A DNA stretch of 64,000 nt. Source: Ilyonectria destructans (lineage: Eukaryota > Ascomycota > Sordariomycetes > Hypocreales > Nectriaceae). The notes under the pieces were generated by a model. The model was not told the origin of the DNA and did no database searches. It worked only from the letters and a program-made list of their open reading frames with translations. Positions 1 through 64,000 of this stretch are shown here, one piece after another (positions within the stretch are counted from its first letter, which is position 1; every line of letters begins with the position of its first letter). Position numbers and translations under genes: made by a program. Location of the stretch: the NCBI GenBank assembly GCA_020740775.1, contig JAHEWK010000002.1, positions 1,116,001 through 1,180,000 on the forward strand, written 5' to 3'.

Positions 1-310
1 TATTCGCGCACACACCTATTGCTATTTGCACACATAACTACATCCCTATCCTACTGATAATCTATTGTCGTAATAATTTTAGTTTCGGACATAAACTTTA
101 TGGGAGACTAATTCTTAATATTTATTTCTTGGAGTATTATTTATTTATTTTAATAAGTCTAATTTAATAAGAAAAATAGATTTCAGTCGTATGATATACC
201 CTTTAACTGCACGTAGGTACCTTAGTCCCGCTCAAGCTTTTGTAAAGGAGCTTGTATCCGTGTGCGAATGCAATACTCAAAATCATAAACTCCTCGGAAG
301 ATGCAAGTTC
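1..310. repeat. diverged dispersed repeat, left copy
   Basis: AT-rich block whose two ends resemble 49900-50155 in the same order and orientation. The stretch around 20-75 (TTGCTATTTGCACACATAAC) matches around 49920-49975, and the stretch around 238-300 (GGAGCTTGTATCCGTGTGCG) matches around 50085-50145 with more mismatches. The AT-rich centre between them differs more. No intact ORF is present, so this is probably a mutated transposon or LTR remnant. The family is unknown. Confidence 0.55.
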
Positions 311-2847
311 CGCGGTGAAGTGTCCTGTACGTGCGTTGTGCGGTCTCGGGACTGTGGGGAAGGACATGATTGGGGACTGGGTGGACTGGATGCACAAGCC
401 CGATTTTGCTTCATGTAGTCGATTAGAGAAGTAGGGCTTGGCAGAGATCATCGAGCCCATACAGCATAGGACACATCAAGGTGAACAGGGTAAGGGGAGG
501 TTCGGTGAACCCCACCACAACAAAGCAGGGTTCTACCAGGAAGACCCGTCGAGCGAGATGGAGACAGATGGACCGAGATGGACCGTGAGACGTGACAGGA
601 GCCTCAGCTGGGGTAACGCGAGCGGCTATTGCCCGTCGTCCCCAGTGTCAAAGAGGGGAATTGCGGAATGATGTTGCTGAATTGGTCTTGGTTGGGCTAC
701 GAGATGTCCGAGAGGATGCGGGCTCGTTTCAACCCTCATGGCAACGTGACAGGTCGGGCTGTCATGGATTGATCGGAGGATTGGATCTCGGCAATCAGGA
801 ACCGCATCAGGTACGTATCAGGGCAAAGTTGCCCAATGCTACCTACTGAACCCAATCGACGGCTTCTCGACGATCATTCCGGGGTTCAAGGGGAGGACTT
901 GAAGCACTCCGTCCGGAGAAGGAGAATAGACGTACCGAAAGGTATCTCACGAGCGCCATCATTGGGTCGCCGAGTGGGCGGTGGGTGCGCATCGGGTGCC
1001 AACCAGATGCGGCGCCTGGTTGCCCGACGTCATCGCACAGCCTGCGGCACTACCGCTGCGGCCAGCGCCTTGGCTAGGCTTCCAGTTGGAGAAGGCGCCC
1101 AGGGATTGCGCAAATGCGAGCACGCTCCGTCGCTTGAGGAGGATCTGTTCCGTGTTCCCCAGAGCGTGTTAGGGCCAGGCGACTGCAGGACAAAGGCGCG
1201 GTGCATGTTCCAGATCTGCCGTACGCCAAAACATGTTGGAGCCGCTGTTGTGAAGCATTGGAAGTGCCTATTCGAGCTGCTACCCACTGATTCCCCTCTT
1301 CCCCTTGCATTCCCGAGGAGCTACTGGTCGGAACCCGACGACAAGAGGGGGACTGTTGGCCCGTGAACGAGGTTCGAGAACAAAGGAAGCGGGTGATGTC
1401 GAGCCATGGCGGCCCAAGTTGGGTTGAGGCCATGGCTGAAGCTGAGGGCATCGGGGGAACCAGGCGCTAGAGGTCGAGACCAAGCAGCAAGATTGGATCG
1501 GGGGGACGTAGTAGGATGCGCGCAAGGGGGGTAAAAAGGACAATACAAACGAGGATGGTGGGTTGAGGCTCGATGAGGTGTCGATGGTTCCAAGGGATGC
1601 CCTGCTGTGGGTTGGCTAAGAGCTTGAAAGTGGAGGGGAGAGGTGTTATTGCGGCAGTGCAGTGTGATAGTGAGCGGGCATAGAATTGCAAATAAATGTC
1701 TTAGTTTGGATCTGGAAGTAAATAAAAACCAAGTCAACCGGCTTCCAATGATTGGTTTAGCTCAATAATAGTATTGTATCATCAACATCGGCCTTTGTTC
1801 CAATTAAATCTTATTCCAAGCCCATTTGCTCTATCTCATTGTATCAAAACAATAACATCCCAGGGTGTGCCTCGCTCAGCCCCTGTCCCGGCAAGCCTGC
1901 TTCCTCAAGCCTCAACGCCTCATCCCAGGCAACTAAAATCCGGCTTTTGGTCGCATCCCCCACTTGGCTCTGGTTTGGGCGTCGAGGAAAGGCACCGGCA
2001 ACCTTCGGCGAAGTGAGGGCTCGCGCAACCGAATGCAAAGTCTTTTTTCTGTGAAATGTAATTGTTTGTATTTGGTTCGTTTCGACCCAACGATAGATAG
2101 CCACATAGATGACTGGATCTCGCGTTGGGCTCTGGTAACAGCGGTTCGTTGCTTCTGCTGGGGCTCATGCTCGCCATTGCCGGTTGGTACTCTTCAGTGT
2201 GTCTCGCAGCGCCAGAGCCCCTGGAACACCTCCTATCACAGGCGCCCGTCAGCAGACCGCCCCACCGAGGCTACTAAAGGGCAGTGGGGTGGACGACCTC
2301 TGGCCCCTCTGAGCCCCTCCTTGTACGGCTCTCTCTGCGAAATGGAACCCTTGCAGAGGGGTCACACGCTACCAGCGCACTGTCCACTGGAGTCTTGCGC
2401 ACTAAATCTGGCATCGAGCGGGGCGACCTGCCGGTCAACGTCATCGCCCACTTCCACCCACTTCCACCCACCCTCCATGATCCAACATCCGTCATCTGGG
2501 CGCCATTATCAAATTGTCCCAGCATCCCTCCTGGTCTCGGCCCTTTTTGATCATATGCCACCCACCACCCACCACCCACCACCTTCTTCTTCTTCTTCCA
2601 TCTCGTTTATCTCTCGCACACTCTTCTTCTACCCTTTACTGCATCGCAGCTAGCATCCCGGGTACTTGCACAATCTACTAATACCCGTCCATCCTCTATA
2701 CTGACGTACACGCTGGTTGTACACTCAGTCTTTCTCTGCCGACCTACTTGTTGGAGGCGAATCCCCCGTTTCACATTTCCGACCTGAGTCATCTGGTGCG
2801 AACCAGCTTGAACCACCACAACACACATCACACCCCCCTCATTCACC
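311..2847. other. intergenic region, no supported gene
   Basis: No ORF here resembles a known family or shows coding-like codon use. The last 300 bases (2450-2800) are rich in CCACC and CTTCTT runs and look like the promoter and pyrimidine-rich leader of the gene starting at 2848. Confidence 0.5.
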
Positions 2848-4512
2848 ATGGGCGAACGCTGGGATCGTGACCGCTTCATGTATGAACGGAGTCGTGACCA
2901 GGGCCGCGACCAGAGCCGGGCTGAAGATGAGCGAACCTACATGCGCGGTGGACGGGGCAGTTTCGATCGTTCGGATGATCGACAAGACCGCCGTGTCAAC
3001 CGTGGCTTTGACGATGACGACATGGTGCGAGATCGCCGCTACTACCCCGAGGACCGACCTATGCCTCGCCGCGAGGGCCCTGGACCCGAATACCCACGCC
3101 GAGGCGTAATGGAGAGGGAGCGGGAGCGAGACTTTCCTCCCCGCGACGCTGCTCCTCGCCGTCCCGGCTTCCTGCGCCGCCAGTCCTCTCTTGACACATT
3201 TGATCGTCGCCCATCTCGCATCTTCCACGAGCACGATGAACTGCCCCCGCCAGCCCGCCGTGAGGACGTCCGTCGGGACGACTACCGCGCTCCCGCATAC
3301 ACCCCGATTCCTCTCCCCAAGGCTCGCGGACTGCCCCCACCTCGCCGCTACCCCGATCAGGGATTCTACGATGACATCAAAGTCGCTGAGCCCGATTACT
3401 ATGGCGATGATGACTTCAGGCCATATCCCGATCGGGTTCGCGAACGGGAGTATTCTAAAACCACCCGGACGCAGCGCTCCCACAGCCGGGACTCCTTATC
3501 TACCCGAACCCGATCTCATCGAAGCAGCTCGATCTCTTCTTCTACCTCTAGCCACTCCTCTAGCAGCAGCGGAGGTACCACCGTGCGGAGCGAGTACCCT
3601 AAGAAGGGCAAAACTCGCATCCCCTCCAAACTCGTTTCCAAGCGAGCTCTCATTGATTTGGGATACCCGTTCTTCGAGGAGGTGAGTAATATCCTTGGAC
3701 CTGTTCTCATGAGACATAATCTAACCAGACCCAGGGCAACACAATCATTGTGCAGAAGGCTCTCGGACAGGACAACATTGATGAGCTACTCAAGGTTAGC
3801 GAAGACTACAAGAAGGGTAAGTCAACCAACGTCTCACAGTATTTCTACACGAAATTAACGCATCACGCCTACAGTTGAACTGGATATCCTTGCCGCTCGA
3901 AACCCTCCAGCCCCAGTTGCTGCGCTTCCTCCTCCTCCCCCTTCCAAAGCACCGGCACCGCCCCCTCCACCCCCCGTCTTCGAAACCCCAGCTCCTCCGC
4001 CAGACCCTAGGCCAGCTCCTCCTCCCGAGCCTAAGAGAGAGAAGGCATTTCCGCCTCCGCCACCAGTGGTGGTGGCGGTGCCACCTCCAGCCCCCCCACC
4101 CCCAGTCATCATTGATGCTGGACCACCAGTAGAGCTTGTCGAGGAGACATACATTCGTGACGAATCTCCCAGTCGATCCAGCAGCACGTCAAGCTGGGAC
4201 ACGCATCGCCACCGTCACAGAAGTCGCCGCCGCCGCAAGTCTGTGGGACCCTTGGCGATCTATGAACGATCCCGTTCTCGTTCTCGAAGCGGCCATGAGC
4301 TCCGCGCCGAGATTCGCGCCCTGGAGCGTGAACTTGCTCATCGCCCTAAAGGCTCTTCCAATCGCGAACTGGTGCGAGCTGAGCGACTTCCTGATGGACA
4401 AGTCGTGATTTATGAGGAGAAGTTGGAGAAGGTGGTCGAGCACCACAAGCCACCGCGGCTTGAGAAGGACAAGAAAGGTAGGATGTCCATCAGCGTGCCG
4501 AAAAACCGATAA
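2848..4512 (+). CDS. DUF8035-type Arg/Ser- and Pro-rich fungal protein
   Basis: Three exons, 2848-3681, 3735-3816 and 3875-4512, give 517 residues. The first intron has GTGAGT, a CTAAC branch at 3721 and CCAG ending at 3734. The second uses GTAAGT and ACAG. The N-terminal 240 residues are dense in Arg/Asp with RDR/RRYYPEDR-like repeats, followed by an SR-rich patch. The conserved core spans the splices (about residues 265-312) and contains IPSKLVSKRALIDLGYPF, GNTIIVQKALGQ and ELLKVSEDYKK, which I recall as the fungal DUF8035 domain. A poly-proline segment, a second basic RHRHRSRRRR patch and a charged tail follow. Composition suggests a nuclear or RNA-associated scaffold, but that is inference. 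The start has a good context and a CT-rich leader. Function is unknown. Confidence 0.85.
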
Positions 4513-5729
4513 AGGTGCGCCTTTTTCACCGGTTCGAGCTTTGAGGAGCAGCGGGCTGACCTGGATTATGCAGGACCTCCTCCCTCACTCGTACGAGCTA
4601 TGCTCAAAACCTTGACCTGAATGGGCACCACGACGCAAATGCAGAAAAGGAGGTTGGATGAAGAGACACGACTGGGGAGCGGCTTGAAATTGAATCTTTT
4701 CCTTCTCTTTTAATGAGGCAGAGGTTGTACCAGCCGGAACAGTGAGGCGCGGTACACGCTACCCAGGACCAACGGGATCTACGAACGAATAAAGAGCTCA
4801 TGAATGGGCACATATACGAATCGAATGTACAATGATGGAAATGATATAGACGTGTACTATGGTTTTGGGATCATGACTCAGTGGCACGGCGGATTCACGG
4901 GCTGATTTTGTTCTGGTTTGGGTTTGGGCGCAGATATTGGCGGAAACGGCGACATCAGTAACGACGAAATGACAATTTTCTTTCAATATTAAAGACACTT
5001 ATTTTTACAAGCACACGTTTGAGACACTCGTTAAGATTCGTTTATTTTAGATTGGCCAGAGCATACACTGCGGCTTCTCGTAATGGCTGCACCAAAGATC
5101 TGACAGCGGGTGCGGTGACTATAGGATCATGATCAAATCACGAGTCGGCCATCTGCGCCACAAATTTGGACTCTGCTGACAGGGAGTGTATGGGTTTTTG
5201 GACCGCGACACCCGTATCAGAACCGTATTTGCAAACGGGATCGCTATAACTCGGCGGCTCTACCTGAGACAGGCGTTTGCCTTTGCCGGCAAAGGTCACC
5301 TGGTGCTGCAGGTCTTAGAATGGGCTGATGCATGGTGATTTGAGGGTTGCGAGGGACGGAATGTGTGAGATGGAGGTGTGGTGGGGATTTAGGTCATGTG
5401 CGACCTTGGTGTTTGTCTACTGATACCTCCACACATGAAGTGAGACGTCGATATGATAGAAAGTCGGTCCAGATATATATTTTCTACTCGGGAGGATTCG
5501 AAGCACCCTCAGCAGGTTAGGGCATCATGGAGAGAGATGAATTCAGAACCGATGTTGGGTGTATTCGCTAAAACTTCTTCTGCTTATGACTGCAACTAAC
5601 AGACCCGGGTATCGTGTGCTAGTACCATGAACATAGAACCTTCCCCCCTAAACCATTCCCCTTGAATACTCTCCTAGAAAATATCACGGTCTCGTATTTC
5701 TGACATAAAAAGTGACATCTGAAGTCCCT
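4513..5729. other. intergenic, converging 3' ends
   Basis: Lies between the 3' end of the + strand gene at 4512 and the 3' end of the - strand gene at 5730. It should hold both 3' UTRs. No coding signal was seen. Confidence 0.5.
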
Positions 5730-6131
5730 TTACTGAACCTTCTTTCCCTCGGCAAGTTGTCGTCCCTGGACTGTGAAGCGGACGTATGCAAAGGCGGCCA
5801 AGGCGCCGATTGAGATGAGCACGATGTTCCCTGAGTAACGTTAAATTAACATCATTAGTCAACACAGCTGTTGTCCAACAAGATTATGATGGCGCAAAAT
5901 GGCAGGAGGAAAAGAGGTGTGAGAGAGCATACCAGCAACAAACTTGCCCACGCCACCAGCGACATCGACCATCCCTGAAACGATGTTGCCCAAGAGATTG
6001 AAGAATCCAGCGAAGAAGTTGAGGATGGCCGAGACAGTAGAACTGACTACGGCATAGGCGGTTGACAAGATCGAGGCCAGGAGCTCGTAGATGGACTTGA
6101 TAAAGTCAGAAATTGCGGTGGTGATGGCCAT
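5730..6131 (-). CDS. small conserved membrane protein, 99 aa
   Basis: Two exons on the minus strand, 6131-5933 and 5830-5730, separated by a 102-nt intron (GTATGC ... CTCAG). The product is 99 residues. Residues 1-66 form amphipathic to hydrophobic helices rich in Ala, Ser, Val and Gly (for example YELLASILSTAYAVVSSTVS). The second exon supplies a clear membrane segment (VLISIGALAAFAYVRF) and a short polar basic tail ending GKKVQ. The joint across the splice gives a Gly codon and one open frame to TAA. I do not recognise a named family. Similar tiny hydrophobic proteins occur in many Pezizomycotina. Probably an organelle or endomembrane protein. Confidence 0.72.
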
Positions 6132-8364
6132 GGTGGGCGAATTTTGGTGATGGATGTGTATTGGACGCTGTGGATTTGCTTTGTAGGTTGGCAATATGTT
6201 TGACGAATTTGAGAGGTACCCAAGCGCTTTTATGAAGAGCACGCGGAGCCAAGTCCTAGACCTTTTTGCTTAGAGTCGTGACGTCGTCATGCTCATCATG
6301 TCGTGGTGTCAATGGGGAGCCCATGTGACGTCACTAGGATACCCGCCACGGGAGCCACGCGACAGCCCTTTGGGGTGGCTATTGACGTTATGGGAAAGAA
6401 TGGCGTGCGAGAGCGAATCAAAAGACGGCGATGCGCGATAAGTGAGTGGTGTCATTGAAGAGGACGGCCCGAGGTGTGAGTTTGTTGTTGTGGTGGGCGG
6501 CTTGGAGTAACGGCTGCTCGAGGGGCTGAGATGCAATGACGCCTTTGAGGACTGATGCTGTTTAACACTATTTTGCCACACCAGCACCAAATGTTTTACA
6601 GTCCAAAAGGATCAAAGATGTGAATTTTCGACAATAGCATTAAAGCTCAGGGACCTTAAGTTCTTAGAAATAGGTACTGGTTCTTTCCTACCTATCTGAG
6701 GACTGCTCAAGTATTGTAGTCGAAATACGTGTAGTGCCGACTGCCATAACGAAATGTGGTTTAGGATGCCGCCAAGAACACGTATATCTAATCCTTGTTG
6801 CATATCCCATCACTATCTGGCGCTCAGTATGAATAGTTTAGATCTTGTGTCTCGAAATTGGGGACCTGGTGGATGGAGACCGTTATTCCATGAGGCCACT
6901 GGGTATGACATAACCACTCAAGCGGTGCTCTGCTTGCGTCGCCACGATTGGATAATCTGGCCCTCCACATCACGCCCTTGCATCCAAGGACCCCTTCAAA
7001 GGCAGTCGCCACCCCTCTCTGCTCACGCCCAAACCACTGCCTTGGCCTTTTATCTAAGTTACCATTCAAGGCCCCAGCAGAGTGGCCAACGGATACCCCG
7101 CGGTGCAGCTCTAAATTGATTACAGATGCATCACAAATCCCTTTTGAATCGGGCATTGTGTTCCTCATGTCTCACTCCCCCTGTGGACATGATGGTGTCG
7201 GCGCGACCCCAGGACGCGGACGTGGAGGCGCTCTCGAGTGAATTCCGGCCGTGAGACCAGGAGGCGAGGGAGGCGTCAACCTCCCCCTCGGATGTGGAGT
7301 TGACTACAGGATAAAATTAATGCAGAAAGTACAACAAGAGAAGCAATTTAATATGTCTCTAATAATAGGCAAGGGCTTGTAAAAACCCTTATTATAAAAC
7401 TTCTAATGCGCGGGGGAGATAAACAACAGGGAGGACTAAAAGACCCAACATCCCGCCCAAAGGCTGATGAAGGCTGTGTTGGCGGTGCGTCTTCAATAGC
7501 TAGGCAGGCCCTTCCAAAGCTGCATTGGCGGGACGAAACTGAGAAGAACAGGACATTCGCCTTCGCTGACCGAGCCACCCAAAACTTCCAGGTTCTCCGG
7601 CCATGCGCTCGACCGTGGCTCGGAGTATAAATGATGACTCCGGTGTCCAGGTGCGCTTCTTGGTCCAGGGTATTCGGGATGGTGCTTTGATAGCCAGTCC
7701 AGCTCCGCTCGGATCATCACTGTAAATGGGGTCTGGGCCGTGCCTGGTGCGGACCGGTAATAGGCTGCCACGCCTAATGCTAGAAATGCTGGAGGTTTAC
7801 TTGGACTGCGCGACCAACACGGAGACAGCTGGGCTTCTGGAAACCTGGGCGCAGTCACTCCAATTTATCTCCCCGCCTAGGCAAAGGTTACGCAGACGGC
7901 ATAAGACAGATCCCAGGGATTGATGTCCTGTCGCGGGGCAGGGAGTCGTTGCGCAGGCTTGTCTTCTAAGCGGAATGCCCGATTCGAGTCCCGCCACCCT
8001 GGGGCCATCGAGCTTCACTGACCCCGGAACGTATGGGCGGCAAGATCGGGGATCAGAGTCATGCCATGCTGCGAGTAAAGGCTCGAACAGATGCACTTGA
8101 CACAGTCATTCTACCTTCCACTTATCCTATAACAACCAAAAACGATCACAAACTGCAGACAAAAAAAAACCAGGGTAAAGAGGAGGCTGTAAAGCGACAG
8201 CTACAATAAAGAAAGTTGGTTGCGGCGCAGCAGCCGCTGAGCCTGCGAGAAAGGATATCTGAGGTACTGATATTCAGCCGGCATTCCCCGCTTTCCTCCG
8301 TCGCAACTTTATATCTTCTCAGAGCTGCTATATTTCTTTGGAGAATGCGTCACGTACAATTGTG
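6132..8364. other. intergenic region with repeat remnant
   Basis: No supported gene. The first part is the promoter of the gene starting at 6131. From about 7320 the DNA turns AT-rich and then enters a dispersed repeat (7421-7580). The 7600-8300 stretch has only short overlapping ORFs on both strands and may be decayed element sequence. Confidence 0.45.
7421..7580 (+). repeat. dispersed repeat, copy also at 49397-49560
   Basis: GAGGACTAAAAGACCCAACA followed by CAAAGGCTGATGAAGGCTGT is shared almost exactly with 49407 onward. Similarity then fades into GAGAAGAACAGGACATT versus a more A-rich version at 49500-49530. No ORF of known family is carried. Confidence 0.7.
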
Positions 8365-9579
8365 ATGATCTCCACCGACCCAAGCTCCCTTTCCTATCGA
8401 TTCCACAACGCATTGCTGATGAGAAGGTTGCGAGCGAGATTTCCGCTGCGGAAACAGCATTGGACTGGCGACAATTCACTGGAAATTCATCAACAGCAAG
8501 AGACAAGCTGTGGCCACAGCCCACCTGGTCCTCCATCGCGCCACGAGACCGATCTCGGGCCACCCTCTCAGAGCACTCCAGTTCCCGCCTTCCCGGACGG
8601 AGTTGAAGTTCTGCACGACTGCCCCGACGCCACGATTGACATCTGCTTTGTCCACGGTCTGAGTGGCAATCGGATTAGCACCTGGACCGCTAAAGGGCAG
8701 TCCAAACCCTGGCCCGAGACGCTCCTGCCGCCCAAGCTCAGCAGGGCTCGCATTCTCACGTACGGCTACGACGCGTACATTGTGCGGAAACCGGTCGCAT
8801 CGACAAACGGGCTGATCGATCACGCCACGAACCTTTTGAACGATCTGACGACCGACAGAGCCCGTTCCAATGCATCCTCTCGACCGCTAGTCTTTGTCGC
8901 CCACAGCCTGGGCGGCCTCGTCTGTAAGGAAGCGGTTCTTCTCTCCCGAAACAACCCCGAACCGCACCTCCGGTGTATATTCGACTGCACCAAGGGCATC
9001 GTATTCCTGGGCACGCCTCACAGGGGATCCTGGATAGCCGACTGGGCCAGGATACCGGCTTCGGCCCTTGGAGTCGTCAAGTCCACCAACAAGTCGTTGT
9101 TGAAGATCTTGGAGACAGAAGACAAGTACCTCCAGTCCGTTCAGGATCGGTTCTGGTCTATGGTACGGGAACAGCAACAGGCCGGCCGGGATCTCGAGGT
9201 TACGTGCTTCTTTGAAGAACTGCCCTTGTCCGGGGTTGGAAAAGTCGTCTCTAAGGACTCGGCTACCCTTGAAAGTTACAACGCGATCAGCATCCACGCT
9301 AACCATAGGAATATGGTCAAGTTTAGCTCCGTGGACGACAATGGATTCAAAAGGCTGCTTGGCGAGCTGATTAGATGGGAATCACAAATCAGGAACTTAG
9401 CTATTAGTCAACCAACACGATCTATAGAAGAAGCGCAGATGAAAAGACCAGCCAACTCGTCCTTTAACAACTTTGGCTCTGGCGACCAACTCAATGCTCC
9501 TGACGGCACCGTGAACAAGAGCATAGGCGATGGCAAGCACTTCGCTGGGGCTACTTTCTCCGGCCCAGTGCAATTCTGA
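8365..9579 (+). CDS. SesB-like alpha/beta hydrolase with C-terminal sigma amyloid motif
   Basis: Single exon, 404 residues from the first ATG (the frame is open slightly upstream without an ATG; ATG 8419 is a possible later start). The hydrolase domain spans about residues 80-330. FVHGLSGN near residue 97 is the oxyanion-side motif, VFVAHSLGGLVCKEAV carries nucleophile Ser181 in A-H-S-L-G, and FLGTPHRGS and a late IHANHRNM (candidate catalytic His) follow. This matches the PGAP1/DUF676-like SesB lipase family of fungal death-pathway effectors. Residues 367-404 form a Gly/Asn-rich motif (GSGDQLNAP then GDGKHFAGA then GPVQF) matching the sigma amyloid motif. The same motif ends the convergent SesA gene and begins the NLR downstream. 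Expected role, from family knowledge: membrane- or lipid-directed cell-death or signalling effector activated by amyloid templating. Confidence 0.86.
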   Translation: MISTDPSSLSYRFHNALLMRRLRARFPLRKQHWTGDNSLEIHQQQETSCGHSPPGPPSRHETDLGPPSQSTPVPAFPDGVEVLHDCPDATIDICFVHGLSGNRISTWTAKGQSKPWPETLLPPKLSRARILTYGYDAYIVRKPVASTNGLIDHATNLLNDLTTDRARSNASSRPLVFVAHSLGGLVCKEAVLLSRNNPEPHLRCIFDCTKGIVFLGTPHRGSWIADWARIPASALGVVKSTNKSLLKILETEDKYLQSVQDRFWSMVREQQQAGRDLEVTCFFEELPLSGVGKVVSKDSATLESYNAISIHANHRNMVKFSSVDDNGFKRLLGELIRWESQIRNLAISQPTRSIEEAQMKRPANSSFNNFGSGDQLNAPDGTVNKSIGDGKHFAGATFSGPVQF

Positions 9580-9664
9580 GGGGTACGGGAGCAGCGTTCT
9601 CGAGAGCAAGTGTCTGAAGATATATAGGCAGAGGTCGATCGAGGAGGCTGCGAATCTAATCCTA

Positions 9665-9880
9665 GTTTTTTATTTTTATTTTCTTTATTTTAGCTTTACT
9701 TAATATTATAATAGATTAAAGCTATACAGTATTTTCAAACAATAAAGATAAATATTTAGTGCTACACTCAGTATCTAATCTTAGGTATATTATATTGCTT
9801 TATACTTCTGCGTTTAATTCAAATTCTTTTATTAAACCTAACATAACTGAGGATATTATACTTAAGCTATATTACCAAGC
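9665..9880. other. AT-rich intergenic block between the two effectors
   Basis: Long TTATTTTTATT-type runs with many TA dinucleotides sit between the 3' ends of the SesB-like and SesA genes. It resembles a RIP-mutated insertion or an AT-rich terminator region. No ORF of substance. Confidence 0.5.
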
Positions 9881-9990
9881 GCACAAGAACGTCTGCTCGC
9901 ACTACCTGGACATAACCCAGCTAACAACGGGTAACATACTGAACTAGTCTTCCACCTTCTGGTAGTAGTCCTTCTCAGCTCGGATTGTTA

Positions 9991-10611
9991 TCAAAAATGC
10001 ACTGGACCAAAGAAACTAGCCCCAGCGAAGTGCTTACCATCGCCTGTGCTCTTGTTCACAGTGCCGCCAGGAGCGTTGAGTTGGTCGCCAGAGCCAAAGT
10101 GCGTAAAAGAGTCGCCCGACCTCTCGTTCGGCACGGACGCCTCCATCTTTGATAGCTTCTCGATGGCACCGCGTAACTCGTTGACTTGGTCATCCATTTC
10201 TACTCTGATCGTACAGTTCTCGGCTAAGACAAATATATTATTCATCATCCCCATCATCAAGACCTCTATCGTTTTTCCCTTGCCTTCTTGTCTTACGGCC
10301 TCTTTGTAACCCTCGAACCTCGAAGTCTCCGGTGCTTGGGCGACGGCGTTGAATATACTCTTGGACAGCTCTGCGTTGGTATTGCACGCCTTCAGTGAGT
10401 CTAGGGCGTTTTGGGGATCTCTGGCTGCATTGTGTCCGCCCAGTTGAGTCTTGGCAGTTTGGAGAGCCTGCCGGACAAGGAGCAGCCCTCGACCCGCTTC
10501 ATGGAAAGCCTCCCGGAGACCCTTGTCATCTTTGACAACATTGTAGTGATCTGTGGCGGCCTCGAGGGTGGTGATCGTGCTCGAGATCAAGTCTGTGACG
10601 GTAGCTGCCAT
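9991..10611 (-). CDS. SesA-domain protein with C-terminal sigma amyloid motif
   Basis: Single exon, 206 residues, ATG at 10611. Residues 1-160 are helical: an N-terminal TDLISSTITTLEAATDHYN segment, then FHEAGRGLLLVRQALQTAK, later CNTNAELSKSIFNAVAQA and a KGKTIEVLMMGMMNN helix. This pattern fits the SesA/Goodbye-like N-terminal domain found on fungal NLRs and as stand-alone effectors. Residues 169-206 are a sigma motif (GSGDQLNAP, GDGKHFAGA, GPVHF) nearly identical to that of the SesB-like hydrolase, down to the DNA. It is convergent with the hydrolase gene and divergent from the NLR. Inferred role: a second downstream partner recruited when the NLR forms a sigma amyloid seed. Confidence 0.82.
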   Translation of the reverse strand: MAATVTDLISSTITTLEAATDHYNVVKDDKGLREAFHEAGRGLLLVRQALQTAKTQLGGHNAARDPQNALDSLKACNTNAELSKSIFNAVAQAPETSRFEGYKEAVRQEGKGKTIEVLMMGMMNNIFVLAENCTIRVEMDDQVNELRGAIEKLSKMEASVPNERSGDSFTHFGSGDQLNAPGGTVNKSTGDGKHFAGASFFGPVHF

Positions 10612-11683
10612 CTTTGGGCGGAAGACTAAATCCGGGCTGTGGATATGCTCCTATGCTGCCAACGTCTGAGGCTTATTAGCGGTTGATACCTTGCTCCCCA
10701 AGATTCGGGTCTCGAACAATTACGGAGAAGGAAAGTGTCAGTCGGATTAGCGAAGGGAAAACGCAGAGCGCTGAGAACGTTGGATAATAAAGACGCCTGG
10801 CTTCCTACACGCCTGTGGAAGATGCGGGCACTCCACAGTATCGCGCATGGGCAATCTAGATTCTCATTTGCTGGGTGTGTCACGTCTCAAAGATGTTGTC
10901 TGATCAGCCGCCCTCTGAGCCTGCATCGCTACGTGTGATGTGGCTGCAGGTTAGCAGCCTGAATTGGTTCAGGACATGCCGATACTCGACGACAATGGTA
11001 ACTGATTGGCTCATCGTGCCGACTTTATGCATGTGCGTGAAGACGGTGAAGCTGACAATGAAGCCAATGTGCGAAAATTTTCAAATTGGGCACAGCCTGA
11101 TCCATTCTGCACATCTGGCATCTATCGGACTGAACGGACCCCGCCCATCCCCTGGATCAGCTGGTGCGTTGCCTGGAGAGGATTGGGGAGGAGCGTGCGG
11201 CTCTCGAGCGACTCGTCCTGGGCTGACACCCCAATCCGACGCCAGAGGTGCTTTCCCGCTTCCCAAAAGTATCCGACTATTTTTCGGCTCGCGAGCAAAA
11301 CCTCTACATGTTGTACACGTTTTGATCTTCTCAAGACGACCCCAGTCTCGTTTGTATCCGTCTTTGCCGTCACATTTTCGCGAAGCCCTATTGTGGCAGC
11401 TGGCCATCCAGCCTCCTCCCCGCTGTGGCCGCCAACGAGTAAACCGTCGGACTGACCTCGTCGCCCTCACCGTTCCCAGGTGACTTCGCGTCGGCTCGCG
11501 CACCTGTCTTTTTTCGGCAGAGAGGAAGGGATTTTGGTAGTCCGGTTCTCACCCTGCGTTGCCTCCTTTAGCCGGAACTACAGGCCGTAGTAAGCCCTTG
11601 GATAGATCATACTCCTGGTGCAACTCCGCTCATCTTTTTGTCGTGCCTCAGCCTTCTTCAATAGATCTAACATACTTTAGTCA
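10612..11683. promoter_or_regulatory. shared divergent promoter region of SesA gene and NLR
   Basis: About 1.07 kb separates the SesA start (minus strand) from the NLR start (plus strand). No supported gene was found. Both genes must initiate here, so common regulation is possible. No specific operator was recognised. Confidence 0.45.
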
Positions 11684-14336
11684 ATGGAGAGACACACATG
11701 CGAGATATTTACGCCACAGGAGCGGCCTCGGACTGGCGGGTTACAAGGTGAAACGGAGCGCACTGGGCCGTCTTCCCAGAGCTCATCATTTCACAGCTAC
11801 GGCACCGGGGACCAATTCAACACTCCTGACGGCGCTCAGAATGTCAGCAAAGGCAACGGCCCCCAATTCCCTGGAGCCAAATTCAAAGGACCTGTGTATT
11901 TTGGTAAGAGCGGGTGTTTTCGTCTATACCCTAGAGATTCTTAACTCATCATATCGTCCAGGCACACAAGAACCTGTGCATCCGGTACAAGATTGCTTAA
12001 AATCGCTGGCTTTTCTAGAAATGGTCAGTCGGTTCCACGATATCGATACCGCCGCTCAGGGAACATGCCAGTGGCTACTTCAACACAAAATGTACACAAG
12101 CTGGGTTACTTGTGGTCGAGGCCTGCTCTGGATCAAAGGGAAGCCCGGTTCTGGGAAGTCCACGTTGCTGCGATACGCTCTAAACAAGGCTATGGAGATA
12201 CCTAATACCAGAGAGAACACCTTGGTCCTCTCATTCTTCTTCCACGGCCGTGGCTCTGAACTCCAAAAGACGCGGTTGGGCCTCTTCCGGTCGCTCCTTC
12301 ACCAGCTCCTCTGCCAGGTTCCTGACACACTGCAAGACCTCGTGGCCACTTTCCAACAACGGTGCGACACTGTTGGCCAGCAGGGTGTAAAGTGGCAGTG
12401 GCATCCGCACGAGCTGCAGCGCTTCTTCGAGTCATCGATTCCGAAGGTCTTGAAGACTCGCACAGTCTGGTTGTTCCTCGATGCGTTAGACGAATCTGGC
12501 GAGGACAGTGCGGTCAAGTTAGTCGACGGGTTCCAGTCCTTGATACAGACGCTCCCGACCATCGGCTTGAAACATTTCCACGTCTGCTTCACGTGTCGTC
12601 ACTACCCGATTCTGGAAGTGGATTGTGCACTCCAAATATGCGCAGAGAACGAAAACAGGAAAGATATATCGACGTTCGTTCACTACAAGCTCTCTTCGTT
12701 CTCGTCGGCAATTCCGGACTTGATAACATCACGCGCTCAGGGTGTTTTCCTGTGGGCTTGGCTTGTAGTGAAGCAAGTTCTGAACCTTAACCGAAGGGGT
12801 ATCAAGTTAGATAGAATAGAGGCTGAAGTCCATTTGGTCCCTCAAGAGCTCGACGACTTATACCGCGAACTCATCCGAAACATGGGCCCGGACTCTCTGA
12901 AACTCATCGAATGGATCTGCTTTGCCATGAAGCCCTTGTCACTAGATGAATTGCGATGGGCTATGATCGTCGAGACCGAACGCCCACACAAGTCATTACA
13001 CGAATACCTGAGTGCAGGGGATTACCCATCCAACAACGCCGGGATGAAGAGGCGACTTCAGACGCTGAGCTGCGGCCTTGCCGAAGTCGATTCGGATAGG
13101 AAGATTGTCCAGTTCATCCACCAGTCCGTCAAGGACTTTTTCATCGAGAAGGGCCTATCGGCTCTGAACGGGAGCCCGAGCACCGCCAAACCCGATTTTG
13201 TGGTCGGAATCGCACACTATCGCCTTTCTAGGACCTGCATACGCTACTTGGCGATGGAGGAGATCGGTCGGTCAGCAAGTCACGACGAGCCTTACCACTT
13301 GAGATCCAACTTTCTTTTCCTGCATTACGCCACGACCTCGTGGGTGGCGCACACGAAGCAAAGTGATGCTAGAAGGGTCCCTCAAGAGGATCTTCTGGAA
13401 TATTTCACCGGGCCATCAAACACTCTTGTGGAGCGATGGGTGCGTATATACAGAGCATTAGAGAGATATTCTGACGACTGTCCGCCCGAAGGGACTAGTC
13501 TAGTACACATTATGTCGAGGTATGGAGTGATAGGGGCGTTAGGGACCATTTTGGAAAGGGCGGACCAAATTGGCATTAATATCGACGGCAAAGATTCGTA
13601 TGGCCAGACGCCGCTGTGGTGGGCCGCCACGAAGGGGCATAAGGCCGTTGTGCAGCTGCTCCTCGACCGGGGCGCCCATATCGAGGCCGCGGATAAGGGG
13701 GGCCGGACGCCGCTGTTGTGGGCCGCCGCGAAGGGGCATAAGGCCGTTGTGCGGCTGCTCCTCGACCGGGGCGCCCATATCGAGGCCGCGGATAAGTGGG
13801 GCCGGACGCCGCTGTTGTGGGCCGCCGCGAAGGGGCATGAGGCTGTTGTGCAGCTGCTCCTCAACCGGGGCGCCCATATCGAGGCCGCAGATAAGTGGGG
13901 CCGGACGCCGCTGTTGTGGGCCGTCGCGGAGGGGCATGAGGCCGCTGTGCAGCTGCTCCTCGACCGGGGCGCCTATATTGAGGCTGCAGATGAGTATGGA
14001 GGCCAGACGCTGCTGTCGTGGGCTGCTATGAAGGGGTATGAGGCCGTCGTGCGGCTGCTCCTCGATCGGGGCGCCTATATCGAGGCTGCAGATAAAGACG
14101 GGGGCCAGACGCCGCTATCGTGGGCTGCTATGAAGGGGCATGCGGCCGTCGTGCGGCTGCTCCTCGATCGGGGCGCCTATATCGACGCTGCGGATAGGGG
14201 GGACCGGACACCGCTGTCGTGGGCCGCCGCGGAGGGGCACGAGGCCGTCGTGTGGCTGCTCTTCGACCGGGGCGCTCATATCAAGGCCGCGGGTGACTGG
14301 GGCCGGCCTCCACCCCACCCAACCACCTGCTCCTGA
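11684..14336 (+). CDS. NLR: sigma motif - NACHT - ankyrin repeats
   Basis: Two exons, 11684-11903 and 11962-14336 (intron GTAAGA ... CCAG), encode 864 residues. Exon 1 encodes a short leader plus the sigma motif (residues 36-73: GTGDQFNTP, GNGPQFPGA, GPVYF) and stops right after it. The NACHT module follows: the TCQWLL pre-NACHT stretch, Walker A GKPGSGKST at 133-141, Walker B VWLFLDALDE near 242-251, then the winged-helix part. Residues 621 to the end are ankyrin repeats of 33-34 residues, seven complete and one cut short. The unspliced reading is also open, giving a misleading 925-codon frame without the motif. The architecture is that of fungal STAND/NLR receptors in het-s/NWD2- and SesA/SesB-type amyloid pathways. 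Expected role: ligand sensing by the ankyrins, ATP-dependent oligomerisation, then amyloid seeding of the two neighbouring effectors. The array ends abruptly, so the C terminus may be truncated. Confidence 0.88.
13602..14333 (+). repeat. near-identical 99/102-bp ankyrin-coding tandem repeats
   Basis: Units start at 13602, 13701, 13800, 13899, 14001, 14103, 14202 and 14301 (99 bp, or 102 bp where an extra Gly codon occurs). The eighth diverges after about two codons. Differences concentrate at a few codons (AAAKGH/AVAEGH, VVQ/VVR/VVW, GAH/GAY, LLW/LSW). Such high internal identity is known for fungal NLR repeat domains that vary by unit exchange. Confidence 0.92.
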
Positions 14337-16070
14337 ACCCTGTTTATAAACCTGCTTATTTCCAGCAGGTAGAACCTACTAGAAACTACTTGAGAAATTC
14401 ATTTCGAATGTTGGAGACATTCATTCGTAATTCAAGTCGATTAGCTTCCCTCACTGTTGGTCCCATTTCGCCATTGACATATGCAATCACCCAGCGTCAC
14501 GAGCGGTGCCTCAGGATATTCGATTAGGAAACGTCTCACTGTGTTTGTGCGCTGAAATTTGCCGGCAACGTCCGGGCCGCTGAGCGTTGACGTCTTGAAT
14601 ATCCTGGCTGATTAAGTATGGCTGCGTCTTCTCAAAATGGTCTGATATGACATCCGTATGCTTCTAAAAGCACTTAGCTTTGAGTTGTAGCGAAGTAGCC
14701 TCCATGTGTTTTCAGTTTCCTCTTCGTCCCTTGACACCCTGGTAACAGCGCTTGCCTTTCCCCCGATCCCGTAGGCTAGTGCGCTATATAGCCACAGAGA
14801 AACGGAGCTACGAGACGGTATATTTTCAGCCGTTCTGCTCTCTTGCAGGTCTTGAGACGTGCTTCGTTCTGCCTGGGCATTCTTGCTCGGCACGTCCCCC
14901 ACGTTCATCTGCCCAGGAATTGGCCAAAAGCGTCTCAATGGTCATACCTCGATATGCCAGGCTTGTTCGCGGAAACAGATCCGATGCTAAACAGCCAGTC
15001 GCTTGTCCACGACACGATCAGGCTCAACTGGATGGGAATCCGCGCCAGTAGCAGCGAACCTCTTCCCCCGACCTGTATGTTGCCGTTATTCCCGCCTTTA
15101 CTATCGACGATGTTGAGGGTGCAAAAGCCCACGCGTTGCCATATCCGCCTAAAATATTCGACGACGGTCGAGCGCTCTTTCGCAGGAGAATATGATGGCG
15201 AATGTAGTTAAGAAGTGAAGTTGAACATAATCAAGTAAGGCTCTCCTTGGTTGTGGAGGATTGAGGTCGGAGAGAGACCGTTGGTCATCCTTCTGGAGAG
15301 TCAGCTGCAAGCCGTCATGGTCGATCGTCTTGATTAGGCGACGTGCGCTGGAATTGATCCGATCTGGCAGCTCAAGGATCATCGCTCGCGTGCTCGTGCT
15401 CCTGTATCTCCTCCAGAGTATCGTCAACGCCGCCTGTCCTTATTGGAGAAAGACATATTGTATAGCAGCTTGATTCAACGCACCATTGAATGATAGTCAA
15501 TTCAGGATGTTGGAGAAGTCGATGGTCAAAAGCGCTCGCGAGGGAGTTTTCTTTGAAGAGAAGAACGAAGCGTTCGACGAGCTGACGAGGACGCAAAGCG
15601 ATGCATTCAAGACACGCGTTCAAACTACGCAACCACAGCGACGTGACGGAGAAGCCAATCAAGTGCAGCGATGCGCAACAGCATTAAATTGATTACATCT
15701 AAGCCTCAGGCCAAGAGCTGCGTGGATGTATGGCTCGCCTTGAAGGTTGGGGCGGGTGAGCCAGCTCTGGCGAAGCTCCCCCGGCTCCGCTGAGTCGCGC
15801 GATTGGCTGGGCCACGAGAGCAAAATGCGCATCTTCACGGTAACTCCCCGCCCCCACCGGCGACGATGCGGGGCAGGTGGGTGCCGTTCGGCTCCGTTCC
15901 GTCGGTTCGGTTCAGATCGACTCGGCAGGACGACTCAGTCGGCTATGGTAAACTTTTTGGGCTTGGACGATTCAAAAAGGATTGATGAAACTGAAGCCCT
16001 CGCTTTTAAATATTACCTGGGATGATTAGGTCAATTCATCTCTCTCACGTTTCTCTATAGCTATTATACA
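14337..16070. other. intergenic, no resolved gene
   Basis: Several medium ORFs overlap on both strands. The minus strand between 15700 and 14900 has protein-like stretches (for example RINSSARRLIKTIDHDGLQL near 15330) broken between frames, so a decayed or multi-exon gene cannot be excluded. I could not assign a family or build a model. Confidence 0.35.
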
Positions 16071-17369
16071 ATGGGTAGCCAACCTGAGATGCACGTCATC
16101 ATTGTCGGGGGCGGTATTGCCGGCCTCGCAACGGTAACCTATCGACTCCTGGCATACACAGATTGCGAGAAACTAAGCTAACATGTAAAGGCCATTGCCC
16201 TCCGATCTCCCAACCGCAGAATCACCATCCTTGAACGCTCGCGCATGGTCCGCGAAGTCGGCGCGCTGCTCTCCCTGCAACCCAATGCCACCAAGATCAT
16301 CGACAAATGGGGCATCGACTCGTTCCTCGCCGCCGCCGAGCCCATGCCCGACCGAGCGTTTCGCATGTTCAATACGGACGGAAAGCTCGTGCGGGAGATG
16401 AACCTGGACAAGAAGCAGTTTGGAGCCGACAGAGTCATGTACCACCGTCAGGATCTGTCGTTGTCTCTCAAGAATGCGGCCATCAGTCCCGACTCGCCGG
16501 GCAACCCAGCTGAGATTCGAACTTCAAGCCAGGTGGTCAATGTGGACTGCGAGGAAGGAATTGTGACATTGGAGAGCGGCGAGACTATTACGGGAGATGT
16601 AATCATCGGCGCGGACGGCGTCCACAGCGCCGTTCGGACAGCAGTCCTGGGCAAAGAGCAGAAGGCCATCCCGACGGGCATCTCTGCATACCGGATGCTG
16701 ATCCCCACCGAGAAACTGGGCAACCTGTCCGCTCCAAAGAAGCTTATTGACCCGCTGGACCCGTCGACGACGATGATCATCGGCCACGACCGGCGGGTAA
16801 TCATGGGCCCCGGCCGCGGAGCCAAGATGTACGGCATCGTCGCGCTAGTGCCGGACGAGAAGATGGCCGAGAGCAGCTCGAGCGACAGCTGGGTCGAGGC
16901 CGGCAGCATGGAGAAGCTACGCGAGGCCTACGCCGACTTCCCGGCCTGGCTGCACGAGATCTTCGCCGCGGCGCCGGACCTCGGGCTCTGGCAGCTGCGC
17001 GACATCAATCCGCTGCCGCGCTGGGTCCGCGGCCGCACCATCCTGATCGGCGACGCGGCGCACGCGATGCTCCCGACGCAGGGCCAGGGCGCGTCGCAGA
17101 GCATCGAGGACGCCGAGGCGCTGCGGGCGTTCCTGGGGGCGTCGCCGACCAAGAGCGATGTGCAGGCGGCGCTGGAGCGGGTGTTTGCGGTGCGCCGGGA
17201 GCGGGCGGCCCTGATTCAGAAGTATAGCCGTGAGCAGGCCAAGCCGGGGACGGATGCGGCGAGCAAGGAGGTCAAGTTGGATCCGGGCCAGTTCATGAAG
17301 TACAACTGCGACTATGAGGGAGCGGCGGACTGGGAGGAGAGACAGAAGCGCGGGGAGGCGACAGTTTGA
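16071..17369 (+). CDS. FAD-dependent monooxygenase (salicylate hydroxylase-like)
   Basis: Two exons, 16071-16133 and 16191-17369, phase-0 intron, 413 residues. The tiny first exon encodes the dinucleotide-binding start VIIVGGGIAGLAT (GxGxxG at residues 13-18). Further flavoprotein marks are the ERS/REVGALLSLQPNA region, the DG motif IGADGVHSAVR, and the GD motif ILIGDAAHAMLPTQGQGA that binds the FAD ribityl chain. This is the class A aromatic hydroxylase family, which uses NAD(P)H and O2 to hydroxylate phenolic or polyketide-derived rings. No N-terminal signal or membrane segment is seen. The substrate cannot be told from sequence. It stands alone, not in an evident biosynthetic cluster. GC content of the 3' half is high. 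Confidence 0.88.
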
Positions 17370-19481
17370 TGAAGTGGCTGCTCATATATTATGCTAGGAA
17401 ATTTATGTTGATGAGAAGTAATGTGTCGTCTACTTAAGCCTTGGGTATGTTATATATCCAGTGGACCCAGTTTTGCAGATCATGAAGATATTTTGAGTCG
17501 TGTCCACGTCTGAGAACGACGACAAAAGACACTGGGCCCGAGTTCTCCTCCTGCATAATCATGGAGTCTTGCGGACTCGGCAAGGTGAGAACCTAATTTG
17601 AAAGGAACTCCAACGTCGGATTCTGATCTGAAAGCCGATGTCCAAGTGTGAGTGGTAGTGAGGTGCAGATGGGTCCGGACCAATACAGCGAGAGCCAGTC
17701 ACCAAAGCTCTGTGGTAAAGTAGCTTTATTACATGCATGCGCAACCAGACGCCATGCCGAGAAAACTAGGAGGTGGCAGTGCGATTGTTGGCGAGGCTGT
17801 CTTTCGAGCCTAATAACCAATAAACAACGTGATCTGTGTTGCCTCCACACGCCTGGCATTTGCTCGTCTCTCGAATGGGTTCGCCCGAGGCATTTGGCGT
17901 GTCTGTCTCAACCTTGAAATATGGTCAGGCACCGACAATCCAACAATCCAGAAACACTCACCCAAATGGCCGGGAATTCAGGTATTCATTCCAGTTGAAA
18001 GCGGGTGCTTGGTGTGGTGACATTTTTAGATAAGCCGGGGTCTCTGCCTCAATAGCTGAAGCCAGATCGACATGGCCTTGTGACCGCAGCTGAGAAATCC
18101 GACTGCGGATGAGGCTCTGAGGAGTGGAGAGGCCTCCCGAGGTAAGGATCGCCTTTTGAAGCCTTTTACGTTAAATATTGCGCGAGCATCCCACGGCGTT
18201 TGCGGCTTGGGGGGGATGACAACATGATGATGCGCTGCCGCCCCGGTGGCTTCGAGCGTGTCCCTATCACAAAGGTCGCCGTTTGGGATCGGAGAATTTG
18301 GCCACTGGACATTAAGGCGCTAGACATTAACGCGATGAACAAGTAAAACTAATACGAAAAACGCTTCCAATGGGAAACTCGGCTCGAGACAGGACGCGAA
18401 GACAGTCGAGAGAGCGTCCAACACGGCATGGCGATGCCGATACCTGGCCACTGAGGGTGACTGGGTGACTGACCAAGTGAAACTCGACTGCCGGGGGTCT
18501 CCAGCTCCGTCGCGCCACTGACTCTAGGGCCACCTCATCCCGCCGGGCACCAATCGCGGCAGCCCTACGGCGCCTCGCAGGGGCAGTGCCGGCCAAGGCG
18601 TTCCGCTAATGCAGCCCCAACAGGCCACCCGCAGGCCTCAGCTGCCGGCGACCCAGAGTCCTAGTTGAGTTGTGATGGCCCCTACAGGACGGCTGGACGG
18701 CTGGTCCAGGGCCTGAGCGGGCTAGGAGGGGCTGTCGATTGGCTGGTGCGCGGATCAGTGGGCACTGCCAGCATTTTCGCATCGGTCTGTTTGGGGAGAC
18801 TTTGCTTTGCTTTGCCGGTGTTGTTCTTGGCTCTGTGTCTGAGCCTCCTGCGAGTCCCTCGACGGCATCGTGGTTGGATCATGGTGGTCCTGGCCCGCCT
18901 TTCCTGTGCCTCCCTCGATGGAGCTGGATGGATGGAGCTGTGCTGGAGCTCGCCGGGGCTGAAAGTCTGCCGCCCGTCGCAATACCTTAATGTTGGAATG
19001 GGGCATCTGGATGATCTGGTTGGGCGCAAAGGCGAGGGCGCCAGGTCATTGCTTGTAGCAATTAGGTATTATACCGGTCGGTGTGCCTCACGTTGATCCC
19101 CGTCCAGGTCTAAAATTGGCACATCCCTCCTTCCCACTCATGTGGTCCGCCTGAGCTCTTGTTTGTCTCTCCTTCCCTCCAGCTGCTGTGCTGTGGCTTG
19201 CATTCTTCCAACGTTCCTTCCACCCTCGCCAGGTGGATGAGCTTCGACTTTTCATTCCCTGGACACTGCCGTTGTCCGTGTGGCCCTCACTGAAGTCCTC
19301 CTTGTCTGTGCCATCTGTGCCCTGCGGTGAACGAGCGACCACTGCATTCGCCGTGTCATCGCGGAGCCTCGCCATCGTCACCAACACTCGACTTTGATCA
19401 ATTGGGCATTTCCCGACGACACCAAGACTAACGTCGCATTGCTCTCCTTCTTACCGCTTCGTCACTACCTCAGTCACCGCC
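17370..19481. other. long intergenic region
   Basis: Contains only short overlapping ORFs on both strands without recognisable domains. The final 350 bases are rich in pyrimidines and short TCC/CTT runs, consistent with a promoter and leader for the gene starting at 19482. Confidence 0.45.
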
Positions 19482-20980
19482 ATGGTGGTGTTCCGATTGT
19501 TTGAGCGATACTACATCGCCCATGACGCCCTCATGCTTCTGACCTTTATTCCCTGCCTCATCGTCTTCTTATGTGCGCTCTGCCTTGCCCGCCATCGCAA
19601 GGATCCCGCTCGAACAGCCTTTTCATATCTAAAGGGCGCATTTGCCTTCTTAACACTGTTAGTCGCGGCCCCCGTCCTTTCTTGTCGTCTCGTGGCGTAT
19701 CGCATCGTACCATGTTGTGTTGCGTACGTGAAAATCAAGGCGTTCTCGCGCTGACCATAAACTGCAGCTTCATTTTCCTTGACTTTTGCGGCTACGGTCT
19801 CGCCTTCGCGGCCGCCCGCATTCAATATGACTTGGAATATGAAGTCACCTCCGACCTCACGAGAGCCATCGATCTCGCTCAGTACAATACCTTCACCGTC
19901 TCCCGGCTTTGCGAAGCCATCGCTGATATCCTTGTCTTCCTGATGCTGCTCCGTCTTGGCACTGGGGTCGTCATGGTCCATGTGGGCAAAGCAGGAAAGC
20001 TCGACAGGATCACCAAGCTTGCCTCATATGGTATTGCCTCGGTGCTCCTTATCATTGCCCTCGCCCAGTTTGGCCTCCGCCTTCACTTCTACAACGAGAT
20101 CTTTGCCCAGAACCGATCGTCGACTTACTCGGCCACCAGCAAGTTGATTGACCAATTCAATACCTCTCGTCAGCTCGACTTCTCCTTTCGCGTGCTGGTA
20201 TTCGTCTTGGCCGTAGCTATCGTTGCGCAATCTGTCATGGTTAAGATGCAGACGCGTTCCGAAACGCGATTATCTCTTGTACGCTTCATCTCACATGTCT
20301 TGTACTCGCGGCGATACTAATATTTCAATTAGTCCTCCAACATCTTTATCGCAAGTGCAGCACTGTGGCTCCTGCGGACCGTATATGGGATGGCTTCCAT
20401 GGCGTCAGCATATAATCTAAGTGACGCGCGACGCGACCCATATTACGAGAGCTACTATGATGTCCTCGATGTCATCTTCGGTGTCTGGCCCCTGTTCATT
20501 CTCCTTTGCCTTGTGTTCACACTTGGCTCTAAGAAGAACAACGGGCTCTGGTCTACTGAGCAACCTTTCATGACAGATGGCTCAGGTGACCAGGTGACAC
20601 CATGGGGCTATAGCTACAATTCACAAACCATAGCTCCACCCATGGTACATCAGCAACAGCAGTCACCTCCGATGCGACACGAGTTAATTCAACCTGTACC
20701 GCCGCCCCAGAACCAGCAGGGTACCTATTATGCTCCGCCGAACCAGTACATTTCGCCTTCCCAACATGAAACCTACCCGCAGTACGCCCATCAGCAACCG
20801 CAGCAGCAGCAGCAGCAGTACCAGCCGCAATACCAGCAACAGCAACAGCACTATAGCACTCAAAGCCCAGTCTCCCAAACAAGATCGCCCCCGCCCCATG
20901 AGGATGCTATGGGACTGAACCACCAGGCGGATGGAACACCCCCCCAGACCATCCCTCAGCCGTATTATGAAAAGGCATAG
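19482..20980 (+). CDS. seven-transmembrane fungal protein with Gln/Pro-rich tail
   Basis: Three exons, 19482-19657, 19768-20278 and 20333-20980, encode 444 residues. The first intron uses GTTAGT ... GCAG and restores frame with a Leu codon. The second uses GTACGC, a CTAAT branch and TTAG. Hydrophobic stretches predict seven helices: around LTFIPCLIVFLCALCLA, FAFLTLFIFLDFCGY, ADILVFLMLLRLG, IASVLLIIALAQFGL, RVLVFVLAVAIVAQS, FIASAALWLLRTVYG and FGVWPLFILLCLVFTLG. The last 160 residues are a cytosol-like tail full of QQQ, PP and Tyr. This resembles the fungal receptor-like integral membrane proteins of unknown function (RTA1- or Pth11-like in layout, but without their hallmark CFEM domain). Start context is CACCGCCATGG. 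No ligand or pathway can be named. Confidence 0.82.
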
Positions 20981-21493
20981 GAGCTGATGAATTTACGGAG
21001 AAAATATTATTGGAGTTGATAACATTACTGGTCTGATTCGGAAGCTTAGGGAGGACAGGGCATTTGCATGCGCAGTATGATACCATCTTTATTGAACCTG
21101 CTTGTTCCTCAACGAATGGTCGATCTACACGAATGGTGTGTGCCCCCATATGGAATGATTCTGAAATGCGGAGAATCCCTAGCCACACGTACGACAATAT
21201 TTGCACATCTATAATTCATGTCGAAACTCAAACGCGATTGCAATAATTGAATATAAGAAAGTATAAAATAAGAATACAAATACAAATAAATTGATACTCA
21301 TCCGTAAGGTTTCTTTCTAATTATCCTTGTTTAATTTATCCAATGGAACCTATATGAGAGTGTAGTAATATTTGATCTATATTGTCTATGTAGCCATGTT
21401 GATATGAACTCGTTTATTCCACATCCTCTGAGAACTCGGGCGGAGCCACGAATGGCCCAGCCTCACCCATGGTGCCGTTCACATATCTTCACC
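20981..21493. other. intergenic, converging 3' ends
   Basis: 3' regions of the 7-TM gene (+) and the hotdog thioesterase gene (-). AT-rich at 21000-21400 with AATAAA-like strings. No gene. Confidence 0.5.
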
Positions 21494-22373
21494 TTAGTTA
21501 GCAAATACCCTAGCGTTGGAGGGAACAACATACTTCGTGTGACTTCCTCGAGCAGCCAACTGTCCCTTGCTATTGGTAAAGGTCACGGTAGTATACGCCA
21601 GGGTCTTGCCGACTGCATCTGGTCAGTGCACATTTTAGGAATCGAGGTTTCAGGCGTTCACATACTCTTGTCGCAAATGGCTGTTCCCTTCAAAGTGTCG
21701 CCTACGCGTCCGCCGGCACTGAGATACGAGACTTTGCTTCGTCAGAATACAGCAACCAATGCAGTGAGAGAGAAGAAATACCATTCAGATCGGTTGACAC
21801 GCCAGTTGCGAAACGGCCAGTTGAGGCTACGGCAAGAGAGCCACCGAGGTCGACCATGCTCGCGATGGTGCCGCCATGGATTATCTTGAGTCGGTTCTGA
21901 AGATAGGTCAGAGGGATTGAACAGACGGCCCAGAGGTGGGATTCAGGGTGATAGCGACTGACTGTATGGTCTTTGTGGATGTCAAGCTCAAAGTCGACTC
22001 TGCCCTCAGTTGCGCTTAGGACCCGGAACTATGGAGTTGATGGTCAGGAAAGCAAAACAGTTTTGAGGTGAAAGATCTCATACATGTGTTCCCAGCAATC
22101 TATGAGGAGAGGCTGGTCAGCATATCTACCCGCATGGTTCAATTCCTTGGGAAGCCTCAATTGATTGCCAGGATAAAAGAAGCAATCCATGATAACGTAC
22201 CTCGGCTCCAGACCGGACTCTGCCATAAATGACCGTGACACCTATACACAGGCGGGTCAGTTTCATCAGTCACGATATTTGAGTGAAATCGAGGCAAGGC
22301 AATGTAATGAGCAAAGATCGGAGAGGTGACGAACCGCCTTGACGAACTGCGTGGGGTTGAGCTTCTTGGCCAT
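21494..22373 (-). CDS. hotdog-fold thioesterase (Them/PaaI-like), seven exons
   Basis: Built from the minus strand: exons 22373-22335, 22241-22201, 22099-22084 (16 nt), 22028-21963, 21896-21782, 21731-21666 and 21612-21494, total 462 nt, 153 residues. All six introns are GT...AG, and the frame closes only if the 16-nt exon (flanked by CATAG and GTATGA) is included. The core reads NRLKIIHGGTIASMVDLGG, then STGRFATGVSTDLN and AGGRVGDTLKG, then GKTLAYTTVTF and RGSHTKYV. This is the acyl-CoA thioesterase 13/PaaI-like hotdog family: the HGG loop with downstream Asp in MVDLGG forms the active-site region, and the enzyme hydrolyses acyl-CoA thioesters as a dimer or tetramer. The C-terminal end after KYV (stop TAA at 21496) is the least certain part. 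Divergent from TFB2. Confidence 0.83.
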
Positions 22374-22933
22374 GATTGATAGCGATTGCTGCCTTGTGGG
22401 TTGAGTTCTCTAACTTCATCCGTGTTCTCTGCAAGGCCCGAGTTATGATTTGAGTGCAATCCTTCAACTCCGCGGCTTCAGTCCGTGATAGCCTAGGCAC
22501 TCGCTAAGCCGCCTGGATGAATATCCGGGGAAGCACGGAATATTAGCGCGGCCGAAGCTCCACTTTCGGCGTTTCCTTTGCCGTGGTATCTGGGACGCTG
22601 ACCCAAGAGCGCGCGCCGAGACTGACGTAAGTACCCGGATATTTTCCGACACGTCTTTGGCTCTAGCTTAGTAGCACCGTGCCTTGAGCTGCAGCCTCTT
22701 TTTTGAAAGAGATTCATTCACGAGACGAACCTCGACAACCTTTGACGACTTTCCTCCCCACGAATTCAAAGTTCCTCCCATCGCTGTGTACGACGCGTCA
22801 ACATTCGAATTCCACTTCACATTTGCTCCCCGCCGGTCGGACACTCTCTCCTCTTCTCCTTCTGCTATCATGAGATAGCTCCCCTCGACTTCACTGACTG
22901 ACTGATTGCGCCGCGCGCCCTCGGTTGCCCAAC
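22374..22933. promoter_or_regulatory. divergent promoter between thioesterase and TFB2
   Basis: 560 bp between two divergent start codons, with CT-rich leader sequence at 22720-22870 on the TFB2 side. No specific elements identified. Confidence 0.5.
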
Positions 22934-24519
22934 ATGTCAGTCAGTCCCACGCCCTCGCTCCAGTTGGCCGAGTACCTCGAGAAGCTCCCCGGCACGACAT
23001 TTAGGAAGCTGTACCAGCAGCCCTCGACAGCGTTTGCCATCTTCCGTCGCATGCTCCCGCACCTGGGTAAGTCTCCCGTGAACGGTCATCGTCACGCAGG
23101 CGCCCTTGCTGACCCTCGATAATCCGCCAGCAAAAACCTTTGTCATGCGAATTCTCTACATGCCCAAAGCTATACTGCTCAGTGACCTCGATGATTGGGT
23201 TAAGCCGAGCGCCAAACGGTACGACTCCCTCTCGTGGAGTCGTCAAGCAACCGCTCTGACCTCGACCTAGGCAAAAGGATCAAGCCCTATCCATCATGCG
23301 TGTCCTCTACATCGTCCAGATCACGGCGCCCTCGAAAGATCGACCACAGGAGATGCAGCTTACGGCGAACTTCAAGACCTCGCTTCGCCTCGCCCTCTCC
23401 GGCGGCGGCACCCACAACTCATTCGGCGTTCCCTCGAGCCTGCAAGTCCCCCCCGAGATCGACATCCCCTTCCTCGACCGTTATGCCCGAAAAAGATGGG
23501 AGGATATCCTGCACTATGTTGTCTCTAGTGTCGGCTTCAAGAGCGCCAGCGAGGTTTCCGGGCCGAATAAGAACGTGAAGGAACTCCTCATCGCAGGACG
23601 GCTGGTCGACCGCCGACCCAATGGTGGCGTGGGCATCACTCAGGCAGGTTTTACTTTCCTATTGCAGGAGGCCAACGCCCAGGTGTGGACGCTTCTGCTG
23701 CTTTGGATTGAGGCTATGGATACCAGAAAGGAGCTCGAGGCGACCGACATGCTGTCGTTCCTCTTTGTCCTCGCGAGCATGGAGCTCGGCCGCGCCTACG
23801 ACACCAACGCCCTGACAGATCAGCGCAAGAACATGTTGGTGTACCTTGTTGAGTTTGGTCTCATCTACATTCCCAATCACAAGTGGTCCATGTTCTTCCC
23901 CACGCGCCTCGCGACGACCCTCACCAGCAGCGGAAACAGTCTCCGCAGCATCAGCGACGGCGTTGCAGCCGCTACGGCTGCGGCCTTGGCGCCAGGCCAG
24001 TCCAACCCATCTGGTGGCAACGCGGACCAAAAGGGCAGTGTCATTATCGAGACCAACTACCGTCTCTACGCTTACACTCAGTCCACCCTACAAATCGCCG
24101 TCCTTGCTCTCTTTGCCAAACTCAACATGCGCTTTCCCGACATGGTGGCCGGTCGTCTCTCGCGTCAGTCTATTCGCCAGGCTATCAACTTCGGCATTAC
24201 GGCTGACCAAATCATCTCTTACCTCGCCGCTCATGCCCACGATCAGATGCACCGCACTGCCTCCTTGAACAACAAGCCCGTACTGCCCCCGACGGTTGTT
24301 GACCAGATCCGTCTCTGGCAGCTCGAGAACGAGCGCATGAAGACAACTGGTGGCTTCCTCTTCAAGGACTTCGAGGACCACCGCGAGTACATGGCTGTTG
24401 CGGGCTTCGCTGAGGAGGTTGGTGTGCTGGCCTGGCGGAATGACGTGAAGGGAATGTTCTTTGCGAGCAAACACGAACAGATCCGCGATTATCTACGGAT
24501 TCGGAAGAAGGCCGAGTAA
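22934..24519 (+). CDS. tfb2: TFIIH core subunit Tfb2 (p52)
   Basis: Three exons, 22934-23066, 23131-23218 and 23271-24519, encode 489 residues, close to the usual length. The N terminus (LAEYLEKLPGTTFRKLYQQP) and FVMRILYMPKAILLSDLDDW are characteristic. Later come WEDILHYVVSS, WTLLLLWIEAMD, DTNALTDQRKNMLVYLVEFGLIY, FFPTRLATTLTS, IIETNYRLYAYTQSTLQIAVL and the C-terminal winged-helix-like region HDQMHRT ... VVDQIRLWQLENER that contacts Tfb5. Tfb2 anchors and stimulates the XPB/Ssl2 translocase in the core of TFIIH, acting in RNA polymerase II initiation and nucleotide excision repair in the nucleus. All joints restore conserved family sequence, so the model is firm. The Ala/Gly-rich insertion around TAAALAPGQ is a typical variable loop. 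Confidence 0.95.
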
Positions 24520-25023
24520 GCCAGGGCCAAAGAAGGAGGGAAAAGACCAAAATCTACATATGTATAGGCAGAAACGGCGTTACAAGGCGTTGGGGGCAGA
24601 CACCCACGAGGAGAGAAATGGATGGCATCGCCAAGTTCACCGGCATGTGAATCTTGGACTAAGGCGGGTAGGTTTGTACATGTATAAAAGGAGAGATGCG
24701 TCCTCGCGCCGTGTTATTAGAGACGTGCCAGAGGCTGAAGTTGGTTGTTGACACCAAACTGAAAGGAGTTTAGGATTGAGTTTGACGTCGCGGGTGGAAG
24801 GTATGACCGACCAATGTCGTGACAGGGCAGGAGGAAGCCTTCGTCATAAGGTTTGAAATGGAGGCTTTGTTTTGTTTGCCACATCCACACAATCCGCGTC
24901 AAGCATCATCACAACGAATAATACATCACAATCAGATATCAACTTGCCACCCTTTATGCTACACAGCCATACAAGATCACAAACAAACAAACCAAAGACT
25001 ATCGGAGACGTCCGCGTATCATC
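24520..25023. other. intergenic
   Basis: TFB2 3' region followed by the presumed promoter of the small membrane-protein gene. No other coding signal seen. Confidence 0.45.
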
Positions 25024-25416
25024 ATGCTCCTCCCACTCGACCGAGCACGCCTCACTAGCAGAATGGTGCCCACTTCCATCCCGCTTGAAGGCGACCACGA
25101 CTTCAAAAGCGCCACGCCCGACCCCACAACGGTTGTGAAAGTCCTCATCCTAGTGTCGGTCTTCGGATGGGTTTTCTTCGGCATCATGAGCATCCTGTGC
25201 ATCAACGGGCGGGGGCGTGCAGGCCGCTGGGTACCCGAATGGTATCTGGACTCCCGCGGGTCGCGGTGGGACCTGGTTGCAGTGGTGGCTTGGTGGGTGA
25301 CAGTTATAGTGCTGTGGCCGATCATCTTGCCGGCTTTGGTGGTAAGAATGGGGGTCAAGGGAATGGTGAGGCATTGCCGAAGGGGGGAAGTTGAGGATGG
25401 GAGGGAGGACAAGTAA
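25024..25416 (+). CDS. small two-pass membrane protein, hypothetical
   Basis: Single exon, 130 residues. Two strong hydrophobic segments are predicted: VLILVSVFGWVFFGIMSILC (about residues 40-62) and VAVVAWWVTVIVLWPIILPA (about 87-108), separated by a charged loop with Trp, Arg and Gly, and followed by a basic/acidic tail ending EDGREDK. The minus-strand overlap is low-complexity, and codon use in the plus frame looks coding. No family recognised. It could be a minor membrane protein or, less likely, a chance ORF. A second ATG (residue 14) is an alternative start. Confidence 0.55.
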   Translation: MLLPLDRARLTSRMVPTSIPLEGDHDFKSATPDPTTVVKVLILVSVFGWVFFGIMSILCINGRGRAGRWVPEWYLDSRGSRWDLVAVVAWWVTVIVLWPIILPALVVRMGVKGMVRHCRRGEVEDGREDK

Positions 25417-26645
25417 GGACCTGGGCGGATTAGACTGGGACATTTGAAGATGGACGGTGATGGGGGAAGGACTCAGAGACTCGTGAGAAAAAAGGCTTGG
25501 TGTTGTTGGTTGGTGTGCGCGGGAGACATGGGTCAATGATATGCCAGACACAAACTACAAGGTACGACTACGAACATAGAATCGACAGAAATGAACGTTC
25601 TGGTTCCCCTTGATGGAACATAGATGTGATTCGATCACTGATTTTGGTCTCGATCATGTGGTCTGTAATGATTCGGTCTGCTGTGTGTGCGCCTGGGAGA
25701 CCTTGATGTCTGGGTGAACTCTAGCCGTGGTACTGAGTAGACTCGAGTCAGTGTGGTACGAAGTAGACTCACTACCATGGCCTGGGAGCAATCACAATTT
25801 TCTTTTCTTTTTTTCCCACCCGTGTCGGAGGCGCAAAAGATGGCGTGTGAGAGAGTGAGACAATCTCAACGTTGAGATGGACCCCTGCTATCACCGGCCA
25901 GAACCTCCCCGAGCCGTTGTCAGTGCCTCACCAACCTGAATTCTCACCTGCTCACAGAGGTCGCAGGACGGCGGCCAGCACGAGTCCCAGCCTCGTTGGA
26001 CCTCGAGGCTGTTTTAGGACTAGCGTTATACTCGGCGCGAACCACGATGGCCAGCCTCTCGGATTCTGATTGGCTAACATCACTAGCTCTTCATTTTTCT
26101 CCCAGCAACGCGGGCAGGTACGGCGGTACGCCCACGGAAAAACCTACCTTCCCAGTTCCCAGGGGCCGCTTCAAGGCCGCAGTGTCTCTCTCCTCCTGCA
26201 CCAAACCGCAAGCGAGAGACCATCAAGACGCCGTTCAGAACGAGGCTGAAAGCCAGTTGCCTCTGCCTGTCTCGCTCCTCGCGCCGAGCATTCTTGACCT
26301 CGACGCCGCCGCGCTTACATCGCACGAATCGCACGTCCCCTGTTTTTGTTTTTGTGTTGTTGCTTTTGCATGTCCCATGTCCCGCCCGTGCTAGAGCGCG
26401 CGTGCCATCCTGACCAATTCCGCCCAGCCACGACGTCAGGGATCCATTTGCACGCGACTTTGGCGACGGGTTTCGAACACGCCGACAAACAACAATAAAC
26501 GACACGCATCGTCGCCTGATTTAAGACTTCGGGCCGCCACAGGCTTTTCTCGACGTCGACCAAGGAGCTGGACCGCTGGACTCGACGCTCCTTCACTGAG
26601 CCATCACCCAGCCCTCACTCCCGGTCGCCTGTTCACCAATTCACG
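25417..26645. other. intergenic / 5' leader region
   Basis: No supported gene. The 26250-26640 part, with long pyrimidine tracts and a long run before ATG, is probably promoter and 5' UTR of the coiled-coil gene. Confidence 0.45.
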
Positions 26646-28355
26646 ATGGCTTCCGACTCCGAGGTATCCATGGCTCAGCACCAGCAGGTCGACGCCGCTG
26701 TGAACCAGAATCACATGGCTAGCCCCGTCCAACAACCCTCTACCCCTCAGGACCTGGCCTCCCAAGATTTGTCCCAGGTGACACTCCCATCCACCGAGAT
26801 CCCGCAATCCCCCATCGACCCCAACGAGTCATTCAAGACTGAGATCAACGACGACCGACCCGCCATCACCATCATCCCCTCGTCTCTTACTCCTCCCCCC
26901 TCAACCCAGGTCAACAATATCCCAAATGGCCACTCCAAGCGTGGCTTTTCGGGCTCCCAACAATCGACCCTCTTCTCCCCGCCCGCCACAATTCTCAACA
27001 CCCTCCGCGATCGCCAGCTGACCTCCGACTTTGTCCCGCCCGCGCCCCAGCAGGTTCTGGAGGCATCGGCGGACGAGCTTCGCATCATGCTGCAAGGATG
27101 TATCGCGGAGAACCAGAAGCTGAAGATGGAGACGGCCCACCACAAGCTGCAGTACAATCTTCTGAGCCTTCAGGCAGACGAGGACCAGAAGCGAGCCATT
27201 GTGGAACATGAAATGATCCGTCGTGAAGTGGATGCCCTACGGACGGCTGAGCACACCCGCCAGGCTAAGCGGGAGTTAAGTACATCGTCTGACTCAACCC
27301 AGGCCAAGTACCTCCAGATGAAGATGTGGTATGAAGCGGCCATGGATGAGACGGAGATGCTGCACCGCCGCGTCAAGGTTGCCAAGAAGGTCATCCAGCA
27401 GAAGGAGGAGGAGACCATTGGCTTGACTGAGGAGAGGGACATGCTTCTCAACCGAATCCGCGAGAACCGAGAACATCTGCATAGCATGTGCAGCCCGGGT
27501 GGCATTTTTCACGGTGCCTTGACCCCGAAGCAGCAAACCCAGACAGCCTCAACACCCCAACCCTATCGCTCTACTCCCCGCCAGACTCCACGGTCAGCTG
27601 CTCGAGAAACCCGGGAAGGCGAACATGGTCTGTCGGCTCTTCTCCAGGCTATGAGCCAGGATAACAACAGCGCGCCATCAACTCCCATCCCCTCACACCG
27701 ACCAGCACCACGACAAGTAAGAAAGCATCAACGAAATGCCCAATCCATGTCATCACTCCCGACCACACCCATGAACCGTCCCCGTGGTGCACACGCCGGT
27801 CTCCTCCCCTCAGTGGACCTCGTGCCACAGACCGAGCCTCAGCGATACGCTCAAAGGAACTTTGTGCCTACGACACCCGTATCAAAGCCAGATCGCCGAC
27901 GACAAAGCCGGGAGAGCACCATCTCAGTGGAGGATAATGAGGAGCTGGCCCGTCAAGCGTTGCAATCAGTTGCAGCCGCCTCATTTGCATCCCATGCGTC
28001 ACGTACATCGCATGGTGGGGGACGCTCGCGTGATGAAGATGACGAGGAGGTGTTTGACAGCCAAGCAAGCCAGGCGGCCACGGAGTTGTTGCGGCGGGAC
28101 CCGCGTCAGAGCTTCGAGGTGGCCAGCTCAACAGGTTCAAGAGGCGCTACCCACTCTCCGATCGATAAATCCGCCCGGATGCAAGCAAAATTGTTCTCCA
28201 ACTCGAAAGGGGATGGGGAAAAGCGCAAGTTTAGTGGGAATCATGGGTCGAGTGAGGAGGTGATGAGAGACCAGGGAAGCCCAGCCAAGAAGATGCGAGG
28301 ACCGTTGGCTGAAGAACGACGAAGGGTCGGGCTAGGAATTCAGTACAGCCAATAA
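26646..28355 (+). CDS. coiled-coil, Ser/Pro/Gln-rich fungal protein
   Basis: Single exon, 569 residues, ATG in CACGATGGC. Residues 1-125 are disordered with many Pro, Ser and Gln. Residues 135-285 form a long coiled coil (ASADELRIMLQGCIAENQKL through VAKKVIQQKEEETIGLTEER and RIRENREHLHSM). The remainder is low-complexity with many S/TP sites and basic patches (SRPR/KPDRRRQSRES), including an acidic DEDDEEVF stretch and a basic C-terminal AKKMRGPLAEERRR that could be a nuclear localisation signal. The many S/TP sites suggest control by proline-directed kinases (inference). I do not recognise a characterised family. A cell-cycle, spindle or chromatin scaffold would fit but cannot be asserted. 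Confidence 0.8.
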   Translation: MASDSEVSMAQHQQVDAAVNQNHMASPVQQPSTPQDLASQDLSQVTLPSTEIPQSPIDPNESFKTEINDDRPAITIIPSSLTPPPSTQVNNIPNGHSKRGFSGSQQSTLFSPPATILNTLRDRQLTSDFVPPAPQQVLEASADELRIMLQGCIAENQKLKMETAHHKLQYNLLSLQADEDQKRAIVEHEMIRREVDALRTAEHTRQAKRELSTSSDSTQAKYLQMKMWYEAAMDETEMLHRRVKVAKKVIQQKEEETIGLTEERDMLLNRIRENREHLHSMCSPGGIFHGALTPKQQTQTASTPQPYRSTPRQTPRSAARETREGEHGLSALLQAMSQDNNSAPSTPIPSHRPAPRQVRKHQRNAQSMSSLPTTPMNRPRGAHAGLLPSVDLVPQTEPQRYAQRNFVPTTPVSKPDRRRQSRESTISVEDNEELARQALQSVAAASFASHASRTSHGGGRSRDEDDEEVFDSQASQAATELLRRDPRQSFEVASSTGSRGATHSPIDKSARMQAKLFSNSKGDGEKRKFSGNHGSSEEVMRDQGSPAKKMRGPLAEERRRVGLGIQYSQ

Positions 28356-29114
28356 GAATGACGACTCAGGTCAGCGTTAAGTGCAGAAGGAATGGAAAAC
28401 TATAGATACCACAAAGATCAGCAAGGTCTGTACGAGTATGAAGTCGAATAAGAGGACGAAGGAGCACAGGACAAGGTCATACATGGGTGAGCGCATGGAA
28501 AGCATGTCTTGTTAGAACGTCACGTAATCTCGGTCTAGAATGGGCAGGGATCAACATAAATGTAGGATAAATAAAGACCTTGAAACTACCCCGCGTCTTG
28601 TGTGTGCCCTGCCTGACTCTGGACCCCACAATCCGAGACAGATGAAGACAAAACCTCGTTCTCGGTGCTTGGATCTCGGGGCGAACTGCACCGCCTCACC
28701 TGTGCAGAGCAGCCACAGCCACCGTACGTTAGCCGCAGTTCAACAGCCGAGATCTGGAGCCGGGGTGGGGGGAGCGGGTGGGGGGTGACCACTTCCTTCC
28801 GACATCTTCGGCAACGGGAACCGGGCAAAGAATATGGCGGGGGAATTGATGCCCCAGGGAAGTGGATGATTGATTACCCGCCCTGATGCCGCTCTCTCCC
28901 GCGAACTATTCCGCGAACTATCTTGTCTTGTTCAATTTCTATTCTTCTACTTCTCTTGTCTCGATTCAATTGTTCTTGACCGAACTCTCACCTCTCTGAG
29001 TCCGTGTTGTGGGGTTGTCCCAGTCGTGTCTGATACCGATCCCAATCCCGATTCCCGAACACATCCGAGAATACCTTCACCTTCTTCACTGCCGGCTTCG
29101 GCTTTCTCATCACA
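28356..29114. other. intergenic / thiolase promoter and leader
   Basis: 28900-29110 is CT-rich and ends CACAATGGC, a typical leader for a highly expressed gene. No other gene seen. Confidence 0.5.
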
Positions 29115-30374
29115 ATGGCTCAACTTCCCAAGGGTCTCGCTGGCGTTCTCGCCAAGGCTCCCACCGACACCGTCATCCTCTCCGCCCTTCGCACTCCCGT
29201 GTGCCGTTCCTACAAGGGCAATCTCAAGGACGCCTACCCTGAGGAGCTCCTCGCCAATGTCCTGCGCGCCACCATCGAAGCTCACCCCAACCTCGAACCG
29301 GCCGTGATCCAGGATGTCGCCGTTGGTGTCGTCCTCTCCGAGCTCGGCGGTTCCAAGGCCGCTCGCATGGCCATGAACCACGTCGGCTACCCCAACTCGA
29401 CCTCCCTCTACACCGTCAACCGCGCCTGCTCCTCCTCGCTCCAGGCCATTGCCGCCGTCTCCGCCCAGATCCGCGTCGGTGCCATTGATGCCGGCATCGG
29501 CGCCGGTATGGAGAGCATGACACGCAACTACGGCTCTCGAGCCATCCCCGTCGACCTGTGGCCCGAGTTGCGCGACTCCCCCAACCACCACGCCCGCGAC
29601 TGCATCATGCCCATGGGCCTGACCTCGGAGAACGTTGCTGAGCGCTACGGCGTCTCCCGCACCGACCAGGACGCTCTGGCCGTCGAGTCGCACCGCCGAG
29701 CAGCCCATGCCCGCGCCCAGGGCTTCTTCGACAAGGAGATCGTCCCCGTCACCACTCGCTTCCAGGAGGTCGACAAGCAGGGCAACGCTGTGGGTGAGGC
29801 CCAGACCATCACCGTCACCGCCGATGACGGTATCCGCGAAGGTGTCACTATCGAGAAGCTCGCCAAGCTCAAGCCCGCCTTCAAGCCCGACGGCGCCTCT
29901 ACTGCTGGTAACTCCAGCCAGGTTTCCGACGGCGCCGCAGCCGCACTCATCATGCGCCGCAGCACAGCGACCGCGCTGGGCCTCGGCGACCGCATCATCG
30001 GCAAGTTCGTCTCCGCCGTGACGGTTGGCTGCGACCCTGACGAGATGGGTGTTGGCCCCGCCATCGCCATCCCTAAGCTGCTGAGCCAGCACGGCCTGAC
30101 CAACGCCGACGTCAACCGCTGGGAGATCAACGAGGCCTTTGCCAGCCAGGCTCTGTACAGCATCCGTGCTCTGGGTCTTGAGGATGCGCTGGCTCAGGGC
30201 CGTGTGAACCCCGACGGCGGTGCCATTGCCCTTGGTCACCCTCTCGGAGCCACTGGTGCCCGCATGACCAGCACGCTGCTGCACGGCCTGGCCAGAGATG
30301 GCGGTGAGGTTGGTGTTGTGAGCATGTGCGTTGGTACCGGTATGGGTATGGCTGGTCTATTCACCAGGGAATAA
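29115..30374 (+). CDS. 3-ketoacyl-CoA thiolase / acetyl-CoA C-acyltransferase
   Basis: Single exon, 419 residues, strongly biased GC-rich codons as in highly expressed genes. Thiolase signatures are complete: NRACSSSLQAIAAV carries the acyl-accepting Cys; NEAFASQALYSIRALG is the thiolase-2 box; GGAIALGHPLGATGAR has the catalytic His; and CVGTGMGMAGLF has the second Cys. The reaction cleaves 3-ketoacyl-CoA with CoA to give acetyl-CoA and a shortened acyl-CoA, the last step of beta-oxidation. The N terminus (MAQLPKGLAGVLAK) has no evident PTS2 and the C terminus ends TRE, not a PTS1. Peroxisomal location is therefore not supported by the sequence as read, and cytosol, mitochondrion or piggy-back import are alternatives. 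A long antisense ORF is only a codon-bias shadow. Confidence 0.93.
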   Translation: MAQLPKGLAGVLAKAPTDTVILSALRTPVCRSYKGNLKDAYPEELLANVLRATIEAHPNLEPAVIQDVAVGVVLSELGGSKAARMAMNHVGYPNSTSLYTVNRACSSSLQAIAAVSAQIRVGAIDAGIGAGMESMTRNYGSRAIPVDLWPELRDSPNHHARDCIMPMGLTSENVAERYGVSRTDQDALAVESHRRAAHARAQGFFDKEIVPVTTRFQEVDKQGNAVGEAQTITVTADDGIREGVTIEKLAKLKPAFKPDGASTAGNSSQVSDGAAAALIMRRSTATALGLGDRIIGKFVSAVTVGCDPDEMGVGPAIAIPKLLSQHGLTNADVNRWEINEAFASQALYSIRALGLEDALAQGRVNPDGGAIALGHPLGATGARMTSTLLHGLARDGGEVGVVSMCVGTGMGMAGLFTRE

Positions 30375-31933
30375 AGAGGTCTGTCCTCAATGTTAAAGAT
30401 TTATGAAAAGGAATGCTGTTGCGACAGCAAGCGGGTGGGCAAAAGTCTATACAGATAGCACGATGACCAAAACTTGGATGTTTGATCCCTGTCAGTGGGA
30501 TGCAGTTGGCTATAATCTAAGAATAAATGTCTAGAAGGGGCTACCCTGAGATGAATATTTAAGAATATCATGTTTTCGCTATAACTGCTGTGCACCCGCA
30601 ATATTCAGCACTGGGTGTGTTGGGTAAAACTGGTACGATTCCCGGCTATCTTTGAGAGCTCTGGGGGTCTTGGAAATGCCAACTCTATACCAGGCGGTGG
30701 GTCGAAGACACATAGCATGGGATTGTCGGTATTCTATTGGCAAACCCGAGTGCTCTTCTGAGAACTCGTTTCTTTGTTTGCCGAGTATCATCTCCGAGTT
30801 GTGCTGGGAGGTAAGCAACCAGTGTCGATATCGGGGAGGGCCCGTAGCCACACGTAGTGGTTTAAGTAACTGCGATTAATTAATCTTAATGCAGCTGAAC
30901 ACGTCAGAAATTTTGGAGGTGAGATAAACATAAGGTCTTGGTCTTACTATAGTCATGGGTATGAATAAGTCCATTATAACAGTCACTCAGTGGCGTCGTT
31001 ACTCACACCAAATGGATGCCCGTATTGGTAAATGGCGATACCTTCCTAGCTGTGAAGGAGAGGGATCCAAGTTTGGCATGAGAGGGCGGACAAGATCAGC
31101 CATGTACCCATGGGACTTGGGTTCTCTCAAGGCGGTGGGTAGAAGTCAACGACGCATGAGGCGCAGCCGTCTGCTTTACGAAGAAAATGCATGATCATAA
31201 CCAGACTAACCATCTTCCACGATTGAATCATACAGAAGGTTGAGAAATGATGCCCACAGTTGGAGAATTTTTCCAGTTTCATCTCCTATCGCACACTAAC
31301 TTCCCGCAGTGAATCACTGCAACACTGCTATCGATAGGGAGAGGTGATCTGGAGTAACTATTAAAGGGCACCTCCGGATCTCAACTGAGCATTGCAACTC
31401 AACACCAACACAACTCCACACCGAGCAGACTCAGTCCGAGATCTCCTGCTTATCTCTTCCTCACTTCCATCTTCATCATAATTCATTGACAACACCACGT
31501 CTCCATTCTCATTTCCACGACATCTGCAAGGCCCAGTTAGGCGCCTCTGTTTGTGGACACGAGTCTTCGGTGCGTTTCTTTCTGCTACGTGGAGTTGATC
31601 TTTCAGCCTTTCTTGTATCGCAATGCTTCAGATTTTCACGCAACTCTGTTTGAAGAGCCGCCAGTGGTTTAAGGATGGCGTTGTTTGCATCTCCTACTCA
31701 TCTCTGTTTCCATTCTTCTCATCCTCCCCGCTACTTCAGCAGTCGTTCTCCTCCTTCCCTCACTTCACCACCCTCTATCTCCCCACCTTGCCTCATTCCT
31801 TCTCCTACCCACCTCATCTCAGTCGATTCTTCCATCCCATCCCAATCTTCTTTCATCCTAGCCGTTCTGTGCTCAAGCCACCTCTTCCACCTTGATCCAA
31901 CTGACTCCTTCACAGAACCAAGCACCTTTGTCC
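30375..31933. other. intergenic, long leader of GTPase gene
   Basis: No supported gene. 31370-31930 is pyrimidine-rich (CTCC/TTCC runs). An intron in the leader is plausible, ending at CACAG near 31914, 20 nt before the start codon. Confidence 0.45.
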
Positions 31934-34900
31934 ATGGACATCACCATGGAGTTGGAACCTCCCCCAGCGAAACGTCAAAAGCGTTCCGAGTCACCGAGCC
32001 CCGAGCTAGCTCAAGTTCCCACCGCTCCAAGTGATCTACTCGCGGCCCTCAAGACTACATCCAGTGAATCCGATACCTATGGCTGGGTCTCTTGCTCGAA
32101 AAACAACGACGTAGAACGGTTGGCTACCAAGGAGAAGGTTGTGGAACAGGCCCTTGAGTTTTGCGCGAAGCTCTCTGTGATGCTTATATCCGCCTTCCAG
32201 GATATTCAAGCCGACTCAGAGGATGCAGTTGTGATGGGACAGGATATTATTGAAAATTGGCTTTCAGAGTACGGTAAGTATCTCTCGAGTCTCACTAATA
32301 TATCTGTGATATTTGAATTGACTAATACTCTTATAGAGAAAATCCTTTTCCAGCATCGCAGCTACAAAGTTTTGGTCGGCGTCGAGGGTCCGACGGGTGC
32401 TGGCAAGTCATCTTTCCTAGGCTCACTCCTTGGCATCCAAGAACTTCTGCCATCCGGCCAAGAGGCAGCAGCTACAGCAGTAGTGGGGAGGGTCATGTGG
32501 AACCATGATGACAGGCCAGGCAATGAGTGTCGTGCAGCCATCATCTTCCGAAATCAGAGTGATGTTGAAAACGACCTCGGTTTGCTGCTGGGTCAGATGA
32601 ATCGCTATCAGGAAATTGACGACGCTGAGTATGATGATGAAGAACAACGAATTCAAGATCTGGCTGTTGCAAGAGGCCTGATCGACCACGAACTTCCCAA
32701 AGTCCGGGCTGTCTGGGGCCTCAGAGAATCCGTACTCAACAAACACGCCAAAAGGTGCGGCACAGATGACGGAAGATGCGCGGAGGTCAAGAAGATCATC
32801 AATTCGAACCTAGCTGCTTTGGGTCTGATGAATGAAGGCATCCGAAACCTGCACAGCTCCAAGCCAGAGGAGCTGTCAAGCGCTATCAAACCTTTCCTGG
32901 ACTCGACCAAAGATGAGCATGGCAAAGGGAGTTCATTCTCAGCATGGCCACTTGTCAAGATGGTCAACATCTTCGTTAAGGCTGACATCCTGAAGTCAGG
33001 CATCAACCTTGTCGACCTGCCAGGATGTGGCGATGCTGTTGATAGTCGTGCCGAGGTTGCCCAAAGGTTCAGACAGAATCTGGATGTCCGAATGGTCGTA
33101 GCTCCTATCTGTCGAGCTGCAGATGAGAAACAGGGCCAGGCGCTGATGAAGAGTGGGTACGAAGAGGCTCAGATGAGGCTCAATGGGAAGCTCAACAGTC
33201 GCGGCTTGTGTGTTGTCTTGTCGAAGATGGATGACATTACAGTCGACACCTACATCAAGGGAAATAGGGAGCTGAAGAAGGATGCTGAAGTTCTCAAGAA
33301 GCAAGATCGCTTAACTTCTTTATTAGAAGAAAAGAAGGAACTCAACAACACATACAACTCTCTCCAGAAGAAGAAGTGGGATGCTGAAGTCAGCTCCCGC
33401 AAGGCAGTGATTGAACACGAAGCCCGCTCCAAGCCTACTTCCGAAGACCCAGATGGTAGGCCACTCTTTCTGGCTTCATTTTGACATGTGAGTTTCAATA
33501 GCTAATATTGTTTTAGGTGAAGCCTCTCAGTATGCCCTCAAGAAAGCCCGGGAGGCCGAACGTGCCAAAGATCAATCCTTGTCAGCTCTCGAGGACGCAC
33601 TCCGTGTACTGAGAGACTTTGATGATAAGAAGAGAGCTCTGATGACAGAGATTGATCAATCAAACTCTTGGCTTCATCACCGTGCCATCCAGACTCGCAA
33701 TGCGCATGTTCAGGAGCGAATCCATGGAGACTTCTTGGAGAGCCAAGCCAACAACGACACCGATGACACCCCGCACGGCGCAGAATCTGAATGCTGGCTG
33801 AGCGTTCTCCCAGTATCTACCAAGGCCTTTTGGCAAATCGAGAAGAATACTGGCCCAATGCCAGGGTTCCCGAACATGCGATGCACTGGCATCCCTGCAG
33901 CGAAACAATGGTTGCATCATGCAACCTTGGAGCGACGGGAGAGTCACCTCAATACAGTTCTGATCAACTTCAATAACCTCATGATGAAGCTTCGAAGTTA
34001 CTCGCAGGAACAGTGCCAAGGTAAGGAGTTCAGTTTCACGAAGAATGAGGTGGAGGCGGCGCTGGCAGATACCCACGCTGCATTTGGGAAGGTAAGTGAA
34101 CCCTGTGCACACCAATACTGATTCCAATTATTATACTAACATGGGGCGTAGAAATTCAAGGATGTGTTCTGTGAATGGAGCACAAAGATCCAGGCGGTTG
34201 AGCCATTGCCCAATCGTACTCCTGCTATGTCGAAGTTCAACAGGAAAGCAGCCAACGTTGCAGCGAGATGGTCTCGCAAGTTTCCAGACGACATGACGGC
34301 ACTGGACAAAATCCACTGGCTCACATACGAGGCGATACTTGTCCGTAACGGAGTTCGTTTCACTAGCAGAGGAAAGGTTCCGGTGACTTATACCTGGATA
34401 GAGAACCTGTAAGCCCAATCCCACTTTACAGTTGACTATGGCTGACGTTTTGTTTTAGGGCCACGCCTCTGCTTAACAGCATCGCTGAGGTATGGAATCA
34501 GAAACTCAACAAGGAAATCCCAGGTTTCAAAGAACCTATCATGGAAGCCTTTGCTGAAGTTTGGAAAGACTATCTCGAGAGCATTGTCTTCTCCATTCAC
34601 GAGTGCGTCCCTTCTCTGGAACCTGAGTTTATCAAGCTTCTTCCTTCCTTCCACAACCTTCAGGAGACTGTCGAAAACAACGTTGCGCGCACCCTAAACA
34701 ATCTTTCTCGAGCTGCAGCTAAAGCTCATCCCGGGGTCACTACGATTCTTCGGGAGCAGCTGACCCCAGTCTTTGCCAAGGCGTTGAAGATACGTATGTG
34801 TGAAACTCACCCTCTACCCGATCATAGTTTCGCTAACAGTATCCAGGTGGTGACGGCATGCATCAAGCGCGACAGGATCTCATACAGAAAAAGATCAAGG

Positions 34901-35283
34901 CGGGCGTCAAAGAGATGTGCTTAGATGTCATGAATAAGCTTAGCAAGGACCTTGACGCCAAGAAGGAGATGATTCCCGGCGAACTATATGGTGTTGCATC
35001 GCAGGCTATTGAAAACGTCAAGAAGCAGGTGGCGTGCCTACTCAACAATCTTCTCGAGAACGACGAAGAGGGATCCACGGTCCAAGGCAGAAAAGAGGCC
35101 CTCCACAAGAACACCCGCAAGCTGCTTCTGGAGTGGGAGGGTCAGTGGCGGTTCCACCGTCACAGTGGTGACCATATCCTGTTCAAGGATTTAAGCATCC
35201 CCAAGGACTTGGATGCTATTCCGGTCAAGAAAGAAGACCAGGAGAAGCAGATGTATGAATGGCATGCGGAACTCCCCGAGTAA
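31934..35283 (+). CDS. large dynamin-like P-loop GTPase (fungal SLIP-GC-like, DUF7605-type)
   Basis: Six exons, 31934-32273, 32337-33455, 33517-34091, 34152-34408, 34459-34793 and 34847-35283, encode 1020 residues. Every joint keeps frame. A short basic leader (PPAKRQKR, a likely nuclear signal) precedes the G domain. The P-loop is GPTGAGKS at 131-138, followed by a Thr-bearing switch region (EAAATAVVGRVMW). G3 is DLPGCGD from residue 340, and LSKMDD is the likely G4. A helical, coiled-coil middle (LLEEKKELNNTYNSLQKKKW) and a long C-terminal helical region (to WHAELPE) follow. The layout matches fungal proteins annotated as nuclear GTPase SLIP-GC with Dynamin_N and DUF7605. Cellular role in fungi is not established to my knowledge. 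The family is variable in copy number and often lies in accessory DNA. Confidence 0.88.
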
Positions 35284-35621
35284 GTGGGCGGGATGAGAAC
35301 GTCGAAACTGACGATTGGCGTTGCTGCTTGACAACTGGGCTCATGGTCTCCGGATAAGGCCACATTTCAGACATTTCACGGGAAATCTTGCTATAAATGG
35401 GAGTTTGAGGGAATCTGAAGTCAACTTTGCTCTAAAATTCAACTCCGGGATATGATGGATGCAAATTACCTAGCTATTCGAATACACACACTTTGCAAGT
35501 CCATTATCTGGTACAAATTTATTTCGAGCTACCGTACCGGTACTTCATAAATAAGTTATAAGAAGCGTAGAGAACACAGTTACAGAGTTAAGATGCAATA
35601 TTAAACTGCCATAGTATCCGC
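35284..35621. other. short convergent intergenic spacer
   Basis: 338 bp between the tail-to-tail GTPase and VWA-Hint genes. AT-rich from 35440, consistent with 3' UTRs and poly(A) sites. Confidence 0.55.
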
Positions 35622-38045
35622 TCAAGCACTCGCGGTTGTCTCCTTCGGCTGTCCCTTAAATCCCTTGACGAAGCCTGTCGTCTCGTCTCTCTCAACGCCA
35701 TTGCCAATTACGACGCCATTCCTGCGTCTGCCAAGAGTCATCAAGCTCTTTCCCACGGCGTTGTAGTCGCCAAAGAAGCTGTGAGCACGGCTGTCGTTTC
35801 CAGACGTCAAGCCGTGTCCCAGCGTCACACCCCACACGTTCCCGACGCGGATAGCATGCGCCTGTGAGCTGCGACCGCGCTCAAGAAGGACTGAGTAGAT
35901 GGCGCCAGTGTAAAGGACAGCTCCATCGGCTGTGTTTGCGGGGAAACCCCACGCCTTGCCGTCGACGGAGATGGGATGCCACGGGGTGACAAGAACCTTG
36001 CCCACGCGGCAGAGAACCTCGCTCTCCACGGGCGTCCTGAGAACCATGGCCACCCTCCTGGAGCCCAGAGGCGTCCGCACCTTCATGCCTCGCCTCAACT
36101 TTCGAATTTCCACTGTTCTCCCTGACGCGAGGGTGACGTCGGTCGAGCCCGCAAAGCAGACGCCGCTGGAGGTATTGTAGCGGCTCATGTGGATGGGCGC
36201 AGAGGAGAAGGTCGAGTGAGAGCCACCTGAGTGAGCGCCAGATCTGACAGACCTGGCGGGTCGCGAAGGCTCTGGGGCGGGGAGGTCATCGAACGCCTGG
36301 TCAAGTGCATCTCGGCAGGACTTGAACAGCGGGCTGCTAGTGCCATACTGGAGGGCTCCAGGATCCTTGAACGAATTGCAGACCTGGCGGGTGTGCGCGT
36401 TGAGGAGCGAGGGCAAGAAGTGGCATCCCCATTTCTGGAAGAATTCCTGGGTGCTGATGGCGAGGAAGACCTGGCCCTTTGGCTCTTGTAGCGCGGTGTC
36501 CTGCATGAGCGACACGTTTTGGGCATCGAGGAATGGTTTCGCAGGGAGCGACTCGACGAGCTGTGTGAGCTCTCCTAGCTTCGCGTCGATGATGGTCTCA
36601 AAGTCGCCGATTGTGCGGTGTTCGCCGTCGTGCCCAATAGGGAAGAGGGAGGAAATAAAGGTGCAAATCAGAGCCCTTGACTCGTGGTAGGCTATCTCGG
36701 CCTCGGACAGGCTGCTGGCATCGAGGATGCTACGGCTAGTCGAAGTCACCGCAAGAGTGGCAGCAGGTGCGGTGCGAGAGAATCTGGTGTTGAACATGCC
36801 CGGGCTCTTGGATCCAGGTTTAACATAGGAAATGCTCGCGGCAACGACAGGGCTGGATGCGTCTGCGGCATTCTTGACACGGAGGAAGATGTCGCGCGAC
36901 TGGCCGTACTGGAGGTTTCCCAGAGGAATAGTCAACTCCATAGTGTCGGGCAATTCTTCCACTGCCTTGGGGGGCTGCTTCTCCACGGAATCACCCATCG
37001 TCTCCTCCAGTTCCAGGGGCCAGGCGTATCTCAGTTTCAACTCAGCCCTGGTAGCAAAGGTGCTCTGCAGGTGGGCAACGGCGTGGACGAAGACGGTGCC
37101 GATCATGCCGGCATCTGGGATGAAGGCGTAGTTGCCGCCGCCAATCTCGGCGATTGACTTTAGCAGGCCAGATCGCAGACTGTAACCGAAGCCAAAGGTG
37201 TGAAGGGAAGCTGGGAGCTGTCCCATTGCGCGAATCTTGGGGACGTAACCAGCCGAGGGGCACCTGAGGGGGTTAGTTAGAGGGCAGGGGTATGAGATTT
37301 GTCAGGTAACTTACAAGTGGTTAGGCATGCCGTCGGTGAGAATCATGACTGCGGGAACCTTGGAGGAGGAGCCAACGCCCTTGAAGACCTTGAGACCCTC
37401 GAGGATACCGTGCCAGAGGTTGGTGGCGTCCTGGGGCTGCATCTTGGTGACATTCTTGCGGGCGACGTCCTTGTTGGCATTGGTCATGGGAATCAGCGGC
37501 TGGATAATCTTAGCCTTGCCGCTGAAGGTGACGATAGCCAGACGGTCATTCTCATTCATGGTCTCGATGATGGTGCGAGCAGCGTGCTTGGTCAGGTCGA
37601 GAACCGAGAGACCAGTACTCTCGCTGGAGTCCTCGCCGGGGACGGGAGCCGCCATGGCCATGCTGCCCGAGACATCGATGACGAGGACGATATCGCAGGG
37701 GACATGAGAGATGGGCATCAAAGGTGCGACTGGCTGTTGGATCTTGACGATGAGGGCGTTCTTCCCCGGGACGGGCTCGAGGTGGACAGTTGCCTCTTGG
37801 GCAGAGGAGACGACTTCATCTTCGCTGTCCCGTTCCCGAATCGGCAGCGTCTCGGTGGTGCTGCTGTCGGCGTCTTTCTCGTCGTTGCTCCTCCGCGAGC
37901 TGCTGCTGCTCCACACGGGGACTCTCTGGACACGACGTGTTAGTCGTTGACTTTGACGCCGCACACGGGGATGATGACGGGGGTCAAGATTCAGGGTCCT
38001 GGGGACCGCCGATCGCGGGACGCGCGGGGAGCTTTGACGTACCAT
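35622..38045 (-). CDS. VWA-domain protein with C-terminal Hint (Vint) domain
   Basis: Three exons on the minus strand, 38045-38043 (the ATG alone), 37925-37315 and 37263-35622, encode 751 residues. The first intron is GTACGT ... CTAAC ... CCAG directly after ATG. The second is GTAAGT ... CTCAG. The VWA domain begins near residue 78 with a complete MIDAS DVSGS (Asp85, Ser87, Ser89), then TNLWHGILEGL and AVMILTDGMPNHL. A middle beta-rich region follows (Vwaint-like: ATRAELKLRYAWPLE, IPLGNLQYGQSRDIFLRV), then a linker. The Hint fold starts at Cys574 in SSGVCFAGSTDV, with block-B-like VTPWHPISVDGKAWGFP. This corresponds to the known fungal/eukaryotic VWA-Vint family. Self-processing is possible because the N-terminal Cys and TxxH are kept, but is unproven. 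No signal peptide, so intracellular. Confidence 0.88.
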
Positions 38046-41000
38046 GATTGGCGGGACACGCGCTGGAGCGAAGATGTCAGATGGGAGATCCGGGCAGGTT
38101 TGCAATGACGATGGCGATGACGTAGTGGAGATCCGGGCTGGGGCGTCACGTTCAGGTGTCGGGCGTCGAGTGTTGGTGGATCGGATCGACCTTGCGTTCA
38201 CAGATGTCTTGAAATGGACATGGGAGCTGCTAAGCGGCGACTGCAGCAGCTTAAGAAGGGCGTGGTGATGGCGAGAGTCATGGCATTGAGTGTAATCGTG
38301 GCGGTGGTGTCATACCGCAGGCAGTGCGCCTGCTGGTGAGCCGGTGATCCGCCAAGGCGCTGGCCGCTATTCAGCCCAGTCCACTAGGAGGCGGCTTTCA
38401 TTTGGCTGCCTTGTAGAAGGGAGATGATGGCTGCGCCTCGTCGTAGGGCAGGCCAGGTACCGACTGAGAGGGCATTGGCTGGGAATGGCTTGTGCGCGAG
38501 TTTGGGCTTGAGTGGTATGCGAGTATCTCTAATTCGGGTTGGCATATGGGAATGTGGTGTGCAATATGGTGTGCAACACGGTGGGCGATATGCTGGGCAA
38601 TCTGGTAGGCTTTCTCAACCCGTTGCCTGGCGCGCGCCTCTCAGTGGTCGCTCAACAACTGGTGACAACCTCGAGGCAACACCAAATCCGACTCAGTTAC
38701 CTAGAATGTGGTAACAACTTAATCCGATTTGCCGATATAAAAAGAGGGGAAACACGGGGCTGCAAAGCCATTGTCCCCATCTCTCGTCAGATGCCTACGA
38801 AAGTTCCTCCTGGTGTCCATCTTCTATGGGCAACTCCTCTGTGGGTGCCTGCAAGGCAGAACGCTTGGCAGACAGCTGGGCTTTAGAGCGCGGCTGTGCA
38901 GAGCCCCGTCTGCAACGGACCAACGCCACCGTTTGCAGGCGATTTACGTTATGGGCAATGCATCCGTATTCAGTAGCTGCCGACGAAAGAAAAAAGCCAC
39001 TACGGAATTTAGAATCCAGAGGTCATCTGTTCAATTATCCCCTGCCCAGGCTACTGGGCGAACTTGGGACATCGTCAGTACACCTGAGCAGGTAGAGTCC
39101 CAGGGACCAATCCAATGCCACGAATGCTTCCCCGCGCTAGATGCCATGTGAGCGACGATCCCAGAAAACGGGCGCAATGGTGATGGGGGGGACAAAGGGT
39201 ACATTCCAACAACTTGACGTCATACCTGTCTTGGGCTCAACCTTGAGTATCGCCAAGGTACCCGCAGTTCGACTTGACAACCCAGCGCCCGTTGTGTTAG
39301 TGAGATGGCGTCTAGCGGCAGCATGCATGGAAGCCCGGAATAATACCCAAGGCATGAAGTACGTAGTTGGGTATGGAGGAGAAGAGGAGCATGGCATTCA
39401 TTTTCATGGCTTCCACCAAATCATTGGTCGGGCTGGTCGTGCAGTCGACAGCAGAAGAGCATTCATTGACCTACCCTCGACAGCCCTGTGTGGCACGATG
39501 GATTGGCCAACCTAGAACTACCATCGTCTGAATTAAGGGACTACAAACAATGCTCCGCATCACCAGCTCACCACGTGAACTCCAACGATGGCAAACAATT
39601 CCACAAACACCAGGAGAGCCTCCCGTTTCCTCCGCCGCAAGGCCGATGTGTCCGACAAGGTTGCAGCTGTGTGCCACGCTAGTGGACCTGGGCCTGGATG
39701 CCTGCGGTTAGCACGGAGGAGAGGACGGCGAGAGAGTCAGACTGGCTCCAGGGCCGCCCGCACCACGCAACACCACGTTGGCGAGCAAAACCCAGCAAGC
39801 CTTGGGGCCAACACCACCACCAGGAATGCCAGGGTTGTGGTCCTGCAGCAGCTTCTTTAGCCGCAATCTGTCGAAGCGGCGACGGTTGCAAGGGAGCCCA
39901 ACATCATCCGTCCCGGGTGACGCCGGGTTCCGCAGTTGACGAGCGTGCGCATTTGCCACTTTGTTCGGGCCTCAGGATTTCAATGTTTGATCTGCTCTTG
40001 GGCTTCACGGCACGGGGTGTTGGGGACGAGCATGGCCGCATCGGATGCAGCGTATTGGATGCACCACGATCTTGTGTGTGTGTGAAATGGCAAAAGGGAG
40101 GAGGCTTGAAAGGGAAAAGGGAAAAGGGAAAAGAGCCAAGGCGAATGACGATGGGTTGCGCAGATCGAATGGCAAGTCTCGCGCCCTCCTCTCGTCAACT
40201 CACGATGGGCGCTTGCGGAGAGATGGTGGTGGCATCCAACTGCCCAACTCAATACATCGTGAACCTACTCCATCGAGAGTGTCCTAGAGCATCGAGCCGG
40301 TGGACTGCCGTCGGACCACGGATACGGAGTTTAGGTTTCTTAGGCCTCCCCAAGCCGGCTCGCCTGGCAGCCTCGCCTGGCTTTGACACGGCACAACAAC
40401 ACCACTGGCATGTCGCCGATGACAAGACCGGCCTATTCCCTGTGTCTGGGGAGTGGTGGGACCTCGTGCGTGACGGCTTCCCACCACTCGGGCCATTTGT
40501 CGTCTCCACGTGTAAGCCGCCCAGCGCAAGCATCACGGCAACAAGCTCCAACACCGTCCTGCGAAACCGGCCAGCCGATCAACCCGACAGCATTGCCCCC
40601 GGCCGTTCCGCCGATGTTGGGAGGTATTTGCCGAACAGCATGATCGGGTAGAAAAGAAAAGAAAGCCATAGCTTGCATCGGGAGAGGCAAGATGCGAGAC
40701 ACACCCCGCGCTGTCACGCTCGACGGTGAGAGGCGAGAGATAATGGAAATGTGTGGTTTTACCCCATACTGTTTCATAATGGCCTGCTTGCTAGCCTGGC
40801 TTTGTCCCGCGGTGCTTGGTCTAGCTCCGAGTCGGAGTGGTGGTGGGCGCGAGCTGTGCGTGTGAGTGGGCTTGTTGGGCTGCATTTTTGGCTCGGAGGC
40901 CGGGCGTGGGGTCCCAGATGCTAGAGATGCTAGAGGCTGCGAGGCCCTTGAAGCTGCAGCTTTTCACGATGCAGCATCAAAGACCCTGGGCAGCTAGACA

Positions 41001-42738
41001 GCCAGACCCTGGGAACTCGACGCAATGGTTCGTGGTTGAGCGATCCGATTCGCCGGCGCGTCGAAAGAGGGCAAGCGCTGGCTCGCCATTTGCTGCACGC
41101 CGCGTCCCATTGCCCCCATTACCGACAGGAATGCGTCATCCCGCCGAGCTTGCCAGTGAGGCTTTGGGGCGCGGCGACCAATCCGCGGACGCAATTTGGG
41201 GGAATGGGGGATCTTGACTTTGGACTACCCCGCAATTGAGTCCGTGGAGGGTCGAGGAGGTTGAGATGGTCCGGGGTGCCGTCACTTTTCATGGGATGGA
41301 TGCCGTTTCTGGCGTGGAGAGGAGAGAGGAGACGACTGGTGGCTTGGGGACGAGGACATGGAGGGGGGGGCGTGTGAGGAGAGGATTTGGAGGCGAGCAT
41401 GGGCTTCAAGGTTTATGGTTTAGTGCATGGGAACCATGGTCAAGCGTTGCTGCGATGCATGTGAGACCAGCAGCATTATGGATTCCGCGGATCGTGGAGT
41501 ATGGAGCATGGAGTCGCGGAGCAGTGGGGGCTGAGATTGTTCTGGGGGACAGAAACCCGAGGAAGAAAGAAACGAGGGAAGAAAGAAAGCAAGGTCACGC
41601 ACGGGCAAAACGGGCTGAACGGGCTGAACGACCCAGCTGAATGGATCAAAGGGATTGGACGCCAGACCGAACAAATAACACGGATGGATGGATGAATGGA
41701 TGGACGGATGCGAGGAAGATGGCTTAGCCGCCTCAATCACTTCCCTCTCTCGGAGTTTCGACCCTCGCTCGGTCTTTCTTTTCAATCTTCCGAGTTCGCC
41801 CACCAAAAAAACCACTGAGCTTCCCGCTATGGGCCGCCTCTCACTCCACTGTGACGCCGGCGTGCAGCAGAGCAGAAAAGCCAGGGTGTGCTTGTTTCTC
41901 AGTTTATGTAAAACAGAATAATAACAATAATAAAAACATCACGTCCCGTCTTTTGTCGCTCGGCCGATGCAAAGCTGGAGGTGCAACGAGCGGGACGGGT
42001 GGCAAGATGGTCCTCCGCCGAAAGCAGGGCGAGGCCAAGGCGAACGCCGCCAGCGTCGTAGCGAAAGGTCAAGGCGAGAGCAAACCGCGAGTAACAAGCA
42101 TTTGTCTGGAACCGCATCTCGGAGCCGCGGCCTATGGGAACGCACGTATTAACAGGTGGGAACACGGGCCCTGTCTTTCACACGCCCACTCTCTCTCACT
42201 CTCTGCCCGTTCGTTTCTGTCTGGCTGGTGTGTAAGTGAGATGGGCTCAGATGGCGCCCTTCGCACACCCTCCCGAGCCGCCCACTCACCCTCGTCTCGT
42301 CTGCATCTGCACGCCACGCCTATCCCATTTCCACTTCCACGCCAATTGAATCCATTCAAGACGCTTTAAACGCTCCGCTCTACACGCCGCCGACCCGAAA
42401 ACCAAACGCCCACTCTGCACGCCCTCTTGCCTCCTCCACGCTCCAAGCCCGCCGCTGCGCTCCACGGCCGAGGACGCTTTCAAGACCACCAAGGCCACCA
42501 AGCACCACGCTCCACGCTCCAAGCCCCGTCTGTCCCGTCTCCCGACTGCTCCTCCTCCGTCACTATTTGAACTCTTCCTTCCCTCCTCTTTCTTCGCTTT
42601 TTCTTCCTTCTTCTCTTCATCGCACTCTCACCTTTTTCGCCTTTCCATCAACCATCAACAGCAACCGTCGTCCGCAACACTCCAACTCAACAACACACAA
42701 CCCACAACACCACCAAACAACTCTCAACACCTTCCACC
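38046..42738. other. 4.7-kb gene-poor region
   Basis: The longest frame (39698-40651, plus strand) lacks any domain and has a shuffled composition. I regard it as chance. Short direct repeats occur (38551-38610; GGGAAAAGGGAAAA near 40105). The last 200 bases before 42739 are strongly pyrimidine-rich and then CAACA-rich, a leader for the small gene that follows. Confidence 0.45.
38551..38610 (+). repeat. five imperfect 12-bp tandem units
   Basis: AATGTGGTGTGC, AATATGGTGTGC, AACACGGTGGGC, GATATGCTGGGC and AATCTGGTAGGC follow without gaps. They would encode an N-M/V/T-V-C/G tetrapeptide pattern, but no gene model supports translation. Confidence 0.75.
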
Positions 42739-42843
42739 ATGCCTGCCTACGAATACTGCTGCCAGTGCTCCGGCATGATTGTCATCAGCACCACCTGCAC
42801 TGCCTGTGGACACAAGCAGTGCAACAGCTGCCCTCGCTGCTAA
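42739..42843 (+). CDS. 34-residue cysteine-rich zinc-ribbon-like protein
   Basis: Single short exon, ATG in an ideal context (TTCCACCATG) after a CT- and then CAACA-rich leader, stop TAA. The peptide starts MPAYEYCCQCSG and has cysteines at positions 7, 8, 10, 20, 23, 28, 31 and 34 with His25, arranged CxxC-GH-xxC-xxC-xxC in the C-terminal half. It would bind one or two zinc ions. There is no signal peptide, so a cytosolic or nuclear role is expected. Similar 30-40-residue Cys-rich peptides with this style are scattered in filamentous ascomycetes, but I know no function. An apparent 3' UTR intron follows. The strength of the leader suggests high expression (inference). Confidence 0.72.
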   Translation: MPAYEYCCQCSGMIVISTTCTACGHKQCNSCPRC

Positions 42844-42926
42844 GCGGCTTCCCTTCCATCTCGCATTGCGATCCCCCACGGCTGTCGCCACGAATGTCAC
42901 CTTTCCTTCGCCGTAACTACTCAACG

Positions 42927-42980
42927 GTATGCCCTCCGTCATCTACTGCCAGGTCCCTCCAGGCTAACAATAACGGCTAG
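42927..42980 (+). other. candidate 3' UTR intron
   Basis: ACG|GTATGC, a CTAAC branch site at 42964 and GGCTAG ending at 42980 give a 54-nt intron 83 nt after the stop codon of the cysteine-rich gene. Confidence 0.5.
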
Positions 42981-43860
42981 ATGCCAGGTTCCAAGCATCG
43001 TTCACAAGGCGCAGGTGGCGAACCTTCCGACACGCACAAAGGGCCCTGATGGATTCTTGACGACCTGAACGAAACAACACCCCCCTATTCACTTCGGCCT
43101 TTTTGTCTTCACAAACACTATTACTACCCATTTCCGTTCTGTCTGTCACAAATTTCGATACCCTTGACTTTCTTACCGGAGTCGGCGTCCCTTTCCTCAC
43201 ATACGCACGCACTGGATGAATGACACCTCTCACGGAAAACGAAAGAAAAAAATGGGCTTGCTGGGTCCGACGTCTATTTCCATTTCCATTTTTCCCTTCT
43301 TCATCGGCCCTGGGAGATTAATAGCATGCGCAAAGCCATGTCTTTACTGTTTCAATTACCTTTTTGCTGGCGAACTTTTTTCGAGGGGCGGCGTGGCATT
43401 GGAGTAGTGTACAAGTACGGGCAACGAGCACGGCGACACGAAAGCACGCAGAGAGCTTGTTGAGGGAAAAGTTAAAGCCCCCCGGAGGTTTCGCAGGAGA
43501 GAGAGAGGCGCATTTTTCTTTTGGTTTGCTTTGGCGGTGATGGACGGATGGATTGAACTTGATACCCGCGGCGTATGTCTCGACTAGGTTACTTAGAAGG
43601 TCGAGGCGCTAGTCAATATCACCACACTTTTTCGGGAGATCTTGTAAGACTTGTCATGACTTGAATACTCAGTACCGTTTTAGGCAATTCGAAGCTGATG
43701 TCTGATGGTGAGGTGTACAGCTCTCGGCCAGCGCCTCTTTCAAGCTCCCACGGTAGAAATTTACCTGGATGCCACCTTGTAGACTGCCGCCCCTGGCCCA
43801 CTCCGTTTACCCACGCCATCCATGTTTCGTACGGTCAAAGGTAATTGTAATTGTCAACGT
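42981..43860. other. 3' UTR and intergenic
   Basis: Nothing coding recognised. The segment to about 43400 probably belongs to the transcript of the small Cys-rich gene. Confidence 0.4.
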
Positions 43861-44575
43861 TTAGTCTCCGTCTCCGTCCTTTCCCGCCGCCACCCCGGGA
43901 AATTCCCTCACCATGACAATGCCGTGGTCGCCCTTGATCCTACGCTTCGGCCTGCCCCCTTGGGCTTTGTCGTACGCCTCGGCCTTGTTCCTATTGTGAG
44001 CATCTTGGGACTCGAGGGGCTTTGAGGGCTCCCACAGCTGGAACCCCATCCGTTCGTAGAATGGCACCACCTTCGCATTGTCCTCTGCTCCTCTGCCACG
44101 CCGAGCCAAACGCCCGGGTTCCCTAGGTCGCCGTCGCCGTCACACCGCTCCGCGAGCGCCCCCACCACGCGCTTCAGCAGCTTGCCGCCCCATCCCTTGG
44201 CCTGCTACGCCTCCAGCAGGTCGATGTGCAGCGTGGCGCGGAACCGTGGCGGCACGTTGGCGTGGGCGCCGCGGAGCAGCCGGTGGGGGTCGTAGGGCCA
44301 GCTGCGCAGGCACGCGGCGTTGACGGAGCCGTCGGCGCTGGTCCACGGGTCCGGCGGCGCGAGCGGGTCCGGCGTGGGTGCACCTCCGGGGATGCGTCCA
44401 GCACGGCCGTGACGTGCAACGGGTAGGCCGCGATGAAGGCGTCCACGGAAGGGCAGCCGATGCAATAACCCGCCGCCGTGCCGCTGCCGTCGTCAAAGAC
44501 GAAGTATGTCGAGGGGGAGAGGTGCGTGTACTAGTGCGTCCAGAGATACGGGGCGAGACGCCGGGTGTCTGGGGA
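43861..44575 (-). pseudogene. GNAT-family N-acetyltransferase pseudogene
   Basis: Minus-strand protein fragments collinear with a fungal GNAT enzyme lie in changing frames: near 44520 HLSPSTYFVFDDGSGTAAGY, then CIGCPSVDAFIAAYPLHV, after a frame change NAACLRSWPYDPHRLL and RATLHIDLLEA, then QAKGWGGKLLKRVVG (the acetyl-CoA binding QxxGxG/A loop) and, after another frame change, VVPFYERMGFQLWEP to the stop at 43861-43863. Lesions seen: an in-frame TAG just before YTHLSPS, a frame change after SPEVHP, a TAG between LLEA and QAKGWG, and a frame change after LGVAEE. No intron explains them. The TAG codons fit CAG-to-TAG or similar C-to-T decay. Sequencing error cannot account for four separate lesions easily. 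Confidence 0.8.
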
Positions 44576-45660
44576 TGACTTTAGTGATGGTGGCAGGGTT
44601 TCCCAGCTATAGAGCCTAGAGTATCCCCCATTTCAAAGAAACTGTAGGTTCTGGATAGTTATGAAGACTATTCTCCAATGACTCTGTTATGACTGGAATA
44701 TCTTGACGTGATCATCTTTCAATATTGTTGTGACGATTCCCTGAAGTTTCCCAGCAAAGCTGGAGCAGAGTGGTATGGTGAAGATGTCACTGTGATCGCC
44801 CTTTACAGACCTAACCAATGAAGCATATAGAGGATCCTGGATTTGCACGAAACCAAATGATTGCACAGAGGCACTAAAATTGAATTGAATTGGACAATCC
44901 ATGGCCTGGCAAATACAGTTGATGGGGGTTCTGGTGACCTGTTGTCAAAGCGGTAACTCGGACCGATGAAGCCGCCGGGAAGTGGGCGTCAGTATCTTCA
45001 TATAGCGGTTGGAGCAGGGTAACCTACTATATATGCCATGCCACTGAAATCCTGCTCTTTATGTATTTTGACAAAGGCTATTTCTTTATTCAATTGTGCC
45101 ATGACTCGTATTCAGGTTATTTATAAGAAAATAAGAGTATTAATATTAATCTTAGCTATATTTAAATAAGTAAAACTTATTTTATTAAAATTAGCTGAAC
45201 TTTTAAAAATACAGAGTAAAATAACAGAAGATAAATCTTTATTAATAATACTAATTATATCGATTAAAATACTTTTGAGTTTTAGCTTTAAAAAGCCAAT
45301 ACATTACATCAAAACAATGCATATAATATCTGGCTTAATCCAGTGAAGCGGTGTGGAAGCAATTGGTCGTCTGTCAATCTTTGACACTAGAAATTCGTGC
45401 CACTGTACAGTACCATCCATGCCTGTAGCAACCTTGAGTATATCTATGTACGAACCCTCGTCGCAAAGGGCACCTCCATCAACATTATCAACCTTGATAA
45501 ACAAAGCTCTATCACTGACGCAGGGTATAAATGCCCAGGCAGATACCCATTTCAAAGTTCATTTCTCTCAACTTTTACTGACCTGTAAAGAAACAAGCAG
45601 GAATCTTATTCGCATAACCGCTATTTTTTGCCTATTCTTCTTGAACACACCTCCACCTTC
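44576..45660. other. intergenic with AT-rich core
   Basis: 45105-45300 is extremely AT-rich (TTATTAAAATTAGC-type sequence). The flanks carry two short minus-strand frames (44902-44687 and 45555-45304) with protein-like composition but no recognisable family; they could be remnants of a RIP-inactivated gene. Confidence 0.4.
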
Positions 45661-46703
45661 ATGCCTGGGCTATTTAGCCGCTTTCTCGACCTCCCGTGGG
45701 AGTTGAAAGAGGAGATTTGGAGGCTTGCACTCCGTCCTGCTCACCCAGGCGTCCAAGTTTCAGCATTTACGACCCCGACGAGGACAAGCATGACAAGGAC
45801 CCAATATATGACCTTGTACTAAGTACTTTGCGGTATTCCTCTGTCCGTCTTTCAGCCCCAAAATGGGGGCCGAGAGTCATTGGCACTCATCCCGACAACC
45901 GAAAGGATTATGCTTCTTGGACTTGCAACAACCCATCAACATATCTTATTGATGAAGGTCTGTGGACGGCTTGTAAGGAATCACGATTTATTATCGAACG
46001 CGAGTTCCAGAGTCGGAAATGGGAGTTGGCCTGGAGATATTATTGCAATTGTCAGAATCCCGATCAATTCCTCGGGTGCGAAAAATTAGTACCGGCAATG
46101 GCTTGTTTTAAGCACAAGGACTCGCCCAAATATCACTACTTTACAGTTTTCCCAAGCCAAGACCTCTTTTACCTCCAGCCACATGGCATTAAAACCCTCA
46201 ACTGGAGTGGTATGGTCCATCGCTACTTCTTGGGCGTAGAAAGTCCAGGGTTCAATGATCTAGCAAACATCGCCTTGGAATTTGATCCAAGTTGGGCGAT
46301 TGAGGCTGAGAAAGCTCGACCACACAACGGCAATGTCAAAATTCCCGACACTCTAGCCAAAATGGCCGTTGATGGAGGAAGGGATGGAGGCCTGAAAACG
46401 CTTTGGCTTATCGACTATGGGCTTAAACGGAATCCCAACGTACCTATGAATGAGGCACTGAAGGGAAAGTCGATTTTTTATCAGGGCAACCGCCGTTTTG
46501 TCGAAGTGGCAACTTACAACTCCTATCCCGAAGCAGATGCGTGGGAGGTTTACCATGAAATCGATGACTGTGTGATTTCTTGCTATCGGTTTGTTCATAG
46601 AATTCAAGATAGTATACGGTTCTGGGGAGAGGACTGTCGTGGTCGATATCGAAGCGAGAAATTGCCTGCTAATATTGGGATTCTCGCTTGCGAATACTGC
46701 TGA
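45661..46703 (+). pseudogene. 2EXR-domain protein gene with one frameshift
   Basis: From ATG 45661 the frame encodes LFSRFLDLPWELKEEIWRLA and RPAHPGVQV, the start of a 2EXR domain, then goes off frame near 45758-45760 in a GTTT run. The next frame continues the expected sequence SIYDPDEDKHDKDPIYDLVL and runs open for about 310 codons to TGA at 46701. One missing T would restore homology, and no intron fits the 13-nt interval. The rest (STYLIDEGLWTACKESRFII, then KTLWLIDYGLKRNP and a C-terminal FVHRIQDS) is typical of the large 2EXR family of Sordariomycetes, which is of unknown function and lineage-expanded. Either a young pseudogene or a base-calling error in a homopolymer. Confidence 0.8.
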
Positions 46704-48083
46704 GATTGGGCGCCTAGATCTCGATAGCTTTAGCCATACCAAACAATTATCACAAAACATGAAACTGTGAAGAATGGATGCCACTGGCCGGATTCCACAA
46801 AAGGAAACTCTTCTCTTGTAACCTGCCTATGCAAGGGTGAAGACATTGCCAAGTGCTACCACAAACGAGATACGCTAATTTCAGAAGCCCTACGTTCCTC
46901 TAGATAATTAGGGTTCATTCTAATTTAGAATGTGTCGGTACTTATAATACCCTTTTGTCGTTGATAAATTGCTAGTGTTTGTCGCCCATTGACGGAGCCC
47001 TTCCAAGATATATACGAGATGTTACTCTAAGGATGCAGGATGTCACAAGTTTCATTTTAATACAGCAGGAACTTTTCTGTTAAGTTTTACTTCGGTGTTA
47101 AGATGCCAATGTGGTTGCGAGGAACTCTAGTTAATGTGTCGTTCGTGGTGCATTCAGGCCGTCAGGAGAATGCGTCCTCCTTTCATTTATCCAGCGGAGG
47201 CGATTGAGGTGGACTCGATGGCCCCATCGGATTCCAGAGCACGCTGGAGGATGTGCCGTGTAGAGCCGTTCTTTTCCATTTGTCTCCGATCTCCGACCCC
47301 CTTCCTGATCCTCAAAGTCTTCCGCGATGATCGACAGCGTCCCCGATCCTCAACGTTGTCCTCGATCCTCGACGTTTTCCCACCAAACGCTAGGATTCAG
47401 ACCCGATCGACGGAGGAGTGATATTGGAGGAGTTCTTGACGGATTTCTCAGAGTCACGTGCTCAGTCAGGCTGCCACTCTCACCACCTCCAACGGCCTCC
47501 ACCACCTTCAACAACTTCCACCACCACCATCGGCGCTATCCTCTCGTCGCCATTATCACCTGCTTCACTTGCATCATCTGTGTCACTTGCCTTGCGATGT
47601 CTCAACCCCCGTTTCTGCATCGGTGCGGACGGGTGACGGCATAGCCCTCTAAATCGTCGACGAAACAAAGTCGCGAACCGTGGTGGCACGAGAGACCGAC
47701 TTCTCGAAGCCTTGAAGAAAACAGTGGCCAGCGGATGATGTACAGCATGAGCCGATGCCTCGCTTGTTCGCTATCCGTAAAGCTATGTCGGGGCAATCTG
47801 GAGAGAGCATTTTCGCTGTCTTCCTGTGGCACCCACCTCAGGCTGCCACAACCGGCCTCGAGCACCTAGCGTCGACCGGCTTCGACTGACCTCACCATCA
47901 CCATCACCATCACCACCATCACCACCGCCCACCGCGCCGCCGCCGCAACCAGGTAAGACTACCCCCATCACGGCGTCTGCTGCCGCTGACATGCTTATGG
48001 CCAGTCCCAACTCTTTCCGGTATGCTTTGAACAATCGAGAGGGATCCATGTTCGAGGTTGTCTGTCGCTAATACAGGGTTTGG
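46704..48083. other. intergenic / possible 5' region of the micro-exon gene
   Basis: No gene recognised before 47800. A CACCATCACCAT microsatellite lies at 47891-47925. Splice-like signals begin at 47953 (GTAAGA) and continue through 48084-48203, which may be upstream exons of the next gene. Confidence 0.4.
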
Positions 48084-48273
48084 ATGAAGACCAACACCAA
48101 CCTTGCCGCTGTAAGCCTTTCACAACCATGTCCCTTCTTTAAATATATCGTGACAGACACTAACATGATGTGTTTGGGCCGACAGTTAACCAACTACCAA
48201 AATGTACGTACTTCCTGGGTGCCCAGTCCACCATACCCACTTCTGACGATGTGTTGCTGATTCGACCCATAGC

Positions 48274-49363
48274 ATGACCAATCCTCGTGCTGTACGTATC
48301 ATTTCCTCCGCAGATACCAAAACTCCCACGGTGGTTCTCGAGATTCTTGAAATTAGCCACGTTGCTAGTTGTGAGTTAACGTGCGAACAGCCGACGAACG
48401 CTCCCAGTGGCCCTCGGGGCTGGGTAAGTGACTACCCCTCAGGCGTCGAATCATATTCTTTAAGCCCCTCGCTGCACTCTGAAAAAAAGTTCTCTTAGCT
48501 GACTGTCTCACAGAATCGGAACCAGACTAAAGTAAGTCACCTCATCTTCCATTTGTCCATTCCCACCTCATGCAGAGAGTCGAGGAACTTGAGATAATCC
48601 GCAACAATCGCGGCATCCACCGCTATTCCCTGATCCTATATCTAGCACTTGGTGTGGTGAGTATTTGACCAATCGCTAATTTTGAACCGTGTAGAAACGA
48701 TCTGTTGTATGCTGGAGCTATCCTCCCTAGCGCACGAGGCATATATCACTGACATCTATGTAGTCCGCGATGTCGACGCAGTCTGCCGTGTCTCTGGCGG
48801 TATACCAACGCCTACTGTCCTTGTTGAAACTCTATGCTTACTAGTTATCTAGTCCGTTGGCGAAACGCCGGCCGCTCCTGCGACCGAAAAGAAGGTAGGG
48901 CATGATTCGATATATGATATGCACCCCAGCATACCCCGCTGCAATTAGTGCCTTGCTAACGGCATTAATAACTAGGCTGAGGCGAAGGTTTGTCTTTTCT
49001 ACTGTCCGTGTTTATGTTGCTTGTACTGTATTGACATGTGGAACACCAGCCGTTTACGCGCGAAGTAAGTTAACCCCAAAGCAGCAATTTATGGCAGCTA
49101 ATCTAATGACGTACTTCTATAGTTCGCCCTGAAGCAGGAGAATGTAAGTAAAAGCACTTATCTCTCCATCTAATATTGATATGCTTATTTTATTTCAGGA
49201 TGCTTTAGCCAAGGCGACCGTAAGTACATCCCTTGGACCTTTGTAGATTTGTGTATAGCGTATTCTGATCCTATTTTAGGAACTCCACAGCGACGTCCCG
49301 ACGGCTCGACACCACGAGAGTGAGGGTCCCGTCGGCCGTGGAGTCGAGGGCCTAGAACGTTAG
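48274..49363 (+). CDS. micro-exon gene, about 12 exons, all introns phase 0
   Basis: Exons 48274-48291, 48391-48423, 48514-48531, 48576-48656, 48695-48706, 48764-48799, 48853-48894, 48976-48987, 49050-49064, 49123-49143, 49199-49219 and 49280-49363 encode 130 residues. Every exon length is a multiple of three (12 to 84 nt), and every intron (38-99 nt) starts GTA/GTG/GTT, ends AG and sits between codons. The last six exons are unambiguous (for example TEKK | AEAK | PFTRE | FALKQEN | DALAKAT). The product is small, polar and charged, with one hydrophobic stretch (YSLILYLALGV) and an Arg/Glu/Gly-rich tail. No family recognised. The 5' end is uncertain: the first intron is itself open in frame, giving 163 residues if retained, and two further phase-0 pieces (48084-48110 with ATG, and 48186-48203) precede it. 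The window's dispersed repeat begins just after the stop. Confidence 0.6.
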
Positions 49364-49396
49364 TCGGGGCGGGGACGCAGCGGGGCCGGGGGTGGA

Positions 49397-49560
49397 CGAC
49401 AGAGAGGACTAAAAGACCCAACAGCCCACTCAAAGGCTGATGAAGGCTGTGGTGGCGGTGTGTCTGCGATAGCTAGGGAAGCTGAGACTGAAGATGATGG
49501 AAATGAATAAAAGAGACAGGATATTAGGAATAATGCTATCTATGGGTATCATTAGATCAA
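49397..49560 (+). repeat. dispersed repeat, second copy
   Basis: Matches 7421-7580: GAGGACTAAAAGACCCAACA, then CAAAGGCTGATGAAGGCTGT, then GATAGCTAGG. It is followed by a more A/T-shifted version of the same downstream sequence, as expected of a RIP-mutated copy. It starts about 35 bp after the micro-exon gene's stop. Confidence 0.7.
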
Positions 49561-49899
49561 AATTATTCATAAGGGAATGCCGCATCGATGGGCTAAAAAC
49601 ATTGTCAATTGGTTATTTTATAGATAATAGCGATGGTGATGACGGACATATCAATCTGGTATCTCCAAATCCTCCTAGAAGACCACAAGACTGAATCATC
49701 AGATCGAGCCAATAGCCCTGGTTAAAGCAACATATCCCAAAGGAAACAGCCCACTGTGGGCTCCATCCCAAAAATGCAAAAGGCTTCAATATCCCCTATT
49801 TTCCCCCAAAGACCTTAAATCCCTGACACACTAACAATAACAGGCACCTGTTTGGAGGGCTTTGCCCAGTAAATGCAACCAACTACTTTTTTGTCATTA

Positions 49900-50155
49900 A
49901 TATGCTCCTATTTTGTTGAATATTGCTACTCGCACACATAACTCCATCCTCAATCCTGCTAATAATTACATATTATCCTAAAATATTCTTGTTAAAGAAA
50001 AAAAACTAACCGTTAGTATTTATGTACTAAAGGCTTTTTATTTTATTGATAAACATAAGTCTAAAGTCTAAGTTTGCCATGAGCTTTACATAAAGGGACT
50101 TGTACTGGTGTGTGAACAGCAATACTCATTTTGTTTTATTATTGACTGCAAACTT
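49900..50155. repeat. diverged dispersed repeat, right copy
   Basis: Same order as positions 1-310: TTGCTACTCGCACACATAAC near 49922, an AT-rich centre, then ACTTGTACTGGTGTGTGAAC near 50099. More AT-rich than a typical gene spacer. It precedes the decayed helicase copy. Confidence 0.55.
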
Positions 50156-50549
50156 CCAATTCAGATTTGTCGTCTGGGATGGGACTCCCAGTCAAAAGAC
50201 GCTCCCTCGTCATGCCGTCGAATTCTTCGCCCCTGAGGAGGGTGGCGTAGCAGTCGGGGTCATAGAACGTCCCGGCGAGTCTGCCGTTGGCAACCGCATC
50301 GAATCCGAATGGCCACTCCGGCTTCCACATGAGCCAGAGGTAGCCGTTGATGTCGCGCATGTGGTTGGAAATCGGGGTGGCCGACAGGAGCAGAAGAGAT
50401 TCGTGATGGAGCTGTCGAATCATCTTGTTGACAGCGGTTGTCGGGTTCTTGATCAAATGACATTCGTCTGTCAGGACGACCTCGAACTCCGCCCCCTCGA
50501 AGGGTGAGCCCGCGGTTCTTGTAAAATCCCGCCGCCTCGTGTTCCCCAT
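50139..50549 (-). pseudogene. SNF2-type helicase fragment (N-terminal motor domain)
   Basis: The 136-codon frame encodes FEVVLTDECHLIKNPTTAVN, with the helicase motif II box DECH, then LLLLSATPISNHMRDINGYL, motif III SAT, and WLMWKPEWPFGF. These are the central motifs of SNF2/RAD5/RAD16-like DNA-dependent ATPases, but the Walker A motif and the C-terminal motor lobe are missing next to it. It abuts repeat sequence on its 3' side. Probably a truncated copy of the same family as 51148-52905. Confidence 0.7.
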
Positions 50550-50710
50550 CGTTGATTCCGTCCTCAGATGAGTTGTTCAGGTCCCGTGCCGCATTCGTTC
50601 AGCAGCGTCGCGAAGTGGACTGGACCCTGGAGTAACTGGGCGATTATGTGGGCATCTATTGCACCGGTTGGTATGGGGTTCTCCTCGTTCGTTGCTTGGC
50701 CAGTCGAGGT

Positions 50711-50730
50711 CTAGTAACTGCAGTTCCTAG
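50711..50730. repeat. copy 1 of a recurrent 20-bp palindrome
   Basis: CTAGTAACTGCAGTTCCTAG, one mismatch from the perfect palindrome at 51510-51529. Confidence 0.8.
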
Positions 50731-50896
50731 GCTTGGCCGTATAGGGGTATGGGGAAGTTTACCTGGCACCTATGGTGGCTTCGCCAATATATATAGATAT
50801 ATCCATCTTGGGGTCGTGCGGGTTCACCTTGAGCGAGCCGATGTCGATCCGCCGTTCCTTGCAGATGAGAGCCAGATCCTGGTTGTCCGGCAGAAT

Positions 50897-50980
50897 AAAC
50901 CCTAATCCTAACCCCTAACCCTTCCATGTGACCTTGTACATTTGGCTAATGCGCCAGAGTCGGCCCCTAACCCTAGCCCT
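50897..50980. repeat. interstitial telomere-like CCCTAA repeats
   Basis: AACCCTAATCCTAACCCCTA at 50898-50917, continuing into ACCC, and again CCCCTAACCCTAGCCCT at 50964-50980. The motif equals the TTAGGG telomere unit of filamentous ascomycetes on the opposite strand, in degenerate short arrays. It lies between two decayed helicase copies. Confidence 0.75.
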
Positions 50981-51437
50981 GGATTTTACCATCGACATCT
51001 TGGTCTTCTGCCGAGTCTGAGCCCGAGTCCGAGCTTGATTGTGCGCTTAAGCTAGATTCTGTTTTAGATGAAAGTTTAGCTGCAGTTTTAAGTTTATAGT
51101 TTAATTCTAACTCGGGGTAATTTAAATATATTTCTATATTAGTATTCTTATTGGATTTCGGTTGGTAGGTTCGATGCATCTTCGATGATTTGGCCCCTGC
51201 GACAAGCCTTGTGAAAGTTCACTCCAAAGGCTGCCAACTGCATCGAAGTGATAAGAACCGAGTACTGTGAGTTGGCATCGTTGAAATGCTCCACCGCAGT
51301 GTCTCGCTCGGCCTGGCTATTCCGGGACATGTAGTGAAGTGAGCGAGTCCCGCATGCGACTAGGAGTACGTTTAGCATCCTGTGAGTTATATTAGCATTT
51401 GCTCTCATGAGATATGGACGGTATATTGTGACGGGCT

Positions 51438-51482
51438 CTAGGAACTGCAGTTGGTTCGGTTGGGAGAACTGCGGTTCCTAGC
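51438..51482. repeat. imperfect inverted repeat, palindrome arms split by a loop
   Basis: CTAGGAACTGCAG at 51438-51450 and CTGCGGTTCCTAG at 51469/51470-51482 are complementary except one base, separated by about 19 nt. The arms are the same sequence as the 20-bp palindrome nearby. Confidence 0.75.
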
Positions 51483-51509
51483 GGCTGTGTCTGTGTAGTC
51501 GCCACAGGT

Positions 51510-51529
51510 CTAGGAACTGCAGTTCCTAG
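51510..51529. repeat. perfect 20-bp palindrome
   Basis: CTAGGAACTGCAGTTCCTAG reads the same on both strands. Two related copies lie at 50711 and 51438. Confidence 0.9.
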
Positions 51530-53481
51530 GGCCCGCCTGGCACAGTGAAAGGGGGGTGAGTTAGTGGGGAGACTTACTGTGATGTGATTGGGTTTTGTAC
51601 GTATATGAGCAACCGCTCACCGGGCTCCACACATTCCAGTGCCTCCAAGATGGCGTAGGCGTATTTGGGGGAGTCCCAGGCAACCCACTTCACCTGGGCG
51701 CCGGCTCCATGGGAAAGGACTCTTTTTGCGACGTGCGGATATTGTAGAAGTACCACTGGAGACCGCCAGTGTCATCCAGGGTAGCAACCCGGTCCATCTC
51801 CTGGGTTCCGGCCGCCGGCAGGGGTCTGCCGGCGGCGACCCGAGCAGCCTACCGTCTGCGGTTTTCGGGTGTGCAACTTCCGTATAGATCGTATTCCTCG
51901 TGGTAGAGGACTGCGGCGTCCAGGTTTGCTATCGGGACCCAGTCGAACTCGAGCGTTATCCACATGAGGTCGAGCGGCGCGACCAGATCGCGCAGCGAAT
52001 TTGATATCGGCGTACCGCTCACCTAAAGCAGCCTTTCCCATTTCAACAGCTTGATCATGTTGTAATATGACCCGTTGACATTCTTCGCCATCTGTGCCTC
52101 GTCGGCAATAATTATATCAAAGGAACCATTCGAGACAAGCAGATCGTTCGAGTATTCAACCAGGTTTCCGTCTGCCGCAGTCTGCTCGTCACCGGATAGT
52201 AAGAAATTCACCTCATACTGGTTCAGCGTTTTGAAGGTGAAACGTGGAATCTTGCGACTGCGCGTCATTGTGTTTGTGTTGATGTTTCAATATGGCATGG
52301 GGCAATGACTTGTCCTGGACCAACAACCCTATTGCAAGTTAAATCTCCAGAGTTTCATCCTCCAAGACGGGACTTGTTGCCCGTGGTGCACGCGTCTGCC
52401 CTGCGGGTCTTCTCGGGCAGATTGTCCTCGTCCAGGTTGAGCGAGGGCTTTGTCGAGGGTGAACTGCTTTGCTATTTGGGCGATGCCCTCGTAGAGAAAA
52501 CCGACGTAGTCTTTCCAGAATGGCTTCTGCTCCGGTATGATGCTCATCATGAGTTTGGCCCAGATCGACATGACATGTCCCTGCTTGACGGTTTGGGTGC
52601 TGTGGTACTTCATATCGTGGCCTTCGTTCATATAGGCGACAACCCAGGTCCTCCTTAGGTTCGTTGTCGCCCGGATCCGACGCATCAGCCGCACGGTCGG
52701 CTTCGTCAAACTCGATGTTGTGCAGATCGGTTGACATCATCGCCAGCCGGCGGCACACGACCCATCGCCCACGTAACACAACACTCCCGGAAGTCGTCCG
52801 TAAACCAGTCAGGCAAGCCGATTTCGGCAGAAAGCTGGGTTGCCCATTTGGTCGTGCAGAGACGCTCTATGTTATCATAGTAGGAGTTGGTGCACTTCAG
52901 CATGTGGAATATTACCCGTTTCTTTTGTCCAACGCGAACCAGTCGACCAGTGGTTCCGCGTCAGGCATCTTCATTGACGCCGTCATTCCCCGACGCACTA
53001 TGTTTTGTTCTTTGTTTCAAAAGCGTCGGATATGAGCGGGTGGCAGAGTAGCGTCAGTTCTTGATCTCCGCGATTTGGGGAGTGGTTGTGTTGGAGTGCT
53101 TGCGTTATAGTTCCTGAGAAGGGCAATCGCATTTTATACTGTCAAGGGTCGTCCACGGCTTCTGGCTCGGCCGCCACGAGCACGAGCAGCTTCTCCTCAA
53201 GTCCCGGCTCGAGCTTGGCACAAGGGTCGCGGTACTTGACTGTGACGCGGCCCTCTAACGATCATGTTGCTTTCCTTTTCTTCGACGGAGAGCTTCTGAG
53301 CTGCTTGCTCTCGTCGTTTAGGAAGTTACTCCGGCTGTCCGTCAGCCGTCACGGCGCTGAGTACGTTCGCTGTCGTTTTGGGTATGAGCGCAGGCAGGGC
53401 GCTAGGGATTTTGATTGCCTTTTCGCGATCTTCCAGGCCAGTCCAGGTCGCTGAGCGTCTGTAAGGCCTGCGTGGCCTTCT

Positions 53482-53713
53482 GATGAGGTCCCGCGGGGTA
53501 ACGTATACTTTATCCTTGACTTCCTTACTTGTTGCCCAAGGTAGGAAGTCGTAGGAAAGGACGTAAAGGTCTGGCCCTATCGCCAACGGGCCTGCATGAT
53601 GAGGTTCCGCAGAGCAACGCCAAGTTTATCCTTGACTTCCTTAATTGTTGTCCAAGGTAGGAAGTCGTGAGAAGGGCGTAAAGGCCTGGCCTGTCGCCAA
53701 CAGGTCTGCATCG
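53482..53713. repeat. 116-bp tandem duplication
   Basis: Unit 1 (53482-53597) and unit 2 (53598-53713) share GATGAGGTYCCGC, TTTATCCTTGACTTCCTTA, CCAAGGTAGGAAGTCGT and CGCCAACRGGYCTGCAT in order, with scattered C/T and G/A differences. Confidence 0.85.
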
Positions 53714-55493
53714 CACCCTATACACCCGGTTGCAAAGGCGACGCGGAGAGATACTGTCGTAGGGTATCTGTGATGAAGTCCCCATATATACGCCTCACTG
53801 GATGGAGGATTCTTCTGGCAAAGGCGCTCTGGATTGTTGCGCATGTAGCGGTATCTTCCCACGAAGATGGCTAGGAACGGGCTGATGCGAGGCGTGGTAG
53901 CGACACACTCGTCCAGGAAGAACGGGTCCTCGCCTGCGCTTTTCTTGATGAGGGTTCGTCGGGCAGAGCCCAACCTCGTCTTGAGTCAGTTATACGTGGG
54001 TTCCAACCAGTCAAATTTCACCCAAATCTTTCCACGTGGTGGGAAGCTGCTGCCGAAGTCACTCTTACATGGTGACCATATGTCGTGGCTCCATAAATAG
54101 TCAGTACAATGTTTCAATATAGAAGAGGTGGCTGGCATCTGAGAACGACTGTTGTTGAAGACCGCTCTGCCGATACCTCCGTAGCGCTACCATCTGGGAA
54201 CGATCGTTTGGGTGGAGAGGACAGTCGTTCCCAGGTGCCGGTCTGCTCCGTCGGAGGGGGTGCACTTACATTGGTACTCGAGGAAGTATCATAGATTGTC
54301 ATCGCAGTAAGAGTGATGATGGCAACAACCACAAGGACTGGAAGAGCCCGCCTCGGACTTGTATGCTGGAAAGCCCTACGTATGCGACGAGAAACATGCG
54401 ATCCACGGGTGTGCAGCTTCCGTATTGGCTACAATGGTTAGCATTCAATGGACTTCTTTTTCGTGGAATGGTCATCAGGGGGAGCACTTACAAACGGCCG
54501 AGATGGGATCCCAGGGATGAGCACAACTGCGAGTTGTTCTCCTACATAGACTCACACTACAGGGCGGGCGTCGGTCGTCTTTGTGTTGTTTGCCTCCATT
54601 CTTGTCGTATTGAAATAATGCTTCAGGGGTAGAGCGGTGTGGGGTTCGTTCGCCAAGGTTCTCCTGGTAGATTTTGCTCTTCCGGCTGAACTTGAGGCGA
54701 TGTCCTCGTCTCCTTCAACATGAGCCTTGGGTCCCAGTCGACGCCAGGTGGAATGGGGTTAGCAATCTCCCCAGCTCCGCGTTCAACTCGTCCCTTGCTC
54801 GCCCGAGAACATGGGCGGAAATGAAGGGGACAGAAGGGAGAACGTGCCCCGTAGATCAGACCACGGCCAGAGGAACAGCTAGGAACATGTAAGTGAGGCA
54901 CAGGGAGATGGGTAGTGGGGGAGACTCACGTCTGCGGTTGCGGTCAGCTGTGCATTCTGCCCCCGTGATGTTCGCGGATATATATATCAGAATGTCCGAG
55001 TAGGTGCGGAATGATGAGAAGAGAAAGAAGGACGACCGAGCAGCAGAGCACGGGGGTATTTATAAGAATGGCCACCATTCCAAGCTCCATTGATTCACAG
55101 CTTGTGAAGATTGTTACACAGGACCGACAACTGTGTTTGCATCCGCGGCAGACTGATGCGTTGTTCACAAAGGATAGGCTATGCTACCATCAAATCGGCC
55201 AGTTAGGAAAGATATACCGAATTGTGTAGCGTTATCCACTCTGATTATTACGTACTGCGTCGCACCAGACCAGAGTCATTGTGTGTTTGCATCAATCACC
55301 AGGCCACGCAAGAGACACGTATGGTACCCAGATGCAGGAATTGCTCTACTCTACTCTGACGTTTAATATGTTTGTCTGGCTTCTATACCATTCCATTCAC
55401 GACTTGTCCGATCCTTTCCTATTTGTCCTTCCAGTCTGCTTTGCCATTGCAGGCAGATCATCATCGTACACTTGCACTCCCTCACCGCACATA
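53714..55493. other. decayed accessory DNA, minus-strand coding remnants
   Basis: Several minus-strand frames look protein-like but are short: 53973-53714 (SAGEDPFFLDECVATTPRIS, FVGRYRYMRNNPERL), about 54330-54260 (MTIYDTSSSTN before a GTAAGT donor) and 54840-54640 (IANPIPPGVDWDPRLMLKET). They may be parts of the helicase gene's N-terminal region or of another decayed gene. An inverted repeat (CTGGGAACGATCG / CAGTCGTTCCCAG) lies at 54193-54234. The unannotated stretch 52906-53481 is similar in character. Confidence 0.4.
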
Positions 55494-56739
55494 TTACAAC
55501 TTGGCTCCGTTCTCGGTTCCATCCTGCTTCAGTCGCACAACGCCCTGGGTACTCTCGTTAGCTCTCATTCTCCCACTGTCACAAAAGTGCAAACACAAAC
55601 TCACCTCTTGGTAGCACGTCGCCAACAACACGCCGTCGCTCCCGAAGATGCGCTGCGTCACCACGCCGCGGCCGTCGCCGGCCCACGGGCTATCCATCTC
55701 GGTGAACATCCACTCGTCGGCGCGCACCGCCCGCGGCTCGTGGAAGTAGATGCTGTGGTCCAGGCTCACCACCATACCCAGGCGCGGGCGGCCCTTCCAG
55801 TCCTCCAGGTCGGGCCCCATGCCCTCGAACTCGCTCAGGTGCGCGACCTGCTGCTGCGTCGCCTCCGGCAGCGACGCGACCTCCTCCGGCTCGAACGGGA
55901 ACCGCCAGAGGCCGTGGATCCGCGACACGGTGCCGATGAAGTAGCTGTCCGACATGTACGCCAGCGCGTTCAGGTGCGCCTGGTGGCCGCCGGCCTCCGA
56001 GATGTTGCCGCGCGCCCGGAGCCACTGCCGACACTTGCGCTCGTAGGGCTGGGCGTCGGGATCGCGGCCGCGGAGCACCTCGATGCGATGGCTCTGGAAC
56101 GGCCCGGAGCGCGCCCACTCGGGCTCACCATCCCAGTCGTCGGCCGGCGCGACAATGCCGTCCGGCAGCGGGGCCGCGTGGCGCACCTGCTTCTTGCCGC
56201 CGGTGGCCTCGCGCACGAAGCTGATGGTGGTGGTGAAGATGCAGCGGCCCTGCTGGCGCGCCTGGACGGTGCGGGTGGCGAAGGAGCGGCCGTCACGCAC
56301 GCGCTCGACGTGGTAGAGGATGGGGATCTCGTCGGAGCCCGCGAGCAGGAAGTAGCAGTGGCACGAGTGCGGGAAGAACTGGTCCGGCACCGTCTTCTGC
56401 GCCGCCGCGAGCGTCTGCGCGATGACGGCCCCGCCGTAGATGCCGCGCGCGCCGGGCGGATGCCATTGCTTGCGGGTGTTTGAGAAGACGTCCTAGGTTC
56501 GAGTCAGCGCAGGTTCACGAATATGTCCGCTGACGAAGGGTACATGAGATGGATAGATCAAGGCAACGCGAAGCCGCCTCACATCCATCCTCGCCCCCAT
56601 CGCGGAACATCGCCGAGTTGGTACATACCGGCCCCAGCACCTTGAGCTCCGTCACCTCGAGCACATTCTCAATGGGCGCCTTGGTCGCATCGCGCTCCGG
56701 CGGCCGCAGCAGAGTCGGCTGCTCGTCAATGTGCGACAT
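55494..56739 (-). CDS. tes1: acyl-CoA thioesterase II (TesB/ACOT8-type), peroxisomal
   Basis: Three exons on the minus strand, 56739-56629, 56492-55605 and 55544-55494, all phase 0, give 349 residues. The product is a double-hotdog enzyme. N-terminal hotdog: IENVLEVTELKVLGP, PPGARGIYGGAVIAQTLAAA, ILYHVERVRDGRSFATRTVQ ARQ-type core. C-terminal hotdog: LNALAYMSDSYFIGT, LGMVVSLDHSIYFHEP (substrate-binding His/Asp region) and WMFTEMDSPWAGDGRG, then the strand IFGSDGVLLATCYQEG. The last intron (GTGAGT ... GCTAAC ... CCCAG) is needed to join CYQE to GVVRL. The C terminus is AKL, a good PTS1, so it should hydrolyse acyl-CoA in peroxisomes alongside beta-oxidation. A very long antisense frame here is a codon-bias artefact. 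First conserved gene right of the decayed segment. Confidence 0.93.
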
Positions 56740-57399
56740 CCCGAATCAAGTATCGTGCGTCCGAGTATGGATCCTCCGCGCTGGCTGATGTATCCAGCAG
56801 ATGCGACACTGACCCCGGCAATCTGGCAGACCGGATAAACGACAACGCGGCACACCTGCACACGGGATTTCTACGGCGTCCTGTTACGGACAATGGAGCG
56901 GCGTGTACTGAAGTGAAAAGAACCGGGCAACTGAAGCAAAGGAGAGAATGCAGATTTCAGAGATGAGAGATGGGGGCAGATCTGGGCGCTTTGTACGACG
57001 TAGCGGCCGTGCAAGCCTCATGCGTACCCCTGTGAGATTTTGCCGAGGTACGGATGCGCCGTCCGGAGTGGGGCCTTGTCGCCCGAAATACCGACCACGA
57101 TTTGCCGTGGTCCCTCTCCCAAGCTCGTGACTTTGGCCCCTTTACCACCCAATCAATCATGCCTCACGCACCAAAGCAACAAGAACGACATCAACTTGTC
57201 TACTTCGTCATTTTTTGGTGTAAAATTATACGCAACTACCACTTGTCGGGTTCAACTGAGGTTCAAATCAAACGGAACACGCAACCACAGGCTGATGACG
57301 ATCCAAGCGAGCGAAGTCCACCCCATTCTAGCTATTCAAACACATTGTATATATGTTGCCTCCCAGCACGCCAGACACTCCTCACTCCATACACAACCT
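56740..57399. promoter_or_regulatory. TES1 promoter region and OSH1 3' region
   Basis: Head-to-tail spacer between two minus-strand genes. No coding signal of its own. Confidence 0.5.
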
Positions 57400-60300
57400 C
57401 TAATACTGCTGCTCCGGCTCGTCTTCGAAAACGGGCTCCAGTCCCGCCCACGCGTTAGGATCGCCGTCCGGTCCCGCCTTTTCTCGCTGCTCCCAGTACT
57501 TGCCGTTGAACTGCCAGTACTCCTCGCCCGTCACCTCGCACCGCGCTTTCTGGAACCATGCTGGCGCAAACTCCTCGCCCTGTTCATCACGGATTCGTCG
57601 TCGTGCTCGCTGGGCCTGCTCCAGGCGGTTCTTCTCCTCGGCAGCAAAGTCGTAGTCTCCATCCTCCATCGCACGCTGGTCAGGTCGCAGTCGCGAGTCG
57701 GTGGGGGCGATCCAGGGTCGAAGTTGTTCGTCGATGTGGTTGAACGTCAGCACGAATGGTGTGAGGTTGAAGGGGATTCCAGTCGGTCGTTCGTTAGCCT
57801 TCCAGACGAGATAAGCGCGCGTGGGGTCGGAAAGGCCACCACCCTGGTGCACAGGAGCGTCGCCCTTGGGCTCGTCGATAGGCGCCTCGTAGCCCGGCGT
57901 CAGGCGTACGTAAAACTTGGAGTTCCATCGGCCGCCCATGCTGAATCGTACATTGCCAGACGCGTCCAACACCTTTCCGGAAATCTGGTATGCACTCGAC
58001 GCCTTCCATCCACGTGGCTTGAACTCGACCATGGCCACCTCGCCCGTGTTCCAGTTCTTGATTTCCATTGGTCCGTAGTTGTCGACAGTAGGGTTTCCAG
58101 TGATGATGCCAATAACCGAAGACGTCACCTTCTTCCACGTGTACAGCTCCTCCTTGCCTCCGGCGGTTGGTCGCAGCCTCAAAAACCAAGTACCAAGAGG
58201 GTTGATATCGAAAGACTTGCCGTAGAACTTGGACTTGACGTACGACTCACCCCAGTATGTCCACTTAGGTGATTCTGCCCAGGCCGCGCCAACCGGGGGA
58301 TGATGGCTGACTTGCTCGATAAAGAAGCGGTAGTTCTTGTCGGGTCGCACGTACTCAAACGTCTCTCCCAGAAGAGGGTTGAAGGGCTTGGCCACTCGTC
58401 CGATGGTGGAGGCGTACTCACTAGCAGCAAACGCGGCAACGTAGATGAGTCGCTCGATGGAGTCACTTCGATCCGCAGCCAGGTCAAGAAGGTCGGCATA
58501 CTCCATATCCTCACCACAACGATACAGCAGCGAAGTGGGTTCGTTGAATGAGACGGGAAGTGTCATCTTGGTCATATCCTTGCCAATCATGGACTTCAAT
58601 ATGCCCTATTGATCTGTTAGCCCGTAAATCCCTAGAACCTGAAAATAACTTACCCAGAGGGAAATCTTGGGTCGGTTATCGGCATCCATCTTGAGCCTCG
58701 TCCTGATACCATTCTCGTAACCCTTAAATGACCCGCTGATGTCGATACCGCCAGACACAACAATGTCCTGGGTATCCGTCTTGAACTCGTCCGTTGGCAA
58801 TTCTGCCACTTCCACCTCGCCAGCATCTACGGCGTCAAAGAATTCCTCCTCATCCTCTTCCTCAGTGTCCGACAATTCGACCATAATCGTAGGCTTCCTC
58901 CGGACACTCCTTGAGGGCGATTTCGGTGCGACAAGGGCTGGCTCCGCATCCTGGAATTCATCCTCCGCAGGTGCTTTCCCTTCATCGTCTTGCTTCTCTT
59001 CCTCGGGCTTCTCCTGGATGCTAGTGGTATCGTGATCGACGGCAGGCATTCCGTTCTCCATGAACTCCCTGAGCGCTCGCTTGGTCATCTTGCGCTTTAG
59101 TTCCGCCTCGCCGACGCGGGCCTCGAGGACTTCTTGTTCCCGAGCCACCTGCGCCATGCTCTCCTCCCACATCCGGCGCATGTTAGACTCACGGTCCAAG
59201 CGATATTGCCAGTACGCATCGCGATCCTTTGATATCCTCAACAGATCTCCTACCAAAGTCGTCAAACTTCGAATAGCAGCATCGTAGGTACCGAAAGCCT
59301 GGGAAACAGAAGGATCGGAAAGGGTGGCAGCAGGGTTCTGAGAAAGCTCGTGCATAAGGGCGGTGTGAACATGAGACATGGTCTCCAGCTGGAGTTTAGC
59401 GGATTGGGCAGTGATGTTGAGTGCATCCTTGGTAGCAGTCGGTTCCTCGTGAAGGCTCATGTCGTCGTCATCATCGTCCATGTCGTTGTGCGTGTGCGGG
59501 CCGCCCCCGTTTCTAGGGACCCTTGATTGGTCTGCGTCAGTCGCAACATCGACAAACTCATCGTCGTCCATGCTTCCAATGGTGCTCGGACCAGGGAAAT
59601 GAGGGCGCTGCTCGGAGTGCTTAGAAAATGACCTGCTAGGGAGCTGGGAGCTGTTTCTGCGCAGGTCGGTCACGCTGGTGTTCTCGCTGAACGATTCCTG
59701 GATGGAGAGGGTGCTCTGGTCGGCCTTGGCTAACCTGAGAAGCTCGGCACTTCGTGCGGCCTGTTTCTCTTCCTCCCGGGCCTGATCCTTGGTCCACTGG
59801 ATGGAGTTGTTGAGAGCCCAAAACCAGCGCTTAGCCTCGACTTCGTGGTTCGCCTTGAGCGTGTACTTGACGGAGGATTTGCCGATGATTTCAAACTTGG
59901 TCTTCTCGTCGGCGCTCATGTGGAGCCTGGCAATGCGCATGTTGATGGCACCGCGACAAGCGGAACCGGCATCGTCCTGGTGCTTGTAGTAGCTCAGGAC
60001 TCCATCCTCGAGCACGAACCATCGTAGTTGATATCCCTTTCGATAATTGGTCCACTTCTTGAGGTAGCCCTTCATCTCCCGGGCCTCTCGTCCTGCCAGC
60101 GGGTCGCTGGGGCTTGCTGCAGCAGCGCCTTGGGAGGCGGCGTGTCCCAGAACCGCCTTCTCCTGAATTCCTCGCTGAGCGGCAACCGCTGCCGGGGATT
60201 TTTTAAGGATGGCCTTGGTGGCGTCGTCGGTGGTGACAGACTGAGGGAGCTTTCCCTTGCGATCGCGTCGGAAGGGATCGGCGCCGTGGAGAAGTAGGAC

Positions 60301-61551
60301 CTGGATGAGGTTGGTGTTCCTCTTCCTCGCCGCCTCGTGGAGCAGAGTGCCACCGGTCTGAACCGTAAATGGCTCGGATGCAAATTCGGGGCTGTTGATG
60401 TCGAGAACGGTCTTGACGCGGTGTTCCTCGAGGACGCCGGCGAGGGCGCCATAGTTGCCCCTAGCGATGAGGTCCTGGACCTGCTTGACCTTGGCTTCGG
60501 CGAAGAGCGAGCGAGCGAGCTGAAGCAGTTGGAAGATTTCGGGGTTCCGGGCCACATCGATGGGCAGCTTGCCCTGGGAGTTCGCAATGGCATCGTTGAT
60601 GTCCTTTTGCTCAAGGAGAAGCTTGACAACGGTGGTGCGACCCTGGATAGCGGCCAAGTGCAGGGGGGTATTGCCGTCCTTGTCACGGGCATTCACATCG
60701 ATGGTGCCAAGCCCGTCGGACAGGACATACTCGATGACGGGGAATTCGGAGCACTGGATGGCCAGGTGCAAGAGCGTGGTGTCGTCGAGGGTGGTGCCCG
60801 AAGTACCCATGGAGGAAATGCTGGTTCGGGGCCCATTGTCGGAGGTATCTCGAATTGCGCGGGAGATGGAGGCGGTGTCGCCACTTCGGAGGGCCTCGAC
60901 GACCCTGAACTTGCGGACAGACTGCTCGAGGCTGGCGGTCTTTTCTGAGGGGAGGCCGGCGGAGGTTTTGGGCGGTGGCGTCGGCTGCGCAGAGGTGACG
61001 GGACTGAGGGGCGTCGAGAGGGGGGTTGACGATGTCGAGGGCTTGGGCCCGTGGCCGCGAACACTCGGCTGGTGTGTCATGGACATGACAGGGTTGGAGG
61101 AGGAGATTCGAGGGGCACGACCGTCTTCCGAGCCGGATTCTTCTTCGCGCGTATCTTTGCGCCGCAGGAGGGAGAGCGCTGCGGCGGATTTGGACCGCTT
61201 GTGGTGGCTAGAGGGGGGAAGATAAACAGCGGTCAGTAGGTGGACTGACTTTGAGAAGACGAATTGATGGGGGGGTGGGCGGGCAGGCCAGAGGGTAGAG
61301 GCTAGAGTGCGCTGTGGCTCATGGTGGATGCGTGCAGGAGGAGGCCAGGGATGATGCAAACAATTGCTGGCGAGCCAAGCAGCTGTTGCGTGGTGCGTGG
61401 TCGTGGAGTGGGACGTGAGACGTGGGACGTGGAGCTTCCTCGAGGCTCTGCATCGCCAGGTCGCGAGGGGGGAACGGGAGAGGGGAGAGGGGAGAGGGGG
61501 GAGAGGGGGCCGGGATGGGTCGTCGACTTACCTGTCTCCAGCATCCGACAT
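57400..61551 (-). CDS. osh1: oxysterol-binding protein homologue, OSH1 type
   Basis: Three exons on the minus strand, 61551-61532, 61207-58654 and 58605-57400, encode 1259 residues. The first exon holds only MSDAGD plus two bases of the next codon. Order of domains: ankyrin repeats about 151-321 ([36 protein letters not shown]), PH domain about 384-476 ([20 protein letters not shown]), coiled coil, an FFAT motif EFFDA at 795-799 in an acidic run for binding the ER protein VAP/Scs2, and the OSBP-related domain with the EQVSHHPP signature at 955-962. OSH1-type proteins exchange sterol and PI4P between ER and Golgi or the nucleus-vacuole junction. All joints restore conserved sequence, for example [13 protein letters not shown]. 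The architecture is complete and uninterrupted. Confidence 0.95.
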
Positions 61552-63632
61552 CTTGGCGTCTTAACGTCTACCGCCAAGAGACAGAAAGCGAGGGCGTCGC
61601 GGAGAAAAGAAAGACGAAGGAGGAAAGGGGTTCCCTGCTATGGCGAGCCAGAGCTAGGGTGTGTTGTGGTGTTGTGTAGTCAGACTCGGCGAAAGTCGAC
61701 GGAGCTGAGCTTGGAGCTCGGATGGGGAAGCGGGAAGCGGGCAGAAATAGAGGCCACGATGGATGTGACCAGGGAAAGCGAACAAAGGACGATGGGTGAA
61801 ACCTCGCCAAGCGTGCCAGCCGGGAGCCACCTTCGCAGATAATGCAAAGGCTATCGGGGCAAGGCAATGGCTCCGGAGGGTTGGGTTCTTGCGGTTGCGG
61901 ATGCGGGAGCGAGAAGCACGTTCTCGGTAGGGAGCCAACGTCGGTAACGAATGCGTCGGGAGGGAGGAGTCCAGTCCGCCCGGAGGTTGGCAGCTTGTGA
62001 ACGGACAACGGACGATGGCGGGTGGGGAAAGAGCGGGATATCCTGCCAACCAAGGTAGTTACCAAGGTGGTTACCAAGCTAAAGAAGGCAAAGAAAGGTA
62101 GAGATCAGTCAGTCCAGCCGCCCAGACCAGCTTCCATTCCCCAGTGGCCAGCCCCAAAAAGCCACCCTGCGCGGCCGCCTCCGTATGAATGACGTTTTCC
62201 GGCCTTTTACACTGTCCCTCCTTTTTTCCAGGTTTTTTTTTTTTTAACGCTCTGCCAGGTACCGGACTGGGCTGCACATGGGGTACCTTATTTCTGCTGC
62301 GGACCGACGTACCGTGCTATACGCGCTCAACGCCTAGCACACAGGGGCGGGGGAGGGCGGCCGCACTGCGCGAGAGGGTGTGGTGGAGCTAGCTGAGGGC
62401 GTCTCCGATATTAGGCATGTGGGCATTAATTAGGCAGTGGGCATTAGGCAGTGGACATTGCTTCGGGGGGCTCGCTAGGAAGTGGCGGGAGGGGAACACG
62501 GGGGGGAGCACTGACGGGGAGCACTGGAGCGTCACTGGAGCGCTGTGAGGGGCCAGGCGCGTTTGTTGGAGGGGATGCCAGCCCTTGTGGAGGGGCTTCA
62601 CGATATCACACTTAGTCATCCGCCCACCGGCCACTCATGCATTCGCCTACTGCGACGGTTCTCTAACAGCTTCAGCCAAGATCTGCGTCACCACTTCCAG
62701 CTAGACCTTCTCGTCCACCACGCATCCCACCATCCATCCTTCACATCCCCCCGAATCAACGGGAACCCACCCACTAAACATGCCATAGTCCAAGCCACTG
62801 ACGTTATCCTTCGCACCTTGCCCGTGCCAAACCCCGATGAAGTTGCAATTCACGACTCCGTAGAGTTGCAACGTCGCAACGGCCGCCATGTTTCCGCGGA
62901 CAGAGTCCACAGCGTCGTGTTCTCTGCACTCGTACGAGCAGAATGCATAGATCCTCCCACTCTTCGAGACTGCTACGTCTGACCTTGCGCAGCCATGCTC
63001 AACAATGCATATTTATCTCCTTGGCTTGCAGTCTACTTAAAGCATTAACTACAAGTCATGATGAAGTCACCTCAGATCCTGGTCCAGGTCAAGTGACTCC
63101 AATCTCTTATTCGTATGGAGTCTTAAAGGTAAAACATTCATGCAAAGCGTTTCCTCTCAAAATCTAAGTCACATTACGTATTGAATATCGCTATTTACGG
63201 TACACTACTTTAGAGACGTGCGAGAGCAGACTTTCTTGCTTCCGCGGACAGCTATGATGAAGCCGACGAGGCAAATCCCTTCCACTCATGACGACCCTGC
63301 GCCTCCGCCATGCTGCACGCAGTATAACAACCAGCCAAAGAGATCAATTCATACATGGATGCAGATACGTGGACTCGACTCGACGCCCGCCACATCGCCG
63401 CTGACAAAGGTCATCAATTCCTCCATCATGCAAGGTAGCCATTCACATTTCCACTCGTCTCATCAATAAATGTACAATAAATAGGCGGTGAATATGTGAC
63501 AGGGGCTTAACAAGACGCAACCAATGTGAGCCGCGACACCCACTAAGACGCTTTTGCCAACTCTCGACAAAATTCCATGACAGAAAATCGAAAATGTTAA
63601 AAGTACAAACACCCAACCGGACATTTCCTCCG
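61552..63632. other. intergenic, OSH1 leader plus unassigned DNA
   Basis: 61560-62100 is the OSH1 promoter and leader (GA-rich on the plus strand, so CT-rich on the coding strand). From 62400 to 63600 only domain-less ORFs occur. A TTTTTTTTTTT tract lies near 62235. Confidence 0.45.
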
Positions 63633-64000
63633 TTACAGAGCAAACATCTGGAGGGCGGCAGCGGCAATCACAGCCGTCATTCCGAGGCCAAGAGTTGAGG
63701 CACCGGCAGTCACGGGCTGGATCGTAGCAGAAGGGGACGAGGGATACGCGTACGTTGTGGCGGAGCAACCTTCGCCGACGCATCCGCCAGTAGGCGCCGC
63801 AACGCCCTCGGGTCGCTTGTAGGTTGTCTCGGCCTCGGACTCATAGGTAGTAGCGCTAGGCTTGCTTGACGTCTCCAGAGTCACTGCAGGCACAATGACG
63901 CTTGTGTAGATTGAACCAGTGGCAGCAGCAATGGGCTTGCTTGATGCCTCAAGAGTAGCCGGGGGGACAATGACGGTTGTGTAGATCGTGCTAGTGGCCT
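63633..64000 (-). CDS. GPI-anchored cell-wall protein, C-terminal part (5' end beyond window)
   Basis: Open minus-strand frame from the right edge to a stop at 63633-63635. About 122 residues are visible. They begin with two imperfect Ser/Thr/Val-rich repeats (STIYTTVIVPPATLEASSKP and GSIYTSVIVPAVTLETSSKP), continue with a short Cys pair (GGCVGEGC) and a Ser/Pro-rich stalk, and end in a hydrophobic tail (LGLGMTAVIAAAALQMFAL) after small residues, which is the classic GPI-attachment signal. This implies a secreted, O-glycosylated wall protein. The N-terminal domain, and hence the subfamily, lies outside the window. Confidence 0.8.
   Translation of the reverse strand, partial: ATSTIYTTVIVPPATLEASSKPIAAATGSIYTSVIVPAVTLETSSKPSATTYESEAETTYKRPEGVAAPTGGCVGEGCSATTYAYPSSPSATIQPVTAGASTLGLGMTAVIAAAALQMFAL

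Follow-up and report, generated by a model that had tools for sequence, protein, structure and literature searches.

Three adjacent genes carry a sigma motif

Do three neighboring genes that share one motif form a single signaling unit, and are their copies of the motif matched to one another? The question arises at positions 8365-14336 of the window, the 64,000-nucleotide stretch of Ilyonectria destructans DNA analyzed here, where a SesB-like hydrolase, SesA and a NACHT-type ankyrin receptor are encoded side by side, all in open frames. The gene positions proposed in an earlier sequence-only reading (SesB 8365-9579, +; SesA 10611-9991, -; receptor 11684-14336, +) were reproduced, and the locus has the following features:

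8365..9579, +: sesB-like gene, 404 aa, alpha/beta hydrolase with C-terminal sigma motif (Pfam DUF676, NACHT_sigma)
8899..8916, +: AHSLGG nucleophile-elbow-like motif, SesB residues 179-184 (sequence)
9454..9576, +: SesB sigma motif, residues 364-404, reaching the stop codon (NACHT_sigma E 1.8e-15)
9470..9579, +: 110-bp inverted repeat, arm 1, 90% identical to 10100-9991, the SesA tail (self-BLAST)
9662..9772, +: AT-rich dispersed element, 111 bp, flanked by 8-bp direct repeats ATCTAATC at 9654-9661 and 9773-9780 (sequence comparison)
9991..10611, -: sesA gene, 206 aa, SesA domain residues 9-127, sigma motif 167-206 (Pfam SesA, NACHT_sigma)
9994..10113, -: SesA sigma motif (NACHT_sigma E 1.8e-17)
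11684..11903, +: receptor exon 1; from 11783 it encodes the N-terminal sigma motif, residues 34-74 (NACHT_sigma E 4.4e-15)
11904..11961, +: receptor intron, 58 nt, predicted (paralogous introns)
11962..14336, +: receptor exon 2, NACHT-type NTPase and ankyrin repeats (Pfam)
12060..12599, +: STAND/NACHT-type NTPase domain, residues 107-286 (Pfam NPHP3_N, 108.2 bits, above cut-off)
12138-12164, +: P-loop GKPGSGKST of the receptor (sequence)
13602..14306, +: ankyrin array, about 7 units of 99 bp (Tandem Repeats Finder, Ank_2)

The motif is common to all three genes, with FGSGDQLNAPDGTVNKSIGDGKHFAGATFSGPVQF in SesB, FGSGDQLNAPGGTVNKSTGDGKHFAGASFFGPVHF in SesA and YGTGDQFNTPDGAQNVSKGNGPQFPGAKFKGPVYF in the receptor, from which the sequence-only reading had deduced a sigma-motif receptor/SesA/SesB module. 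The profile search that it called for bears this out: NACHT_sigma scores above its cut-off of 27.6 bits on all three proteins (SesB 57.2, SesA 63.6, and receptor 56 bits). The motif is C-terminal on both effectors (residues 364-404 of 404 and 167-206 of 206) and N-terminal on the receptor (34-74 of 864). Because three of the 12 NACHT_sigma matches in the whole 71.7-Mb genome (E <= 0.001; 21 candidates scored) fall within 2.45 kb here, the motif is clustered beyond chance. It had been described as a 38-residue sequence of two G-x-G-x-Q/H units; that pair is real, but the Pfam match covers 40-41 residues and a third unit, D/G-G-T/A-V/Q-N, separates the two, a layout that fits the A-B-A pattern published for sigma. 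The alignment of the SesA and SesB tails of the window terminates at both stop codons.

The SesA domain matches Pfam PF17107 with 121.4 bits against a cut-off of 26.3. SesB, which runs from an ATG at 8365 to a stop codon at 9577-9579, scores 20.7 bits against DUF676, barely above the cut-off of 20.3. By membership of the hydrolase family, Ser181 is the predicted catalytic residue of SesB. A search of PDB chains with the SesB sequence gave no match at E <= 0.1, and AlphaFold2 with single-sequence input modeled the protein at pLDDT 36. The same procedure gave an all-helical body for SesA (pLDDT 53, pTM 0.45), and Foldseek with this model returned 608 matches at E <= 10, none of them at E <= 0.001. 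The SesA sequence had one match in PDB (E 0.14), and a profile built from five of the 16 SesA matches returned six at E <= 1, the best at 0.0069 and none of them bearing the name HeLo or MLKL.

The receptor gene has a predicted intron

Spliced, the receptor (11684-11903 joined to 11962-14336) has 864 aa. Its NTPase domain scores 21.9 bits against the Pfam NACHT model itself, below the cut-off of 26.7. The ankyrin array comprises 7.1 copies with an 86% match (Tandem Repeats Finder) and scores 261 bits with Ank_2, above the cut-off; the C-terminus of the protein falls inside a repeat. The intron, bordered by GTAAGA...CAG, had been proposed in the sequence-only reading, and two paralogous receptors support it: each has an intron (49 and 63 nt) in the corresponding position, and its removal restores the NACHT frame. 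If the intron were kept, the computed frame would stop 13 residues past the motif; intron retention is disfavored by the frame-restoring paralogous introns. The last residue of the receptor sigma motif straddles the splice site.

The trio belongs to a published system

A trio of this kind is already known, and the locus is one more example of a published system. The founding sigma locus, the s locus of Nectria haematococca (sesA, sesB and het-eN), is the sigma infectious element and encodes the same three proteins, with sigma C-terminal on SesA and SesB and N-terminal on the NACHT receptor. SesA has 206 aa in the window, and the N. haematococca gene has 210 codons (PMC516043). The sequence-only reading had argued for novelty from the ankyrins on the receptor; this argument falls, and ankyrins as an unusual feature of the trio are ruled out, since the account of het-eN in PMC3321046 gives it ankyrin repeats. 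That account also gives het-eN a 5' intron, as here, and describes it as previously overlooked (PMC3321046, section 9). Unlike in N. haematococca, the B unit of the effectors is GTVNKS rather than the published GGTQNINT type, the receptor motif groups apart from those of its neighbors, and the genome has another, syntenic block that contains two receptors.

NWD2 of Podospora anserina is a WD-repeat receptor, and its pairing with HET-S offers a further comparison. There the N-terminal receptor motif templates the C-terminal effector region (PMC3321046), as is predicted here; unlike here, the motif is that of HET-s, present in two copies on a single effector (PMC4518210). The HELLP/SBP/PNT1 cluster of Chaetomium globosum resembles the trio in that a single amyloid motif is common to one receptor, an effector of the HeLo-like kind and a presumed lipase, as described in PMC5485727 and PMC7889193, but its motif family is PP, which is RHIM-like, and its receptor has tetratricopeptide repeats.

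Judged from sequence, the trio, a predicted danger sensor with two predicted effectors, is likely to be a switch for cell death. Ligand binding by the ankyrin array would allow the NACHT domain to oligomerize, whereupon the N-terminal sigma motifs of the receptor would stack into an amyloid. On this template the free C-terminal motifs of both effectors would be converted, and SesA (probably a HeLo-related, membrane-active domain) and SesB (probably a lipase or esterase) would then damage the cell. Cell death or self-propagation, as proposed in the sequence-only reading, would be the putative function. We hold it highly probable that the whole is best explained as a ses-type sigma cluster with an amyloid relay from the receptor to SesA and SesB that ends in cell damage, and with a tail copied since the blocks described below split.

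A second block, and motifs of two subtypes

A block of 7-8 kb is present twice in the genome. The second copy, on contig C73, has the same gene order and orientation, an additional inverted receptor and a frame-broken SesA, and the contig also carries gutted pieces of a further copy. The 111-bp AT-rich element, which sits between the convergent ends of sesB and sesA, is missing from the C73 block.

It is improbable that the window block is decaying and no longer working. The last ankyrin repeat of its receptor is truncated at the C-terminus, and the broken SesA and fragmentary copies on C73 also point toward decay. However, the three window genes are all open, and dN/dS between the blocks is 0.26 for the SesB body, 0.37 for the SesA body and 0.43-0.47 for the window receptor. 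Repeat-induced mutation of the block was rejected, and this too speaks against decay: at the usual thresholds of two indices, only one of 17 bins of 500 bases passes both, namely the 9.5-kb bin with the AT-rich element.

The paired blocks hold seven sigma tails of two subtypes, and the receptor motif in the window is of a different subtype from the SesA and SesB motifs beside it. It is 53-55% identical to those of its two neighbors and 68% identical to that of the C73 SesB, and an AU test rejected a clade made up of the three window tails (p 0.006); its presumed partners are thus the less similar ones. A published tendency, which is not a defining one, is for sigma extensions to be more alike within a cluster than between orthologues. 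This holds for SesA and SesB of the window and fails for all three window tails.

Such a mismatch could mean that the window receptor signals chiefly to effectors at other loci, such as the C73 SesB of the same tail subtype, while its neighbors answer another receptor. The tail tree splits (91/91) the window receptor, C73 SesB and C73 receptor B from the window effectors, C73 SesA and C73 receptor C, and HET-s and HELLF are described as sharing a backbone without cross-seeding (PMC7889193). Yet the tail tree has no starred branch, and most of the sigma partners in print are encoded by linked genes, with one unlinked case; we consider this wiring unlikely.

The SesB tail has probably been replaced

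The SesB bodies of the window and C73 are 89.3% identical (dS 0.21), and their sigma tails only 66%. The nearest relative of the window SesB tail is the adjacent SesA tail (110 bp at 90%). In AU tests covering seven clades of sigma tails, the two SesB tails as sisters were rejected at p 0.011, or 0.08 when corrected for the seven tests; the tail tree, as noted, lacks starred branches. Codons that differ silently between the SesB genes are in excess in the tail (10/25, against 42/317 in the body; p 0.002), and among four gene pairs SesB alone has this excess. In the 21-residue linker next to the SesB tail, amino-acid change is as rapid as in the tail itself (p 1.0), and in two of three receptor pairs it is faster in the tail than in the body (p 3e-4 and 1e-4; 0.89 in the third). 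Fast amino-acid change is therefore not peculiar to SesB; only the silent excess is. The rejection of sister SesB tails, the silent excess and the SesA-like tail of the window SesB together make it likely that a sigma tail was copied between effectors after the blocks split. The simplest course would be that sesB of the window received the tail of its neighbor sesA; the window receptor retains the other tail type.

The tails might instead have diverged in place and be alike through amino-acid selection to match a partner, with no copying. Published sigma extensions group by cluster and are interpreted there as co-evolution in general. The quartet of SesA and SesB from both blocks supports the three possible groupings with 7, 3 and 2 sites, and the silent ones among them number 1, 0 and 2, so that silent sites alone pick no grouping; silent-different codons between SesA1 and SesB1 (5/31) are likewise not clearly below those between SesA1 and SesB2 (5/22). 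Against this, amino-acid selection does not predict the silent excess in the SesB tail, and the quartet sites in favor of grouping by gene, three in number, are confined to bases 5-7 of the 114, as expected of a copied tract with a breakpoint. We hold divergence in place to be somewhat less likely than not.

More tentatively, and with some doubt, the tail of about 110 bp may be an exchangeable address cassette: gene conversion between sesA and sesB, which are unrelated and convergent, would have overwritten the SesB tail after duplication, leaving two sigma dialects per nucleus and a window receptor whose dialect is shared with effectors of the other contig and not with its neighbors. The fungal NLR literature, as far as covered here, reports gene conversion among receptors and their repeats. 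As far as searched, the open-licence PMC literature yielded neither gene conversion of prion-forming domains in connection with NLRs nor motif exchange or duplicated or paralogous clusters for the sigma motif, SesB or HET-eN, which is weak evidence of absence. What is new here is the comparison of two blocks, which suggests a replaced SesB tail.

The paired paralogous blocks constitute a natural experiment in how amyloid motifs stay matched to their partners yet split into separate channels. Seven tails on bodies of known relatedness are material suited to a cross-seeding matrix. If the tail is indeed an exchangeable cassette, the receptor and its adjacent effectors would use different sigma dialects in one nucleus.

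Shared motif and gene architecture of the trio

We read the genes of the window trio from the sequence and scanned their proteins with Pfam:

8365-9579, plus strand: SesB-like protein, 404 aa; DUF676 20.7 bits (cut-off 20.3); NACHT_sigma at residues 364-404
10611-9991, minus strand: SesA, 206 aa; SesA domain 121.4 bits; NACHT_sigma at residues 167-206
11684-14336, plus strand: NACHT-type ankyrin receptor, 864 aa, two exons; NACHT_sigma at residues 34-74; NPHP3_N 108 bits

The sequence-only reading had proposed one motif shared by three adjacent genes, and the NACHT_sigma matches on the SesB-like protein, SesA and the receptor bore this out. Pfam matched 40-41 residues of the motif, which is built of three units (G-S/T-G-D-Q, D/G-G-T/A-V/Q-N and G-x-G-x-Q/H), a pattern written A-B-A in the notation of PMC3321046. 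The receptor matched the STAND NTPase model NPHP3_N, scored 21.9 with the plain NACHT model (below its cut-off of 26.7), and carries an array of about seven ankyrin repeats with a unit of 99 bp and 86% match. With its open reading frames, the trio is a real member of a known system. According to passages of PMC3321046 and PMC5485727, the s locus of Nectria haematococca has the same composition: SesA, SesB and an ankyrin-repeat NACHT receptor. The idea that ankyrins in place of WD repeats were a novelty therefore did not survive, because a passage of PMC3321046 describes the founding receptor itself with ankyrins. The same source lists ANK, TPR, WD and HEAT versions, and a passage of PMC4986451 also names NACHT-ANK proteins bearing prion-like motifs.

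Two paralogous receptors have an intron at the same place with the same GTAAGA donor (49 and 63 nt, versus 58 in the window), and its removal rejoins exon 1 to the NACHT frame in all three receptors. If retained, the intron would put stops in the receptor frame. At the level of sequence, the predicted in-frame union of motif and NACHT is thus upheld. A passage of PMC3321046 reports a comparable case in het-eN, whose 5' intron was earlier overlooked and hid the motif.

Relatives across the genome

Searching the 71.7-Mb assembly (74 contigs), in which the window is C12:1116001-1180000, we found 12 NACHT_sigma matches at E <= 0.001, of which 11 exceed the cut-off. Three lie in the window, four in one block on contig C73, three on C1 and one each on C67 and C74. 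SesA gave 16 matches, and the NACHT part of the window receptor at least 89 match rows (rows, not genes; 85 of 209 candidates scored).

Several related frames were seen in other excised regions, each with its own coordinates. L014:4474-7739 (+) has a sigma motif (28.2 bits) ahead of a NACHT domain and DUF7104 repeats, a type outside ANK, TPR, WD and HEAT. At L013:8043-8825 (-), a WD40-repeat frame has an N-terminus that looks sigma-like by eye, with no NACHT in between; its first 55 residues gave no Pfam match at E <= 1. Adjacent to this frame, a small protein and a PNP_UDP protein each have a sigma tail that passes the cut-off. L012:2062-3393 (+) encodes a DUF7580 protein (119 bits) whose C-terminal sigma-like stretch scores 21.8 bits, below the cut-off; a SesA match containing two stops lies nearby. 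At L022:4362-10000, also on the window's contig C12, a SesB-like frame (65% identical) is followed directly by a frame that is NB-ARC-like by eye; the two may form an all-in-one variant of this effector.

A paralogous block on C73

The C73 block spans 2405-2415 kb, and its part at 2407.9-2415.0 kb aligns with window 7.58-14.82 kb (main pieces 77-84%). Gene order and orientation are equal in window and block (SesB +, SesA -, receptor +). In the C73 block the SesA frame is broken, and SesB has one additional neighbour, a receptor (B) that is inverted and whose ankyrin array differs. The other receptor of this block is called C. A truncated receptor with one internal stop lies at C73 2397.6-2399.3 kb, and more distant fragments, a receptor 3' part (2429.4-2430.4 kb) and a SesB 5' part (2441.1 kb), look like a gutted inverted copy. 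Copying, movement and loss therefore seem to affect the cluster as a whole. A 74-bp minisatellite of about 36 copies (L025:4591-7131) adjoins receptor B. Also adjoining the block, L010:3055-6430 holds a PNP_UDP protein (46 bits), then a NACHT-ankyrin-like frame (NACHT part 32% identical).

Outside the sigma tails, the SesB bodies of the two blocks are 89.3% identical (dS 0.214, dN 0.055; hydrolase part 93.1%) and the SesA bodies 82.4% (dS 0.224; broken copy counted in two pieces). Up to the ankyrins, the window receptor is 72.6% identical to receptor C and 67.3% to receptor B. With six ankyrin units taken from each array, similarity was 0.859 and 0.818 within arrays and lower, 0.789, across them; a passage of PMC4986451 describes internal conservation of repeats in fungal receptors.

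A dispersed AT-rich element of 111 bp, with direct repeats of 8 bp, lies between sesB and sesA at 9654-9780. Scoring 40 of 192 candidates gave at least 39 further matches across the genome. Since the C73 block lacks an element at the corresponding position, this one likely arrived after the duplication. Another short dispersed repeat, at 7404-7504 just upstream of the duplicated block, occurs in five other places at 83-91%, one of them inside the window near 49.4 kb (C12:1165396).

Sigma tails compared with their bodies

We compared seven tails over 38 codons (114 bases). The two SesB tails have 66% of residues in common, whereas the tails of window SesA and window SesB, although the proteins are unrelated, agree at 82% of residues and 88% of bases. 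By BLAST the latter form a 110-bp inverted repeat, 90% identical, that runs as far as the stop codon of each gene; 411 bases separate the stops of this convergent pair. The window receptor motif is 53-55% identical to those of its neighbours and 68% to that of the C73 SesB.

The DNA tree of the tails has no starred branch. It splits (91/91) the window receptor, C73 SesB and receptor B, with B unit T/A-Q-N-I/V-S, from window SesA, window SesB, C73 SesA and receptor C, with T-V-N-K-S. Of ten named clades, three were already present and seven were tested at a rejection level of 0.05. Those of the SesB pair (p 0.011; x7 = 0.08), the three window tails (p 0.006; x7 = 0.045) and C73 SesA, SesB and receptor B (p 0.020; x7 = 0.14) were rejected; the SesA pair (0.26) and window receptor with receptor C (0.24) were not. 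Because C73 SesB with receptor B (0.38) and C73 SesA with receptor C (0.29) were not rejected either, the tree leaves room for two putative matched receptor-effector pairs inside the C73 block. For SesA and SesB of both blocks, quartet sites numbered 7, 3 and 2, with 1, 0 and 2 silent.

Among codons of unchanged amino acid, we compared the silent-different share of tail and body in four gene pairs. SesB showed an excess in the tail (10/25 versus 42/317, p 0.002; 0.008 corrected for four pairs); the other three pairs showed none (SesA 5/28 versus 18/125, p 0.77; receptor pairs p 0.24 and 0.22). Amino-acid change was as fast in the linker beside the SesB tail as in the tail (p 1.0), and faster in tail than body in two of three receptor pairs (p 3e-4 and 1e-4; third 0.89); therefore, the silent excess is the only point favouring copying over loose constraint or co-evolution. 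Between the window SesA and SesB tails, 5/31 codons are silent-different, about the body level since duplication (42/317, 18/125); window SesA and C73 SesB tails give 5/22, not clearly more. Replacement of at least one SesB tail after the blocks split appears likely. In the simplest case the SesA tail was copied onto SesB in the window's block, given the convergence of these two genes and the body-like silent divergence of their tails. This direction we only infer, as the replacement may instead have affected SesB of the C73 block. We regard this probable exchange between paralogous blocks as one modest new observation.

Implications for signalling

By analogy with HET-S/NWD2, HELLP/PNT1 and the s locus, the source of all functional steps proposed here, the ankyrins would bind a ligand, the NACHT domains would next oligomerise, and the N-terminal sigma motifs would then stack and template the tails of SesA and SesB, with membrane or lipid damage as the predicted outcome. 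A passage of PMC7889193 calls the evidence for the sigma motif as carrier of the infectious element indirect. The two tail subtypes add a question to this mechanism, as the window receptor motif is nearer to that of the C73 SesB than to those of its own neighbours.
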